Source: Sulfurovum sp. XGS-02
GTDB taxonomy: Bacteria; Campylobacterota; Campylobacteria; Campylobacterales; Sulfurovaceae
DNA length: 64,000 nt
Direction of reading: 5' to 3'
Assembly (NCBI RefSeq): GCF_023213175.1
Contig: NZ_CP093312.1
Location: 1,054,001 to 1,118,000, forward strand
Part shown: positions 1 through 64,000 of the stretch, piece after piece
Position numbering within the stretch: position 1 is the stretch's first letter
Layout of the letters: each line of letters starts with the position of its first letter
The notes under the pieces: model-generated
Database searches by the model: none
The model's input: the letters and a program-made list of their open reading frames with translations, nothing else
Told to the model about the DNA's origin: nothing
Position numbers and translations under genes: made by a program

Positions 1-1397
1 GGGGCAAATACTTTCATCACATTTTCAAAGGCTTCACGCAGTTTGGACGGCTTTTCCATGCCTCTGCTTGAATGCTCTATCAATCCGTTCATCCAGCCTT
101 CAATACTCTTTATGAATTCCGGAGAGTAGACAAATGTGACCACTTCATAATTGAGAAAAAGACTGCGATTGTCGAAATTAACCGATCCTACCATACCACC
201 GACATTATCAAAAAGTATGGCTTTGGCATGGAGCATTTCTCCTTCATATAAAACAACGTCCGCACCTATTTCATCGAGTTCACGCATATATGGGCTTCTT
301 CCCATATCTGCCAGGAGGTGGTCAGAATTTTTAGGCGTGATCAACTTAATATCAATCCCTTTATGATGTGCTATGACCAATGCCTGTATCATATTTTCAT
401 CCGGTACAAAATAAGGGGTAACGATCCAGATACGTTTCTTCGCATTATAGATGGCATTCAAAAGTGCCTCATAAAGTGCATCACTGGAGATATCCGGACC
501 GGAGGGAACCACTTGCACCCTACTCTCACCTTCACATAACTCTTCTACCTTCAGATCGATATGTTCTTCTCCTTTTGTCGCATAGATCCAATCATTCTGA
601 AAAATATGGTAAAAATGGTGAACAGAAGGACCATTTAAACAGTAAAGTAGATCTTCCCAGCGTTTGGTGCCATCCGCTTTTCCCATATATGCATTACTAA
701 GATTCATACCGCCGCTGAGCAGTGTTGTCTGGTCAAAGAGATAAATTTTGCGATGATTTCGAAGATTGATATAGTTTTGAAACGGTCTTTTCAAGATCGG
801 GGTAAAAAATGCTACTTCACCACCTGCTTCTTTTAATGCTTTAAACCCTTTTTGATTGAAGCTTGCCCCCAGAGAGCCAACAAGATCCATAAGTAATCGT
901 ACTTTAATGCCCTCTTTGGCTTTTTGTGTGAGCAGATCCAACATCGTTTGGGTCATTGTGTCAAACTGAAATACATAGGTACAGATATCGATACTCTGTT
1001 TTGCCAGACCGATCTCTTTGAGCATACGTTCATACGCTTCTGTACTATTGGTAATAAGCTCAAAACTATTTCCTCTTGTCGCAGGCGGCATACCGTTCTT
1101 CTGCAAAAGGTTTTGAAAAGCATGATAAGGATCATCTAGTTCATAAGGGGGATGTTCGCAGGCATGATCAAATTTTACATACTCTTTTTTATTTTTTCCT
1201 TCACGCTTTCGTATACCGATAAGAAAATAGAGTGGTACAACGATATAAGGTAAAAAGAATATAGATAACATCCATGAGATCATACTGGTGGGAGAGCGTT
1301 TTTGATAAAGAATGTGACTGAGTGCAGAGAAAACAAAAATACCGGCAAGGATGACCAGAAAGTAAGTACTGATAAACTGTAAAGGTGTAACGTCGAT
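1..1397 (-). CDS. cls: Cardiolipin synthase (phospholipase D family), 3' end outside the window
   Basis: Inner-membrane enzyme that joins phosphatidyl groups to make cardiolipin. Two HKD catalytic motifs are visible: HRKIYLFD (His215, Lys217, Asp222) and HAKAILFD (His390, Lys392, Asp397). Two N-terminal membrane segments are separated by the conserved RSP..SW stretch, as in bacterial Cls. About 465 residues are inside the window, so only the last few tens are missing. The start is unusual. A strong GAGGAG Shine-Dalgarno is followed six bases later by ATC (complement of 1395-1397), and no ATG, GTG or TTG lies between this point and the upstream in-frame stop. The first in-frame ATG is after the first membrane helix and would delete it. 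A TATAAT box sits at 1456-1451 on the minus strand. Function is confident; the AUC start is an inference. Confidence 0.9.
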   Translation of the reverse strand, partial: MDVTPLQFISTYFLVILAGIFVFSALSHILYQKRSPTSMISWMLSIFFLPYIVVPLYFLIGIRKREGKNKKEYVKFDHACEHPPYELDDPYHAFQNLLQKNGMPPATRGNSFELITNSTEAYERMLKEIGLAKQSIDICTYVFQFDTMTQTMLDLLTQKAKEGIKVRLLMDLVGSLGASFNQKGFKALKEAGGEVAFFTPILKRPFQNYINLRNHRKIYLFDQTTLLSGGMNLSNAYMGKADGTKRWEDLLYCLNGPSVHHFYHIFQNDWIYATKGEEHIDLKVEELCEGESRVQVVPSGPDISSDALYEALLNAIYNAKKRIWIVTPYFVPDENMIQALVIAHHKGIDIKLITPKNSDHLLADMGRSPYMRELDEIGADVVLYEGEMLHAKAILFDNVGGMVGSVNFDNRSLFLNYEVVTFVYSPEFIKSIEGWMNGLIEHSSRGMEKPSKLREAFENVMKVFA

Positions 1398-1548
1398 GGG
1401 TAACTCCTCTTTGAATACGTTTTTGAAAGCCTCGATCCTTTTATGGATTGATTATAACATAAAGAGAAGTCTTGAAAGTAAACTTTTATAAGTATTAAAC
1501 AGAACTATCAAGAGATACAAGCCTTAGGCCAGAATCTTTTATGATTCA

Positions 1549-2199
1549 TCAGACCTGTGAACTTGTATGCGGTACTTTGATCTTCGTAGCATTGTTTTCA
1601 ATTTTCTCTTTTTGATCTTCTTTTTTTGATCTCTCTTGAGGTTTTTTCTCCTCTTTTAAATTTCCTTCAGGCTCTGTAAGACTCTGTTTTTTTTGAAGCG
1701 TTAAAACAAGCAAACCGTTTTTATATTCGCTCTTTAAGCTTCTGGCATCTGTATCTGGGGGTAATGTTTCACTACGTTGTATCATACTTACATAACGCTG
1801 TTGCATTTTCATATTTGCATCGTCACTCTTCTTCATGGTCTCCACCGTTGCCTTTAAATGCAAAACACCGTCACTGATAGAGATATCTATCTGATTGTTT
1901 TTATTTTCAGGTATTTGTGTATGGTACTCATAATAGGTACCTTTGTCTTCCAATAAACTCTCTGTTCTTATACGATTGCCCGGTATGAATGTTTGTTTGG
2001 TAGGGTAATTCCATAGTTTTGTGCGTTGGTTCATACGTTCATGCATACGTTCAAAGATCTTATCCATCTCCTTTTGCATCTGATACATCTCTTTAAAGAT
2101 ATCATCTCCGAATGGATCATTAAGAACAGGATCATTCGCCTGTAGTGAGACCAAAGTCATAAAAGGCAAAAGAAACAATGAAATTTTTTTGCTGAACAT
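1549..2199 (-). CDS. Exported small heat-shock (Hsp20/alpha-crystallin-like) protein
   Basis: 216 residues. Residues 1-21 form a signal peptide (Lys pair, hydrophobic core, LQA cleavage-like end), so the protein is predicted to be periplasmic or membrane-tethered. A Met- and Glu-rich amphipathic stretch (about 33-58) is followed by an Hsp20-like beta-sandwich at about 88-170. That region carries the family's closing motif NGLLVLTLQK and the usual GVLHLKA strand. The tail (171-216) is very rich in Lys and Glu. Hsp20 proteins hold unfolding clients in the cytoplasm; an exported version would do this in the periplasm, which is inference. It is monocistronic, with an SD (AAGGAG) before ATG 2199. 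An alternative is an uncharacterised Hsp20-fold protein without chaperone activity. Confidence 0.75.
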   Translation of the reverse strand: MFSKKISLFLLPFMTLVSLQANDPVLNDPFGDDIFKEMYQMQKEMDKIFERMHERMNQRTKLWNYPTKQTFIPGNRIRTESLLEDKGTYYEYHTQIPENKNNQIDISISDGVLHLKATVETMKKSDDANMKMQQRYVSMIQRSETLPPDTDARSLKSEYKNGLLVLTLQKKQSLTEPEGNLKEEKKPQERSKKEDQKEKIENNATKIKVPHTSSQV

Positions 2200-2367
2200 G
2201 TGCTGCTCCTTATGTATAATATAGTAATCATAAAAGTATAAAAAAGGTAGGTTAATCGTTTTTTAATGCCTATACCGCAAGTACACTCTTCTACAAATAA
2301 CTATAATCTTCAAGGCATACGCTATAATACAGATCAAATGATTGTATAGTTTGTATTGAGGATTTAA

Positions 2368-3531
2368 ATGATCGAAGATGGATTTATTTACGTAGTTTTA
2401 CTGGTACTGACAAGCTCTGCTATCGTTTATACCGAGAAGAAGAGCCGACATAAGCTCTTTGAGTATCTCCCCTCTATCGTTATACTCTACTTTGTCGTCA
2501 TGCTTTTTTCCACCTTTGGCCTATGGCAAAAATCCGAGTCTGTGACGTCTGCATACACATTTCTAAAGTCCAACCTCCTTCCAGCCATGATCTTTTTGAT
2601 GTTGCTCTCTGCCGACATGAGGGAGATCTTTAAACTGGGAAAGAAGATGTTACTCACTTTCTTTTTAGCCTCAGTAAGCATTGCCATCGGATTTATATGC
2701 ACTTTTTCTCTTTTTCATACCTACTTTGAGCCTGGTTCATGGAAAGCTTTTGCTGCACTTTCAGGTTCATGGATGGGAGGCACGGGAAATATGGTTGCCA
2801 TACAAGGTGCGTTGAACCTACCAGACTCGGCTATGGGGTACACACTGCTCATTGACTCTATTGACTACGCTATCTGGGTAATGATACTGCTTGCTCTAGT
2901 ACCTTTTGCGATAACATTCAACCTATGGAGCAAGGCTGATACTTCGATCATAGATGAAGTAGGAGAAAAACTAGCTCTTAATGAAAAATATAAAAGACCT
3001 ATGAGCTTCTTCTCTCTTTTTATCTTGCTTGCCAGTTCTCTGCTTATCTCTTCTCTTGCACAGTCTATGGCTACATACCTGCCCACGACCTCATTTCTGA
3101 CAGAGACCACATGGGTGGTTATCATCGCTACATTCTCAGGTATACTCTTTGCTATGACACCATTGGCAAAGCTTTCTGGAAGCTCGCAGATTGGAAGTAT
3201 CATTCTCTATCTGATCGTGGCACTCATCGCTTCGCGGGCCAACTTCTCAGAACTAACCGAAGCACCTCTTTATATCATTGCAGGGTTTGTCATCATCGCG
3301 ATACATGCAAGTATCATGATACTCTTTGCCAAACTCTTCAGACTTGACCTTTTCTCTTTGGGCGTGGCTTCTTTGGCCAATATAGGCGGTGTAGCATCTG
3401 CCCCTATCTTGGCATCTGCCTACTCAAAAGCACTCATACCCATAGGTGTGCTTATGGCAATGATGGGATATATTATAGGAACATTCGGAGGACTTATGGT
3501 GGGAAAGATATTAAAGATGATAGGGGGATAA
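2368..3531 (+). CDS. DUF819 family integral membrane protein (putative permease)
   Basis: 387 residues with about ten hydrophobic segments and the DUF819-type core (SGSWMGGTGNMVA, LIDSIDYAIWVM, ASLANIGGVASAPI). The family looks like a secondary transporter, but its substrate is not established. The gene starts at ATG 2368 and ends 7 bases before a dipeptide epimerase gene on the same strand, so the two are almost certainly co-transcribed. The pairing suggests, by inference, that the permease handles a peptide, amino acid or muropeptide-derived product made or used by the epimerase. The long Gly-rich re-entrant-like segments around residues 130-150 and 330-350 would be the substrate path. Confidence 0.8.
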   Translation: MIEDGFIYVVLLVLTSSAIVYTEKKSRHKLFEYLPSIVILYFVVMLFSTFGLWQKSESVTSAYTFLKSNLLPAMIFLMLLSADMREIFKLGKKMLLTFFLASVSIAIGFICTFSLFHTYFEPGSWKAFAALSGSWMGGTGNMVAIQGALNLPDSAMGYTLLIDSIDYAIWVMILLALVPFAITFNLWSKADTSIIDEVGEKLALNEKYKRPMSFFSLFILLASSLLISSLAQSMATYLPTTSFLTETTWVVIIATFSGILFAMTPLAKLSGSSQIGSIILYLIVALIASRANFSELTEAPLYIIAGFVIIAIHASIMILFAKLFRLDLFSLGVASLANIGGVASAPILASAYSKALIPIGVLMAMMGYIIGTFGGLMVGKILKMIGG

Positions 3532-3538
3532 AAAGAGA

Positions 3539-4609
3539 ATGAAGATAAAAGATATACGTATAAGCACACTAAAGGCCCCGCTCAAAAACCCTTTTGTTAC
3601 CTCTTTACGCCGTGTAGAGGCACTTGAAGATCTGGTTGTCATCGTCGAATGTGATGATGGAACCATAGGCTATGGTGAAGGGGCTCCTACACCTGTCATT
3701 ACAGGAGAGACCATGGGTTCTATGGTCGCTGCGATCGAGTATATCAAGCCCTTTATCATAGGGACTGATATCGAAGAGTTTGGTATTATATTAAATAATA
3801 TACATACATCCATACTTAAAAACACTACGGCCAAATCTGCCCTTGAGATAGCACTTTATGATTTGAAAGCCAAGTCGGCCAGACAACCTCTCTATCAGAT
3901 GCTTGGAGGGACAAAAACAAGTTTCAAAACGGATATTACGATCAGCATGGGAGACATTGACAAAATGGTCTCAGACAGTCTTGATGCTGTGGATCTCGGC
4001 TATGATACACTGAAGATAAAAATAGGTGACAATCCCCAAAAAGATGTTGAACGCATCATCGCTATACATGAGGCTCTGAATGAAAATATTACGCTAAGAC
4101 TTGATGCGAACCAAGGCTGGACAGCACAAGAGAGTGTAGAGCTCTTACATGCTTTGGAAAAAAAGGACATTATCGCGGAGTTCATAGAGCAGCCCGTTGC
4201 AGCAGATGACATAGAAGGACTTCGTTACATCAAAGAGAGAGTTCAAACTCCCCTACTGGCAGATGAGTCCATATTTTCTGTGAAAGATGCAAGAAGATTG
4301 CTTGAAATGGAAGCTATAGACTATGTGAATATCAAACTGGCCAAGACAGCAGGTATTACACAAGCTTTAGCATTGGCAGAGCTCTCTAAAACATTTAGTG
4401 TCAAATGTATGATTGGATGTATGCTTGAAGGTCCTATCTCTGTAGCTGCAGGCGTACATGTGGCTTCTGCCAAGGCAGATATCATTACGATGCTTGATCT
4501 GGATGCCGTGAGTTTATTGGCCTCTCATCCTGTACGGACATCTATCCTATTTGATGAGAGTGAGATCAGACTTTCTGAAGAGATTGGATTGGGCGTATTC
4601 TTTGAGTAG
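3539..4609 (+). CDS. L-Ala-D/L-Glu-type dipeptide epimerase (enolase superfamily)
   Basis: 356 residues with the muconate-lactonising subgroup layout: a capping domain (1-115) and a barrel with KIK (Lys159/Lys161), metal ligands Asp189 (RLDANQGW), Glu217 (EFIEQPV) and Asp242 (LADES), and the opposite-face base Lys266 (VNIKLAK). These are the signature residues of L-Ala-D/L-Glu epimerases, which convert the murein dipeptide L-Ala-D-Glu to L-Ala-L-Glu so that peptidases can finish degrading it. Other dipeptide specificities occur in the family, so the exact substrate is inferred. It follows the DUF819 permease at 7 bases (same operon). It fits functionally with the peptidoglycan-recycling operon at 39-44 kb. 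Confidence 0.85.
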   Translation: MKIKDIRISTLKAPLKNPFVTSLRRVEALEDLVVIVECDDGTIGYGEGAPTPVITGETMGSMVAAIEYIKPFIIGTDIEEFGIILNNIHTSILKNTTAKSALEIALYDLKAKSARQPLYQMLGGTKTSFKTDITISMGDIDKMVSDSLDAVDLGYDTLKIKIGDNPQKDVERIIAIHEALNENITLRLDANQGWTAQESVELLHALEKKDIIAEFIEQPVAADDIEGLRYIKERVQTPLLADESIFSVKDARRLLEMEAIDYVNIKLAKTAGITQALALAELSKTFSVKCMIGCMLEGPISVAAGVHVASAKADIITMLDLDAVSLLASHPVRTSILFDESEIRLSEEIGLGVFFE

Positions 4610-4638
4610 GTAGAACCTATCTAAACTCTAATCCCGCC

Positions 4639-4674
4639 TATAGCATGAAAACACTCAAGTTCACTCATGCTATA
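4639..4674. terminator. Possible bidirectional hairpin between convergent genes
   Basis: Perfect 10-bp inverted repeat TATAGCATGA / TCATGCTATA with a 16-base loop, placed between the end of the epimerase gene (plus) and the end of the 4670-5161 gene (minus). It even overlaps that gene's stop codon. It is AT-rich and lacks a clear U tract, so termination is only a guess from position. Confidence 0.35.
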
Positions 4675-5161
4675 AGTATTCAATATCTCCAAGTCTGGTA
4701 AAAAATACTTTATTGAACTCTTTCTCTCGTTTAATGTCAATATATTTTTCTACCATGGTAAAAATAATTTCCTGAACCGTGTATAATGTCGTTTTGATTT
4801 CTGCTTCCACACAGTAACTTGCTTTACCGCCGTGCATACGAACATTGGACATAAGGATCTCCGCAAACTGTTCTCCGCCATCCATGTCAGTAGACTGGCA
4901 AAGAAGTACATAGATATTGTTTTCTTTATCGATTTCATACAAAATATCAGTTTGACGCTTCCACTTATCAATAAGGTTTTCCAGCATTATATCATCGGAT
5001 GAAAATAGGATCATCGTAAATGACAACCCCTCTTTTCGGTCCATAAGATAATAAAGAAATTCCAGTGTACTTCTTAATCTATCCATCATTTTTTGTGCTA
5101 ATTTAATTTCATCTTCATGAAATGACAGGTCATTTTTATTTCTTCTTTCAAATGTAAGCAT
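4670..5161 (-). CDS. Hypothetical cytoplasmic protein with degenerate GGDEF-like fold
   Basis: 163 residues, no signal peptide or membrane segment. The centre (LIDKWKRQTDILYEID, NIYVLLCQSTDMDGGEQFAE) resembles the beta-alpha-beta layout of a diguanylate cyclase domain: the 'R..D.l..l....f.vll..t' strand pair followed by a helix. The GG(D/E)EF motif itself is absent, so it cannot be an active cyclase of the standard kind. The ORF begins at ATG 5161 with an AAAGG Shine-Dalgarno and stands alone between a convergent epimerase gene and a divergent znu operon. It may be a partner or sensor in signalling. The function is not recognised; the fold resemblance is weak and by eye. Confidence 0.55.
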   Translation of the reverse strand: MLTFERRNKNDLSFHEDEIKLAQKMMDRLRSTLEFLYYLMDRKEGLSFTMILFSSDDIMLENLIDKWKRQTDILYEIDKENNIYVLLCQSTDMDGGEQFAEILMSNVRMHGGKASYCVEAEIKTTLYTVQEIIFTMVEKYIDIKREKEFNKVFFTRLGDIEYL

Positions 5162-5267
5162 ACTATACCTTTCACATTAAGATAATAAAACTGCATTATT
5201 TTCAATTATAACCAATTTATATAAAATTCTTACTAAGCAATACACTAAGATATCATCACTCTTTCGC

Positions 5268-5273
5268 TATAAT
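5268..5273 (+). promoter_or_regulatory. TATAAT -10 element of the znu operon, predicting a leaderless mRNA
   Basis: A perfect TATAAT box ends six bases before the znuA ATG at 5280, so the expected transcription start coincides with the start codon. No Shine-Dalgarno is present before the ATG, which agrees with a leaderless message. The upstream 100 bases are AT-rich, typical of Campylobacterota promoters that lack a -35 box. No obvious Zur/Fur box was identified. Confidence 0.55.
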
Positions 5274-5279
5274 ATCTGC

Positions 5280-6155
5280 ATGAAAAAGATCACTCTAATA
5301 TTTTTACTATCAACCACTTATATATTTTCTAATATCAATGCTGTGGTCAGCATCCTGCCTGAAGAGACATTTGTCAAAGCCATAGGTGGTAATAAGGTGA
5401 ATGTAGCACTGATGGTGGAGCCTGGGAACTCGCCACACACATATGAGCCAAAACCTTCACAGATGGTAGAGATCGCAAAAGCGCATCTTTACTTTGCCAT
5501 CGATGTGGAATTCGAACATGTTTGGCTGCCTAAATTTAAAAACCTGAACCCTGAGATGCAGATCATAGATCTTGCAGACAACATCACCAAAATAAAGATG
5601 CAAGAAGCACATGAAGAGGATGAGCATGAAGAAGAGATGGATGCACATCACAGTGAACACAAACATGAAGGTAAAGACCCACACATCTGGACAGCGCCTG
5701 CCAATGTAAAAGTCATTGCGAAAAACATCTATAACGCTTTAACTAAAGTAGATCCTGAAAACAGAGACTACTATAAAAAAAACCTTGATATTTTTTTAAC
5801 AGCTATTGATGAGACAGATAGAGAGATCACAGATATACTTTCACCTTTAAAAGACGGCGAAAAGTTTATGGTATTTCACCCATCCTGGGGCTATTTTGCA
5901 CAAGCCTATCATTTACAGCAAATAGCTGTGGAGGTAGAGGGTAAAGAACCCAAGCCCAAAGAGCTGATACACCTGCTCCGGGAAGCAAAAGCAGAGAAGG
6001 TCAAAGCGATCTTTACGCAACCGGAGTTTTCAGATACAGTAGCCAAGATCATTGCTAAAGAGTTACAGATACCTGTAGTCAAGGTAACCCCCCTGGCAGG
6101 AAACTGGTCTGAAAACCTCATAAATATCGCGAAGTCGATTGCAGGTAAGCACTAA
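5280..6155 (+). CDS. znuA: Zinc/manganese ABC transporter substrate-binding protein
   Basis: 291-residue periplasmic metal-binding protein of the cluster A-I (ZnuA/TroA) family. Residues 1-20 are a signal peptide. Metal-binding positions visible are the His in NSPHTYEPKP, the His in VFHPSWGYF and the acidic FTQPEFSD region. A long His/Glu/Asp-rich loop at about 113-134 (runs such as EAHEEDEHEEE and HHSEHKHE) is the hallmark of zinc-type ZnuA proteins and is thought to collect zinc. It leads a three-gene operon with ATPase and permease. The AT-rich promoter places TATAAT immediately before the ATG. Zinc is the most likely substrate because of the loop; manganese cannot be excluded. Confidence 0.92.
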   Translation: MKKITLIFLLSTTYIFSNINAVVSILPEETFVKAIGGNKVNVALMVEPGNSPHTYEPKPSQMVEIAKAHLYFAIDVEFEHVWLPKFKNLNPEMQIIDLADNITKIKMQEAHEEDEHEEEMDAHHSEHKHEGKDPHIWTAPANVKVIAKNIYNALTKVDPENRDYYKKNLDIFLTAIDETDREITDILSPLKDGEKFMVFHPSWGYFAQAYHLQQIAVEVEGKEPKPKELIHLLREAKAEKVKAIFTQPEFSDTVAKIIAKELQIPVVKVTPLAGNWSENLINIAKSIAGKH

Positions 6156-6156
6156 G

Positions 6157-6939
6157 ATGTCGGTCATAGATATCAAGGACGTTTCATTTGCTTATGACAA
6201 GCAGATGATCCTGGAAAACATAAACCTGAGTGTAGAAGAGAAAGATTTCTTAGCTATCATTGGACCAAATGGCGGAGGCAAATCTACCCTGCTAAAACTT
6301 ATTTTAGGTATCCTAAAACCCCAAAAAGGTTCTATCTCTGTCTTAGGTAAAGTACCTTCGAAGAGTCTTACACAGATAGGCTATGTGCCTCAAAACACAA
6401 ATGTCAATACAGACTTTCCTATCAAGGTCATAGAAGTGGTCATGATGGGGCATGTTGGAGGAAAAAGACCTCTTTTTGGGTATGGTAAAGATGAAGTACT
6501 CTGTGCTATGGGTGCCTTGGCTCAAGTGGGTATGGAGAACTTTGCACAAACCAAGATAGGTGCACTCTCCGGCGGACAGCGTCAAAGAGTAATGATAGCC
6601 CGTGCCCTTTGTGCACACCCAAATATCCTTATACTGGATGAGCCGACATCAAGCATCGATATCACAGGACAGAAAGAGATCTATGAATTGATCAAACACT
6701 TGAACCAAAGTATTACGGTCATTGTAGTAAGTCATGATATTTCAGTGATCTTGGAGTATGCAAATAAAGCAGCACATGTCAATAAAAGCCTCTCCTATCA
6801 CGACATTTCAGACAAAACAAAGACTTTCCATACCCATGGTGATGAGGACCATTTCTGTGAAGTAGAGCTGCTGCAGATGTTAGGCAGTGAAAACTGTGAT
6901 ACATGTGAACCTGCACCAAAGTGGAGAACAGAAAAATGA
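6157..6939 (+). CDS. znuC: Zinc ABC transporter ATP-binding protein
   Basis: Cytoplasmic ATPase of the metal importer. Walker A GPNGGGKST, Q-loop GYVPQNTN, ABC signature LSGGQRQR, Walker B LILDEPTS and switch His in VVSHD are all intact. The chosen start is ATG 6157, one base after the znuA stop; an in-frame TTG at 6139 lies inside znuA and is less likely. The C-terminal tail is His/Asp-rich (FHTHGDEDHFCEVE) with a CDTCE end, which may bind metal and give feedback; that is inference. The stop overlaps the znuB start (ATGA). Confidence 0.93.
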   Translation: MSVIDIKDVSFAYDKQMILENINLSVEEKDFLAIIGPNGGGKSTLLKLILGILKPQKGSISVLGKVPSKSLTQIGYVPQNTNVNTDFPIKVIEVVMMGHVGGKRPLFGYGKDEVLCAMGALAQVGMENFAQTKIGALSGGQRQRVMIARALCAHPNILILDEPTSSIDITGQKEIYELIKHLNQSITVIVVSHDISVILEYANKAAHVNKSLSYHDISDKTKTFHTHGDEDHFCEVELLQMLGSENCDTCEPAPKWRTEK

Positions 6940-7736
6940 TAGAAGCACTCCAGTTTGAATTTATTCAGCATGCACTTTTAGCAGGATTGCTCGTAAGTTT
7001 TGCTGCGGGTATCATCGGGTCACTCATCGTAGTAAACCGTATGGTATTTTTGGCAGGAGGTATTGCACATACCTCTTATGGTGGTATCGGTCTTGCTGTA
7101 TATTTCGGATTGCCTATTTTTCTGGGTGCATCCTTCTTTGCCGTAGGTGCTGCACTGCTTATAGCAGGACTCACACTGAAAAAACGTCACCGTATGGATA
7201 CCTTTATAGGGCTTATCTGGGCGGTTGGTATGGCGATCGGTGTGATATTTGTTGACCTTACACCCGGGTATAATGTAGATCTCATGAGCTATCTTTTTGG
7301 CTCCATCCTGGCAGTAAGTTCTGAGGACCTTTATTTCATGGGCACATTACTGGCACTGATACTTTTGATCGTCACATTCTGGTACAGAGATATTTTAGCT
7401 GTTTCCTATGACAGTGAATATGCAGGTCTTCGTGATGTCAATGTCAGATTTTTCTACACACTCATACTGATACTCTCAGCGCTTACTGTAGTCATCGCTA
7501 TTAAGGTGGTAGGACTCATCCTGGTCATCGCTATGCTTACCATCCCTGTATATATTGCAGAGAGGCTTTCAAGCTCTCTCTTTTCAATGATGTTCCTCTC
7601 TGGGGTCATTGCAACTCTCTTCACACTTTTGGGCTTGTACTTCTCATATACTTATGATTTGACTTCAGGTGCTTCTATTATCATCGTGTCTGCGGTTTCT
7701 TTGGGTGCTTTTTTACTTTTTCATAAAGGAAAATAA
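6936..7736 (+). CDS. znuB: Zinc ABC transporter permease
   Basis: Membrane component with about eight hydrophobic segments and the ABC-3 family core (GGIAHTSYGGIGLA, VDLMSYLFGSIL, ALTVVIAIKVVGLILV). Start chosen at ATG 6936, which overlaps the znuC stop in an ATGA arrangement and has GGAG nine bases upstream; the in-frame GTG at 6921 lies inside znuC. It is translationally coupled to znuC and followed after one base by a small lipoprotein gene. Confidence 0.92.
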   Translation: MIEALQFEFIQHALLAGLLVSFAAGIIGSLIVVNRMVFLAGGIAHTSYGGIGLAVYFGLPIFLGASFFAVGAALLIAGLTLKKRHRMDTFIGLIWAVGMAIGVIFVDLTPGYNVDLMSYLFGSILAVSSEDLYFMGTLLALILLIVTFWYRDILAVSYDSEYAGLRDVNVRFFYTLILILSALTVVIAIKVVGLILVIAMLTIPVYIAERLSSSLFSMMFLSGVIATLFTLLGLYFSYTYDLTSGASIIIVSAVSLGAFLLFHKGK

Positions 7737-7737
7737 G

Positions 7738-7917
7738 ATGCCTAAAATGCTCCATCTGGCTTTTTTACTGATGCTATCTTTAACTGCATGCACACCTCGT
7801 ATAGGTGTAGGCGGAGTCGTGGCTTCATCTGATGGTATTGCTGCTTCAGAAGTCGTTGTAGACAGCCAAAGCGGTGTCCATGGAAACCTTTCCGTGGGTA
7901 CGCATTTGGAGCTTTAA
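7738..7917 (+). CDS. Small lipoprotein at the end of the znu operon
   Basis: 59 residues. The N-terminus MPKMLHLAFLLMLSLTAC is a lipoprotein signal with lipobox LTAC (Cys18). The mature part is only about 40 residues and Gly/Ser/Val-rich (GVGGVVASSDG, VDSQSGVHGN), with no recognisable domain. ATG 7738 starts one base after the znuB stop with an AAAGGAAA Shine-Dalgarno inside znuB, so it is the fourth gene of the operon. A role in metal uptake is only implied by position. Confidence 0.7.
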   Translation: MPKMLHLAFLLMLSLTACTPRIGVGGVVASSDGIAASEVVVDSQSGVHGNLSVGTHLEL

Positions 7918-7959
7918 TATTTATATCACTCTATCGATGGGTTATCACATACTTCTATT

Positions 7960-9927
7960 TTAAACGGATCCCATAGAACCATAATAAGATTCAAATGCTT
8001 CACTATTCAATGCTTCAGAATAATAGAATCCTTGTATCATATCACATCCTATTTCCCTGAGATACTCTACCTGGTATGCTTCTTCCACTCCTTCTGCTAT
8101 TGTAGTCACATCTATAGCATGAGAAAGATTGATGATCGCATTGAGTAAATGAACAGGTTTTTTATCTGGTGTGATCGCATCTATAAAGCTTTTGTCTATC
8201 TTTATCGAAGAAATTGGTGTATCTTTTAGATAAGTTAAAGATGAATACCCTGTTCCAAAATCATCCAATCTAAAGGTCATACCGTCATGTTGCATTGTAT
8301 TCAATACTGCCATGGTAGTCTCCCTGTACTCCATCAGTGTATATTCTGTGATCTCTAAGCTTATCTTTTTTATATCCGTATCATATTTCTTTATAATAGC
8401 ATTCATCACATCATAAAAATTGGATGAATGCATATGTTTGACGGAGAGATTGATAGACATATTGATATCAATCCCTCTTTTCAACCATTCTCTTTGCTGA
8501 TTACAGGCTGTATCAAATACCCATACCCCTATCTCCTTTACACAACACCCTTTTTCAACAAAGGGGATGAATTCATTCGGATAGATCGTTCCTTTTTCCG
8601 GATGTTCCCAACGGATAAGGGCCTCTACGGCGACTACTTTTCCACTCTTGATCTCAATGATAGGCTGATAGTTCAAACGAAATTCATTATGTTCAAGTGC
8701 ATGCCTGATATCTCTTTCAAGTTGTATATCTGATTCAATTTTCATGCCAAGTTCTTTTGAAAAAAAGACGACCCTGTTACGGCCTTCATGTTTTGCCTGA
8801 TACATTGCCATATCTACATGCCTGCGTAAAGTTATCATCTCATTGCCATCTTCAGGACACATCACGGCACCGATACTCATACCGATATTGATATGATTTC
8901 CCTCTATAATGAACGGCTCTTTTAATTTTTGAATGATCCGCTGAAGTCTCACAGAAATATCAGCTCTATCCATACAATCAATGATGATTAAAAACTCATC
9001 ACCGCCCAATCTTCCGATATCATCTGTTATACGTATCTCAGATTGCAGTACTTCTGCTACCTCTTTTATCAGTAGATCACCTATATGATGACCATAACTA
9101 TCATTCACTTTTTTAAAATGGTCAAGATCAATCATGGCTACAGCGAAGGATCCTTTGTTTCTTTTAACTTCATTGATCCTTTTTTCTAAAATCTCCTCAA
9201 TGGCTTTTCGGTTATATATCTTGGTTAAAGTATCAAAATAGGCTAGTTCCTTTAACTCTTTTAGGTTATTCTGTAAATTTTGTGAAAGGTGATTAAACTC
9301 CAGTATGTAAAATTTTGGAATTCTCTGGACTATACCGCGTAAAAAATCGTCAACAATCATGATCGGTTTTATGATCAATCTTTTAATATAAAGCAAATAA
9401 AATATGACGATCCCTATAAAAAAGAGCAAAGGATAAATGATCTGTACACCAATACGCTGTTGAACACTCTTTACAATATATTGATTGTCCAGCTTAACAT
9501 ACATGATGTAATGAACTACCTTATCATGATCAATAACATTTATATCTGAACGTATTGAATCAATGTCCGATATATTCTCTATAGACAATTGTCGTAAATG
9601 GACTGCATTCTCTTCTTTAAAATACTCTTTTTCATAAAGATAATCTGATGTACGTAAAAGCGTTCCGTCCTCTTTTACCACATAGATCTCCTTGATCATA
9701 CGCGATCCGGCTTTTTGCCTATCAAGATACGCCTTAAGATTAAGGGTTTCTTGATTATTGACTATTATTCTGATATCAAACTTCATTTCAGAGACGGATT
9801 CGCGTAAATTCTCAATCATAATCGTATGTATATGTTTTAACGTCTGATTATAGTGTAACAACATTGTGATAGTAAAAAAGCCAACAAACAGTACTATGAA
9901 TGTGAAATTTAATTTTTTAAAACTCAT
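7960..9927 (-). CDS. Membrane-bound GGDEF-EAL c-di-GMP signalling protein
   Basis: 655 residues. Membrane helix about 6-24, a periplasmic sensor region of about 135 residues, a second helix about 161-181, then GGDEF (about 308-312) and EAL (about 435-437) domains. The cyclase motif is canonical GGDEF with an inhibitory RITD I-site five residues before it. The EAL side keeps VEALIRWEH, NLS, EITEY, DDFGTGYSS, KIDKSF, EGVEE and QGFYY, so both activities look possible. Start chosen at ATG 9927, whose first 11 bases overlap the end of the upstream lipoprotein gene; the longer in-frame ORF from 9972 would run deep into it. The coupling suggests that the lipoprotein is the ligand-binding partner of the periplasmic region. 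Confidence 0.88.
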   Translation of the reverse strand: MSFKKLNFTFIVLFVGFFTITMLLHYNQTLKHIHTIMIENLRESVSEMKFDIRIIVNNQETLNLKAYLDRQKAGSRMIKEIYVVKEDGTLLRTSDYLYEKEYFKEENAVHLRQLSIENISDIDSIRSDINVIDHDKVVHYIMYVKLDNQYIVKSVQQRIGVQIIYPLLFFIGIVIFYLLYIKRLIIKPIMIVDDFLRGIVQRIPKFYILEFNHLSQNLQNNLKELKELAYFDTLTKIYNRKAIEEILEKRINEVKRNKGSFAVAMIDLDHFKKVNDSYGHHIGDLLIKEVAEVLQSEIRITDDIGRLGGDEFLIIIDCMDRADISVRLQRIIQKLKEPFIIEGNHINIGMSIGAVMCPEDGNEMITLRRHVDMAMYQAKHEGRNRVVFFSKELGMKIESDIQLERDIRHALEHNEFRLNYQPIIEIKSGKVVAVEALIRWEHPEKGTIYPNEFIPFVEKGCCVKEIGVWVFDTACNQQREWLKRGIDINMSINLSVKHMHSSNFYDVMNAIIKKYDTDIKKISLEITEYTLMEYRETTMAVLNTMQHDGMTFRLDDFGTGYSSLTYLKDTPISSIKIDKSFIDAITPDKKPVHLLNAIINLSHAIDVTTIAEGVEEAYQVEYLREIGCDMIQGFYYSEALNSEAFESYYGSMGSV

Positions 9928-10807
9928 GGATTGGATCCAGAATATTTTTACTTGGAATATGATGTGATTCAAGTTGCTTCATCAGTTCAACGGATCGATC
10001 GTCATAGATCCACTGTATGGACTCAAGTGCCTTTAGAAATGCATTTTTATCTTGATACTTAAAAAAGACTTGAACCGTAGAAAAGTACTCCTCCGGATCA
10101 TTTTTCAAATGGTGCAGTGATTTAGCTATCAATTGATTCAGCACTGCTAATTCTTCTTCATACTCTTTCCTTGTTGACGCATCGGTATAGAGTGCATCCA
10201 TGACAAAAAGATACAAATTTTTTGTCGTATCCAATATTTTATACCCGTTTTTCTTCAACCTGATATCATAGGGCGCATAGGTAACGATAAGTGTTGGTTC
10301 ATCTTTCATTTCAAGCATTGAACTTTCATCTGAATCTTTGTTGATAAGCTCTAGGGCTGAAGGATCAATGCCATACAATTCTGTAAAACTGTGAAGCAAT
10401 ACATTATTCACACTGTCAATTTCCAAATAAACATGTATCCGTTTAGCCTTTTGGAGTGTTCGTAAATCACAGTTTCCCATGATAACATCTCCGCCAAGAG
10501 AGCGGTCCAGAAGTATTGTTGGTTCCAAACCTAAAGCGTGCCTACTCATTTGTTCAAATTCATATTGTGTTCCGGTAAATGCATGAACAAAACCAGACTC
10601 ATACATTTGCATATTTTCAGAGAGAGAAACCACATTAACCAACTCAATGTTATTTTCGTCCAACCACCCTTTTTGCTGCATATAAAAAAAAGGAGAATAC
10701 CCTATCCATAAATTAGTAGATATACGTAATGGCTTGGGGAGAGATAAGGAGCACCCGATCACAATAAAAAAGATGACAAAACCCAATATTATGAATCTAT
10801 TTTTCAA
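9917..10807 (-). CDS. Periplasmic-binding-like lipoprotein (NMT1/SsuA-like) partner of a GGDEF-EAL protein
   Basis: About 296 residues, with a lipoprotein signal ending in FIVIGC. The mature N-terminus (LRISTNLWIGYSPFFYMQQ, then GWLDENNIELV) matches the opening strand-helix of NMT1/ABC-sulfonate-type binding proteins, and the rest has the two-lobe pattern. No ABC permease or ATPase is adjacent. Instead the gene overlaps a GGDEF-EAL gene by 11 bases, so it is more likely a ligand sensor than a transporter part (inference). No ATG is available; TTG 10807 is nine bases after AAAGG, with TTG 10816 as an alternative. Confidence 0.75.
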   Translation of the reverse strand: MKNRFIILGFVIFFIVIGCSLSLPKPLRISTNLWIGYSPFFYMQQKGWLDENNIELVNVVSLSENMQMYESGFVHAFTGTQYEFEQMSRHALGLEPTILLDRSLGGDVIMGNCDLRTLQKAKRIHVYLEIDSVNNVLLHSFTELYGIDPSALELINKDSDESSMLEMKDEPTLIVTYAPYDIRLKKNGYKILDTTKNLYLFVMDALYTDASTRKEYEEELAVLNQLIAKSLHHLKNDPEEYFSTVQVFFKYQDKNAFLKALESIQWIYDDRSVELMKQLESHHIPSKNILDPIHEF

Positions 10808-10893
10808 TATTCCCAACCTTTTTTAGATGAAGAAATTATTCTATATAAAAAAATATAATATTTATTATTGTATCTATTTTCGCTTTAAGTTCT

Positions 10894-11973
10894 CTAGGCT
10901 TTCTTTCTTACTAAGAGGTATCCAACAAGGCCCCAGAGTATTACAGAACTCCCTATTGCGACTAGACCCGATTCTTCCTCGATATGCACTAAAGAAGCAG
11001 GATTGATCTCAGATGCAGAGAAGATATAGTCCAATCCTAATCCAAACACGATGCTTCCTACAATGATACTTCCCAAGTAAATAGCAAGTGAGCGTGTTCC
11101 AAGCATTTTCTTTACTACCCCTATGGTCACCGTGTTAGTTGCTGGACCTGCTGAGAGGAATACAAAGGCCGCCCCTGCACTCACACCTGAAAGCATCAGC
11201 CCCGCAGCGATAGGCAAAGATGCTGTAGCACAGACATACATTGGCACTGAAATGGCGATCACAATGATATAAGACAACCATGAATACTCTATAAGGATAT
11301 CACTGATACTTTGCGGGATCGCTACGGTGATCAATGCACCCAGGAGCAGACCCTATACAAGCGGCTTGGCAATGTCACCTAAAAGTGTGACAAAAGCATA
11401 GTGTAAAGCACCGGTAAGCCAAAAACTTTTTGCTTCGGTAGCACAACACGAAGCAGCCGTACTACAGCAACTTCCCTCTTCTTGTTCAGGTAATGAAAAG
11501 GTCGGTGAAAAAGTATTGGGGGCTTTCACCGCTGAAAATAGAGGTTTCTCGTCTGTCATCTCTTTATCAAAAAGATTGGACAAGATACCTGACACTATGG
11601 CTATGATCATAGAGGTGATCACACGGTAGATGGTAAATATCCAGCCAAATATCCCGTAGGTTGCCAGGATAGAGTCCACTCCGGTGATCGGTGTGGATAT
11701 AAGAAATGAAAGTGTCGAGCCCTTGCTCGCACCACTTTTTTTGATACTTGTCGCCAAAGGGATCACCCCACAGGAACACACAGGCAGTGGAATACCGAAA
11801 AGTGTGGCTTTGATGACGGAGAATATATTGCCTTTTCCAAAATGTTTGGTTACAAGAGTATCGGGCACAAACTCATGTAACATACCTGCGAAAAGCAGAC
11901 CAAACAGTATGTAGGGAGCCATTGCATTGCTAAGCTCTATGAGTGCGGTCCAAAATTCCATTACATATCCCAT
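10894..11973 (-). pseudogene. SO_0444-type permease (DUF318/UPF0718-like) interrupted by one in-frame amber codon
   Basis: Both halves are in the same frame and together align end to end with the intact 380-residue permease at 36759-37901. They share FGIPLPVCSCGVIPLA, KKSGASKGSTLSFLIST, MYVCATASLPIAAG and GPATNTVTIGVVKKMLG. The break is a TAG (complement of 11353-11355) after ALLGDIAKPLV-type sequence, where the paralog has Leu, so a single TTG-to-TAG change explains it. The start at ATG 11973 has AAGGA six bases upstream. The family is a proposed heavy-metal or metalloid exporter. It lacks the Cys-rich C-terminal end of the paralog. It could be a dead gene, a truncated 206-residue product, a suppressed stop or a sequencing error. 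Confidence 0.8.
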
Positions 11974-12124
11974 GGGTTTCCTTTCAATAGGTTACAGAGA
12001 TATAACGTTATTCATATAAATCAAAACTGAAAATCATATATCGATTTCATTTGGTATATAATATCGCTTAAAACCTCATACTAAAAAAGACTCTGAGATT
12101 TAACCTGCATGACTTGTCAAAAGT

Positions 12125-12505
12125 TTAAAACTGATACGTAATAAATAATTGGGCCAGTTCATCGTCACTTAACAATCCAATATGCCTGTAAACCTCTTTA
12201 CCTTCTTTATTATAGATGATTTGAGTTGGAATCATCATTATCTTAAGTATAGAGGCAATTTCACGCTCTTTTTTTACATTGATAAAATGGATATTGTACT
12301 CAGGATGTTCTTGTGTTATTTTATAAAGCATACTGCCCATGATCCTGCAACTACGACAGCTATCTGAACCTACTTCCAGGAAATAAGGTTTTCCATTACC
12401 CATACTTTGCTGTACCTGCTTATATGGACTTTCTTTGATCATATGCTCTTCAGCAAAAGTCATTGTTGTAAAAAAGAGTAAAAAAACTGCAACGATTAAT
12501 TTCAT
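12125..12505 (-). CDS. Exported thioredoxin-like protein (CRSC active site)
   Basis: About 126 residues with a signal peptide (MKLIVAVFLLFFTTMTFA) and a thioredoxin fold: active site GSDSCRSCRIMG, cis-Pro region MIPTQIIYN and the closing GLLSDDEL helix. It is a periplasmic thiol-disulfide protein. ATG 12505 lies 8 bases after the CcdA-like gene, so it can receive electrons from that membrane protein. It is the last intact gene of the long arsenic/redox operon. The ORF could be extended upstream to 12541, but that removes a clean signal peptide. Substrate unknown. Confidence 0.8.
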   Translation of the reverse strand: MKLIVAVFLLFFTTMTFAEEHMIKESPYKQVQQSMGNGKPYFLEVGSDSCRSCRIMGSMLYKITQEHPEYNIHFINVKKEREIASILKIMMIPTQIIYNKEGKEVYRHIGLLSDDELAQLFITYQF

Positions 12506-12513
12506 TTTATCTC

Positions 12514-13218
12514 CTAAAAAAATTGTAAAGAGGCTTGCCAAGCAAAATAGAAACCTATACCTATAAGCATCAAAGCAAAGCTTTTATTGATAGAATTCGA
12601 CACTTTTGCAACCACTGCACTCGAAGTGATACTTTGCGCAAATCCAACTGAAATACCTGCGATCAAAAGAAGGATTGAATGCCCTAATGCAAATGCCAAA
12701 ATAAGTCCATAAGCATACATGTAACCACTGTTTGCCGCTACAGTGATGATCGAAACAAGAGGTGCTGAGGCACATGGTGTACTTACCAGACCAAAGATAA
12801 TGCCTATCAAAAACCCTCCAAAGAGGCGATATTTGATCAGATGCATCATAAGCGAAGACTTATTAAGTTCTCCAAAAACACCCCAGGCATACAAACCGAT
12901 CAGTATACTCAAAATCGAGGAAACCAAATAGGCCCAAGCAGGTGCTACCGAAAAAAAACCTCCGAATTTGGCAACGATAAATCCCAAAATGGAAAAACTG
13001 ATCATGATACCCAAAGCAAACAAAATTGCAAAGACATAGGTATAAAATACTTTTTTTCTACCCTCCAGATCCTTGTTCATAGCTACAGAGCTTCCCACTA
13101 ATAGTGGCACAGATACCAAAGAACAAGGAGCGATAGCTGTGATACTCCCTGCACCGAAAGCACCTAGAAATGCCAGAAGGGAATTTGATTCAAGTAAGGC
13201 CAAGATACTCTCTTGCAA
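12514..13218 (-). CDS. CcdA/DsbD-type transmembrane thiol-electron transporter
   Basis: 234 residues with six or seven membrane segments. The paired Cys-Pro motifs of the CcdA/DsbD transmembrane domain are visible: ITAIAPCSLVSVPLLVG near the N-terminus and VSTPCASAPLVSI in the middle. Such proteins carry reducing equivalents from cytoplasmic thioredoxin to periplasmic thiol proteins. The start is TTG 13218, two bases after the stop of the DUF4395 gene. No ATG occurs before the first Cys motif, so a TTG start is needed. A cytoplasmic thioredoxin lies two genes upstream and an exported one directly downstream, giving a complete relay. Confidence 0.85.
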   Translation of the reverse strand: MQESILALLESNSLLAFLGAFGAGSITAIAPCSLVSVPLLVGSSVAMNKDLEGRKKVFYTYVFAILFALGIMISFSILGFIVAKFGGFFSVAPAWAYLVSSILSILIGLYAWGVFGELNKSSLMMHLIKYRLFGGFLIGIIFGLVSTPCASAPLVSIITVAANSGYMYAYGLILAFALGHSILLLIAGISVGFAQSITSSAVVAKVSNSINKSFALMLIGIGFYFAWQASLQFF

Positions 13219-13220
13219 CG

Positions 13221-13961
13221 TTAAAAATCCTCACCGTCACTAAAAAATGCTTCCTCTTCCGCTTTCTCTTTTGCTGCCTGTATCGCATCGAGTTCCTCTT
13301 GGGTCATCATAAGCACTTTCATTTTCTGAACAAAAATTGTCTTGTCAGGAAGTTTGGTAAAATATCCATACACACCATAGAGCATCACAACAAAAGTAGT
13401 GATAAGAATGATCTTCTGTGTGGGTGAAAATCTTTGGATCGGTTCTTTGATATTCATTTCACATACACCGCCGGGACAATATTTTGGATCTTTTCGCTTT
13501 ACCCATTCAAAGATCTTACACCCTAGACAGATCGAAAAAGCCGCTTCAAAAAAGAGTAAGGCCATACAGAGCAAACAGACAAGTACTTTGAGCGGGTTTG
13601 GCTGAAAATCGATCACAAGATAGTAGAACATAGGCCACGCCAACACAAATCCAAGTATCCACGCAAAACGCTTTTGGGCAGCGCCCACATACTCAGGCTT
13701 TTGATTTTGGACAAAAAAACGTCCCAGGATCAGACTCGGTGCATATCTGGGTTGTATGATACGAATCGTAAAATCGATCGCAAAGAATGTCACAAAATAT
13801 TTGGAAAAAATAGCCGTATGGAGCATGACACCATTGGTGAGTCCGAGAAAAGCTCCCACAAAGAGTATCGCTGCCGCTGCTCGTGCTTCCCTTTCGTTGA
13901 GCACCCTTACTTCGTACCCGGGTACACTCTCACCATAGGCAAAAAGATCTTTTACGTTCAT
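13221..13961 (-). CDS. DUF4395 family membrane protein
   Basis: About 246 residues. The N-terminal cytoplasmic stretch is followed by four or more membrane segments with the DUF4395 pattern: a REARAAAAILFVGAFLG helix, then QPRYAPSLILGRF, and the Cys-containing FEAAFSICLGCKIFEW. An extra Cys pair lies in YCPGGVCEM, and the acidic helical tail ends EEEAFFSDGEDF. Function is not established for the family, which often accompanies thioredoxins and rhodanese-like proteins. The four Cys residues near the membrane make a thiol-redox or thiol-transport role plausible. ATG 13961 has an AAGAAGAG Shine-Dalgarno; ATG 13979 overlaps the upstream stop and is also possible. Confidence 0.75.
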   Translation of the reverse strand: MNVKDLFAYGESVPGYEVRVLNEREARAAAAILFVGAFLGLTNGVMLHTAIFSKYFVTFFAIDFTIRIIQPRYAPSLILGRFFVQNQKPEYVGAAQKRFAWILGFVLAWPMFYYLVIDFQPNPLKVLVCLLCMALLFFEAAFSICLGCKIFEWVKRKDPKYCPGGVCEMNIKEPIQRFSPTQKIILITTFVVMLYGVYGYFTKLPDKTIFVQKMKVLMMTQEELDAIQAAKEKAEEEAFFSDGEDF

Positions 13962-13972
13962 TCTCTTCTTAA

Positions 13973-14221
13973 CTAACATTTTCCACCACACTCATTGATT
14001 AATGCAACGACTTCATCTACGCTCAGTAATTTTCCTGTACTGACGACTTTACCGTCTATCACAAGTCCGGGAGTACTCACAACTTGATACTCCATGATCT
14101 TCATGATATCATCGACTTTTTCTATTTGGACAAACTTGCCGCTTTTGGCAACCGCTTCTTTGACAACCTTTTCCAAGGCAACACACTTGGCACATCCCGT
14201 ACCTAATACTTCGATCTTCAT
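13973..14221 (-). CDS. Cytoplasmic thioredoxin-like protein (small CAKC family)
   Basis: 82 residues of the short archaeal-type redox-disulfide thioredoxin family: MKIEVLGTGCAKCVALEKV with active site CAKC, VVSTPGLVIDGKV carrying the cis-Pro, and a Cys-ending C-terminus ECGGKC. Members of this family are commonly encoded next to DUF318-type permeases and ArsC. It could reduce ArsC or feed the CcdA-like protein (inference). Start at ATG 14221, preceded by AAGGAG and overlapping the stop of a small upstream ORF in an ATGA arrangement. Confidence 0.85.
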   Translation of the reverse strand: MKIEVLGTGCAKCVALEKVVKEAVAKSGKFVQIEKVDDIMKIMEYQVVSTPGLVIDGKVVSTGKLLSVDEVVALINECGGKC

Positions 14222-14316
14222 CGTAAACACTCCTTCATCATAAAATTCAACGCTTTCGTCTTAAAACCACCAAACGATGTTTTGACACATTGGTTGGCAT
14301 GATCTGCTTTAAACAT
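14218..14316 (-). CDS. Small 32-residue ORF inside the ars operon
   Basis: Begins at ATG 14316 with a strong AAGGAGA Shine-Dalgarno, and its stop overlaps the start of the thioredoxin gene (ATGA). The peptide begins MFKADHANQCVKTSF and ends MMKECLR, with two Cys residues and no membrane segment. Placement between permease and thioredoxin, and translational coupling, argue that it is translated. The function is unknown; it may be a short redox or metalloid-binding peptide, or only a coupling device. Confidence 0.55.
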   Translation of the reverse strand: MFKADHANQCVKTSFGGFKTKALNFMMKECLR

Positions 14317-14326
14317 AATTTCTCCT

Positions 14327-15271
14327 TCATAAAATAGCATTAAAAAGATACCCTATTGCGATGATACCGCTTCCGACTATAGCAAAGAATATTCCGATCA
14401 GTCTGAGTGAAATGATCTTTTTAAGTATCAGTGCTTCGGGCAAACTCAATGCCGTGACCGCCATCATGAAGCTAAGCGCCGTACCCAGAAGCATCCCTTT
14501 ACTTGTGAGTACTTCTACCAAAGGCATCACACCTGCCGCATTGGAGTACATAGGGATACCCATGATCACAGCGATGATCACGGCAAAAGGATTCCCCTCA
14601 CCCGTATAACGGGCGATAAAATCCGTCGGGATATATCCATGTATCCATGCCCCTACCCCTACACCGAGCAGAACATACAGATATATCTTCCTGAAAATAT
14701 CCAGAGTATAGTCCCATGCTTCTTTCGCACGATCTTTAAATGTCAGTTTTACCAGTTCGGCTTCCAGTTCGGTATCCATGGGTTTAACATCCAACAATAT
14801 CTCATTCTCGGCACCCATTTTTCCGATAATATACCCTCCGATAATAGCGACCATAAGACCAAAAGCGATATAGATCGATGTCACTTTCCATCCAAATAGT
14901 CCGAACAGCATGGCAATGGCGATCTCATTATTCATCGGTGCAGAGATAAGGTAGCTAAAGGTGACGCCAGCAGGGATCCTCGCCTGAATAAAACCTAAAA
15001 AAAGAGGGATTGCAGAGCAGGAGCAGAAAGGTGTGATGATACCGAACAAAGAGGCTCCCACATGTCCGTAGAGTGCCGACTTCCCTTGGAGGTGTGCTCT
15101 GACATACTCGGTATTGACCCAGGTTCTCAAAAAAGAGACGGCAAAGATGATAGTAAGCAGTAAGAACCATATCTTTATCGTATCATAGATAAAAAAATGG
15201 GTGGCATCAGCCAACTTCCCTTCCAGACCTACAAAACCGTAGATAAACTCTTTGGTGAGTTCGTACCACAT
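14327..15271 (-). CDS. DUF318/UPF0718 family permease in the ars operon
   Basis: 314 residues with eight or more membrane segments. The family motifs are FCSCSAIPLFLGF (Cys-Ser-Cys in the first half), SAPMNNEIAIAMLFGL, and the matching second-half IMGIPMYSNAAGVMPLVE. Members include ArsP, an exporter of organic arsenicals, and other metalloid permeases. It follows arsC with no gap (TAA then ATG) and is followed by a small ORF and a thioredoxin, a gene pattern known for this permease family. It lacks the long His/Cys linker of the SO_0444-type permeases elsewhere in the window. The substrate is probably an arsenical, inferred from context. Confidence 0.82.
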   Translation of the reverse strand: MWYELTKEFIYGFVGLEGKLADATHFFIYDTIKIWFLLLTIIFAVSFLRTWVNTEYVRAHLQGKSALYGHVGASLFGIITPFCSCSAIPLFLGFIQARIPAGVTFSYLISAPMNNEIAIAMLFGLFGWKVTSIYIAFGLMVAIIGGYIIGKMGAENEILLDVKPMDTELEAELVKLTFKDRAKEAWDYTLDIFRKIYLYVLLGVGVGAWIHGYIPTDFIARYTGEGNPFAVIIAVIMGIPMYSNAAGVMPLVEVLTSKGMLLGTALSFMMAVTALSLPEALILKKIISLRLIGIFFAIVGSGIIAIGYLFNAIL

Positions 15272-15676
15272 TTAGCAAAGCTCATTTTTGATAATAGGAA
15301 GGAGTTCTTTTTCAATAAGATCGAGTGTTTTTTCATACTCCTCTACCGCTTTGCCACTCGGATCTTCAAAGCCTACATGTATCGTTTTCACTGCTTTGGG
15401 GAACATTGGACAGGTTTCATTGGCATGGTCACAAACGGTGACCACCAGGTCGAACGGTGTGTCAAGCACTGTTTCGATCACTTTTGAATGGTATTCCTCT
15501 CTCCAGTACCCTTTTGACTGCAGTAGTGCCTGTGCATGGGGATTGACTTTTCCACTTGCTTTGACACCCGAACTTTGTGCAGAAACACAATCGCCAAGTT
15601 TGGCATTTATCAAAGCTTCCGCCATGATGGATCGGCAACTGTTCCCGGTACATAAGATCAATACATTTTTTTTCAT
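15272..15676 (-). CDS. arsC: Arsenate reductase, thioredoxin-coupled (low-MW phosphatase fold)
   Basis: 134 residues. Reduces arsenate to arsenite using a Cys relay. The phosphatase-loop motif CTGNSCRS at the N-terminus contains the catalytic Cys. The resolving Cys positions appear in VVTVCDHANETCPMFP, and DPSGK follows as in the ArsC family. Reduction by thioredoxin is typical, and a thioredoxin gene lies in the same operon. Its start overlaps the arsR stop by four bases and it ends directly at the permease start. Confidence 0.93.
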   Translation of the reverse strand: MKKNVLILCTGNSCRSIMAEALINAKLGDCVSAQSSGVKASGKVNPHAQALLQSKGYWREEYHSKVIETVLDTPFDLVVTVCDHANETCPMFPKAVKTIHVGFEDPSGKAVEEYEKTLDLIEKELLPIIKNELC

Positions 15677-15996
15677 AGTTTACATCCTTGCGTTTGTGAT
15701 ATTTTCTTTAACTCCGGAAGATCCATATCCAAATAACGGATCTCTTCCAATGCTTCACTGCGAAAGCGGTCCAAGGGTTTTCGAATGGAGTAATAGGCCC
15801 AGGTCCCTTTACGATCCACACGTAAAAATCCTGCCTCTTTGAGGATTTTCAGGTGGCGGGACAGGCGGGACTGTATCATGTCGAATGATGCCTGCATGTC
15901 ACATACACAGGTTTCCCCGTATTTATCAAGGAAACGCAGGATCATTACTCTGGTCTCATCATTAAGTGCAGCAACACTTTTTAAGAAAATTTCCAT
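15673..15996 (-). CDS. arsR: ArsR-family metalloid-responsive repressor
   Basis: 107 residues of winged helix. The ETCVCDMQASF segment carries the As(III)-binding CVC pair of classical ArsR, followed by the recognition helix SRLSRHLKILKEAGF and wing RKGTWAYYSI. It would leave DNA when arsenite binds. The likely operator is the perfect palindrome at 16511-16526 between arsI and divergent arsB. The gene sits three bases after arsI and overlaps arsC. Confidence 0.92.
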   Translation of the reverse strand: MEIFLKSVAALNDETRVMILRFLDKYGETCVCDMQASFDMIQSRLSRHLKILKEAGFLRVDRKGTWAYYSIRKPLDRFRSEALEEIRYLDMDLPELKKISQTQGCKL

Positions 15997-15999
15997 GAT

Positions 16000-16455
16000 T
16001 TAACAGCTTTTATCTGTTGACCACTGTCTATTAGCACTAAAAGAGGGTTGGCAACATCCGGTCCCTCCGGTAAAGCTATCTCCTCCAAAAACCTCTACCT
16101 GCTCCATCGTATGGTAATTTTCCCAAATAATAGCATCAGGGTCCTGTACCCAGTACTTGTTGGATCTTGCATAACAGCATACAGCCTCTTTTTGTTTTTC
16201 ACCTGCAACACCGGCCGCCTGGAGTCTATCTTCAAGCGCTTGTACTGCTTCGTCACTGTCAACCTGCAGACCTAAATGATTCAATCCCTTTTTATCCTTA
16301 CCGGAAGATATTGCCATATTTACAGCTGGGTCATCTACCAGCCACTGCGCATAATCCTCTTTTAGTTTGGTTGGCTCCATACCAAAGAGTGCCGTATAAA
16401 ACTTTATACTTTTTTCAAGATCCTCTACCGATATATGTATATGTAACCGCTTCAT
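16000..16455 (-). CDS. arsI: ArsI/CadI-like glyoxalase-fold dioxygenase (putative C-As lyase)
   Basis: 151 residues in the vicinal-oxygen-chelate fold. It opens with MKRLHIHISVEDLEKSI, whose HIHI His is a metal ligand, continues with GLNHLGLQVDS (second His), the vicinal Cys pair in EAVCCYARSNKYWVQDPD, and IIWENY (Glu ligand), and ends in a Cys-rich GGTGCCQP tail. This matches ArsI, which breaks the carbon-arsenic bond of methylated arsenite, and its homolog CadI. ATG 16455 is chosen because GGAGATCAGA precedes it; the longer start at 16467 sits on top of that site. First gene of the minus-strand ars operon. Confidence 0.82.
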   Translation of the reverse strand: MKRLHIHISVEDLEKSIKFYTALFGMEPTKLKEDYAQWLVDDPAVNMAISSGKDKKGLNHLGLQVDSDEAVQALEDRLQAAGVAGEKQKEAVCCYARSNKYWVQDPDAIIWENYHTMEQVEVFGGDSFTGGTGCCQPSFSANRQWSTDKSC

Positions 16456-16510
16456 TCTGATCTCCATCTATTTTAAAATTAAAAGCATTGTAGCAGAACA
16501 TCATCATTAA

Positions 16511-16526
16511 ATCAAGATATCTTGAT
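16511..16526. promoter_or_regulatory. Probable ArsR operator between arsI and arsB
   Basis: Perfect 16-base palindrome ATCAAGATATCTTGAT in the intergenic region between the divergent arsI and arsB starts. Its sequence is of the ATCAA..TTGAT type bound by ArsR/SmtB proteins, and an arsR gene is in the adjacent operon. One site in this position could repress both directions. Binding is inferred. Confidence 0.75.
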
Positions 16527-16578
16527 ATATTTATTTAACTTTCGCTATGATTAGTAAATTTATTCATAGGGAGTTTAT

Positions 16579-17841
16579 ATGTTTCTGGCAATTTCGGTCT
16601 TTTTGATCACCCTCATATTTGTGATCTGGCAGCCAAAAGGTCTGCAGATAGGGACAACGGCAGTGATAGGTGCCATCATTGCACTGCTCGTTGGTGTGGT
16701 GAGCTATACAGATGTTTTTACGGTCATTGATATCGTATGGGATGCAACGTTAGCCTTTATAGGAATTATCATCCTATCCATGGTACTTGATCAGATAGGC
16801 TTCTTTGAATGGGCCGCGATAAAGATGGCAAAGCTCAGTAAAGGCAGCGGGAACAAGATGTTTGTTTATATACTGCTCCTGGGTGCTCTTGTCGCAGCCT
16901 TCTTTGCCAATGACGGTGCAGCGCTTATACTCACCCCTATCCTGCTTGCAAAGATGAAGTATTTGAAAATGAATCCGTTGGCGATATTTGCCTTTTTAAT
17001 GGCAGGAGGGTTTATAGGCGACAGTGCCTCTAATCCGCTGGTTATCTCCAACCTTACCAATATCGTTACAGTCGGATATTTTGATATCGGTTTCATTGAA
17101 TATGCAAAAAATATGTTTTTACCTAATCTTTTATCGATATTCGCTTCCATCGTGATATTGTGGATCTATTTCCGCAAAGATATACCTTTAAAAGTGGATG
17201 TCACGACACTGCCTGAAGCCGCTTCGGTCATTAAGAACCAAACGATGTTCAAACTCTCCTGGTTCTTTTTGGCCCTGTTGATGATCGGCTATTTTATCGG
17301 TGATCTTTATCACCTCCCGGTTTCTCTTTTTGCATTAGGCGGAGCACTGGTCTTTTTAGCTATTGCGACACATTATAAAGCAACAAAACCTATCATGACC
17401 ATCAAAGCTGCACCATGGCAGGTAGTGTGGTTCAGTATCGGACTCTATGTCGTGGTTTACGGACTGAAGAATGCGGGTCTGACTGAAGTGATCGCTTCCT
17501 GGATCACAGATCTAAGTACACAGGGAACAGCTGTGGCAATCATTGGAACAGGGTTTTTATCAGCATTTATCAGCTCTGTAATGAATAATATGCCGACGAT
17601 CATGATCATGGATATTGCTATTGACCATGTGGGATATGTCGAAAATGAAGCACTGGTCTATGCCAATATCTTAGGATCGAACCTGGGACCTAAAATGACC
17701 CCTATCGGTTCGCTTGCTACCCTGCTCTGGCTACATGTACTTGCACAAAAAGGTGTAAAGATAGGCTGGGGAGAGTATATGAAAGTAGGACTTGTCATTA
17801 CACCTCCTGTCTTATTTATCGCACTTTTAGGGTTGTTATAG
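16579..17841 (+). CDS. arsB: Arsenite efflux permease ArsB
   Basis: 420 residues with about eleven membrane segments in the ion-transporter superfamily arrangement. Recognisable ArsB landmarks are FFANDGAALILTPI, the GDSASNPLVISNLTN segment, SSVMNNMPTIMI and NILGSNLGPKMTPIGSLA. It extrudes arsenite from the cytoplasm, using the proton-motive force. ATG 16579 is preceded by AGGGAG and reads divergently from arsI-arsR-arsC, with the shared operator between. No ArsA ATPase was seen, so it probably works as a secondary pump. Confidence 0.93.
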   Translation: MFLAISVFLITLIFVIWQPKGLQIGTTAVIGAIIALLVGVVSYTDVFTVIDIVWDATLAFIGIIILSMVLDQIGFFEWAAIKMAKLSKGSGNKMFVYILLLGALVAAFFANDGAALILTPILLAKMKYLKMNPLAIFAFLMAGGFIGDSASNPLVISNLTNIVTVGYFDIGFIEYAKNMFLPNLLSIFASIVILWIYFRKDIPLKVDVTTLPEAASVIKNQTMFKLSWFFLALLMIGYFIGDLYHLPVSLFALGGALVFLAIATHYKATKPIMTIKAAPWQVVWFSIGLYVVVYGLKNAGLTEVIASWITDLSTQGTAVAIIGTGFLSAFISSVMNNMPTIMIMDIAIDHVGYVENEALVYANILGSNLGPKMTPIGSLATLLWLHVLAQKGVKIGWGEYMKVGLVITPPVLFIALLGLL

Positions 17842-17911
17842 GTCAGTGCATATACCTTAGTCTATAGGGATTCATGATACTATAGCTCAAAGACTGATAA
17901 AGGAGTCAAAG

Positions 17912-18364
17912 ATGAAAAAGACATTTTTATTACTGCTAGTGGGTTATACCACCCTCTTTGCAGAGACACAGGCACTTCATTACGACGACTACTTAAGTAC
18001 CTTTACCTATGAAGAGCGGAAAGAGATGAAGATCAACAGTGTAGAGCTTAGCGTCATGCTTGAAGAAGACACTGCACAACTCGTAGATATACGATTTAAA
18101 GAAGAGTATGAGGCGTGGCATATGCCGGCTTCCATAAACATTCCTCTCAATGAACTTCCAAAGCGTTTAAATGAACTTGACAAATCCAAACTGATCGTTA
18201 CGGCATGTCCCCATAAAGACAGAGCCATTATGGCGCGTACATTCTTAAAGCTCAAGGGTTACAACACACGATATCTTGTGGATGGGCTCCTAGGTCTTGC
18301 AGAATTTTTAAGAGGTGATAATGCACGAGAATTCATTCAAGAGTATCACAAAATAATGAAATAG
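17912..18364 (+). CDS. Exported rhodanese-domain protein
   Basis: 150 residues. Signal peptide MKKTFLLLLVGYTTLFA, then one rhodanese domain with VDIRFKEEYEAWHMPASIN and the active-site loop TACPHKDRA containing Cys. The Asp-Ile-Arg opening and the CPHKDRA loop are slightly unlike the usual CxxGxR loop, so sulfur-transfer specificity may differ. Predicted periplasmic, perhaps handling sulfane sulfur, in keeping with a sulfur-oxidising lifestyle. Start ATG 17912 follows AAAGGAGT. It has its own promoter region after arsB. Confidence 0.85.
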   Translation: MKKTFLLLLVGYTTLFAETQALHYDDYLSTFTYEERKEMKINSVELSVMLEEDTAQLVDIRFKEEYEAWHMPASINIPLNELPKRLNELDKSKLIVTACPHKDRAIMARTFLKLKGYNTRYLVDGLLGLAEFLRGDNAREFIQEYHKIMK

Positions 18365-18437
18365 CACTCTGTTACTGATTCTCAGCATTCAAAATCATTT
18401 TTTCCAATTGATCGTCACGGATCAAACGATTCATGCA

Positions 18438-18866
18438 CTATGCCATTGTATAAAGATCATTTTCTCTCGAGATAAGTATATTTCCCAGGAAGAAGTACGC
18501 CTCTTTCCAGGCTTCGATGATATCATCACTAGCTACAGGGCCAAGTACATCTTTGATCGCCTGTAACAGGGATTCACCTACCATTGGGTAATGTTCTGGC
18601 TTCACATTTATTTTTACATGTCTTTTTGCCATACTGTCTACCGTACTGCTCAGCACATGCAGTTTATCGATATTGGCCGAGTAAGCAATAATGACCCCGG
18701 CAAGCTTTTTGTTCTGCTCTTCAGGTGCTTCACTGAAAAGTGCTCGTGTCTGGGGATAGTTGGTAAAGAGATTTTCATACATCCTTGTGGCAATAGCTTC
18801 ACCGTACTCTACCAATAAAGGTGCGGTACCTTTGCATATTTCTATTGTTTTTTTTGAGAGTGCCAT
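18438..18866 (-). CDS. Single-domain bacterial haemoglobin
   Basis: 142 residues, about the length of the Campylobacter single-domain globins. Tyr in RMYENLFTNYP (B10 region) and the proximal His in KPEHYPMVGESLL (F8) are present, with a distal EEQNKKLAGVI helix holding the E7 Gln. Such globins detoxify nitric oxide or handle oxygen under nitrosative stress. No reductase domain is fused. SD AAAGGA precedes ATG 18866. After the stop the frame stays open for about 20 more codons, but the length already matches the family. Confidence 0.88.
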   Translation of the reverse strand: MALSKKTIEICKGTAPLLVEYGEAIATRMYENLFTNYPQTRALFSEAPEEQNKKLAGVIIAYSANIDKLHVLSSTVDSMAKRHVKINVKPEHYPMVGESLLQAIKDVLGPVASDDIIEAWKEAYFFLGNILISRENDLYTMA

Positions 18867-19063
18867 TCTTTTTTCCTTTATACTATATATTAAATATATA
18901 TTATTGTATTAATATTTTTAATATAATATATACACATTATTGTGTAATAATTAATCACTAAAAACGAAAGGGTACATAATGAACAATAAGGATTGAAGAG
19001 TATCAGACGTAATTCTTAGTTATATAGATTGCATGAAAATATCAGGTAAACATCACATTAGGA

Positions 19064-19810
19064 TTACAAACTGTTTTCAAATAGCTTCTCATCCAACTGA
19101 CCCAGTACTGATGAAAATGATTCATTTTCCATATACTGCATGACTGCGGTATTGAATGTCAGGCTAAATACCCTGCTATGGTGTTTGAAGTCGTAGTTTG
19201 ACATCTCATTTTGCATATTGCTGATATATTTCTCTACTTCATCTTCATTCAACTCATGCATAAAGATGAGAAAGTTGTCTGCCGAATAACGAACGATCTC
19301 ATAATGACAATGTTTCTGATTTAGATAACCGATCATATAGTCACTTACCTGTTTTAAGAGTCTATTGCCTATATTCGTATCATACTCACTGATGATCCTG
19401 TCATAATCGGATATCTTGATACTTACCAAAAATCCATGATCATTGAAGGCTTCATTGTTATTGAGCTTCTCTTTAAATATCCATAATCGATTTTTGCTCT
19501 TCGAAATGTCATCTGAAAAGAGTTGTGTACGTAAGGTATCCATCGCAGATCTCAATACGTTCATCTCCTTCACATAATCTCTTTCCGTCTCAAACAAATG
19601 ATGTTCCATTTTTTTCAGTGACTGCATAGTGTTCATGATCTCATCGTCACCTGCTACAACACTGTGCGTACTTTTTTCTTGCTGTTGATCATCTGCTTTT
19701 TTCATCTCTTCCATAAAGATCTCAAGATACGTAGAAGGAAGGATAACCTCATGCTTTAGGAGCCGGAGCTTTGTTTTTTCCGTTATTTGTACCAGTTTGT
19801 CATTATGCAA
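19064..19810 (-). CDS. Degenerate GGDEF-domain protein, partner of the upstream EAL protein
   Basis: 248 residues, soluble. An N-terminal helical region (1-95, coiled-coil-like around MQSLKKMEHHLFETERDY) is followed by a diguanylate-cyclase-like domain. It keeps the VSIKISDYDRIISEYD strand and the NRLLKQVSDYM helix, but the GG(D/E)EF motif is replaced by SADNF (RYSADNFLIFM). It is therefore probably a binding or dimerisation module, not an enzyme. The start is TTG 19810, six bases after GGAG and overlapping the last codons of the EAL gene, so the two are co-translated. Confidence 0.7.
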   Translation of the reverse strand: MHNDKLVQITEKTKLRLLKHEVILPSTYLEIFMEEMKKADDQQQEKSTHSVVAGDDEIMNTMQSLKKMEHHLFETERDYVKEMNVLRSAMDTLRTQLFSDDISKSKNRLWIFKEKLNNNEAFNDHGFLVSIKISDYDRIISEYDTNIGNRLLKQVSDYMIGYLNQKHCHYEIVRYSADNFLIFMHELNEDEVEKYISNMQNEMSNYDFKHHSRVFSLTFNTAVMQYMENESFSSVLGQLDEKLFENSL

Positions 19811-21362
19811 TGTTCTCTCCTTTCGAGCCGAATGTTGCAGTCACACTCTCCCAATGCTCAGGTTTATGCAAATGATAGCCTTGCAGATAATCTACACCGA
19901 TACTTTTTGCCAGTCTCATAATTGATTCATCACTAATATATTCAGCAATGGTTTTGATCCCGAGATCATGGCAGATCTTCACCATATTCTCCAGGATGAC
20001 CCTGTATTTTTCATCATCTATTTTCGATACGAGTGAACCATCTAGTTTGACATAATCGATATCAAGATTCACGATATTGTCAAAATTTGAAAATCCACTA
20101 CCAAAATCATCTATAGCGATAAGTACCCCTTGTTTTTTAAGTGCAAAGATAAATTCATTGACCTGTTCGAGATCTTCGATCTGTTCACTCTCTACGATTT
20201 CAACTGTTAAACGACCCCCAATTTTCATCTTTTTGATTTGATGCATCAAGGTATGACAGAGTTCAGAGTTATTGATATCCAGATAAGAGAGGTTCAAGGT
20301 CATAGCAACATCATGTTCATCCATTACATGAAACACTTTTTCTATCATTTGAGACATCAACTGTGTATATAAACGGTACTCTTTTGATTTTTCCATGAAT
20401 GCTGCCGGTGATAATATATGCCCATCACTGTCCATCAGTCTCATAAGACTTTCATATTTACAGGGAACACTGTTATCTCCGGCATCAAATATCCCTTGAA
20501 AATATGGTGTAACGGTTTCTTGTTTGATATTATGAATCAGTGTCTCATAGACTTTATTGACAATATGTCCGTTCTTTTGGATCGAATAACTGTCATAAAA
20601 GATATAGCCCTTGCGTGATTTTTTTGCTTCCTGCAATGCTTTTTCCGCATAGAGTAAACTGACAGAACTGTCTGCCTTTGTCGCACCAAATGTCGTATTG
20701 AGATGAATATGGCTCTCATCAGAAATAATGAACTTATGCTTTGCAATGTTTTCGGACAGCTGTTTAACCACAAATTCAAGCAAACGATGGTTTAGATCAT
20801 GTTTTATGAATAAACAGAGTTTATCTGCATAGACATGATAGAGTTCATAGGAAAATAGTTCGACACCCTGTTTTCTAAATACCCCTTTCGTCTCCATCTC
20901 TTGCAGCGTATCTTCTATCATCGTTTTCATTTCGCTGACAATATGTGTACCAGTTTCATAGCCATAGAGGATATTGATATCATCAAATGCAACGATATCG
21001 ATCAGTGATACGATAGCAATATCATTGTACATAGAGATCTTTTTTTGGTGATCCTGCATTGTACCTCTCAAAGATGTAACAGAAAATTGCTTCTTTTTAT
21101 TTTCTTCGGACAATATTTTTTTATCTGGTTGAGGAAGAGTTGCACCCATATTCGTTCCTTTTTTGTCTAAGTCAACTTGATGTTTAATTTCCATCAGTTT
21201 AAGTAATGCCTCATCTCTTGTCTGGGCATCTACTCTTTTCTTGATCGGTTTGCCATCAGCATCTCTGTAGGTCACGTAGTAACCTGTGACCTTACCATCA
21301 GACTTACGGTAGAGTTCACTGACACCTTTATAGTGCTTGTCAGTGATAGTTCTGATTGGCAT
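19803..21362 (-). CDS. Integrase-arm-like N-terminus fused to degenerate GGDEF and EAL domains
   Basis: 519 residues, soluble. Residues 1-62 (HYKGVSELYRKSDGKVTGYY, then DADGKPIKKRVDAQTRDEA) resemble the arm-type, AP2-like DNA-binding domain found at the N-terminus of tyrosine integrases. Residues 110-260 form a GGDEF fold without the motif (YADKL in its place). Residues 280-510 form an EAL domain that keeps the key acidic and Gln positions: YESLMRL, LNLS, EIVESE, DDFGSGFSN, YVKLDGS, AEYISDE and LQGYHLH. A c-di-GMP phosphodiesterase or receptor tied to DNA is the simplest reading. No catalytic integrase domain is present. ATG 21362 follows AGGGAAAG. Palindromes lie just upstream. Confidence 0.72.
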   Translation of the reverse strand: MPIRTITDKHYKGVSELYRKSDGKVTGYYVTYRDADGKPIKKRVDAQTRDEALLKLMEIKHQVDLDKKGTNMGATLPQPDKKILSEENKKKQFSVTSLRGTMQDHQKKISMYNDIAIVSLIDIVAFDDINILYGYETGTHIVSEMKTMIEDTLQEMETKGVFRKQGVELFSYELYHVYADKLCLFIKHDLNHRLLEFVVKQLSENIAKHKFIISDESHIHLNTTFGATKADSSVSLLYAEKALQEAKKSRKGYIFYDSYSIQKNGHIVNKVYETLIHNIKQETVTPYFQGIFDAGDNSVPCKYESLMRLMDSDGHILSPAAFMEKSKEYRLYTQLMSQMIEKVFHVMDEHDVAMTLNLSYLDINNSELCHTLMHQIKKMKIGGRLTVEIVESEQIEDLEQVNEFIFALKKQGVLIAIDDFGSGFSNFDNIVNLDIDYVKLDGSLVSKIDDEKYRVILENMVKICHDLGIKTIAEYISDESIMRLAKSIGVDYLQGYHLHKPEHWESVTATFGSKGENIA

Positions 21363-21830
21363 CTTTCCCTCCGATCTCTATTAAACTTTTTTCTCAGAGA
21401 TATTTACAAACTGAAAATATCTGAACCATAATTTATATATTGTACACAAAAGTTACTACATGTGTCAAGTCAATGTAGTAACTTTTATATTAATACATAT
21501 AAGTCTATTTTAGGTCTATATTGAACAATAACAAGATAAGAATATATATTTAAGACCAAACTATTTAAAAAAGTTACTACAAAAGAAAACACATACATAT
21601 TAATAAATATATGAAGTGCTCTTATCGATTAGGGTTGATTTTAGTAGAAACATCTACTTTGAAAATAGTAGTAATATTTTGATTTTATTTGTAGTAAAAA
21701 ATAGGATCATATGAGAAGAAACTATTTTTTATCTCCCCTGCTCCATATTTATATGAGGCAAAAAGAGCTGCTGTATGCTATTGAGTTTTTCTGTTATACT
21801 TATATAAGATAATCTAAAATAAGGTAGACA
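21363..21830. other. 468-base AT-rich divergent intergenic region with repeated GTAGTAAC elements
   Basis: Separates the EAL-fusion gene (minus) from the GCS2 gene (plus). It contains a perfect long inverted repeat (21448-21486), a further copy of AAAAGTTACTAC at 21569-21580 and several GTAGTAA-type half sites between about 21640 and 21700. No ORF with coding character was found. The GCS2 promoter probably lies near 21790-21815. Confidence 0.6.
21448..21486. repeat. Perfect 14-bp inverted repeat, probable operator
   Basis: Arms AAAAGTTACTACAT and ATGTAGTAACTTTT flank an 11-base spacer. It lies 86 bases upstream of the start codon of a gene with a DNA-binding-like domain and in a divergent promoter region, where a terminator would be out of place. 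A regulatory site is therefore the better reading, although the RNA could form the same stem. Confidence 0.6.
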
Positions 21831-23252
21831 ATGGGCAGTGAGATAAGTCACAGAGAGTTTACAGAAAAAGACTTTATAGCCTTTCAAAAAGCATTAGATG
21901 CTGAATTTGAATATGTGAAAAGACTCTTTGAAAAAGGTTGCAAAGTTTTTTCAAATGATTACCACATAGGGTATGAGCTTGAAGTGTGTATACTTACCCG
22001 TGACAATCAACCCAATCCGATCAATAAAAAAATACTTGAAGAAATAGACTCCCCTCTTTTCACTAATGAACTTGCTAAATACGATTTGGAGATCAACGGA
22101 CATGTTTTTGCGCTTGATGCCAGGGCACCTCATGCACTACATGATGATCTCCGATTACTTTGGGAAAAGACCCAAAATAGTGCGAATAAGTTTGATGCAA
22201 AAATCGGACTTTTTGGGGTACTTCCCAGTCTGAGACTTGAGCATTTCAACAAGGAGTTGTACCAGTCTGATATGCATCGATATACCCTGGTATCCCAGCG
22301 TATCAAAGAGTTAAGACATGAAAGTGTCAAAGTGATGTTTCATGGTGAGGATGAAGTCTCTTTACAAAAAGATGATGTCATGTTTGAGGCACTGGGAACA
22401 TCTCTGCAGATCCACCTCCAGGTTCCTTTTGATCAAGCCGTCGAATATTATCATGCAGCACTGCTTGCCTCTGTGATACTGGTCGGGTTCGGAGCAAATT
22501 CTCCTTTGGTTCTGGGGAAAAGAGCCTGGCATGAATCCCGTATCACTATCTTTGAACAATCCGTTGATACAAGAGACAAACAGCGAAGAGAGCACGGGGA
22601 AGAGAGAAGAGTGCATTTTGCCCATGGATACATAGACTCCTGGCTGGACCTTTTTGAACAGAACAAGATGTTTAAAATCATTTTTGCAGATGTACGGAAG
22701 CAGCCTGAAAGTGATCTGCATCACTTCAATCTTCACAATGGTACGATCTGGAGGTGGATTCGTCCTATTTTAGGGATGGACAAAGATGGAAAACATACAC
22801 TCAGACTTGAACTTCGCGTACTTCCATCCGGACCGACACTGATAGATACAGAAGTCAATCTATGGTTTTTCATCGGTCTCATCCATGGCCTGATAGAGTC
22901 AAAGATCGACCTTCAAAAACTACCTTTTGAAACACTCAAAGATGATTTCTACTCTGTAGCAAAAAGAGGATTAGAAACAGAATTTCATGAACCTGTAGAT
23001 GCTCAAAGAGTCTCTTTGAAGGAGTGGATCTTGAATGAGGGAATTGCAATGACCAAAATGGGTCTTGACGCTTTGGGCATAGATCACACAGACAGCTATC
23101 TCAATACCGTCAAAGAGAGAACTGTAAGTGGACAAAATGGTGCTGCCTGGCAGCTTGAACATTATAAAAAATACAACAGCATTCCAAAACTGATGGAGGA
23201 TTATATGAAAAATGCTGAACAGAACATCCCCGTACATATGTGGAGTCTCTAG
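21831..23252 (+). CDS. GCS2-family amidoligase (glutamate-cysteine ligase-like)
   Basis: 473 residues of the glutamate-cysteine ligase type 2 family. It has YHIGYELEVCILTRDNQPNP (Mg/ATP Glu region), NGHVFALDARAPHAL, the GFGANSPLVLGKRAWHESRI core and RLELRVLPSGPTLIDTEVN. These enzymes form amide bonds between an acid and an amine using ATP; the substrates here are unknown. It is directly followed, with no spacer, by an AstE/AspA-type metallo-deacylase, so the two act on related compounds (inference). ATG 21831 has an AAGG Shine-Dalgarno. It is not an orthodox GshA, so glutathione synthesis should not be assumed. Confidence 0.8.
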   Translation: MGSEISHREFTEKDFIAFQKALDAEFEYVKRLFEKGCKVFSNDYHIGYELEVCILTRDNQPNPINKKILEEIDSPLFTNELAKYDLEINGHVFALDARAPHALHDDLRLLWEKTQNSANKFDAKIGLFGVLPSLRLEHFNKELYQSDMHRYTLVSQRIKELRHESVKVMFHGEDEVSLQKDDVMFEALGTSLQIHLQVPFDQAVEYYHAALLASVILVGFGANSPLVLGKRAWHESRITIFEQSVDTRDKQRREHGEERRVHFAHGYIDSWLDLFEQNKMFKIIFADVRKQPESDLHHFNLHNGTIWRWIRPILGMDKDGKHTLRLELRVLPSGPTLIDTEVNLWFFIGLIHGLIESKIDLQKLPFETLKDDFYSVAKRGLETEFHEPVDAQRVSLKEWILNEGIAMTKMGLDALGIDHTDSYLNTVKERTVSGQNGAAWQLEHYKKYNSIPKLMEDYMKNAEQNIPVHMWSL

Positions 23253-24272
23253 ATGAACCGTTTAAACATTGTCAATGATCTTCCTGATGCATTTTTAGAT
23301 ATTTCCTATCGGGATATTAAAAAAGTCTTCGACAGACCTACACTTGTACATCTCGAAGGTCATAAAGGCCCTGCACTCTTTATATCCATTATGCTTCATG
23401 GAAATGAGTACAGCGGCTTACTAATAATGCAGGAGATACTCAAAAAGTACAAGAATGCCCGGGGATATGCACTTCCAAGATCTATCTGGCTTTTTGTGGG
23501 TAATGTAGAAGCGGCATCACAGGGACTTCGAAGACTGGATAATGAACTGGACTTTAACCGTGCATGGCCTGGAACAACTCAACCCAATGCACCTACAGTA
23601 AAACTAATTGCACAAGTGATGCAGAAGATCACAGAAGATGAACTCTTCGCGGCCATTGACCTGCACAATAACACAGGGAAAAATCCACCGTATGGCTGTA
23701 TCTCTGTAGTCAATGAGAAGAATAAATACCTAAGCAGTTTCTTTCACCATCTTGCCATGGTGTTTCATACGCCTAAAGGGGTTTCAACCATGGCCTTTGA
23801 TGAGATCTGTCCTGCCATTACACTCGAGTGTTCTACTCCCGGTAACCCGCTTGGCATAGAGAAAGCCGTGGCCCTGATCGATGATCTGATGCATATGGAC
23901 CATTTCCCCGATAAGCCTCTTCCTTCCCATGACCTGCAACTGGTACAGAACAGTGCGGTACTGAAGATAGCCCAAGGTGTAAACTTCGGATTTGAGGATG
24001 AGGAAGAACATTTTGACCTTACACTGGTAGCAAACTTTGATCGTCATAACTTCACGCAACTTAAAGTCTCAGAGGTCTTTGCCCATACCACCCTGGCCAG
24101 ACCCCTTATCGTTACAGCAGAAGATGGTAGGGACCTAACAGATGAGTTGATATCCAATAAAAACGGTGCGATCTCTCTTAAAAAGCCCCTGATGCCAGCG
24201 ATGATCACCCTAGATAAAAAGATCATTATGCAAGATTGCCTCTGTTATCTCCTGGAGGAGTATGAGTATTAA
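23253..24272 (+). CDS. Succinylglutamate desuccinylase/aspartoacylase-family metallohydrolase
   Basis: 339 residues of the M14-like AstE/AspA family. Zinc ligands are visible in MLHGNEYSG (His and Glu) and AAIDLHNNTG (His); the catalytic Glu lies in ITLECSTPGNPLG. The C-terminal 100 residues form the beta-rich domain typical of AspA relatives. It hydrolyses an N-acyl amino acid or peptide amide. The start codon directly abuts the stop of the GCS2 ligase gene (TAG then ATG), so the ligase and hydrolase are stoichiometrically coupled. Substrate unknown. Confidence 0.83.
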   Translation: MNRLNIVNDLPDAFLDISYRDIKKVFDRPTLVHLEGHKGPALFISIMLHGNEYSGLLIMQEILKKYKNARGYALPRSIWLFVGNVEAASQGLRRLDNELDFNRAWPGTTQPNAPTVKLIAQVMQKITEDELFAAIDLHNNTGKNPPYGCISVVNEKNKYLSSFFHHLAMVFHTPKGVSTMAFDEICPAITLECSTPGNPLGIEKAVALIDDLMHMDHFPDKPLPSHDLQLVQNSAVLKIAQGVNFGFEDEEEHFDLTLVANFDRHNFTQLKVSEVFAHTTLARPLIVTAEDGRDLTDELISNKNGAISLKKPLMPAMITLDKKIIMQDCLCYLLEEYEY

Positions 24273-24281
24273 TGCTACATA

Positions 24282-24989
24282 TTACATATATCTTTTTTTC
24301 AAAAGCATCAAATAGATCGCTACAGATATACCTGCAGAACCTAAGATCATCAGCATGACCATGATCTGATACCGTACGGCTATCAAGGGGTCGATCCCTG
24401 AAAGGATCTGCCCTGTCATCATTCCAGGCAAAGATACAAGACCCACGGCAAAAAGCATATTGATCCTGGGAATAAGCGCTGCCCTATATGATATGACACG
24501 GGCACTGCTGTAAACATTTCCCCTGTTGATCTCGCTTTCCAATCTTTCAGCAGCAATACTGACAGCATTCATCGCATTGGCGAAGATCATACCTGCAAGA
24601 GGGATGATATATCTGGGTTCGTACCAGGATTCAAGACGAAGTACACCCAATACTACCATGATCAATGTAAAAACACTACCGATAGATATAGAGATAAAAG
24701 CGTAAAGATAGAATTCATTTTGTCGTTTTTCAACAGGCCTCATAGAGATAATGCTCGCCGCAACAAGCATCACAGAAAGAATGAGGAGTACAAGATAGGG
24801 AGAATCCACATTAAAAATATATGTTAACACATACCCTATCAGTATTAATTGTATCAACATCCTGAACAGTGCATAAAAAAGTGTCACCTTGTCCTGGGTC
24901 CAACGTATATAGATGACGATCACCATAGCAACGGGGATCATCACCCACAAAAGATTTAAAAGTGAGATATTGTATATGGATGTATTCAT
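24282..24989 (-). CDS. fetB: FetB-like (UPF0014) ABC permease without an adjacent ATPase
   Basis: 235 residues with seven hydrophobic segments and the UPF0014 motifs NAMNAVSIAAERLESEI, LIPRINMLFAVGLVSLPGMMTGQILSG and AVRYQIMVMLMILGSAG. In E. coli the FetAB pair exports iron. Here no fetA ATPase is next to it: the neighbours are a convergent hydrolase gene and a 400-base intergenic region. It either uses an ATPase encoded elsewhere or functions alone. The gene ends 10 bases from the end of the convergent AstE/AspA-like gene. Confidence 0.82.
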   Translation of the reverse strand: MNTSIYNISLLNLLWVMIPVAMVIVIYIRWTQDKVTLFYALFRMLIQLILIGYVLTYIFNVDSPYLVLLILSVMLVAASIISMRPVEKRQNEFYLYAFISISIGSVFTLIMVVLGVLRLESWYEPRYIIPLAGMIFANAMNAVSIAAERLESEINRGNVYSSARVISYRAALIPRINMLFAVGLVSLPGMMTGQILSGIDPLIAVRYQIMVMLMILGSAGISVAIYLMLLKKRYM

Positions 24990-25400
24990 GCATTTATTAT
25001 AACAAATTCATCTAACGCCTTGAGATCCACACTCATAAGCAATCTATTCTTGTCAAAATGATGTATACTGCATCATTTCAATCATTTCTGATTAAAATTT
25101 AATCAGTAGACTATACATAAATAACTCCATTGTTGTTATACTTAAAACACAAATATTGGAAAGTAATTTAAGAGGTATAGATACAAGGTATGATGCTTTG
25201 TATTTACAAGTGCCTGAAGTGAATTAAAACCTCCTTTTTGAATACGATGTAATCTCTCCTTATCTCACTTCAGGTACCTGTAAATACAAAAATCTCAGCT
25301 CTTAAAAAACTCCATCTCTGATAGGTATAGCCCCACATAGAGGATATAACTGTGTCAAAAAAACAAAAGCTTTTTAAGCCTGCACATTGAAGGAGGAAAG
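24990..25400. other. 411-base intergenic region with a long hairpin
   Basis: Lies between the divergent starts of the FetB-like permease and the ABC permease operon. It holds a 26-base-arm imperfect inverted repeat at 25197-25290 and, at its right end, the AGGAGG Shine-Dalgarno of the ABC permease. No coding ORF was seen. The upstream half is AT-rich and probably carries the fetB promoter. Confidence 0.6.
25197..25290 (+). repeat. Long interrupted inverted repeat upstream of an ABC transporter operon
   Basis: Arms 25197-25222 and 25265-25290 pair as TTTGTATTTACA with TGTAAATACAAA and CCTGAAGTGA with TCACTTCAGG, separated by an unpaired four-base bulge on each side (AGTG/TACC) and a 42-base loop. 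It ends 110 bases before the ABC permease start. It could be a two-part operator, a leader RNA structure or a remnant of a mobile element. Confidence 0.65.
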
Positions 25401-26219
25401 ATGAAATATGAACGTATGAAACAGATCATATTCCCACTGTTCGTTTTGATTGCCATATTAGGTATATGGAGCGGCATTGCAAGTATGGTGGACGAGTTCC
25501 CAACCTCGGCCGATACCTATGTAGCAGCTTTTGGTGGAGAAGATGCTGAAGGAGATAAAGTTGATGGTATTTTCGCTGAACCTTTTTATATAGACGATGA
25601 AGAGGATAAAGGGATCTTTTGGCATCTATTGGAATCGCTTAAAAGCGTTTTTGGAGGATTTGCACTTTCACTGATCATAGGGATCCCGTTGGGAATACAT
25701 ATAGGTATGAGCAAAAACCTGCAATATGCCTTTGATCCTTTTATCCAGATCATTAAGCCTATATCACCATTTGCATGGTTGCCCCTCTTATTTTTTATCT
25801 TCAAAGATATTAAAATGACAGTGATCTCAACGATTTTCCTTACCTCTGTCTGGCCGATCATGATCAAGACAGTCTCAGGTGTACATAGTGTCAGTGAAGA
25901 TTATATGAATGTGGCCAAAATTTTAAGATTTACCGCACTTGAAAAAGTAGTGCAGATCATACTCCCCGTTGCGGTACCGTACATTTTTTCCGGTATGAGA
26001 CTCTCACTGGGACTTTCCTGGATCGTGATCATTGGTGCTGAGATGTTAACCGGGGGTATCGGTATTGGAGTTTGGATATGGGATGCATACGATAACCTTG
26101 AGTATGCCCATGTCATCATAGGTATGATCCTGGTTGGTTTGATCGGGTTTACTTTAGATCTAATGATGAGAAGGATCGCCGATTTCTTTGATTATACAAA
26201 AAAAGGTAGAGCATCATGA
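25401..26219 (+). CDS. ABC transporter permease of the nitrate/sulfonate/taurine type
   Basis: 272 residues with a signal-anchor-like first helix, a polar periplasmic stretch (about 30-75) and five more membrane helices with the binding-protein-dependent transport signature near RLSLGLSWIVIIGAEML and the FAWLPLLFFIFKD loop. It is closest in pattern to SsuC, TauC and NrtB. ATG 25401 follows AGGAGG, and the end overlaps the ATPase start (ATGA). The long periplasmic loop after helix 1 is NrtB-like. No substrate-binding protein gene is adjacent, so the substrate cannot be named. Confidence 0.85.
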   Translation: MKYERMKQIIFPLFVLIAILGIWSGIASMVDEFPTSADTYVAAFGGEDAEGDKVDGIFAEPFYIDDEEDKGIFWHLLESLKSVFGGFALSLIIGIPLGIHIGMSKNLQYAFDPFIQIIKPISPFAWLPLLFFIFKDIKMTVISTIFLTSVWPIMIKTVSGVHSVSEDYMNVAKILRFTALEKVVQIILPVAVPYIFSGMRLSLGLSWIVIIGAEMLTGGIGIGVWIWDAYDNLEYAHVIIGMILVGLIGFTLDLMMRRIADFFDYTKKGRAS

Positions 26220-27007
26220 GTGAATTTCTAAGTTTGAAAAATATTGAAAAAAGGTTCCCAGGTCCTGGAAAAGAAGCATATATTGCACTGACTGATGTGA
26301 ATTTGGAAATTAAAAAAAATGAGATCATTTCTATCATCGGACACAAAGGGTGTGGCAAATCAACGCTGCTGAATATCATCTTGGGACTTGAAAAACAGAC
26401 CAAAGGTGATATTACGCTCAATGGAGATGCGGTCACCCAACCGGGACCGGACAGAGCAGTCGTGTTTCAGCATGGCTCTTTGCTACCATGGTTGAGCATA
26501 TATGAGAACATAGAGATGGCTATTAGAAAAATAATGCCTGAACTGGATGCAGCTGCCTTGCGTGAACGTGTAGAAGAGTTCGTATCCATAGTAAACTTGG
26601 AAGCAGCCAAAGACAAACTTCCCTGTGATATCTCCGGGGGTATGAAACAGCGTGCAGATATCGCAAGAGCCCTTTCCATCAAACCGGAGGTTTTACTGAT
26701 GGATGAACCTTTTGCATCGATAGACTCTTTAACAAGAACTACACTGCAAGAGCTTTTAATGCATATACAGCAAAGTGTTAAGACGACAATGATCATTATG
26801 ACGCATGACATAGATGAAGCCGTACTTCTCAGTGATAGAGTGGTCATGATGACCAATGGGCCTGAAGCAACCATCGGTGAGATACTTGAAGTCAATCTGG
26901 AGCGTCCGAGAAACAGAGTGGAACTTCAACATGATCCTGAGTATATCAGATGCAGGGAAGCCATTGTAGCTTTCTTTTATGAAAAATTTGCCAAAGAGGA
27001 TGAATAA
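26216..27007 (+). CDS. ABC transporter ATPase of the nitrate/sulfonate/taurine type
   Basis: 263 residues with Walker A GHKGCGKST, Q-loop VVFQHGSLLPWLS, signature DISGGMKQR, Walker B VLLMDEPFASID and switch His in MTHDIDEA. The PGPDRAVVFQ stretch resembles NrtD and CmpD. It overlaps the permease gene by four bases. With NarK at 31-32 kb the genome may have two routes for nitrate or nitrite, but SsuB- or TauB-like substrates are equally compatible. Confidence 0.88.
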   Translation: MSEFLSLKNIEKRFPGPGKEAYIALTDVNLEIKKNEIISIIGHKGCGKSTLLNIILGLEKQTKGDITLNGDAVTQPGPDRAVVFQHGSLLPWLSIYENIEMAIRKIMPELDAAALRERVEEFVSIVNLEAAKDKLPCDISGGMKQRADIARALSIKPEVLLMDEPFASIDSLTRTTLQELLMHIQQSVKTTMIIMTHDIDEAVLLSDRVVMMTNGPEATIGEILEVNLERPRNRVELQHDPEYIRCREAIVAFFYEKFAKEDE

Positions 27008-27045
27008 GCTCATACGCTTAACTTCAGAGCATCAAGCGAGTCTCA

Positions 27046-27765
27046 TCAGTAGATCCATGGTATCAGACGATAGCGTACGCGCTGTGCATAATCCCGATAC
27101 CCCTGCAGCTCCTCATGAAGGGTTTTGTCTTCCAATGCGGTTCTCAATACTGCTATGGCCAACGCCGCCAATGCAGGAATAAGGGTCCACATTGAGTTTA
27201 AGGCCATGATGATACCTGGAAGTGCCAGGAGGTTCCCGGCATAGCCCGGGTGCCGTACGATCCGGTAAGGACCACTATCGCAGACCGAATGTCCCCGGTC
27301 CGTTTGGATATGAACCGTACTGGAGAAAAAACGGTTCTCTATTAACGCCCATGTAGCAAATGCGTACCCAAGTGCGACGAGTACGAGACCAAAAGTGTGA
27401 ATCGATGTCGAAAACAGAGGTGTCCACCCATAGCGGTGATCAAGTCCTGCGACGATTACAAGGGGGAATGTGAGACTTATCGCCATCAATGGAGAAAGCA
27501 CTTTATCCCATGGTTTCGCATTCATAGTCTTCTCCGAGTCAGCCCGTTCTACCAAAATTCCCGGATGCCGCTTTTCTGCCAAGAAGCGACCGCCTGTACC
27601 GGCTACAAATAACAGCACGCCAAAGATCCAGGCCTGCCACCAGCTGGGATCTCCTCCGCATACCAGGAGAATCAGTGGGATGAAGAGATGTATGAAGACC
27701 AGAGCAAACCACAGACGGGGGCTTGGTGCACGATCTATGTTTGGATCATCGGTTTTCGATGTCAT
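27046..27765 (-). CDS. Isoprenylcysteine carboxyl methyltransferase-like membrane protein
   Basis: 239 residues with five membrane segments. The C-terminal half has the ICMT/PEMT-type SAM-binding motif GPYRIVRHPGYAGNLL and the closing ALEDKTLHEELQGYRDYAQRVRYRLIPWIY. These proteins methylate small lipophilic or thiol substrates in the membrane; the substrate is unknown. Base composition is visibly more GC-rich than in flanking genes, suggesting acquisition. It is convergent with the ABC ATPase gene and has no operon partner. Confidence 0.75.
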   Translation of the reverse strand: MTSKTDDPNIDRAPSPRLWFALVFIHLFIPLILLVCGGDPSWWQAWIFGVLLFVAGTGGRFLAEKRHPGILVERADSEKTMNAKPWDKVLSPLMAISLTFPLVIVAGLDHRYGWTPLFSTSIHTFGLVLVALGYAFATWALIENRFFSSTVHIQTDRGHSVCDSGPYRIVRHPGYAGNLLALPGIIMALNSMWTLIPALAALAIAVLRTALEDKTLHEELQGYRDYAQRVRYRLIPWIY

Positions 27766-27850
27766 TTTTTACTCCAAAATAAGCTGAGATGGCTTATGAT
27801 ACACATGTGATGTCTAACGATGTATTAGAGGTACAAAATATCCTCTATTT

Positions 27851-27885
27851 AAAACCTTATAAACACTAATAACTTTATAAGGTTT
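27851..27885. repeat. Short palindromic repeat, AAAACCTTATAA family
   Basis: Arms AAACCTTATAAA and TTTATAAGGTTT around a loop of about 10 bases. Located just downstream of the mscS stop, where it could act as a terminator. The same arms recur at 35604, 36691, 39185, 48419 and 53678. Confidence 0.7.
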
Positions 27886-27910
27886 GATTGTTAAATGATT
27901 AAGCTATGAT

Positions 27911-28744
27911 CTAAGCTTTTGCCGCTTGTGTGTGAACATCCATTTGAGGGTAAGGGATAGAGATACCTTTTTCATCAAACGTAAGTTTTACTTTTTCAAT
28001 GGTATCAAAATGTACACCCCAGTAATCTGCAGCTTTGACCCATACACGTACCGTAAAGTTCACAGAACTGTCTCCGAGTTCACCCACACCTATGAAACTT
28101 GCGCGATCCTTCAATATTCGTGCATCCGCATCGATGATCTCCTGGAGGGTGGCCTTTGCCAGTTTAAGATCATCATCATACCCTATTCCAAATACAAAAT
28201 CGACACGGCGTTCTTCTTTTTTAGAGAAATTCGTAATATTCCCCGAAGCAACGGCACTGTTCGGAATTAAAATGACTTTATTGTCCGGCGTTAACAGTGT
28301 GGTATTGAACAGTGTGATAGCTTCCACTGTACCACTCTCCCCTGCTACATTCACGAAGTTCCCTACTTCAAATGGACGGAAAAGTATCAAGATCACACCC
28401 GCACCGATATTCCCAAATGTCCCCTGAAGTGCCAAACCTATAGCCAAACCGGCAGCACCAAGTATCGCTATAAAAGAGGTCGTGTCAACACCTAAATTAT
28501 TGATCGCGGCCAAAACCACTACGACCATTAGAAGTATATCGATGACACTTGCTATAAATGCACTGAGTGTTGTATCGATCTCGCCGCGTTCCATCAGTTT
28601 TTTAATAAAGGCAGAAAGTTTATTTGCCACCCATTTACCAATGACAAAAATAGCGATAGCACCGATCACCTTTATGCCATATTCAGTACCATACTCTATT
28701 GCCATATCTACATATTTATTGACCCCTGTATTTGTTACTTCCAT
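27911..28744 (-). CDS. mscS: Small-conductance mechanosensitive channel MscS
   Basis: 277 residues, about the usual MscS length. Three membrane helices; the pore-lining TM3 has the Gly/Ala pattern ILGAAGLAIGLALQGTFGNI, followed by GVILILFRPFEVGNFV and the cytoplasmic beta domain (LIPNSAVASGNITNFS). It releases osmolytes on hypo-osmotic shock. ATG 28744 has an AAAGGGAT Shine-Dalgarno. Monocistronic. Confidence 0.92.
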   Translation of the reverse strand: MEVTNTGVNKYVDMAIEYGTEYGIKVIGAIAIFVIGKWVANKLSAFIKKLMERGEIDTTLSAFIASVIDILLMVVVVLAAINNLGVDTTSFIAILGAAGLAIGLALQGTFGNIGAGVILILFRPFEVGNFVNVAGESGTVEAITLFNTTLLTPDNKVILIPNSAVASGNITNFSKKEERRVDFVFGIGYDDDLKLAKATLQEIIDADARILKDRASFIGVGELGDSSVNFTVRVWVKAADYWGVHFDTIEKVKLTFDEKGISIPYPQMDVHTQAAKA

Positions 28745-28939
28745 TGTATCCCTTTCTTTTTTGTTCTACTTGTCGCGTTATATAATAAACATATTTATTA
28801 TAGTATGATATATTTTAGAAGCTCTTAATTAATATAGCGGAGCGTGGGCATCTTTTACTATATATGACATCCCTATCCCATAGGAACAAAGCCTGTGAGT
28901 TTCACCAAGATCTTTTTTTAGTTTTTTTATTCAAAGGTA

Positions 28940-28968
28940 TTGACATTATTACTAATTAGTACTATAAT
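28940..28968 (+). promoter_or_regulatory. Consensus sigma-70 promoter with MarR operator in the spacer
   Basis: TTGACA (28940-28945), 17-base spacer, TATAAT (28963-28968): a full consensus promoter, rare in this AT-rich window. The spacer contains the palindrome TACTAATTAGTA (28950-28961), which occurs again upstream of yceI. A repressor bound there would block polymerase directly. Confidence 0.8.
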
Positions 28969-28987
28969 GTGCATGAAGGAGATGTCA

Positions 28988-29440
28988 ATGAAAATAAAGA
29001 CACTTAAAAGTTACGGTTCTCATGCAGATAAAGCTATGGCAACATGGATACAGCTTTTCAGATCGTTCAATAAGATCAGAGCCAAAGAGTCACATTATAT
29101 TCATACATTTGATCTAACGATGAACCAGTTTCAAGTTCTGGAAGTTTTATATCACAGAGGTGATCTAAGTATAGGTGCTATCACTACACTCACTATGGGC
29201 ACACCCGGAAATATCACTGTGGTCATAAAAAATCTAAAACGAGACGGTTTCATTACTTCAATTCCTGATCAAAAAGATAAACGGTCTTCGATCATTTCAA
29301 TCACCCAAAAGGGAAGAGAAATCATCGAACAGTTGTTTCCAGATCATGCAAAAAACTTTGAAAGTTATTTTGAAGTATTAAATGATGATGAGATGGAAAC
29401 TTTATTTAATTTATTAAGAAAGTTACAGAAATCACAGTAA
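28988..29440 (+). CDS. MarR-family transcriptional regulator
   Basis: 150 residues. Winged-helix core: LTMNQFQVLEVLYHRGDLSIG, recognition helix TPGNITVVIKNLKRDGF, and wing PDQKDKRSSIISITQKG. MarR proteins are usually repressors released by aromatic or oxidising ligands. ATG 28988 is chosen because GGAG sits seven bases before it; upstream in-frame starts fall in the promoter. The palindromes in its own promoter and before yceI point to autoregulation and control of the yceI-dioxygenase genes. Confidence 0.85.
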   Translation: MKIKTLKSYGSHADKAMATWIQLFRSFNKIRAKESHYIHTFDLTMNQFQVLEVLYHRGDLSIGAITTLTMGTPGNITVVIKNLKRDGFITSIPDQKDKRSSIISITQKGREIIEQLFPDHAKNFESYFEVLNDDEMETLFNLLRKLQKSQ

Positions 29441-29459
29441 CTTTTTTTTAATTAAATAC

Positions 29460-29471
29460 TACTAATTAGTA
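29460..29471. promoter_or_regulatory. Second MarR-type operator, upstream of yceI
   Basis: TACTAATTAGTA, the same 12-base palindrome as in the marR promoter spacer, 16 bases before the yceI start codon. It sits in an AT-rich stretch that can act as a -10 region. Confidence 0.7.
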
Positions 29472-29487
29472 ATATACAGGATAAAAA

Positions 29488-30057
29488 ATGAAATTAACCA
29501 CAATCGCATTAGCTTCTATAATAAGTGTAGGAACCCTCTTTGCAGGCACATACAATGTAGACCTTGATCATTCAAATGTTGCCTTTAAAGTGAGACATAT
29601 GATGATATCCAATGTGACAGGACAGTTTAACAAATTCAGTGGTACATTTGAGTATGATGATCACTCAAAAACCTTAAGAGCGTTGAACGGAGAAGTGGAT
29701 GTAAGCTCCATCGATACCGACAATGTCAAAAGGGATGACCATCTCAAAAGTGTAGATTTCTTTGATGTTGCCAAATATCCGTCCATGCAGTTAACCCTTG
29801 AGAAGATAGAGGGTGATACCGCTACCATGAAACTTACTATGCATGGCGTGACCAAAGAGGTGAAGATGGTGTTGGAAACCAGCGGTGTGGTGATCAAAGA
29901 TCCATGGGGCAACAGTAGAACAGGTCTGTCACTCTCAGGAAAGATCAACAGAAAGGATTTTGGCCTGAATTGGAATCAACTGATAGAAACCGGTGGTGTC
30001 GCTGTTGGGGAAACCATTAAAATAAGCCTTGAGATAGAAGGTATTTTAACAAAATAA
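29488..30057 (+). CDS. yceI: YceI-family periplasmic lipocalin-like protein
   Basis: 189 residues with a signal peptide (MKLTTIALASIISVGTLFA) and the YceI pattern TYNVDLDHSNVAFKVRHMM, the DDHLKSVDFFDVAKYP segment, LTMHGVTKEVKMVLE and GLSLSGKINRKDFGLNW. YceI proteins bind long isoprenoid or quinone-like lipids in the periplasm. The gene lies between marR and a DOPA-dioxygenase-like gene with its own copy of the MarR-type operator. A lipophilic or quinone stress role is inferred. Confidence 0.92.
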   Translation: MKLTTIALASIISVGTLFAGTYNVDLDHSNVAFKVRHMMISNVTGQFNKFSGTFEYDDHSKTLRALNGEVDVSSIDTDNVKRDDHLKSVDFFDVAKYPSMQLTLEKIEGDTATMKLTMHGVTKEVKMVLETSGVVIKDPWGNSRTGLSLSGKINRKDFGLNWNQLIETGGVAVGETIKISLEIEGILTK

Positions 30058-30071
30058 CAGATGAGAAGCAC

Positions 30072-30911
30072 ATGACAAGAAAAGGTTTTCTAAAGCTGCT
30101 CGCTTTAACACTAGGAGGTGTAACAATGCCACTTGCTGCAAAGGAAACAAAAAGAGCTCCCGCTTTTTTTGTGGGCCATGGTAACCCTATGAATGCCATA
30201 GAGAACAATGCTTTCACAAGATCACTTAGAAATTTGGGAAAAGAAATACAAAGGCCAAAAGCTGTTTTAGTGATCTCCGCACATTGGACTGTACCCTACA
30301 CTGCAATTAGCCTTCATCAAAGAGATACCCTTTTGTATGATATGTATGGGTTTCCAGATGCCTTGTATCAAATAACATACCCTGCACCAAACGCTGATTT
30401 TTTAGTTTCTGATCTCCAAAAACTGTTACCTGATCTGCATGTAGAAGAGAGAGACCTGGACCATGGGGTATGGAGTGTTTTGGTACACCTGTTCCCTGAT
30501 GCAGACATTCCTGTCATGCAGCTGTCCATCAACACTACATTCTCCATGCAGGAACATTTTAAACTGGGCCGAACGATCAGAAGACTTCGTGAACATGGTG
30601 TGATGATCATTGGGAGCGGAAATGTGACACATAATCTTAGAGATATGCGCGCACTAGCAGATGCACCTGTAGTTCCCTGGGCCAAAGAGTTTGATGATTT
30701 TGTGAAACATGCCATCATACAAAAAGAGTATGATGCACTCATACACTTTGAAGAGAGACAGCGTTATGCCAAACATGCTCATCCTACGACCGAGCACTAT
30801 ATTCCACTGCTCTATATTGCCGGAAGTGCTTATGAGGATGACAAGAGTCGATCAACCTATGAAAAGATCGAGCATGGCACTCTAAGTATGCGTAACTGGC
30901 TGCTGACATAA
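30072..30911 (+). CDS. ygiD: Extradiol ring-cleavage dioxygenase (YgiD / 4,5-DOPA dioxygenase type)
   Basis: 279 residues of the LigB-like superfamily. Metal-binding positions are in APAFFVGHGNPM, VLVISAHWTVPY and GVMIIGSGNVTHNLR; TTEHYIPLLYIAGSA is the C-terminal signature. It opens with a leader TRKGFLKLLALTLGG ending AAKE, which resembles a twin-arginine signal with Arg-Lys in place of Arg-Arg. Export is therefore possible; classical YgiD is cytoplasmic. It lies 14 bases after yceI and probably in the MarR regulon. Substrate: a catechol-type compound, unproven. Confidence 0.82.
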   Translation: MTRKGFLKLLALTLGGVTMPLAAKETKRAPAFFVGHGNPMNAIENNAFTRSLRNLGKEIQRPKAVLVISAHWTVPYTAISLHQRDTLLYDMYGFPDALYQITYPAPNADFLVSDLQKLLPDLHVEERDLDHGVWSVLVHLFPDADIPVMQLSINTTFSMQEHFKLGRTIRRLREHGVMIIGSGNVTHNLRDMRALADAPVVPWAKEFDDFVKHAIIQKEYDALIHFEERQRYAKHAHPTTEHYIPLLYIAGSAYEDDKSRSTYEKIEHGTLSMRNWLLT

Positions 30912-30938
30912 ATATGCAAAGAAGAAGGCCATGTAGGT

Positions 30939-32219
30939 TTAGATAATGCCTCCTGATTTGGCACCCCATGTAGTTCGCCATCTGGTCTTCACTAAACTGA
31001 GTCCTGCCATAGCGACCATGACATTTGCGGCGATGAACATAAACCCTATCGTATAATCCCCAAACATCAGTGTAGATGCTCCGAGTGTCACTAAAATACC
31101 TACTCCTCCAAGAGCACCGGCTGCTCCAATGAGACCAGTCATGATACCTATATCTTTGGAAAATCTCTGTGGCACCAGTTGAAACAGAGCACCATTCGCC
31201 ATACCAAGATTTGCCATAATCAGTAACATAACAACAATTGCAAACCAAAATGACAAGCCTATAAATGCATTTATAAAGATAAGTGCTGTAACACTTGAAA
31301 AATAAATATAAAGTGACTTGATTCCTCCCACTTTATCAGCGATAGCTCCGCCTACAGGTCTAAGCAGTGCACCGGCCATAATACAAAATGCCGCAAAATA
31401 ACCCGCGACCACATGTATGTTCCCCTCTCCCAATACATCTAAACCAAACAGTGCCATCTCATCAGCATACATTGCCATAAGATAGACCTTCATATACATG
31501 GCAAATCCTACAAAAACGCCAAAGCTTACGGCATAAAAGAGGTTGAACCACCATGTATCCCTGTCCTTTAAGAGTCTTACATAGTCAGAGAGGTTCTTTG
31601 GTCTTGGGACATAGACCTCTTTGGGTGCATCTTTTGCCATGAGAACATAGATGATAAAAACGAGCAAAGAGAGAACGGCCGCTACAAAAAACACCGATTT
31701 CCATCCCCAGATCTCAGCGATCTTCGGGGCAAAAAGGAAACCAAGTACCACACCCAGATTTCCTATACCCGCGATACCGAGCACAACACCCTGCAATCTT
31801 GGTGGATACCATTGCCCTGCCTGAGGTAAAGCCACGGCAAAGGATGCTCCTGCAAAACCAAGCCCTACACCGACGAACAACAACTCCTCATAAGAGATAT
31901 GCTCCCCGAATGATGTCACATAGAACAAGGTCAATATAACAACAGCCTGTGCCACCAAAGCCGTCTTTTTCGCACCGATCTTACCCACAAAAAATCCAAG
32001 TACCACACGCAGTAAGGATCCCACAAGTATGGGCACTGAAAGCAGTGTCGCTGTTTCAGATGATGTCATCAAAAATCCATAATTGGCCAAACTATCCGTG
32101 ATCTCTGTTGCAAGTGGCGCAAGTATCGTCCAGACCATAAAACTAAAATCAAAATACAAAAATGCTGCAAACAAAGTAGAGGGGCTCCCTTCCCCCTTTA
32201 AACGTTTAATACCTATCAT
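30939..32219 (-). CDS. narK: Nitrate/nitrite transporter (MFS)
   Basis: 426 residues with twelve membrane segments and the NNP-family signatures GFAGASFAVALPQAGQWYP, GIAGIGNLGVVLGF and GLIGAAGALGG. It belongs to the NarK group that imports nitrate or exchanges nitrate and nitrite. No nitrate reductase gene is nearby; the dioxygenase is convergent and a rhodanese is divergent. The product would serve periplasmic or assimilatory nitrogen metabolism in a nitrate-using Campylobacterota species (inference). Confidence 0.87.
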   Translation of the reverse strand: MIGIKRLKGEGSPSTLFAAFLYFDFSFMVWTILAPLATEITDSLANYGFLMTSSETATLLSVPILVGSLLRVVLGFFVGKIGAKKTALVAQAVVILTLFYVTSFGEHISYEELLFVGVGLGFAGASFAVALPQAGQWYPPRLQGVVLGIAGIGNLGVVLGFLFAPKIAEIWGWKSVFFVAAVLSLLVFIIYVLMAKDAPKEVYVPRPKNLSDYVRLLKDRDTWWFNLFYAVSFGVFVGFAMYMKVYLMAMYADEMALFGLDVLGEGNIHVVAGYFAAFCIMAGALLRPVGGAIADKVGGIKSLYIYFSSVTALIFINAFIGLSFWFAIVVMLLIMANLGMANGALFQLVPQRFSKDIGIMTGLIGAAGALGGVGILVTLGASTLMFGDYTIGFMFIAANVMVAMAGLSLVKTRWRTTWGAKSGGII

Positions 32220-32379
32220 TCATACTCCTTGAGGACAAGATAAACAGTATAGTAAAGTATACATAAAAATGATACGAAGAAGTGGGATGGTGTGATTAAA
32301 TATTATACATGCTTATGTTTATACAGCATACCCATATTGGATATACTTTAAGAGGAAGTTTTAGAGGAAAGGAGCCCAT

Positions 32380-32808
32380 ATGCGAATCACACGACTTATC
32401 ATTTTTTTCATTTCTACGATGATACTTTACTGGATCGCAATGGCAGGCTTATTTATTTCTTTTGCTTACTCTAAAGGCTGGATCCTTGCAGATTTTGAGT
32501 TTATCAATGCCAAACAGGCTATCGTACGTTTAGCTGATGACAGTAACATTACACTGCTGGATGTAAGGACAGTAAAAGAGTATGAAGAAAAACACCTGAA
32601 AAACGCTATCAATATACCGGTTCAAGAACTTGACAATAGTCTAAATAGACTGGAGAAAATGAAATCCAAACCTATTATGGTCTATTGCCGGTCAGGGAGC
32701 AGAAGTATCAAAGCATCGCGTATTTTAGAAAAAAATGGATTTACACCACTGAATGTTGAAGGCGGTATCATAGAGCTGATACGTAACGATGCAGAGATAG
32801 TACGGTGA
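32380..32808 (+). CDS. Membrane-anchored rhodanese
   Basis: 142 residues. An N-terminal membrane helix (about 5-30) is followed by one rhodanese domain with LLDVRTVKEYEEKHLKNAIN and a canonical active loop YCRSGSRS (Cys plus two positively charged positions). Predicted to be anchored facing the periplasm. Start ATG 32380 after GGAG. Divergent from narK. It differs from the exported rhodanese at 17.9 kb in having a classic CRSGSR loop. Confidence 0.87.
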   Translation: MRITRLIIFFISTMILYWIAMAGLFISFAYSKGWILADFEFINAKQAIVRLADDSNITLLDVRTVKEYEEKHLKNAINIPVQELDNSLNRLEKMKSKPIMVYCRSGSRSIKASRILEKNGFTPLNVEGGIIELIRNDAEIVR

Positions 32809-32869
32809 TCTGTCTGTGATGAAAAATACTCCTGATCTTCATATAAACAGAGAAAGGAGTCATTACTGA

Positions 32870-33058
32870 CTAAGCCTTATTCTGGCCCTCCTCTTCATCA
32901 TATACACTGAAGATCGGTGTAAATCCCATAAGTTGTAGTTTTCTATCGAGCATTTTTGCATCAAAACCATTCATTCTTACAAATGACAATAATTTTACTT
33001 GTTGTTCTCTACTCAATCCTGCGAGCTCCAGCTCAAACTCAATCTCTTCTAAAGTCAT
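32870..33058 (-). CDS. Small hypothetical protein (62 residues)
   Basis: Acidic helical protein: MTLEEIEFELELAGLSREQQ, then a short helix (SFVRMNGFDAKMLDRKLQ) and a tail EEEGQNKA. The internal pattern EQQVKLLSFVRMNGFDAKML suggests two or three helices in a hairpin. ATG 33058 is preceded by an AAGGATAT Shine-Dalgarno. No family recognised. It lies alone between the rhodanese gene and katG. Confidence 0.6.
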   Translation of the reverse strand: MTLEEIEFELELAGLSREQQVKLLSFVRMNGFDAKMLDRKLQLMGFTPIFSVYDEEEGQNKA

Positions 33059-33183
33059 TATATATCCTTATAAAATCTGCCATACGTACCGATGGTTTTC
33101 CACAGATCTCAGTATTTTTGAGGATTGTACCATGCAATACTTAGATTTATAATATCTCGATACGTCCATCATTCATATCACAA

Positions 33184-35874
<2,691 letters not shown>

Positions 35875-36093
35875 ATGGCAACTCAAGTAAATGGAACAGT
35901 AAAATGGTTCAACAGTGAAAAAGGTTTCGGTTTTATCGAACAAGAAAATGGCGGAAATGATGTATTTGTACACTATCGTCAAATTAATAGTAACGGTTAT
36001 GGCCGTGTCTCTCTTAATGAAGGTCAAAAAGTGACTTTTGAGATCGGTGAAGGTCAAAAAGGACCACAGGCTGAGAACGTTACTGGTCTTTAA
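35875..36093 (+). CDS. Cold-shock domain protein (CspA family)
   Basis: 72 residues. The nucleic-acid-binding motifs are KGFGFIE (RNP1) and DVFVHY (RNP2), with the start [19 protein letters not shown] and the end [10 protein letters not shown] typical of Csp proteins. It binds single-stranded RNA as a chaperone. The SD AAAGGAAT precedes ATG 35875. The leader is long and structured, and a factor-independent terminator follows at once. Confidence 0.95.
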
Positions 36094-36100
36094 GACCATC

Positions 36101-36124
36101 AATGGACAGAGAAGTCTGTCCATT
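36101..36124 (+). terminator. Rho-independent-like terminator of the csp gene
   Basis: Perfect 10-bp stem AATGGACAGA / TCTGTCCATT with GAAG tetraloop, followed by GTTTAG. It begins 7 bases after the csp stop. Confidence 0.75.
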
Positions 36125-36238
36125 GTTTAGATAACTTTCGTTGAAAAAATATTTATTCTTAGTTAAGTTTATATATTCTTTACTTGTTACAACCTTCTGT
36201 TTTTTGGGATTTGTCCAATTTACACATTCTTATATTAT

Positions 36239-36315
<77 letters not shown>

Positions 36316-36338
36316 ATTAAATAAAAAAAGGAAAAAAT

Positions 36339-36506
36339 ATGTCAATAAACACAATAAATATATCTAAAATATTTAAACTAAATACATTGATTAGACTTTT
36401 AAGTAACAATGAACCATTTGATGTTGCCTGTTCAAAATCAGGATTAACAATAAGTGATGCCAAACAACTTTTAGATCATAATAATCTAATAAAACAACAG
36501 CACTAA
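36339..36506 (+). CDS. Small hypothetical protein (55 residues), HTH-like
   Basis: ATG 36339 with an AAGGA Shine-Dalgarno, 23 bases after the tRNA. Reads MSINTINISKIFKLNTLIRL, then SNNEPFDVACSKSGLTISDA and KQLLDHNNLIKQQH. The second half has a helix-turn-helix-like rhythm (short helix, SGLT turn, SDAKQLLDHNNL helix). It is strongly AT-rich. No family recognised; it could be a small DNA-binding protein or a fragment of a transferred element. Confidence 0.5.
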   Translation: MSINTINISKIFKLNTLIRLLSNNEPFDVACSKSGLTISDAKQLLDHNNLIKQQH

Positions 36507-36690
36507 ATAAATAATAATACAGCTATTTTTTAACTTTCATTACAGCCACATTTATACATAACTTCTTTTTAATGCCCTATATAAATTTGGTTGAGATTTT
36601 ACCATACCATGTTTTTTCATTAAATTATATTATTCCTTATATGTAAAACCTAAAACTTATAATCTAACATAGAATATATCGGGGAAGAAC

Positions 36691-36720
36691 TCCTCATAAA
36701 GTTATATTTTATAAGGTTTT
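36691..36720. repeat. Short palindromic repeat, AAAACCTTATAA family (left arm decayed)
   Basis: The right arm TTATAAGGTTTT is perfect; the left arm is CTCATAAAG instead of CCTTATAAAG. Located 38 bases from the end of the permease gene. Confidence 0.55.
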
Positions 36721-36758
36721 AATACGTTCAGAATTTTAGTTCACTTCAGTTTATAATG

Positions 36759-37901
36759 TCAGGAACAACAAGATCCACCACTGCATTCACTTTTTTTGAA
36801 ATATGGTTTAAATAAAAAGTACAGTACAAATCCCCATAAAATCAAACTACTTAGAATAGAGATAAGACCGAAATCTTCATCCATATGGATTAATGACCGA
36901 GGATTGATATTTGAAATGTCAAAGATGTAATCCAAGCCCATACCAAATAGCATACTTCCGATGATAATACTGCCAAGGTAGATATAAAGTGATCGAGTTC
37001 CAAGCATTTTCTTAACAACACCAATCGTCACTGTATTTGTAGCAGGTCCGGCAGAAAGGAAGACAAAGGCTGCCCCAGCACTTACTCCAGAGAGCATGAG
37101 TCCAGCAGCTATGGGTAAGGAAGCCGTTGCGCACACATACATAGGAACAGCGATTGCGATAACGATAAGATAGCTTAGCCAAGAGTAATCTTTAAGTAGC
37201 TGGGCAATATTGTCCGGTATTGATACGGTAATGAGCGCACCAACGATCAGCCCCAAAAAGAGAGGTTTTGCTATATCTCCTAAAAGTGTAATAAAAGCAT
37301 ATTTCATAGCTGACATAACAGAGAACTTTTTGTTCTCTTCACAAGAACTACCGCAACATGATCCTGTTCCCGTACCACATGACTCTTCGTGAGGTGTATT
37401 TAGAGAAAAAGTAGCGGCTGTTTTTGATGGTGCAAAGGTAGAAAAAGATGGTGTGGCACTTTTAACACTTTGGGTGCCTGTTGTAGCATCTTTGTCAAAG
37501 ATATTCGTTAGTATCCCTGCAAACATTGCAATAATCATAGAAGTAACGACACGGTAAAGCGTAAATATCCATCCGAAAATACCATAGGTAGCCATGATCG
37601 AGTCTACACCTGTGATAGGGGTAGAGATAAGAAATGAGAGTGTTGAGCCTTTGGAAGCGCCAGATTTTTTAATAGAGGTTGCAAGAGGAATTACACCACA
37701 GGAGCAAACAGGAAGAGGAATACCAAAAACGGTCGATTTGACCACTGAAGTGACATTGTCTTTTCCTAGATGTTTTGTCACAATGCTGTCGGGGACTACC
37801 TCGTGGAGTATACCTGCAAAAATAAGTCCAAACAAAATATAAGGAGCCATAGCATTACTTAAATCGATCAATGCAGTAAAAAAAACTTCTAACCATTCCA
37901 T
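36759..37901 (-). CDS. SO_0444-type metal/metalloid permease (intact)
   Basis: 380 residues. Two permease halves with FGIPLPVCSCGVIPLA and MYVCATASLPIAAG motifs, joined by a long hydrophilic linker holding a Cys-rich stretch (ESCGTGTGSCCGSSC). A Cys cluster also ends the protein (SECSGGSCCS). The Cys residues suggest a thiophilic ion such as copper, zinc or arsenic, and the DUF318-like family supports export. Co-directional with a cytochrome c gene and divergent from an ArsR-type regulator, so metal-inducible. It is a near-identical paralog of the amber-interrupted copy at 10894-11973. Confidence 0.85.
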   Translation of the reverse strand: MEWLEVFFTALIDLSNAMAPYILFGLIFAGILHEVVPDSIVTKHLGKDNVTSVVKSTVFGIPLPVCSCGVIPLATSIKKSGASKGSTLSFLISTPITGVDSIMATYGIFGWIFTLYRVVTSMIIAMFAGILTNIFDKDATTGTQSVKSATPSFSTFAPSKTAATFSLNTPHEESCGTGTGSCCGSSCEENKKFSVMSAMKYAFITLLGDIAKPLFLGLIVGALITVSIPDNIAQLLKDYSWLSYLIVIAIAVPMYVCATASLPIAAGLMLSGVSAGAAFVFLSAGPATNTVTIGVVKKMLGTRSLYIYLGSIIIGSMLFGMGLDYIFDISNINPRSLIHMDEDFGLISILSSLILWGFVLYFLFKPYFKKSECSGGSCCS

Positions 37902-37928
37902 CTAAATACCTTAATTTAAAAAAACTCT

Positions 37929-38348
37929 CTACTTGGCAGAGTTACGCGTATTACACATTTGCCCACCCATTGATCTGTCCCACATATCATCAAAACTATC
38001 AAATATCCAATTTGCAACAGCATCACGTTCTTCTTCGGATAAGTTTTTACCAATAGCAGGCATTACACCAAAACGCTTATAGGCCATAGGCATACAAAAG
38101 CCTTTTTTCTGACTTGGGTTTTGAATGTAATCTTTTACAAAAGTCAAAAATGCTTCTTTTGAACCTGTCATCTTTTTCAAACGCATAGATACCATCTGCA
38201 TAGTTGGGGCTTTCATATCTTGCATTGGTCCTTCACCCATCATTCCATTTCGTGCATGGCATGACATACAATGTTTTTCGAAAACTGACTCCCCACTTGA
38301 AGCGAATAAGCTGACGGATAATATGAACAGAAGTCCTAACTTTTTCAT
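37929..38348 (-). CDS. Exported monohaem cytochrome c
   Basis: 139 residues with a signal peptide (MKKLGLLFILSVSLFA), haem-attachment site EKHCMSCHARNG and a likely axial Met in AYKRFGVMPAIG. It is periplasmic and carries electrons. A Met-rich stretch (MMGEGPMQDM) may also contact metal. It starts at ATG 38348 and is the first gene of the minus-strand unit with the permease, under an ArsR-type operator, so a redox step in metalloid resistance is suggested but unproven. Confidence 0.85.
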   Translation of the reverse strand: MKKLGLLFILSVSLFASSGESVFEKHCMSCHARNGMMGEGPMQDMKAPTMQMVSMRLKKMTGSKEAFLTFVKDYIQNPSQKKGFCMPMAYKRFGVMPAIGKNLSEEERDAVANWIFDSFDDMWDRSMGGQMCNTRNSAK

Positions 38349-38382
38349 TTGCTGCCTTTCTAAGATAGAATTATGATAAAAT

Positions 38383-38420
38383 CATATAACATTTTATTTA
38401 TATAAATGAATTGTTATATG
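38383..38420. promoter_or_regulatory. Probable ArsR/SmtB operator between divergent genes
   Basis: Inverted repeat CATATAACA ... TGTTATATG with an inner palindrome ATTTATATAAAT, located between the cytochrome c start and the arsR-like start. The ATATAACA/TGTTATAT pattern matches the SmtB/ArsR class. It differs from the ATCAAGATATCTTGAT site in the ars locus, so the two repressors should not cross-regulate. Confidence 0.65.
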
Positions 38421-38441
38421 TTTTAACTTAAAAGGAGTTAA

Positions 38442-38747
38442 ATGGAGAAGCTATTACAAATCTCTAAAGCTTTTAGTGATCTCAATCGAATCAAAATTAC
38501 AGCTTTAATACAAAGAGAACATGATCTGTGTGTTTGTGAAATTTGTGATACTCTTGATCTCTCCCAACCACTGGTATCCCGTCATCTTAAACAATTAAAA
38601 GAAGCAGGCATTTTACAGAGTCATCAAGAGGGTAAATGGATCATCTATGCAATTACCGAGCAGCCTTCTCATCTACTTATGAACTATTTAGAAGAAATAA
38701 AAAAAGTAGAACTACCACCTAAATTAGTAGCTTGTATTAAAAAATAA
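38442..38747 (+). CDS. ArsR/SmtB-family repressor
   Basis: 101 residues. The metal-site helix HDLCVCEICDTLDL carries three Cys residues (CVC plus a further Cys) next to the recognition helix QPLVSRHLKQLKEAGIL and wing EGKWIIYAI. The CVC motif is the classic As/Sb-type site, with a third Cys that could change specificity. ATG 38442 follows AAAGGAGT. Adjacent DNA contains its likely operator. Confidence 0.88.
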   Translation: MEKLLQISKAFSDLNRIKITALIQREHDLCVCEICDTLDLSQPLVSRHLKQLKEAGILQSHQEGKWIIYAITEQPSHLLMNYLEEIKKVELPPKLVACIKK

Positions 38748-38756
38748 GGATTATAC

Positions 38757-39128
38757 TTGATTGAGAAACTAAAAAATTGGGCTAATGACTTGAAGTACTA
38801 TTTGTATGCCCTCTATTTAGCATATCATCACAAAGATGTTCCAATAATTGCAAAAATAATAGCAATAATAGTGGTTACATATGCTCTTAGTCCTATAGAT
38901 TTGATTCCTGATTTTATCCCTATCATTGGATATTTGGATGATTTTCTATTATTGCCGCTCGGAATAGTATTGGCCATAAAACTGATACCAGAGGATATTT
39001 GGAGTGATTGTAAAAACAAAGCCCATCACTCAACTCTAAAATCTCTACCTCGCTCTAAAACTGCTGCTTTTGTTGTAATCATTATATGGATTGTAATAGC
39101 AATTTTACTTTTTCGCATGTTCTACTAA
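38757..39128 (+). CDS. DUF1232 (YkvA-type) membrane protein
   Basis: 123 residues. YALSPIDLIPDFIPIIGYLDDFLL is the signature of the DUF1232 family, followed by a C-terminal membrane helix (AAFVVIIIWIVIAILLF). The start is TTG 38757, six bases after AAGGA; no ATG fits. It follows arsR by 9 bases, so the two are probably co-transcribed. Function unknown; family members are small inner-membrane proteins. Confidence 0.78.
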   Translation: MIEKLKNWANDLKYYLYALYLAYHHKDVPIIAKIIAIIVVTYALSPIDLIPDFIPIIGYLDDFLLLPLGIVLAIKLIPEDIWSDCKNKAHHSTLKSLPRSKTAAFVVIIIWIVIAILLFRMFY

Positions 39129-39184
39129 ACTTATCAGTTTAATAATTTATTGGTTATGAGACAAGAACTAAATAGTTTATTTGT

Positions 39185-39309
39185 AAAACCTTATAATCTA
39201 CATATTTTATAAGGTTATTCGCTATAGCGACGTTTGCAGGCCATAATTTTGTACATTTCAATGGAAAACCTTATAAAATATTCCGATATAGACTATATTA
39301 TAAGGTTTT
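39185..39309. repeat. MITE-like 125-base repeat, copy A
   Basis: Two hairpins with AAAACCTTATAA ... TTATAAGGTT arms enclose a core with GGTTATTCG, ACGTTTG, CATAATTTT and TTTCAATGG. The outer ends AAAACCTTATAA and TTATAAGGTTTT form terminal inverted repeats. The whole unit resembles the region at 53678-53801, about three-quarters identical by eye. Placed between the convergent ends of the DUF1232 and murU genes. Confidence 0.75.
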
Positions 39310-39379
39310 CTATCATATCTTTTGTCTATAAATTTATAGCATATTTTATTGGGTATTAATAGTTTTAATCGAATGAATA

Positions 39380-40072
<693 letters not shown>

Positions 40073-40105
40073 TTAGCCCTCACTATCTGTTCAGCAGTAA
40101 GATCA

Positions 40106-41086
40106 TTAAAAGATCCTCATCGTTATAGGGGCATCTTTGAACTCACCATATTGGGACTTCAAGAGAGCGATCAATCCGTCCAGTTCCGGGTACTTTTGAC
40201 CCACTTCCAAGATATACTTCAAGGTTTGAGGAATATCCTGCAAGTAGTTCTTTTTTCCGTCTCTTAGTGCCAGTCTTGAAAAGATACCGAGTATCTTGAT
40301 GTGACGCTGCAGGCCTGTAAAATCAAACCATCGTATAAATGTCTCATCATCTACATCCAACCCTTTTAACTCTTTAAAGAGCAGGATCAGTCTGCGCAAC
40401 TCTCTTCTATCCAGTTTCACGTAGGCATCCCGAAGCAATGAAACCAGATCATAGGTCAAAGCCCCCTCTCTTGCATCTTGAAAGTCTATGACTACGATCT
40501 CCTCATTGCTGTCCAACATCAAGTTGCGTGCGTGGTAGTCTCTATGTACAAAAATACCTTGCGGCTGACTCAATACCTCTTTGGCAATCAGCGCAAAACT
40601 CTCCAAAAGCATACGTCCTTCCAGGCATTCAAGTGTCGTACCCAGATAGGCTTTAAGATACCACTCTGTCATAAGATTCATCTCTTCGAGCAAAAAACTC
40701 TCATCATAGGGTTTTAACCCTTTGGGAGAAGCAGTTTGTAGCTGAACCAGCGTTTCTATTGCTTTGTCATAATAGGGTCTTGCATCCACACCTTCCACAC
40801 ATTTATCCAACAGATGGGTAGAGCCTATATCTTCCAAAAAGACAAAACCTTTTTCAAGATCATAAGACTTTATGATCGGTATACGTACGTTGGCATCCGT
40901 GAGTCTTTGAGCTACATCCATAAAGCTTGGCAGACTCTCTTTCACCGAAGAAGCATCCATCAGAATGCCTTCTTCATTATTTGTTAGACGGTAGTAGCTT
41001 CTAGCGCTTGCATCACCATGTAGACTTTGAAGTTCCGGATCTTTTATATCTAACAACTCTAGCCAATCCTTTAACTCTTTATGCAT
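40106..41086 (-). CDS. amgK: Anomeric MurNAc/GlcNAc kinase (aminoglycoside-kinase fold)
   Basis: 326 residues. The protein-kinase-like motifs are FVHRDYHARNLML (catalytic Asp-His-Asn) and IVVIDFQDAREG (metal Asp), with DIGSTHLLD in the N-lobe. AmgK phosphorylates the anomeric carbon of MurNAc for use by MurU. The start overlaps the anmK stop by eight bases, and murU follows after a gap of about 57 bases, the standard pathway order. Confidence 0.88.
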   Translation of the reverse strand: MHKELKDWLELLDIKDPELQSLHGDASARSYYRLTNNEEGILMDASSVKESLPSFMDVAQRLTDANVRIPIIKSYDLEKGFVFLEDIGSTHLLDKCVEGVDARPYYDKAIETLVQLQTASPKGLKPYDESFLLEEMNLMTEWYLKAYLGTTLECLEGRMLLESFALIAKEVLSQPQGIFVHRDYHARNLMLDSNEEIVVIDFQDAREGALTYDLVSLLRDAYVKLDRRELRRLILLFKELKGLDVDDETFIRWFDFTGLQRHIKILGIFSRLALRDGKKNYLQDIPQTLKYILEVGQKYPELDGLIALLKSQYGEFKDAPITMRIF

Positions 41087-42152
41087 ATATCCCTCCTAGA
41101 ACTGCATTGTCACTTGCACCCGTGACATCCTTTAAATTGACTTTTTCATGATGCACACGTTTGTACGCAAGCCATGCAAAGGTCATTGATTCTATCTGGT
41201 CTGCGTTAGCAGAGATAGCTACTTCTACATTCGGCATCAATGCTTTGATCCGCTCAACAAGAAATGTATTCTTTGCACCGCCACCGCAAAGCAAAGTAAT
41301 GTCTGGGTTGAACTTCAAAATCTCATTACTGATACTCATAGCAGTGAGTTCTAAAAGTGTTCTCTGTACATCTTCAGGGTTATGTGTATGCCCTGAAAGA
41401 TACTCTTGTAACCATACTTTATTGAATTTTTCTCTACCTGTACTTTTGGGATAAGGCTCTTGAAAAAAATGATCTGACATCATTTTATCTAAAAGCGTAT
41501 AGTCCACAGCTCCTGTTCTGGCCCACTCACCATTTTCATCATATGACTTTCCCTGATGTTCAGCTATCCACATGTCCAAAAGTACATTCCCACAACCGGT
41601 ATCATACCCTATAAGGTTGTCACCTAAGACTGTTATATTTGCCATACCGCCGATATTTACAACCGAAACGGATGACTTAATATTACTAAATATAAATTCA
41701 TGGAATGCCGGTGCGAAAGGTGCACCCTGTCCACCTAATGCTACATCTTTACGTCTGAAGTCTGCTACCACAGGTATACCTGTTCTTGCCGTCAGTATAT
41801 TGGGGTCACCAAGCTGCATAGAGAAAGGATACTCCCCTGTTGGCGCATGCCATAAAGTCTGCCCGTGTGAACCGATAGCCTTGATACTGCTTGCATCGAT
41901 GTTCTCACGTATCAGCAATGCACCTACAGCCTGTGTAAAAAGCAGACCCAGACGATGGTCTAATGTCCCTAAAGCTTCTAAGGTATTTTTACCCTCTATC
42001 ATCGTTAAGATATCTGATTTTAGCTCCAATGGAATCGGATACTCCAGAGCACTCAAAAGGGTACACTCCGTAGCATCTATTTCACACAGCACCACATCTA
42101 CACCATCCAGTGATGTCCCGGACATAATACCAATATAACGTTCTTTAGCCAT
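41079..42152 (-). CDS. anmK: Anhydro-N-acetylmuramic acid kinase
   Basis: 357 residues, family length. Signatures are IGIMSGTSLDGVDVVL (ATP-binding), SHGQTLWHAP, VVADFRRKDVALGGQGAP and ELLCGGGAKN-like TLLCGGGAKNTFL. AnmK opens the 1,6-anhydro ring and phosphorylates MurNAc at position 6. It overlaps the SSS symporter gene by eight bases and amgK by eight. With amgK and murU in the same unit the cell has both the AnmK and anomeric-kinase branches of cell-wall recycling. Confidence 0.95.
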   Translation of the reverse strand: MAKERYIGIMSGTSLDGVDVVLCEIDATECTLLSALEYPIPLELKSDILTMIEGKNTLEALGTLDHRLGLLFTQAVGALLIRENIDASSIKAIGSHGQTLWHAPTGEYPFSMQLGDPNILTARTGIPVVADFRRKDVALGGQGAPFAPAFHEFIFSNIKSSVSVVNIGGMANITVLGDNLIGYDTGCGNVLLDMWIAEHQGKSYDENGEWARTGAVDYTLLDKMMSDHFFQEPYPKSTGREKFNKVWLQEYLSGHTHNPEDVQRTLLELTAMSISNEILKFNPDITLLCGGGAKNTFLVERIKALMPNVEVAISANADQIESMTFAWLAYKRVHHEKVNLKDVTGASDNAVLGGIYA

Positions 42153-43674
42153 GCTTTTTTTCCTTTGCTGTCATCATGATACCAAAAGAAACCACAGTTC
42201 CTATAAGGATCTGCCATGAAAATCCGAGTTTGAGATCAAGCATTGTTGCCAGTGTATCTCCCAGAACATAGGGCTGAAGCAAAAGTACGCTCATAAATCC
42301 GCCCAGCAGTGCCAGCGGTACAGACGCCGCACTCCCACGTTTAGTGAAAATAGCTGCACCATAGACACCTAAAAGGCCGGTATAGGCAAAAGCCATCACA
42401 CCCAGTGCAAAACTGAGCAGCGGTAGTTCTGTATAGCGCTGCCAGTAGTAAGAGACCATGGCCATGACTGAGAGTGCAACGGCAAAGAAAAGTACAGCAT
42501 TACGCCCTGCCTTGACAAAATGGATCTCGTCGACATCCGATCTCTTTTGTTTCCAGGGTTTGTAGAGGTCTTCTATAGCTACGGAGGACATGGCCCCCAG
42601 AACAGAGTTGGAACTTGACAAGGCAGCAGCCACAGCCCCCACGGTCACAAGTCCCCTCATCCCCTCTGGCATCTCATGCAGAATGTAGTACATAAAGATC
42701 GTGATCTTTTCTCCATCGAACTTTTGTACCACTTCTTTGTTCAGACCCGAAAATTCAGGATGCTGGTAAAAAAGATAGAGAAGCAGACCGATCATTAGAA
42801 AAAGCAATGCGACAGGAATGGTCAGATAGATACTCATCATGAGTGAATTTTGGGCTTCTTTGGTACTTTTACAGGTCAACGCTCTTTGTGTCATGTCCTG
42901 GTCAAGGCCATAGGCAGCGATATTCAGTAGCAGCCAGCCACCCAACAAGGCCCAGACAGAAAAACCGCCGGAGATCGACCAGTCAAGCAACTTGAGTTTG
43001 TTATCGTTCTGCAGGGTAGATACCATGGTAGAAAGATCAGTATGCATACTCACGTAAAGGTAGATGAGTATTGCGATCCCGGCTCCAATGTAGGTAAACG
43101 CTTGGATGATGTCAGAAAAGATGATCGATTTTACTCCACCAAAGTATGCATAGGCCAATGCACCCAGCATCAACAGTGAGATAGATATAGCGACATGTGT
43201 AGGCGTAATATCTAAAAAAAGTATCATAGAGATGGCCAATGCACCGATGTAGAGCCTTGCACCAGAAGCAAAGAGTCGTCCTACAAGGAACATGATACCC
43301 GCTTCTCTTTTTGCATTCTCGCCGTAACGCTTTTCAAGCAGTTCATAGACCGTCACTGCTCTGATCGCATAAAAACGGGGGATCAGTACTTTAGCGACAA
43401 AAAAGACTGCCAGAAAAGCGGAAAAATAGAACCCTATAAATGTCAGATCTTTCCCATATGAGTACTCAGGACCGCCAAGAAAGGTAGCCGCTGACTGTGA
43501 GGTAGCCAGTACAGACATCGCTGCAGCAAACATTGGGACAGAGTTTCCCCCTACAAAATAGTCACGAGTGGATTTGACCTTTACACGGCTTAAAAGTACT
43601 GAAGAAAGTGTTAATACTAAAAAATATGCAAAAAATATCCCCCAGTCAAGAGTACTGAATGAAGAGTTCATCAT
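42145..43674 (-). CDS. Sodium:solute symporter (SSS family) in the recycling operon
   Basis: 509 residues with thirteen or so membrane segments. SSS-family landmarks: SRVKVKSTRDYFVGGNSVPM, SQSAATFLGGPEYSYG, VGRLFASGARLYIG and AALSSSNSVLGAMSS. It imports a solute with Na+. It is overlapped on both sides by the amidase lipoprotein and anmK, so its cargo is probably a muropeptide sugar such as anhydro-MurNAc. No AmpG-type permease is present here, and this is the likely substitute (inference). Confidence 0.82.
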   Translation of the reverse strand: MMNSSFSTLDWGIFFAYFLVLTLSSVLLSRVKVKSTRDYFVGGNSVPMFAAAMSVLATSQSAATFLGGPEYSYGKDLTFIGFYFSAFLAVFFVAKVLIPRFYAIRAVTVYELLEKRYGENAKREAGIMFLVGRLFASGARLYIGALAISMILFLDITPTHVAISISLLMLGALAYAYFGGVKSIIFSDIIQAFTYIGAGIAILIYLYVSMHTDLSTMVSTLQNDNKLKLLDWSISGGFSVWALLGGWLLLNIAAYGLDQDMTQRALTCKSTKEAQNSLMMSIYLTIPVALLFLMIGLLLYLFYQHPEFSGLNKEVVQKFDGEKITIFMYYILHEMPEGMRGLVTVGAVAAALSSSNSVLGAMSSVAIEDLYKPWKQKRSDVDEIHFVKAGRNAVLFFAVALSVMAMVSYYWQRYTELPLLSFALGVMAFAYTGLLGVYGAAIFTKRGSAASVPLALLGGFMSVLLLQPYVLGDTLATMLDLKLGFSWQILIGTVVSFGIMMTAKEKKHG

Positions 43675-44384
43675 TCCCCTTTAGGCGGTGCTTTGAGATC
43701 GAGGTATTTCACACCATTTCTAATGTCTGACATAAACTTTTCTCCCGGGTCGGACTTTACGGTTCTATACCCTTTGTCTTTTTCCAGCCATAAGGATGTA
43801 CGTTCCATCTCCTGGTACTCATGGTGTCCTATAAGATACTCGATCGCAGGATATTTGGCTTTGAGGTATAAGACGAGGTCAATGTTCGCCTGTCGCTGTG
43901 CAGGGGTGAGATCATCTATCTTGTTTCCCTTTCCGCCGATATTCTCAATACCGATACTTGAGTAGTTCAGTCCTATCACATGACGGGCCATCCAATTTTC
44001 CGGCATTAAGCGGTAAATGGTCCCGTCACGTGCCACCATAAATTGAGAGGATACATTCAAGGCTGACGCTTTCACAATGTCTTTTCGGTCAGAAAGGAGT
44101 TTCTCCGGCTGCAAGCGTTTAAAAGATTTGTCAAAATCCAACTCCGCTGTCCAGTGCAGTACAATGATCTTTGGAGTGATCTCGATGTTTTCTACATTCA
44201 TGCCGTAATGAGACTTGATATACGCTTTGGTCATAGCAATACGATCAGGCCCGAAATCGATAGGTTTATCGATGATCCGGAGTGGTTGTATAGGTTTTGT
44301 GCTACAGACTGCAGGTTTTGCTTCTTCTTTTCCGCATGCGGTCAAAGAGAAAAGTGCAAGAGAGAGTAATAAAAGTCTTATCAT
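43671..44384 (-). CDS. N-acetylmuramoyl-L-alanine amidase-like lipoprotein
   Basis: 237 residues with lipobox LTAC (signal MIRLLLLSLALFSLTAC). The mature part is an Amidase_2/PGRP domain: zinc ligands in IIVLHWTAELDF (His), LIGHHEYQEME (His) and the final KSDPGEKF (Asp), plus SIGIENIGG. It would cut the amide between MurNAc and L-Ala of periplasmic peptidoglycan fragments, feeding the downstream symporter. ATG 44384 follows GAGG; an in-frame GTG-type start further upstream would destroy the signal. It overlaps the SSS gene start by four bases. Confidence 0.85.
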   Translation of the reverse strand: MIRLLLLSLALFSLTACGKEEAKPAVCSTKPIQPLRIIDKPIDFGPDRIAMTKAYIKSHYGMNVENIEITPKIIVLHWTAELDFDKSFKRLQPEKLLSDRKDIVKASALNVSSQFMVARDGTIYRLMPENWMARHVIGLNYSSIGIENIGGKGNKIDDLTPAQRQANIDLVLYLKAKYPAIEYLIGHHEYQEMERTSLWLEKDKGYRTVKSDPGEKFMSDIRNGVKYLDLKAPPKGE

Positions 44385-44410
44385 AAAATAAATCCTCACT
44401 TCCAAGTACG

Positions 44411-44959
44411 TTATTCTGTCTGATCTTGGCTAATGTTTTCTTTTTCTTTTAGAAGGACCCAGACAAGAATCACAGAAGGGATACCCAAAGAGATAATATA
44501 ACTGGGAATATGCAACAGGCCATGTCTGTTGAGATATAAAAAACCTAAGATAAGCAGCGCATAGGCACCTAATCTGTAGAAAGAGAGAGCCGCTTTGGTG
44601 TCTTTCATGGTTTGGTAGAGACTGCGTCTGTTCTCTTTGCGTTTTTTCTTCTCTTCTTTGATCGTTTCTGACAGACTCTGCTCTTCGGGCACTTCATTGT
44701 CACTGTACAGATCATACGGGTCTTCAAGTTTGTCGATCACATCTTGAGTCTCATCCATGGTTACCATGTTGTGTTTCACACGGGCATTGACCATACGTCT
44801 ATAGCTCGCTATCGAAGCTATCATCACAAGCGATGCAGTGATATACCCTATCTGTGTATTGTAAAGCACTTTCATATCAAAAAATATTACAGAGATAAAT
44901 ACTAGTAAAATGTCGACAGTAAAGAGTACCGTAAAGATCTTACGGTTCATACTATGCAT
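44411..44959 (-). CDS. Hypothetical membrane protein downstream of atpZ
   Basis: About 182 residues: two membrane helices near the N-terminus (FTVLFTVDILLVFISVIFF and YITASLVMIASIASY), a charged cytoplasmic linker (SETIKEEKKKRKENRRSLY) and two more near the C-terminus. ATG 44959 overlaps the upstream stop by eight bases and is preceded by GAGGATG; ATG 44950 is an alternative. It is co-translated with the AtpZ-like gene and may assist F1Fo assembly, but this is only positional. No known family recognised. Confidence 0.55.
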   Translation of the reverse strand: MHSMNRKIFTVLFTVDILLVFISVIFFDMKVLYNTQIGYITASLVMIASIASYRRMVNARVKHNMVTMDETQDVIDKLEDPYDLYSDNEVPEEQSLSETIKEEKKKRKENRRSLYQTMKDTKAALSFYRLGAYALLILGFLYLNRHGLLHIPSYIISLGIPSVILVWVLLKEKENISQDQTE

Positions 44960-45260
44960 CGTCATCCTCAGCATCATATTTGTCCTGCTGTTCTTTTTTA
45001 TAGGTATATCTTGGGTCATTAGCCAGTTCATCCAACGACCTCTTTTGTTTCGCATATGCTTTGTAGACATTAGAGATAGCCGCACCTATACCTATAAATA
45101 CACCGATCCAGAGTGTCCATCCTGCACCTGTAAGATTACGCAATCCAAGTCCTATACCTACACCGATAATGACAGCAACAACCATGGAAATACCCAGACT
45201 GAGTCCGTCTGCAGCATCCACCACTTTTTTGAATTTTGGTTCTTCGGTATTATTTTGCAT
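44952..45260 (-). CDS. AtpZ/AtpI family protein
   Basis: 102 residues with two membrane helices (LSLGISMVVAVIIGVGIGLGL and WTLWIGVFIGIGAAISNVY) and a charged C-terminus. This is the compact pattern of AtpZ/AtpI-type assembly factors and Mg transporters of the F1Fo ATP synthase. The start is ATG 45260 after AGAGGAC; the longer ORF to 45380 starts without a ribosome site. Not next to an atp operon here, as is often the case in this phylum. Confidence 0.75.
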   Translation of the reverse strand: MQNNTEEPKFKKVVDAADGLSLGISMVVAVIIGVGIGLGLRNLTGAGWTLWIGVFIGIGAAISNVYKAYAKQKRSLDELANDPRYTYKKEQQDKYDAEDDDA

Positions 45261-45363
45261 TTTTAGTCCTCTTAATTTAAAAATGTAGTATAGCCAATTG
45301 GTACATAGAACATGGTTTAGGGTAGGTTTTTCCTGCTCTATACAGCACCTGCAACTCTCTGCA

Positions 45364-46101
45364 TTAGTATGACAACCCAATGAACAGCAGGATATACTCT
45401 TCTACTTTAGGCAGCAGCACGGTTCCGTGTCCATCACCGGAGAGTATGAGTGTAGTACCTGCTATCGCTTTTTTGCCGTATTCAAGTGCATTCACGTTCG
45501 CACCCAATGGATCATTTTTAGTAGCCACGAAATAGGTTTTTGTCAGAGAGCTCGAAAGGGCCATATCACTTTCAGTGTCTGTTGATTTTCCTGCAGAGAG
45601 CGTGATAAGTGCTTTTGCATCATAATCATTCAGAACTGGGATCAACGATGCACCACCAAGTGATGCACCGACAAGGTAGAGTTGTTGCATATCCAGACTT
45701 TTATCATCTTCTATTATTTCTAGCCATGCTATCAGGTCCTGTGGTATATTGGAAAAACCCACTTTTGGTGCACTTGCATCAAATGCAGCTCTCACTTCAC
45801 TTGTATTTTTCGGTATTTGTACGCTGTTCTCTATACCTTTTTGTACGTTTGACTTTCCATGACCTCGCAGATCCACACTGAGTGTCGCCATACCTTTTGC
45901 ATGTAATCTCATGGTGAGCATATCCCATGATGTATGGTCTGAATCGAACTGGTGTGCCAAAAGTACAATAGGCGCAGGTTTCGTAGTGTTTTGAGGTTTT
46001 TCCAGCCATCCGTGGAGTTCAAACCCATCTTCGGTAGTCAGTGTTAGTTCAGTAGCAAAAAGAGGTAGTATAAGTACCAAAGAGAGTAGAAACTTTTTCA
46101 T
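45364..46101 (-). CDS. Exported alpha/beta hydrolase
   Basis: 245 residues with a signal peptide (MKKFLLSLVLILPLFA). Alpha/beta-hydrolase landmarks: LLAHQFDSDHTSWDML (oxyanion), VDLRGHGKS, VGASLGGASL (nucleophile Ser) and SGDGHGTVLLP (His). Distal relatives are dienelactone hydrolases and esterases. It acts in the periplasm on an ester or peptide of unknown identity. Between the AtpZ-like gene and hemL on the same strand, with its own SD. Confidence 0.85.
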   Translation of the reverse strand: MKKFLLSLVLILPLFATELTLTTEDGFELHGWLEKPQNTTKPAPIVLLAHQFDSDHTSWDMLTMRLHAKGMATLSVDLRGHGKSNVQKGIENSVQIPKNTSEVRAAFDASAPKVGFSNIPQDLIAWLEIIEDDKSLDMQQLYLVGASLGGASLIPVLNDYDAKALITLSAGKSTDTESDMALSSSLTKTYFVATKNDPLGANVNALEYGKKAIAGTTLILSGDGHGTVLLPKVEEYILLFIGLSY

Positions 46102-46164
46102 GATATCTCCTTTATAAGATCACCATTTTGTTGGCTGTTTTATCAAAGTGATCTGAAGTATGGC

Positions 46165-47454
46165 CTAGGCTATTTCAGCCATCACTTCATAAGCCGCTTT
46201 GATCGTATCATCTATCATCTCATCTGTTGTAGCTGCACAGATAAATCCTGCTTCAAATGATGAACATGCAAGATAGATACCTCTGTCCAACATGCCTTTA
46301 TGGAACTTTGCGAACCTTGCTGTATCATTGTCCAGGGCATCATCGAAGTTTTTCACTGGCTTATCTGAGAAAAAGAAACCGAACATACTGCCTCTTACAT
46401 CTGTAACCAAAGGTATGTTTGCAGCATCTGCAGCTTTTTTGAAACCATCCATAAGCTTTTTCGCTTTGTTCCCAAGAGACACATATAATGAAGGATTGGA
46501 TTTGAGCTTTCTAAGACTGGTAAGACCTGCTGCCATAGCCACAGGGTTACCTGAAAGTGTTCCGGCCTGATAGACCGGACCTTCAGGAGAAAGATGTGCC
46601 ATGATCTGTGCTGAGGCACCGAATGCACCCACAGGCATACCTGCACCGATCACCTTACCAAGAGTCACCATGTCCGGTTTCACGCTTGAAATACCTTGTG
46701 CCCCTCTCAGTGAAGCCCTAAATCCGCTCATTACTTCATCAAAGATAAGCAGTGCACCATGGTTCGTACAGAGACATCTCAGTTCTTCCAAGAATGCTTC
46801 ATCTGCAGGTACAAGCCCCATATTCCCTGCTATTGGCTCGATGATCACACAGGCGATACCATCCGGTGACTCTTCAAAACACTTCAGTACGGATTCGATA
46901 TCGTTATAGGTTGCCAAGAGTGTATGCTTGGTAAGGTCAGCCGGAACACCTGGGCTTGACGGAGAGCCGAATGTAGCCAGACCCGAACCGGCCTGTACAA
47001 GTAGTGAGTCCGAATGACCATGATAACATCCAGTGAATTTGATAATATTTTCTCTGCCTGTCACACCGCGAGCCAAACGAATAGCAGACATGACTGCTTC
47101 TGTTCCAGAACTGACGAAACGTACTTTATCGATACTGTCAAAAAGCGTGACTATCTCACCGGCAAGCTCAGTCTCTATGGTCGTAGGTGCACCAAAACTC
47201 AATCCTCTTTTGACTGCTTCTATGACTGAAATTTCGATCTCTGCATCTGCATGACCAAAGATAAGCGGTCCCCAACTCTGCACATAGTCGATATATCTGT
47301 TCCCGTCAATATCAAAAAGGTATGCGCCCTCGCCTTTCTCTATGAACGGTGGTGTACCTTCTACTCCTGAAAATGCACGTACCGGAGAGTCAACACCCCC
47401 GGGTATCACTTTATATGCGTCTTCAAATGCCGCTATACTTTTGTCATATGCCAT
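46165..47454 (-). CDS. hemL: Glutamate-1-semialdehyde 2,1-aminomutase
   Basis: 429 residues. Class-III aminotransferase fold with [34 protein letters not shown] and the PLP Lys in [18 protein letters not shown]. It makes 5-aminolevulinate for haem from glutamate semialdehyde. ATG 47454 follows GAGG; the upstream in-frame starts to 47484 lie in the divergent promoter. Its -10 box (complement of 47487-47492) overlaps that of the divergent TonB-like gene. Confidence 0.94.
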
Positions 47455-47530
47455 GTTATTAATCCTCATAATGTATAATTGCAAAGATTATACACTAAGG
47501 GCACTTAGGGCTTTATACAAGGAGAGTATC

Positions 47531-48415
47531 ATCAGAACGCTGAAAGGATTATTACTCTCTTTATTGTTACATTTACTGATCCTGCTGTTTTTTATGAAAA
47601 ACTGGAAAGAGATCATCTTCTTGCCCCCTCAGGGACAAGAGAAGAAGATAAGCCTGAATCTGCAACAAATAGTGACGCCTCCACCTCCTAAACCAAAGCC
47701 GGTACCTCTTCCTAAACCCATAATCACTCCGCCAACCCCCATGCCTGTCATCGAAAAACCAATAGAACCAGCCGTGCAAGCCGTAAAGAGAAAAGCGTTA
47801 GATGAGAGTAAAAAGCTCTTTGCACAGCAGAGCAGTGAAGAGAACAATGTTACCAAGACAGTACCAAAACCTGTTCAAAAGATCGTTAAAAAAGAAGAGA
47901 AGAAAAAAGCTGTTAAGAAGGTACAAAAAAAACGTGTAGTGAAAAAGAGAAAGCAGTACAGACAACCTAAGCGTTCAAGTGATCCTCTTGCCAGTGCACT
48001 TATGGGCTCTGGTACATCGATGTATCCTTCACAGCGGAGCCGCCCATCATCCTCAGGCAGTTATGGTGCAAGAATGATCAATCAGCTTTATGGTGAAGAG
48101 TTCAACAGCTACAGCGAAACGCAAAAAAAGTTCATCAAAAATAACCTGGGAACCATTCACGCTATCACGCAACGTACACTGACCCGAAACGGATATCCTG
48201 AGGTTGCGGTACGTACAAGACAGCAGGGAACCAACATCGTCTCTTTTTATCTCCATCCAAACGGTGATATCACCGATCTCAAATTAAAAAGGCCTATAGG
48301 CCACCAGGCTTTAGACCAAAATACTTTAGACGTGATACGTATCGCCTATAAAGACTACCCTTTACCGAATAAAAAAACCAAGATCGTTTTTTATGTAAGG
48401 TACAGTATCTACTAA
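47531..48415 (+). CDS. TonB-like energy-transducing protein
   Basis: About 294 residues: one N-terminal membrane helix (LLLSLLLHLLILLFF), a Pro-rich periplasmic stretch (TPPPPKPKPVPLPKP), a Lys/Val-rich region (KKEEKKKAVKKVQKKRVVKK) and a TonB C-terminal domain (GYPEVAVRTRQQG, HPNGDITDLKLKRPIG). It couples the proton-motive force to outer-membrane uptake. No ExbBD genes are adjacent. The start chosen is ATC 47531, six bases after AAGGAG. The only upstream in-frame ATG (47471) has no Shine-Dalgarno and overlaps a TATAAT box, but cannot be excluded; it would add 20 residues. Confidence 0.8.
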   Translation: MRTLKGLLLSLLLHLLILLFFMKNWKEIIFLPPQGQEKKISLNLQQIVTPPPPKPKPVPLPKPIITPPTPMPVIEKPIEPAVQAVKRKALDESKKLFAQQSSEENNVTKTVPKPVQKIVKKEEKKKAVKKVQKKRVVKKRKQYRQPKRSSDPLASALMGSGTSMYPSQRSRPSSSGSYGARMINQLYGEEFNSYSETQKKFIKNNLGTIHAITQRTLTRNGYPEVAVRTRQQGTNIVSFYLHPNGDITDLKLKRPIGHQALDQNTLDVIRIAYKDYPLPNKKTKIVFYVRYSIY

Positions 48416-48418
48416 ATG

Positions 48419-48450
48419 AAAACCTTATAAAGTGATATATTATAAGGTTT
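48419..48450. repeat. Short palindromic repeat, AAAACCTTATAA family
   Basis: Arms AAACCTTATAA and TTATAAGGTTT around a short AT-rich loop, starting 3 bases after the TonB-like gene stop, a position where it could serve as a terminator. Confidence 0.7.
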
Positions 48451-48520
48451 ATATATAAATAAAAGTAGAAGACGTTTTTATCGTTTTTTAATAGAGGTAA
48501 GTAATTTTTTCATCTAAAAA

Positions 48521-48700
48521 TCAATATTTGAATGTTGTACTCCAAGCCGATTTTGAATGTCCCTTTTCATATCCGACTTCATAAAATACATTCATATACT
48601 TTTTGTCAATAATATCTTCCAAAGGTACATCAAAACTCTTTAGTACATTGGTTATATGTACACGAAATCCATCTCGTTTAGCTAATGCTTTTATACCCAC
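48521..48700 (-). CDS. Possible gene fragment, 59 residues
   Basis: Open frame from GTG 48700 with codon use that looks coding: VGIKALAKRDGFRVHITNVL, KSFDVPLEDIIDKKYMNVFY, EVGYEKGHSKSAWSTTFKY. No Shine-Dalgarno precedes the GTG, and the frame is open further upstream with a second coding-like stretch in another frame, suggesting a decayed gene with a frameshift. No family recognised; the fragment may be the end of a formerly longer protein. Confidence 0.35.
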   Translation of the reverse strand: MGIKALAKRDGFRVHITNVLKSFDVPLEDIIDKKYMNVFYEVGYEKGHSKSAWSTTFKY

Positions 48701-48755
48701 ACATGGTATTTTGTCAAGGTATAAAATGATCGTTTTGCAATATCATTTAATCTTT

Positions 48756-49880
48756 TTAATTTAAACTCTTCTTGAAAATTGAAAGGGAAAAGATAAAGAA
48801 GAACATCCCTATGACAAAAATCCAAAACATATCAACCCATATAACATCTAGTCCAGCTCCTCGATAGAGAATAGCCTGAGACATACTCACAAAATGGCTT
48901 GTTGGCATCAAAAACATAAAATTTTGAAGCAGTTGCGGCATACTTTCAAAAGGAGTGATAGCACCAGAGAGTATATGAAGCGGCAAAATCGTGATAATGA
49001 TAATAAGCCCCAGCTGCGGCATGGATCTAGCGACAGTCCCCATGAAAATCCCCATTGATGTTGTTGAAAAAAGCATTAAAAAAGCCCCGAATAAAAAAAG
49101 CCCTTCAGATCCTGCTATTGGAACATCCAGCACGCCTTTAATCACAAACTGTAAAGAGAGTGCTGCGGCCAATAAGACAACAACTCCCATGGACCAAACT
49201 TTAGAGAGCATGATCTCAGCAGCACTCAATGGCATGACCATCAGGTGCTCAAGTGTTCCATGTTCTCGCTCACGAATCAGTGCGGCACCTGAGAGAATGA
49301 TCGAAAGAAGGGTGATCTGTTCAATAAACTCCATCACACTTCCAAACCATGTGCTTTCAAGCGCCGGATTAAACTTCATACGGGCAACAAGTTCCACCGG
49401 GAGTGAAGCGTCATTGTCAGCTGAAGTACCTTGTAAAAAAGTGCGGACTTCATCATTGATCATCTGTTGTATGTACCCCGCACCGATACCTGCCTGTGAC
49501 ATACGCGTAGCATCGATATTGAGTTGGATGGTAGGTTGTCTTCCTTGCAGTACTTCCTTCTCAAATGAAGGTGGAATGGTAAGTACAAACGTGTATATCC
49601 CCTTATCCATTCCATAGTCAATCTTATCTGCCTCTATCAGATCAGGAGGAAGGAATCGTGGTTTGTAAAATGCTCCAATAATCCGTGCTGAGAGTACCGA
49701 TTGATCTTCATCATTGAAAGCAACAGGAACCTTATTCAATTCCGAAGAGGTTGCGGTTGCACCAAGGTAGATAGCAAAAGAGAATGTATAGACAATCAGA
49801 ATAGTCATCATTTTATCATGCCATAGACTTTGAAGTTCTTTGATCCCAAGGCGATAGATGTTCAGAAGACTTTTTTTCAT
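48756..49880 (-). CDS. ABC-2 type permease (YhhJ-like)
   Basis: 374 residues. N-terminal helix, a large periplasmic region, and five or so C-terminal helices with ALIREREHGTLEHLMVMPLS (cytoplasmic loop of the ABC-2 family), TTSMGIFMGTVARSMPQLG and ILSGAITPFESMPQLLQNF. It is the membrane half-partner of the fused ATPase-permease upstream and probably forms the exporter with it and the HlyD-type adaptor. Starts directly after the RbbA-like gene stop. Confidence 0.87.
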   Translation of the reverse strand: MKKSLLNIYRLGIKELQSLWHDKMMTILIVYTFSFAIYLGATATSSELNKVPVAFNDEDQSVLSARIIGAFYKPRFLPPDLIEADKIDYGMDKGIYTFVLTIPPSFEKEVLQGRQPTIQLNIDATRMSQAGIGAGYIQQMINDEVRTFLQGTSADNDASLPVELVARMKFNPALESTWFGSVMEFIEQITLLSIILSGAALIREREHGTLEHLMVMPLSAAEIMLSKVWSMGVVVLLAAALSLQFVIKGVLDVPIAGSEGLFLFGAFLMLFSTTSMGIFMGTVARSMPQLGLIIIITILPLHILSGAITPFESMPQLLQNFMFLMPTSHFVSMSQAILYRGAGLDVIWVDMFWIFVIGMFFFIFSLSIFKKSLN

Positions 49881-52607
49881 TTAAGCCTCCTGTTTTTTCA
49901 GTACTGTAATACTGAGCAGCGTAATAACTACAACAATAACTGCAAGCGCAGAAAAATCATAACTAAGATCACTAAACTCAAGCGCTTTACTAAAAACGCC
50001 ACGGCTTATATTGATAAAATAGGTTGCCGGGAAGATATTGCCCATCACTGCTCCAGCACCTTCCAAGGAGCTGACCGGTTCATTAAGCCCTGAAAAACTG
50101 ACTGTCGGCAATAAAGTAAAGATAGCTGTTGCAGCCAGTGCTGCAATCTGTGTTTTCGCAAATGAGGACATCAGAAGTCCCAACCCTGTAGTTGCTGTAA
50201 CAAAAAGCACTGCACCAAGACTTAATGTCCATAAACTTCCCTTGAGCGGTACCTCGAAAAGAGTAGTTGCAAAAACAACCAACCCCAAATATCCGATCAT
50301 ACTGATAACGATATAGGGCAACTGTTTCCCCAGTAAAAACTCTAGCCGTGTTACTGGTGTAGCATAGAAGTTTGTAATAGAGCCAAGCTCTTTTTCCCTC
50401 ACGACACTCAATGCCATCAAGATAGACGGAATAAACACTAAGAGCAGAGGGATGACTGCCGGTACCATCGCATAGATACTTTTAAAATCCTGATTATAGC
50501 GATAGCGCATCTCGATATTAACTGCTGAGAGTACTGGAGTAGCCCCTGACTGCTCTTTTGTCTGTTGGATCAGGTAATCATAGTGCATACCTCTGACATA
50601 CCCTCGAATCGTCTCGGCCCGGAACGGCATTGTCCCATCAATCCATACACCGATCTCAACAGATTTGCCTCGTTTTAGGTCCCGTCCGAATCCAGGCGGT
50701 ATTTCAAGTGCCAGAGAGATTTCTCCATTACGCATTCTTTGATCAAGCTCATAGGATGATCTGATCTCAGTTTGTTCTTCAAAGTAACGTGATCCTGAAA
50801 GATTCTGAGTATAAGAGCGGCTCTGGGGTGTTTGGTCCCTGTCCAGAACAGCAAAGTGCAGGTCCTCTACATCCATATTGATCCCATATCCAAGAGTGAA
50901 CATTAACAAAATGGTTCCAAAAAGAGCAAAAACAAGTCTGACTGGATCTCGAATCAGCTCCAAAGATTCACGGTAAGTGTAGCCCAAAAGGCGCAGCCAA
51001 CTAAAAAAACGGTTCTGAGGTTTTGACTGGGGAAATGACGCTTGCAAGTGGGTACTTTTTTGTAATGACTTGCTCTCTTCCGCCTCTTCAAGGTAATCTA
51101 TAAAAGCATCTTCGAGATTTTCTTTATTCCTTGCACGAATTAACGCTTCAGGGGTATCACTGGCCAGTACGCGCCCTTGATGCATCAATGATATCCGGTC
51201 ACAACGCTCCCCTTCATTCATAAAGTGCGTTGAGACAAAGATCGTTACGCCTTCATTGCGTGAAAGACCAATGAGCAATTCCCAAAAACGGTCACGCGAG
51301 ACTGGATCTACACCGGAAGTGGGCTCATCAAGAATCAATATTTGAGGGTTATGGACAACAGCTACTGCCAAAGAGAGACGTTGTCTTATACCAAGAGGAA
51401 GGTCCATAGTATGAGTATCAGCGTAGTGTTCCAAATCAAAATGATCTATCATCTCTTCTATTCGAGGTTCAACTTCAGTTTGTGGAAGGTGAAAAAGCTG
51501 TGCATGTAGTTTCAGATTCTGTCTGACCGTCAGCTCTGAGTAAAGTGAAAATCCTTGGGTCATGTACCCAACCCGATGACGTGTAGAAAGATCTTGAACA
51601 TCTATGGGCTGACCAAAAAGCCATGCTTTACCTTCTGATGGATTGAGCAGTCCTGTAAGCATCTTCATGGTTGTCGTTTTACCACAGCCGTTCGAGCCGA
51701 GAAATCCAAAGATCTCTCCACGATCTATACTAAAGCTCACATCATCTACAGCAGTAAAGTCACCAAAGCGGATCGTAAGTCCCTTCGCGATGATAGCTTC
51801 TTCTCCATTCTCATCCATGATATCGGTACGTGGCGGGACGACAAGAGTTTTATATCCCCGGCGCTTTGACTCAGGCAATAAAGCAATAAAGGCATCATCG
51901 AGATTATCGGTACTTGTCTTTTTATACAACTCATCCGGCGTACCTGTAGCCAGAAGCTTTGCATCATCCATCGCAATTATCCAATCGAAGCGCTCCGCCT
52001 CTTCCATATATGCTGAGGCGATAATAACACTCATTCCTTCCCTACGCTTTCTCATACGTTCAACCAGTACCCAAAATTGCCTGCGTGAAAGCGGATCTAC
52101 ACCTGTTGTAGGTTCATCCAGAATCAGTAGATCCGGGTCATGAATAAGCGCACAGCAAAGTCCAAGTTTTTGCTTCATACCACCTGATAACTTACCTGCA
52201 GGACGATCACGAAAAGGTGCAAGCCCCGTACTTTCAAGTAACTCATTTATCCTAGCTTGACGCTCACCCCTTCCTTGTCCAAAAAGACGGCCGAAAAAAT
52301 CGACATTTTCCTCCACTGAAAGAGACATATAAAGGTTTTTGCCAAGCCCCTGAGGCATATAAGCAATTCGAGGGCCTATTTTGCTCCGATGTTTTTTAAA
52401 TCTCATATCTCCATCAAGAACTTTGACTGATCCCTCTTGTATTTTTCTCACACCTGAAATGAGTGCCAATATGGTCGATTTCCCCACCCCATCAGGGCCA
52501 ATAAGCCCAACCATACAACCACTGGGAATATCTAAACTCACATTATCCACCGCCACCGTATTCCCATAACGATGACTTAAATTAAGCAGAGATGCTATCG
52601 AAGTCAT
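49881..52607 (-). CDS. Fused ABC ATPase-ATPase-permease (YhiH/RbbA-like)
   Basis: 908 residues. First ATPase: [32 protein letters not shown]. Second ATPase: [23 protein letters not shown] (a divergent signature), [13 protein letters not shown]. The C-terminal third is an ABC-2 permease with [21 protein letters not shown]. The tripartite layout with an HlyD adaptor and a second ABC-2 permease matches the yhiI-yhiH-yhhJ cluster; RbbA itself is a ribosome-associated ATPase, so the name is not a functional claim. Overlaps the adaptor gene by four bases. Substrate unknown, perhaps drugs or metals. Confidence 0.87.
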
Positions 52608-53605
52608 GGTCTTGAACCGTTTCTATCTCTCATACGTAGTGAATCTGGCCAAGGCATCGTTTCGTTCAATCGTACATAAGCAATGCCCGGTAATCCGGAT
52701 TTAATCTTATGTAAATGTCCCAGCAAGAGTTCAGGAGCTATTTTCACCTTGACACGGAACATCAATTTTTCTCTTTCAGTAGCTGTTTCGATCTCCTTAG
52801 GCGTAAACTGTGCTTCAGGTGAAATGAAACTTACTTTTGATGGTATAGGAGTATTTGGTAGTGCGTCCAGAACAATACGTGCATCCGAACCGATATCGAT
52901 GAGGCCAACCTGAGAGGTAGGTAGAAAAATAGTCATGTATGTATCGATAAGATCAAGTACCACTAAAGCATTGCCTCCGCTTCCTATCATTTCTCCTTCT
53001 TCTACCAGACGGTAAAGCACTCTTCCTTTTACTGGAGAATAGAGTTTACTCTCTTGTAGTTGTACTTCTATACTCTCAGCCTGTGCTTTTGCTGCACTGA
53101 TCGCTGCTTCATAGCTTGTCACTTGTGCCTTCGCTGCCATTAGTGCTGCTTGCGCCCTTTGGTATTCTGTTTCATCATCTTCAAACATAACCAAAGCGAT
53201 ACTCTTACTTTCAAATAGTGCTTTACTTCTTAAAAAATCATTCTCTTTATGTTTGAGATCTATCTCTTTTTGAGAGACTACAGCTTGAGCATAATTTCTA
53301 TTTTCTTTAGCCTGTTCAACCCCTGCAAGTGCGACCTTATATCGTGCTTCAAGCTCTCTGGTATCAAGCTTGGCCAACAACTGACCCTTCTCAACCATAT
53401 CTCCCTCTTTGACATAAATATGTGTTAATCTCCCTCCATATTTAGCAGTGATATCAACCTGTGTAGTCTCCAGTCTACCATTACCGGAAGCAATTCCGTC
53501 ATAGTGGTTAGACTTATCCCAATATTTTGTCAACATAAGCACAGAAATGAGCAGACCTATAACCACTACAACAAATAAGATTTTTTTCAATGGACTTGTT
53601 TTCAT
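52604..53605 (-). CDS. HlyD-family periplasmic adaptor (YhiI-like)
   Basis: 333 residues. N-terminal membrane anchor ([17 protein letters not shown]), lipoyl-type half ([19 protein letters not shown]), a coiled-coil hairpin about 95-180, second lipoyl half ([19 protein letters not shown]) and beta-barrel. It links the inner-membrane exporter to an outer-membrane channel (not encoded nearby). It is the first gene of the three-gene operon, with a MITE-like element just upstream. Confidence 0.88.
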
Positions 53606-53677
53606 CTCTTCTCCTCTGGCTTCTTTTTACATAGAATACACTTTAACTATATATTATCTTAATTCCCTAAAAAATGA

Positions 53678-53801
53678 AAAACTTAAAATCTCACATATTT
53701 TACAGGGTTATTCGTTGTAGCTACGTTTGTGAGGGATAATTTTATACACTTCAATAGGAAATCTATTAAATGTACAATTATGGATGAGTTTATAAGGTTT
53801 T
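53678..53801. repeat. MITE-like 124-base repeat, copy B
   Basis: Same internal blocks and order as 39185-39309 (ACATATTTTA, GGTTATTCG, ACGTTTG, ATAATTTT, TTCAATAGG) with the right terminal repeat TTATAAGGTTTT. The left terminal repeat has decayed to AAAACTTAAAATC. The right end overlaps the last four codons and stop of the L,D-transpeptidase gene. Confidence 0.72.
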
Positions 53802-54479
53802 AATTCTTTTCCAAAAACTTGTTACCAGACCTTCAGTCCCTTGAAGTAACAGAGGATATTTATCTGCATCCAGCCATTTTATGATCTCTTGAATCTCACT
53901 CTCATGCATCACAGTACATCCGGCAGTAGGTACATCCTTTATATGCATAAAAATACATGACCCAGCCCCCTTTACGGCTCCATCTTCATCTATATGGTTA
54001 TGATCCACCACAATGCCATACTTGTAGTAGTCTTTAGGAAACTTCATATGCTCTTTACTTTTATAATCCACATCAACTTGTGTACTATCTACAATTTTAT
54101 TGTAATACTTAGAATTGACATCATCCACACAATGGTCTGTCTCTTCGTAAACTTTATAAGGGTACTTAACATTAAAGGGTGCATATCCAAAAGCTTGTTT
54201 GAGTTTGAAAATACCTGCCGGTGATTTTCCATCACCCTCTTTTTTGATAATCTGTGCATCTTTTGGTACTTCATGCAGCCCTATGCCCCATCCCAAACCG
54301 TTCCTACCCAGTTTTATCTCTATAACATCACCTACTTTTTTCCAGCGTGTATCATCTAGTTCATAGCGTTGCAAAGTGCCTATCGGTGTAGACCAGTTTT
54401 TTGTTGTTACGACCAAAAGTTGTTTTGTTTGGGCCTGTAGCGTGATCAGTGTGACACATAGTGCAAGTACAATCTTCAT
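53790..54479 (-). CDS. L,D-transpeptidase family protein (YkuD-type)
   Basis: 229 residues with a signal peptide (MKIVLALCVTLITLQA). The catalytic motif is the HxnGC type: CIFMHIKDVPTAGCTVM with His and Cys. The core resembles YkuD proteins that also act as cell-wall cross-linking or amidase-like enzymes (GDGKSPAGIFKL). It would form or edit peptidoglycan bonds in the periplasm. ATG 54479 is chosen over longer ORFs that lie in the divergent NhaC-type gene. The last residues (IKTL plus stop) are encoded by the inverted-repeat end of the MITE-like element. Confidence 0.83.
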   Translation of the reverse strand: MKIVLALCVTLITLQAQTKQLLVVTTKNWSTPIGTLQRYELDDTRWKKVGDVIEIKLGRNGLGWGIGLHEVPKDAQIIKKEGDGKSPAGIFKLKQAFGYAPFNVKYPYKVYEETDHCVDDVNSKYYNKIVDSTQVDVDYKSKEHMKFPKDYYKYGIVVDHNHIDEDGAVKGAGSCIFMHIKDVPTAGCTVMHESEIQEIIKWLDADKYPLLLQGTEGLVTSFWKRIKTL

Positions 54480-54483
54480 GTGG

Positions 54484-54489
54484 TATAAT
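54484..54489 (+). promoter_or_regulatory. TATAAT -10 element of the NhaC-type gene, predicting a leaderless mRNA
   Basis: TATAAT ends six bases before ATG 54496, with no Shine-Dalgarno between. It lies only 4 bases from the start codon of the divergent L,D-transpeptidase gene (54479). Confidence 0.5.
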
Positions 54490-54495
54490 CCTTCT

Positions 54496-55875
54496 ATGGA
54501 ATATGGAATATTATCAATAGCAATCCCGTTGCTGACAATCATTTTAGCTATTATAACCAAAGATGTGATCGTTTCGCTCATGGGCGGTATCTTTGCAGGT
54601 TTCTTGGTACTGAATGCCTATAACCCTATCGATGCCTTCATTGCTCTTTTTGACGGTGTTATCGCACTTTTCTCAGAAACTTGGATCACCAAAACACTTC
54701 TCTTCATCGTGATGGTGGGCTCCATTATCAGACTACTCACACTAAGCGGGGCGGTTGACAGTTTCGTAGCCTATCTTAGCCAACGGTCAAAGAAAATAGA
54801 CTCACCGACAGGAGCGATGCTGCTTGCCTATGTTATCGGGGTCGTGATATTTATAGAGTCATCTATCACTGCACTGGTTGCTGGTACTGTGGCCAAACCT
54901 CTATGTGACAAGAATAGTGTCAGCAGGGAAAAACTTGCCTATATCTGCGATTCGACTTCTGCGCCTATCTGTTCTCTCATCCCGCTCAATGCATGGGGTG
55001 CCCTGCTGCTAGGGCTCATCGTTACGGCTATTGACTCTCAGGTGATATCAGGAGACGGTGTCTCTTTACTAATCTCTTCTATCCCCTATAACTTTTATTC
55101 GCTCTTTACTTTGGCGATTGTATTAGTGGTTATATTTTTAAATATTAATATCGGACCTATCAAGAATGCAACGCCTGTACCCTATGTGGTTCAGCATGAT
55201 GAGACAAAGATTAAAGCTACACCCTACAGGATGCTTTTGCCTATTTTAGTGATGGTATTGATGGTTCCGGTTGGTCTCTATCTCACAGGAGAAGGTGACA
55301 TATTTAAAGGTTCAGGCTCCACTTCTGTCTACTACGCTGTGATCATCACGTTACTCTTTATATACCTCTATTATGTACCGACCAAAACACTCACGCATCA
55401 AAACTATTTTATAGGGTTGTATGAAGGTATAGGAGATATGATACCCGTAGGATTGATCATGGTCTTTGCGCTGCTTATAGGAAACGTCATAGGTGATCTT
55501 GGTACAGCCAAATATTTGGCTCATTTGCTTACGGGGAACATTTCACCTGTACTCATACCGCTACTTATCTTTTTAGTGGCAAGTATCACTGCATTCTCAA
55601 CAGGGACAAGCTGGGGTACATTTTCCATTATGATGCCTATTGCTTTAGCGTTGGGTGCAACGATGGACCTGCATATTCCTTTGGTCATAGCTGCAGTCAT
55701 CTCAGGAGGGATCTTTGGAGACCACTCTTCGCCTATCTCTGACACGACCATTATTTCATCCATGGCGGCAGGGTGTGACCATGTGGAGCATGTAAGAACA
55801 CAACTGCCTTATGCACTCTTAGGCGGTATGTTGGCATCAGGTGCTTTTTTTATAACGGGATGGTTCACCGTATGA
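54496..55875 (+). CDS. nhaC: NhaC-family Na+/H+ antiporter
   Basis: 459 residues with about eleven membrane segments and NhaC-family landmarks: VGSIIRLLTLSGAVD, YVIGVVIFIESSITALVAG, STGTSWGTFSIMMPIALAL and GGIFGDHSSPISDTT. It exchanges Na+ and H+; close relatives also exchange amino acids (arginine-ornithine or malate-lactate types), so the substrate pair is not certain. ATG 54496 sits six bases after TATAAT and 17 bases from the divergent L,D-transpeptidase start, so the promoters must overlap with coding sequence. Confidence 0.83.
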   Translation: MEYGILSIAIPLLTIILAIITKDVIVSLMGGIFAGFLVLNAYNPIDAFIALFDGVIALFSETWITKTLLFIVMVGSIIRLLTLSGAVDSFVAYLSQRSKKIDSPTGAMLLAYVIGVVIFIESSITALVAGTVAKPLCDKNSVSREKLAYICDSTSAPICSLIPLNAWGALLLGLIVTAIDSQVISGDGVSLLISSIPYNFYSLFTLAIVLVVIFLNINIGPIKNATPVPYVVQHDETKIKATPYRMLLPILVMVLMVPVGLYLTGEGDIFKGSGSTSVYYAVIITLLFIYLYYVPTKTLTHQNYFIGLYEGIGDMIPVGLIMVFALLIGNVIGDLGTAKYLAHLLTGNISPVLIPLLIFLVASITAFSTGTSWGTFSIMMPIALALGATMDLHIPLVIAAVISGGIFGDHSSPISDTTIISSMAAGCDHVEHVRTQLPYALLGGMLASGAFFITGWFTV

Positions 55876-55923
55876 ATTTATTGAAAAAAGGCAAATCATG
55901 AGCACAAAACAAGGAATCATTTA

Positions 55924-56976
55924 ATGAAGCTTCTCGTCTCAGCCCTCGAACCCTCATCAAACCTCCATTTAAAAGAGGTTCTCAAACATACCCATGATCT
56001 TGAACTCCTGGGTATCTTCGACAAAAATATCAAAGAGGGTAAACCACTGTATGATATCAGTGAAATGGCCATCATGGGTGTAGTAGATGCCATCAAAAAG
56101 CTCCGATGGTTCTTTAAAGTAGCTGATGAGATGGTCGAACTCGCTAAAGAGGTAGACAAAGTACTTTTAATGGACTCTTCAGGATTTAACCTTCCTTTGG
56201 CTAAAAAACTCAAAGCAAAATACCCTAATAAAGAGATCATTTACTACATCCTTCCTCAAGTATGGGCCAGCCGTCCCAAACGTGTTAAGAAGCTGGAACA
56301 GTATTGCGATAAACTGCTCGGCATACTCCCCTTCGAGATAGAGTATTACAATTCTGATAAAGCACAGTATGTCGGACATCCGCTGCTGGATGAGATAGAT
56401 GTACACCGCATTGAAGAAGAGACAAAAGGATGCATCGCATTCATGCCGGGAAGCCGAAAAAGTGAGATAAGCCGTCTGATGCCCATTTTTCTGGAACTGC
56501 GCAGAAAATTCCCGGAGATCCGACCGCTCCTTGTCATTCCTCCTTCTTTCTCTAGGAACAAGATAGCTAAACTCTACAAAGGCAATCGAGAGTTTGAGAT
56601 CGTGCGTGATACCCACGAAGCCCTCAGACGTGCTGAGTTTGCCTTCATCTGTTCAGGGACAGCCACACTTGAAGCTGCACTCATAGGTACACCTTTTACA
56701 CTTGCTTACATTGCTAAGAAAGTAGACTTTTTCATAGGGACGAAACTGCTGGGCATCACACAGGTAGGCTTGGCCAACATCATACTTACCCATTACAATA
56801 ACACCACCTTGCATAATGAGTTGCTCCAGGAAGAAGTGACAGTTGACAACTTGTTAAAAGAGTACTACAATACCGACCGTAAGATCTTTGGTGAGAAAGC
56901 TGAAGAGTTAAAAAGATATCTTTCTCATGGCAGTTCCAAGAAAGTCGCGGAAATAATCATGTTGGAAAAATCATAA
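55924..56976 (+). CDS. lpxB: Lipid-A-disaccharide synthase
   Basis: 350 residues. The LpxB landmarks VLLMDSSGFNLPLAKKLK, YYILPQVWASRPKRVKKL, YVGHPLLDE, FMPGSRKSEISRLMPIF and FICSGTATLEAALIG are present. It joins UDP-diacylglucosamine and lipid X. AAGGAAT precedes ATG 55924. It is followed by queH with 10 bases between, both in the plus-strand block that also holds fabZ and lpxA. Confidence 0.93.
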   Translation: MKLLVSALEPSSNLHLKEVLKHTHDLELLGIFDKNIKEGKPLYDISEMAIMGVVDAIKKLRWFFKVADEMVELAKEVDKVLLMDSSGFNLPLAKKLKAKYPNKEIIYYILPQVWASRPKRVKKLEQYCDKLLGILPFEIEYYNSDKAQYVGHPLLDEIDVHRIEEETKGCIAFMPGSRKSEISRLMPIFLELRRKFPEIRPLLVIPPSFSRNKIAKLYKGNREFEIVRDTHEALRRAEFAFICSGTATLEAALIGTPFTLAYIAKKVDFFIGTKLLGITQVGLANIILTHYNNTTLHNELLQEEVTVDNLLKEYYNTDRKIFGEKAEELKRYLSHGSSKKVAEIIMLEKS

Positions 56977-56986
56977 TGGAGTCATC

Positions 56987-58066
56987 ATGCTAGTACATAT
57001 CTGCTGTTCGGTCGACAGTCACTACTTTTTGCAAAAACTCCAAACAGAGTACCCCGAAGAGAAACTGACCGGGTTCTTTTATGATCCCAACATTCATCCC
57101 TACTCCGAGTACTACCTACGACTTCTGGATGTAAAACGCAGCTGCAAGATGCTCGGTATTGACCTCATTGAGGGAGAGTATGATGTGGAAAACTGGCTTG
57201 AGGCTGTACGCGGTTTGGAACATGAACCAGAAAAGGGATCTCGCTGCTCTGTCTGTTTTGACAGACGCTTTGAGGTGTCCGCACAAAAAGCCAGTGAGAT
57301 AGGTGAGACAAGCTTTACCTCTACCCTGCTTACCAGCCCTAAAAAATCTCTTAAACAACTGAAAGTTGCCGGTGATGCATTGGCCCACAGGGAAGGCATA
57401 GCATTTGTAGCACCTGACTACAGAAAAGCATCAGGTACTCAGGAACAGAACATTTTAGCCAAAGAGGATGCACTCTACAGACAAGACTACTGTGGATGTA
57501 TGTTCGGTCTGACTATTCAGCGTGACCAGCAGGAGAAACTGGCAGATGAACTCTTTGTACCGCTCTCAAAACAGATACAGCCAGAATCCATAGAAGAGCG
57601 CATTGCAATGTATGAAAAACGCTGGGAAATGGAAGAAGCGAACATCCCTCACAAGATCATCAAACAACGGTTCTTGAACTGGCGTTTGATGATGGGCTTA
57701 CTGCGTGTACGAAAAGAGGTCGTTCCTGCACACTTTCTACCCTACTCTACACTTAAAGGCGAATATACAAGAGGTAAGATAGAGTACCATATCGGAGAGG
57801 TGTATCATATGAACCGTGATGAGGTACGTTTCATCACGCTTGGATACTACAATGAGCTCGCTGGCACAGACTATAAAAGCGTTACAGAGCTCATCTATGC
57901 CCCACCATTGTTTAGTAAAGAAGTGGAGGTACGAGCCAAGCTGGGTGTAACCCCTTATGATCTCTCTGTTATTATGGTCGTTGAAGAGATACCAAACAAC
58001 AAGATAGAGATCATTTGTCAAAGCAAGACCTACAGTGATGTTAAAGAAGTATTAATAAATATATAA
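56987..58066 (+). CDS. queH: Epoxyqueuosine reductase QueH with C-terminal extension
   Basis: 359 residues. The N-terminal part is the QueH (DUF208) domain: LVHICCSVDS, SRCSVCFDRR, FTSTLLTSPKKS and YCGCMFGL provide the Cys residues of its iron-sulfur and iron site. QueH reduces epoxyqueuosine to queuosine in tRNA anticodons. The typical protein is about 200 residues; here a further 150-residue C-terminal extension (from about 205, EERIAMYEKRWEMEE on) is present, of unknown role. ATG 56987 follows GGAG. It sits between lpxB and fabZ. Confidence 0.88.
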   Translation: MLVHICCSVDSHYFLQKLQTEYPEEKLTGFFYDPNIHPYSEYYLRLLDVKRSCKMLGIDLIEGEYDVENWLEAVRGLEHEPEKGSRCSVCFDRRFEVSAQKASEIGETSFTSTLLTSPKKSLKQLKVAGDALAHREGIAFVAPDYRKASGTQEQNILAKEDALYRQDYCGCMFGLTIQRDQQEKLADELFVPLSKQIQPESIEERIAMYEKRWEMEEANIPHKIIKQRFLNWRLMMGLLRVRKEVVPAHFLPYSTLKGEYTRGKIEYHIGEVYHMNRDEVRFITLGYYNELAGTDYKSVTELIYAPPLFSKEVEVRAKLGVTPYDLSVIMVVEEIPNNKIEIICQSKTYSDVKEVLINI

Positions 58067-58123
58067 ACCGCCTTTTACAAACTTTTCGATAAAATAATCC
58101 AATTTTAAAATAAAGGTTTATAC

Positions 58124-58573
58124 ATGCTTTATAACGTCGTAGACATTCAAAATATATTGCCACATAGATACCCATTCTTGCTAGTGGACAGAATTACTGA
58201 ACTTACTCCGGGTGAATATATCGAAGGTCTTAAAAATATCTCTATCTCAGAACCTGTATTTCAAGGTCATTTCCCGGGTCATCCTATCTACCCTGGTGTA
58301 ATGATCATTGAAGGTATGGCACAGGCTGGTGGTGTATTGGCGTTTAAAAGTATGGATCTAGCCAGTCAGGAAGAGATCGAAAATAAAGTGGTATACTTTA
58401 TGAGTATCGATAATGCAAAGTTTCGTTCACCGGTTACACCGGGGGATCAACTGGTGTACAAGATCAATGTCATCAAAAACAAAGGTGCCGTATGGCAACT
58501 TGATGCAAAAGCATATGTAGATGACAAAGTAGTTGCGCAAGCTGAACTTAAAGCTATGATCGTAGATAAATAG
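58124..58573 (+). CDS. fabZ: 3-hydroxyacyl-ACP dehydratase
   Basis: 149 residues, family length. Motifs: [13 protein letters not shown], the hot-dog His in [14 protein letters not shown] and the catalytic Glu in IEGMAQAGG. It dehydrates beta-hydroxyacyl-ACP in fatty-acid elongation. Next to lpxA, the conserved pairing. SD AAAGG is seven bases before the ATG. Confidence 0.95.
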
Positions 58574-58581
58574 GTCTTTTG

Positions 58582-59379
58582 ATGTCTTTAATACACGCTT
58601 CTGCAGTCATAGAAGATGGGGCCATCCTCGGTGAGAACGTTTCTGTAGGTCCTTTTGCATACATCGGCCCGAATGTAAAGATCGGGGATAATACCACCGT
58701 GGCTACACATGCTGTGATAGAGGGCCATACTACCATAGGAAAAAATAACCGTATTTTCCCGCATGCTGCGGTGGGTACGATACCGCAGGATTTAAAGTTT
58801 GCAGGAGAACGTGTAGAACTTATCATTGGTGATAACAATACCATCAGAGAGTTTACCTTGCTCAACCCGGGGACCAAAGGTGGAGGTTCTGTTACTAGGA
58901 TAGGTAACGGGAACCTGCTTATGGGGTATGTGCACCTAGGGCATGATGTGATCCTTGGAGACAACTGTATCCTTGCAAATGGTGCGACACTTGCAGGCCA
59001 CGTTGAGTTGGGTAACCATGTGGTGATCGGTGGACTTACCCCTGTACATCAGTTCGTACATATCGGTGACTATGCGATGATAGGTGGGGCCAGTGCTTTA
59101 TCACAGGACATTCCGCCTTTCTGTCTGGCTGAAGGTAACCGTGCGAACTTGAGAGGACTCAACCTTACAGGTTTACGCAGAGCAATGGATCGGAAAGATA
59201 TCAATGCACTCAAATCAGCCTACAGGGAACTTTTTGAAGAAGGTAAACCATTGCAGGAAGTAGCACAAAGACTTTTTGAAAGTACAGACTCAGATAAGGT
59301 CAAACAACTTTGTGAATTTATTATGACCTCTAAAAGAGGTATTCCGTTTACACGGTCAAAAACAAATGAGGATAAATAA
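58582..59379 (+). CDS. lpxA: UDP-N-acetylglucosamine acyltransferase
   Basis: 265 residues. Left-handed beta-helix hexapeptide repeats run from [20 protein letters not shown] to about 190, followed by a helical C-terminus. The His in [15 protein letters not shown] corresponds to the catalytic His. It starts lipid A synthesis. ATG 58582 is chosen over a TTG three bases upstream. Its stop overlaps the clpX start by one base. Confidence 0.94.
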
Positions 59380-60599
59380 TGACAAGAAAAACATGTAGCT
59401 TTTGTGAAGCCCAAGAGAGCGAAGAAAATCCACTCATCGCGGGTGAAAGCGCTTATATCTGTTCAAACTGTGTTGTTTCTGCCTATAAGATCCTTTTTGG
59501 TGAGGAGGAACAGGATGAGTCACAAACAGACGTTGGACCTCATATTCTCTATACACCAAAAGAGTTGAACACGCTACTTGATGATTATGTCATTGGTCAA
59601 GAGAAAGCGAAAAAAACACTCTCAGTTGCTGTCTATAATCACTATAAACGTATTTTCAAAGACGACATTCAGGATGATACACAAATCGCTAAATCCAATG
59701 TGCTTCTCATAGGACCAACCGGTTCAGGAAAAACACTTTTGGCACAAACGATCGCCAGATTTTTAAATGTGCCTATCGCTATTGCAGATGCGACGAACCT
59801 TACAGAAGCAGGATATGTAGGTGAAGATGTTGAAAACATTCTTACTAAACTGCTTATGGCAGCAGATGGTGACCCGCAACGTGCTGAACAGGGGATCGTA
59901 TTTATCGATGAGATAGACAAGATCGCCAGAATGGGTGAAAACCGTTCTATCACACGTGATGTATCAGGAGAAGGCGTACAGCAGGCCCTCCTTAAACTCA
60001 TCGAAGGTTCAGTCGTGAATATACCGCCAAAAGGTGGACGTAAACACCCTAACCAGGACTTTATACAGATAGATACTTCTAATATACTCTTTATCTGCGG
60101 GGGTGCATTTGATGGTCTCAATGACATTCTTAAACGAAGACTTGGTGAGAACATACTTGGTTTTGGTCAGGAAAAACGCTCTAAGAAGGATGAAGAGAAT
60201 CTTCTTCCTACAGTAGAGGCAGATGATCTTGTCACATACGGGATCATTCCTGAACTTATTGGCCGTCTGCATGTACTTGCGACACTGGGAGAGATAAGTA
60301 AAGAAGATATGGTTCGAATCCTGGTTGAACCTAAAAACTCTCTTGTCAAACAGTATCAAAAACTCTTTGAAATAGATGATGTAAAACTTACCTTCGAAGA
60401 AGATGCACTTTCGCGTATTGCCCAAAAAGCGCTGGAAAGAAAAACAGGAGCAAGAGGATTGCGTTCTATTCTTGAAGAGATACTTCTTGATATCATGTAT
60501 GAGTTGCCTGAGCTTGAAGGATATGAAGTCGTGATCACTGATGAAGTCGTTGAATCAGGTGCAAAACCTTTATATATAAAAGATAAAATAACAGCATAA
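59379..60599 (+). CDS. clpX: ATP-dependent protease ATPase subunit ClpX
   Basis: 406 residues. Zinc-binding domain CSFC ... CSNC at the N-terminus; Walker A GPTGSGKT, Walker B VFIDEIDK, the ClpP-contact loop LGFGQ and the sensor region [16 protein letters not shown]. It unfolds tagged proteins for ClpP. The start overlaps the lpxA stop, and mreB follows 24 bases after its end, so it is in the same operon. Confidence 0.96.
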
Positions 60600-60623
60600 C
60601 AGCAGCATTAAAAGGATATATGG

Positions 60624-61658
60624 ATGTTTAAAAGATTATTAGGAATGTTCTCAAACGATCTAGCGATCGACCTGGGAACGGCAAACACACTTGTACTGGT
60701 GAAGGGGCAAGGTATCAGTATCAATGAACCTTCCGTCGTCGCTATCCAGTATGACAAGCATGGTAGAGAGAAAATTCTTGCCGTGGGTCAGGAAGCAAAA
60801 GATATGGTGGGTAAAACACCGGGAAATATTAAAGCGATTCGTCCCATGAAAGACGGTGTGATCGCTGATTTTGAAGTGACTGAAATGATGATCCGTTATT
60901 TCATTGAGAAAGCACATAGAAGAAAAGGTTTCTTCTCCCCACGTATCATTATTTGTGTACCTTATGGCCTTACACAGGTTGAAAGACGTGCCGTAAAGGA
61001 CTCTGCTGAAAATGCCGGTGCAAGATATGTTTACCTCATAGAAGAACCTATGGCAGCTGCCATTGGTGCGGGTATACCGGTAAAAGACCCAAATGGTAAC
61101 CTTGTAGTGGATATCGGTGGAGGTACAACAGAGATCGGTGTGACTTCACTGGGTGGTCTTGTGATCTCCAAGTCTATTCGTGTTGCTGGAGATAATCTTG
61201 ATCAGGCGATCATTGACTACATTAAAAAGAACTTTAACCTTCTCATTGGAGAGCGTGTGGCTGAAGAACTTAAGATCAAGATCGGAACAGCAATTCCATT
61301 GAAAGAAGAGTTGACCACTACCGTACGTGGTAGGGATCAGGTTGAAGGAAGCCTTGCTTCTATAGAGATCACTTCTGAACATATCAGAGCTGCGATGAAG
61401 GATTCTCTAGAAGAGATCGCAGAAGCACTGAAAGATGTACTTGAGCAAACACCGCCGGAACTCGCCGGTGATATCGTAGAAAACGGTATTGTACTGACAG
61501 GTGGTGGTGCATTGATCAGAGGGCTGGACAAATATCTTTCGGATATCGTCAAACTTCCTGTATATATCGCTGAAGACCCTCTTCTTGCTGTTGCAAAAGG
61601 GACAGGTATTGCATTGGATGAAATAGATATCCTACAACAAATGGCATATGAAGACTAG
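60624..61658 (+). CDS. mreB: Rod-shape-determining actin homolog MreB
   Basis: 344 residues, family length. Actin-fold motifs are [14 protein letters not shown] (phosphate 1), [18 protein letters not shown] (phosphate 2) and [12 protein letters not shown] (adenosine). It organises lateral wall synthesis and rod shape. AAAGGATAT precedes ATG 60624. It overlaps mreC by 11 bases. Confidence 0.97.
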
Positions 61659-62682
61659 ACTTGTCATCATTGCCATACTGTTACTCATACTAACAGTACT
61701 ACTGTCACGAAATGATGAACGTATCTCTGATACGTTTCTCAATATCATCAATCCTATCAAACAAAAATATAAACATTTTACACAGAATTTAGAAGATAAA
61801 AGCCAAAGCTATATTTTCCAAAAAGAGTCTATCGAAAAACTGAGTAAAGAGAACCGTATTTTACGTAAACGCCTTCTTGAACAGATCCACTATATAGAAC
61901 AGGTAAAAGATATTTATGAAGTGCTTCCTACACTCAGCCACATTCCTGTAAAAAACATCTCTATCACCGATACCATATCCTATGTCAAACTGAACAGTTT
62001 TTCTCAGATCATACTGACCAAACCCAAAGGACTGACAGAAGATAAACTCTATGGCCTTATACAAGGCAGCGTCGTTGCAGGGACTGCAAGAGTCCGCAAC
62101 AATCAACTCTATGGCTATCTGACATCAGATAAAAAGTGCCGCTTCTCTGTCTTCATCGGTGAGACTAAAGCACCGGGTATCGCTTTGGGATTAAAAGAAA
62201 ATGAAATGATCGTCAAGTTCATACCAAAATGGCATAAAATAAAAGAAGGGGATGCCGTCCTTACATCAGGTTTGGATGGTATATTTTTTGCAGATATACC
62301 TGTAGGCCTTGTCACAAAAGTAGAAGTACAGAGTTCTTATACAGTTGCACATATCAAAACCTACAGTGATATTTTCCATCCTAAAGCATTTTTCCTGATC
62401 AATGATGCCAAAGCCACCCTTGCAGAAAATTATGATGCTAACAGAACCAACATGGCAACACGATACAGTACTCCTGATATCAATTTTGAGCAGGACCGTT
62501 CGGTGGAACCGCTCAAAGATGCCAATATAAGTACACCTGTTGTATCCAGTATACCGAGACGTATTGACCAGACACAAGAAGATGTTATCGAGCCTGCTGA
62601 AGTTTCAGAAATCGTAGAAGCACCTAGAAAAGTCAATAAGAAGAAGCTTGAAATCGGGTCAAGTAGTTTAGACCTCTTTTAA
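61648..62682 (+). CDS. mreC: Cell-shape protein MreC
   Basis: 344 residues. One membrane helix near the N-terminus ([16 protein letters not shown]), a coiled-coil region to about residue 85 and a beta-rich periplasmic domain with [13 protein letters not shown] and [20 protein letters not shown]. It links MreB to the penicillin-binding proteins. The C-terminal 70 residues are polar and poorly conserved. Followed by a clear terminator, so this is the end of the lpxB to mreC block. Confidence 0.9.
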
Positions 62683-62693
62683 AAGCGTATTTT

Positions 62694-62714
62694 GCCCTTT
62701 TTTAAGGGCTTTTT
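62694..62714 (+). terminator. Rho-independent terminator after mreC
   Basis: Stem GCCCTT / AAGGGC with TTTT loop, followed by TTTTT. It starts 12 bases after the mreC stop. Confidence 0.85.
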
Positions 62715-62763
62715 CCATCTAAATCATGTATAATAACCAACTAAAAATTAAGGGTATTTCTCC

Positions 62764-64000
62764 ATGCCAAAACGCAATGACATCAACACTATTTTACTTA
62801 TTGGTTCTGGGCCTATCGTTATCGGTCAAGCTTGTGAATTTGACTATTCTGGAACTCAAGCAGCTAAAACACTCAAGGAATTAGGCTATAGAGTCGTTCT
62901 TATCAACTCTAACCCTGCTACGATCATGACAGACCCTGAGTTTGCAGACCGTACCTATGTTGAACCTATTACACCGGAAGTCATTGATAGAATTATCAAA
63001 AAAGAAAATGTTGATGCGATCTTACCTACCATGGGTGGGCAAACTGCACTTAACGTTGCTATGGAAATGTATGAAGCAGGAATGCTTAAAGATGTGAAGT
63101 TCCTTGGAGCACATCCGGATGCCATCAAAAAAGGGGAAGATAGACAACTCTTTAATGAAGCAATGATCAAGATCGGTATGGATCTGCCTAAGAGTGCCAA
63201 TGCCTACAGTGTTGATGAAGCGATAAAAGTAGCCAAAGAGATCGGTTTCCCTGTCATCAGTAGAGCCTCATTTACACTTGCCGGTGGCGGTTCAGGTGTA
63301 GCATACAATATGGAAGAGTTCAAAAAACTGGCGGCAGAAGGTATCGATGCAAGTCCGATCAATGAGATCGAGATCATGGAATCTATGTTAGGCTGGAAAG
63401 AATACGAAATGGAAGTGATCAGGGACAGTCAGGATAACTGTATTATCGTATGTTCTATCGAAAACTTTGATCCTATGGGTGTACATACAGGAGATTCGAT
63501 CACCATTGCCCCTGCTCTGACGCTTACGGACAAAGAGTTCCAAAATATGAGAGATGCCTCTTTCAAGATTTTACGTGAAGTAGGTGTTGATACAGGCGGG
63601 TCCAATGTACAATTCTCTATCAATCCGGATACAGGACGTATGATCGTCATCGAAATGAACCCGAGAGTCAGCCGTTCTTCTGCACTTGCATCTAAAGCTA
63701 CAGGGTATCCTATCGCTAAAGTAGCAACACTTTTGGCTGTCGGATTTACATTGGATGAGATCACAAATGACATTACGGGAACACCAGCGAGTTTCGAACC
63801 GGTGATCGACTATGTGGTCACAAAACTTCCGAGATTTACCTTTGAAAAATTCCCTCTTGCAGACTCTACCCTCACAACTTCTATGAAGTCTGTGGGTGAA
63901 GTAATGAGTATAGGTAGAACCTTTAAAGAGTCTTTCCAAAAGGCACTCTGTTCATTGGAAACAGGACTGATCGGTTTTAACCCGATCAAATGCGATGGTG
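62764..64000 (+). CDS. carB: Carbamoyl phosphate synthase large subunit, 3' end outside the window
   Basis: The first 412 residues are visible: [19 protein letters not shown] (N-terminal dinucleotide-like fold), [12 protein letters not shown], the ATP-grasp segment [17 protein letters not shown] and [20 protein letters not shown]. It makes carbamoyl phosphate from bicarbonate, ammonia and two ATP for pyrimidines and arginine. ATG 62764 has an AAGGG Shine-Dalgarno and a TATAAT box about 30 bases upstream (5' leader of about 30 bases). Confidence 0.95.

Follow-up and report, generated by a model that had tools for sequence, protein, structure and literature searches.

An integrase arm-like domain on an EAL protein of Sulfurovum and a putative operator in its own promoter

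Why should a protein of c-di-GMP signalling begin with a domain that resembles the arm-binding domain of tyrosine integrases, and could that domain read the repeats lying in front of its own gene? The question is raised by a 64,000-nucleotide stretch of Sulfurovum sp. XGS-02 (NZ_CP093312.1, positions 1,054,001 to 1,118,000; below, the window), taken from a 2.19 Mb genome assembled as one contig, in which a 519-residue protein (gene A; window 19803..21362, minus strand) is followed by a GGDEF-family partner (gene B). We propose, with a probability of roughly 0.7, that gene A encodes a DNA-binding trigger phosphodiesterase that uses an integrase arm domain to repress its own A-B operon; DNA binding, enzyme activity, the sign of regulation and its dependence on c-di-GMP are all inferred.

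Domain architecture of gene A and gene B

Our Pfam, profile, modelling and ortholog-alignment data divide gene A (all features on the minus strand) into an arm-binding-like, AP2-like N-terminal domain of three strands and a C-terminal helix (residues 1-67; 21162..21362), a probably flexible linker (residues 68-100; 21063..21161; low confidence, pLDDT being about 30 at residues 71-100 when the whole protein is modelled), a degenerate GGDEF domain (residues 101-257; 20592..21062) and an EAL domain (residues 277-501; 19860..20534). The EAL domain was matched by Pfam over residues 277-501 with an E-value of 1.5e-51; the GGDEF match, over residues 113-249, reached 15.6 bits, below the Pfam cut-off of 23.8, and the ortholog alignment places YADKL where a GGDEF or GGEEF motif would be expected, so that the criterion for an active cyclase is not met. 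Ten residues of the EAL domain (Q289, E304, R308, N357, E388, D418, D419, K439, E474 and Q494) are invariant in all 11 gene A orthologs aligned and correspond to positions in the EAL domain of PA0861 (5xgb). These are, we assume from established knowledge of the family, its metal- and substrate-binding catalytic positions; an intact c-di-GMP phosphodiesterase site is inferred from this conservation, and enzyme activity itself is likewise an inference. The Pfam scan of gene A returned only EAL and GGDEF domains and no Phage_integrase catalytic domain: unlike tyrosine integrases, the protein has neither a core-binding nor a catalytic recombinase domain after its arm domain.

Gene B (19064..19810, minus strand; 248 residues, TTG start) shares 8 nt with the end of gene A, matches the GGDEF family in Pfam at 33.6 bits and, in the alignment, has SADNF in place of the missing GGDEF motif. 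A preliminary description, made from the DNA letters alone, had proposed an integrase-arm-like N-terminus without a recombinase, a motif-less GGDEF domain, an EAL domain retaining its catalytic positions and a second, co-translated motif-less GGDEF protein, and on each of these points the present data agree with it. In one related genome (G073, L052:4517-5681) two tandem copies of gene B stand behind gene A. Elsewhere in the window, a second GGDEF/EAL protein (8265-9006, minus strand) retains both motifs (GGDEF and DDFGTG).

Searches of Pfam, NCBIfam and PDB sequences with residues 1-80 of gene A gave nothing significant. When these residues alone were searched against 175 genomes of the same family, a dozen loci with the gene A architecture were recovered (one of them interrupted) and, ranked below them, tyrosine integrases (L016, L027, L017 and L018), the best of which (L016/L057) matched with an E-value of 4.8e-8 and 46% identity in the single-query search; a Phage_integrase domain was present in all three integrases scanned (L057 for L016, L062 for L027 and L064 for L018). 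Comparison of the gene A-domain profile with the integrase-domain profile by hhalign gave 99.4% probability (E 8.9e-22) over all 67 columns, while all shuffled and reversed controls stayed below 1%. E-values from one integrase profile search were flattered because the search profile already included four integrases; the single-query and hhalign results are independent of this flaw. At the level of sequence comparison, residues 1-67 are thus confirmed as homologous to the arm-binding domain that tyrosine integrases of Campylobacterota carry. No relative of the domain was confirmed on viral contigs at the threshold used. Several weaker hits were dismissed as chance matches: a family of trypsin-like proteases, so labelled from their GNSGGPA-type sequence (L002, a weak match in the own genome, with L019, L020 and L022-L025), a short protein of no relation (L028) and what resembles an inner-membrane protein of type II secretion (L080).

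The AlphaFold model of the domain (pLDDT 90) shows strands at residues 14-18, 25-33 and 39-44 and a helix at 49-71, and the outcome that would have refuted the proposal, the absence of any DNA-binding fold, was not obtained. Structural comparison adds only weak support: the four best VIA-align rows (Z 3.6-5.4) were two apicomplexan mitoribosome chains, the AP2 domain of ERF1 (1gcc, Z 4.6) and the arm domain of Tn916 integrase (1bb8, Z 3.6; a further entry, 1b69, gave Z 2.7), and Foldseek found no match to the domain model with an E-value below 0.001. The likeness to plant and apicomplexan AP2 proteins is one of AP2-type fold, and weak. AP2 factors derive from mobile-element domains; gene A, in contrast to them, would represent an independent bacterial event, coupled to second-messenger signalling.

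The putative operator and its distribution

Repeat finding identified, in front of gene A, a perfect 14-bp inverted repeat, AAAAGTTACTACAT-N11-ATGTAGTAACTTTT (21448..21486), which encloses the half-sites TTACTACA (21453-21460) and TGTAGTAA (21474-21481); no binding data exist for this presumed operator. The promoter of gene A, read from the sequence and with a promoter scan, has its -35 hexamer TTGACA (21463..21468, minus strand) within the palindrome and, after an 18-bp spacer, the -10 hexamer TACAAT (21439..21444, minus strand), the two hexamers together matching the consensus at 11 of 12 positions. Further half-sites on the plus strand were found by repeat search, GTTACTACA (21573..21581) and TGTAGTAA (21690..21697), and by direct reading, the 7-mer GTAGTAA (21668..21674). 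The repeats between 21448 and 21700, which had earlier been put forward as the target of the protein, are therefore real, and this role is strongly supported, binding data aside, since in every ortholog they enclose the -35 box of the gene itself and since they match the repeats of integrases that bear the domain. That the palindrome serves as an RNA terminator was rejected, as it lies upstream of its own promoter's -10 box and the terminator scan found none.

The arrangement TTACTACA-N4/5-CTTGACA-N2-5-GTAGTAA brackets the -35 box at all 16 ortholog loci (families f1 and f7), the half-sites being retained while spacer bases and flanks drift. A -10-like hexamer follows the operator at every one of these loci; in two genomes (G511 and G359) the script chose the nearer TATGCT, and TAGCAT stands at the usual distance. 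At least one additional half-site occurs in each of the 14 ortholog upstream regions listed. In the window, the extra half-sites sit between gene A and a divergently oriented gene for a conserved 473-residue protein (21831-23252), which neighbours gene A at many loci and in which Pfam recognises nothing at E 0.001. A small lipoprotein that matches a 3D domain weakly (L050:5782-6288, L052:8377-8823 and L054:517-996) is another neighbour recurring in several genomes; it is divergently transcribed and lies near extra half-sites.

Across the 175 family genomes, the exact palindrome was found in every genome that bears gene A, and its combination with TTGACA was confined to gene A loci and one adjoining lipoprotein gene. 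Three genomes without gene A also have a match to the palindrome, none with TTGACA; these matches (G001, G120 and G125) lie in or by unrelated genes, are at chance level and were discarded as operators. The lipoprotein gene in question (G128, L054:1366-2484), next to gene A and preceded by the palindrome with TTGACA, is a candidate target of the gene A regulator. It stands between two gene-A-type operators (one at L054:1276-1306), and its product carries CGGGGG and a CarboxypepD_reg domain; an apparent remnant of a gene of this type is present in G073 (L052). In the XGS-02 genome itself, the exact palindrome search returned one site only; with 2 mismatches allowed, 3 sites were found where the reversed control gave 24, and the half-operator search gave 15 and 19 sites as against 25 and 31 in the controls. 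With site counts below those of controls, a wider regulon in this genome has no support, and no convincing target beyond gene A's own promoter was found in it.

Domain-bearing integrases and the origin of the fusion

L057, whose domain is the closest among the integrases, has TTTTGTAGTAACATACAGTAGTAACAAAGGAG immediately before its start codon and two copies of GTAGTAAC (the octamer core, as a direct repeat) within 35 bp of the start, and seven more distant integrases are preceded by an exact 12-bp tandem, TGTAGTAA-N4-TGTAGTAA. Upstream of domain-bearing integrases we counted 18 octamers where dinucleotide shuffles predict 1.15, and 7 of the 12-bp tandems against an expected 0.0; these counts cover loci with parsed starts, 10 of 25 being unparsed and left out. 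In L074, L075, L076, L077, L079, L081, L085 and L087 the distance between the TGTAGTAA tandem and the start is about 75-960 bp. Given where they lie and how tyrosine integrases operate, we infer that the TGTAGTAA tandems of Campylobacterota integrases are probably arm-type sites. In several domain-bearing integrases other repeats take the place of the octamer, and those with divergent domains likewise differ (TTGTGGAAAC in L062 and L063; GGGTAGCAA in L106), so that domain and site seem, on inspection alone, to vary together. Different 12-bp direct repeats, for example GGGTAGCAATAGGGTAGCAAA, end near the start codon in L106, L109 and L065, whose N-terminal domains are divergent. Several integrase starts adjoin tRNA-like sequences, as expected for att sites (judged by eye, without a tRNA finder). 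The octamer common to the operator and to the integrases with the domain points to co-option of both the arm-type sites and their binding domain by the EAL protein, as far as sequences can tell.

The fusion occurs in two bacterial genera, Sulfurovum and one other, the orthologs of the two families (f1 and f7) sharing about 60% identity over the body of the protein. Its closest relatives without the domain are Arcobacter-like proteins of a third family, likewise within Campylobacterota (L116-L125, family f6; about 415 residues, 36-40% identity over the body), whose GGDEF-EAL plus GGDEF-like operons resemble the A-B pair in gene order and homologous partner and differ from it in having no DNA-binding domain. 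A gene B homolog follows the gene A relative in each of the seven loci read out, and the flanks are devoid of the site except for one lone octamer in L119. Conservation of the two-gene pair, one of the checks suggested at the outset, thus extends to operons that lack the fusion, which makes the A-B pair probably older than the fusion itself. The arm domain is probably a later addition to this older two-gene module, domain and site probably came together, and a single fusion with later transfer or loss is the simplest history, with no tree behind the claim. In Sulfurovum sp. AR, gene A (L003:6001-7557, L061) is broken off by a single in-frame stop about 164 codons in; a near-identical copy (G138, L048) is intact.

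A proposed autoregulatory circuit and its alternatives

We propose that the arm domain would recognise the same arm-type site as the source integrases, GTAGTAA(C)/(G)TTACTAC, and that a gene A dimer, probably joined through the GGDEF-EAL part, would occupy half-sites 21-24 bp apart. Integrases have their sites as 12-bp direct tandems, and gene A has an inverted pair in a promoter; the binding mode must accordingly differ, and inverted half-sites would suit the kind of dimer formed by EAL proteins. Because the half-sites flank the -35 box, their occupation should block RNA polymerase, and the A-B operon would repress itself; that this is repression rather than activation is deduced from the -35 overlap alone. 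When the EAL domain binds or hydrolyses c-di-GMP, under modulation by gene B, the dimer may then change and repression be released or strengthened. The part given to gene B is inferred, as is that of c-di-GMP as input, the latter by analogy with PdeL.

PdeL (YahA) of E. coli is the nearest known counterpart: it too joins an N-terminal DNA-binding domain to a related EAL sequence (PDB 4lj3 and 7pk5 matches) and its promoter region likewise contains a palindromic site. In PdeL, however, a LuxR-type helix-turn-helix is linked to EAL (PMC5052742), whereas gene A has an integrase-derived domain with a degenerate GGDEF between. Trigger phosphodiesterases such as PdeL and PdeR are EAL proteins in direct contact with a promoter or a transcription factor, their regulatory output shifting with c-di-GMP; for gene A, the conserved operator in its promoter suggests such contact, and both the contact and the effect of c-di-GMP are inferred. 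Could gene A nevertheless act as PdeL does, activating itself at low c-di-GMP through the same sites, upstream copies included, and forming a switch, not a homeostat? The further half-sites in the 14 ortholog regions speak for this, as does the precedent itself, since PdeL is a self-activator whose action c-di-GMP opposes; PdeL, however, binds far upstream (PMC5052742). In gene A it is the -35 box itself that forms the centre of the conserved palindrome. Activators rarely sit on that box, and a promoter so near consensus needs little activation, so that positive autoregulation appears unlikely, if still worth keeping in mind.

We give less credence to the reading in which GTTACTAC is the target of another cellular regulator while gene A uses its N-terminal domain otherwise, for example to contact protein or RNA. 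The lack of binding data for gene A leaves room for it, and AP2-like chains occur in mitoribosomes too; nevertheless, the confinement of palindrome plus TTGACA within the family, and the recurrence of the octamer beside integrases whose shared feature with gene A is this domain, tell against a foreign reader. That arm domain and site are merely non-functional remnants of a mobile element, with the EAL enzyme as the working part, might be argued from the interrupted gene of Sulfurovum sp. AR, but is scarcely tenable where two families share 33 invariant positions out of the 67 in the domain, sites are kept while their surroundings drift and gene A is intact at all other loci. Autorepression by an integrase-derived domain remains the reading we prefer.

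A precedent for such a circuit is KplE1 IntS, an integrase that represses its own gene through an att region overlapping the promoter; there the regulator is the recombinase itself, whereas in gene A it would be a c-di-GMP enzyme (PMC2951348). Since integrases repress their own genes via att sites, a captured domain and site would arrive as a working feedback unit, and we lean, somewhat less firmly than for the circuit, towards capture of the arm domain together with its cognate sites as an autoregulatory unit, giving a class of bacterial AP2-type transcription factor under second-messenger control. Likeness to the arm domains of Tn916 Int-type integrases (AP2-like) extends over sequence, recognition repeats and, at weak structural scores, predicted fold.

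The preliminary description had supposed a protein of an undescribed kind. This does not hold for DNA-binding EAL proteins as such, given PdeL, which a 2025 review treats as a promoter-binding trigger phosphodiesterase without mention of integrases (PMC12564702); what was not found described is the integrase-derived domain on an EAL protein, no report of an integrase-EAL fusion or related regulator having turned up in the open-licence literature, of which coverage was partial. If the proposal is true, a second, unrelated DNA-binding fold would join the promoter-binding EAL proteins, so far represented by PdeL, and gene A would offer a traceable bacterial case of a transcription factor drawn from a mobile-element recombinase, with both domain and DNA site recognisable in the presumed donor family. 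The pairing of domain and site also predicts arm sites for a Campylobacterota integrase family, and the locus would provide, for Campylobacterota, an autoregulatory c-di-GMP circuit that lends itself to direct testing.
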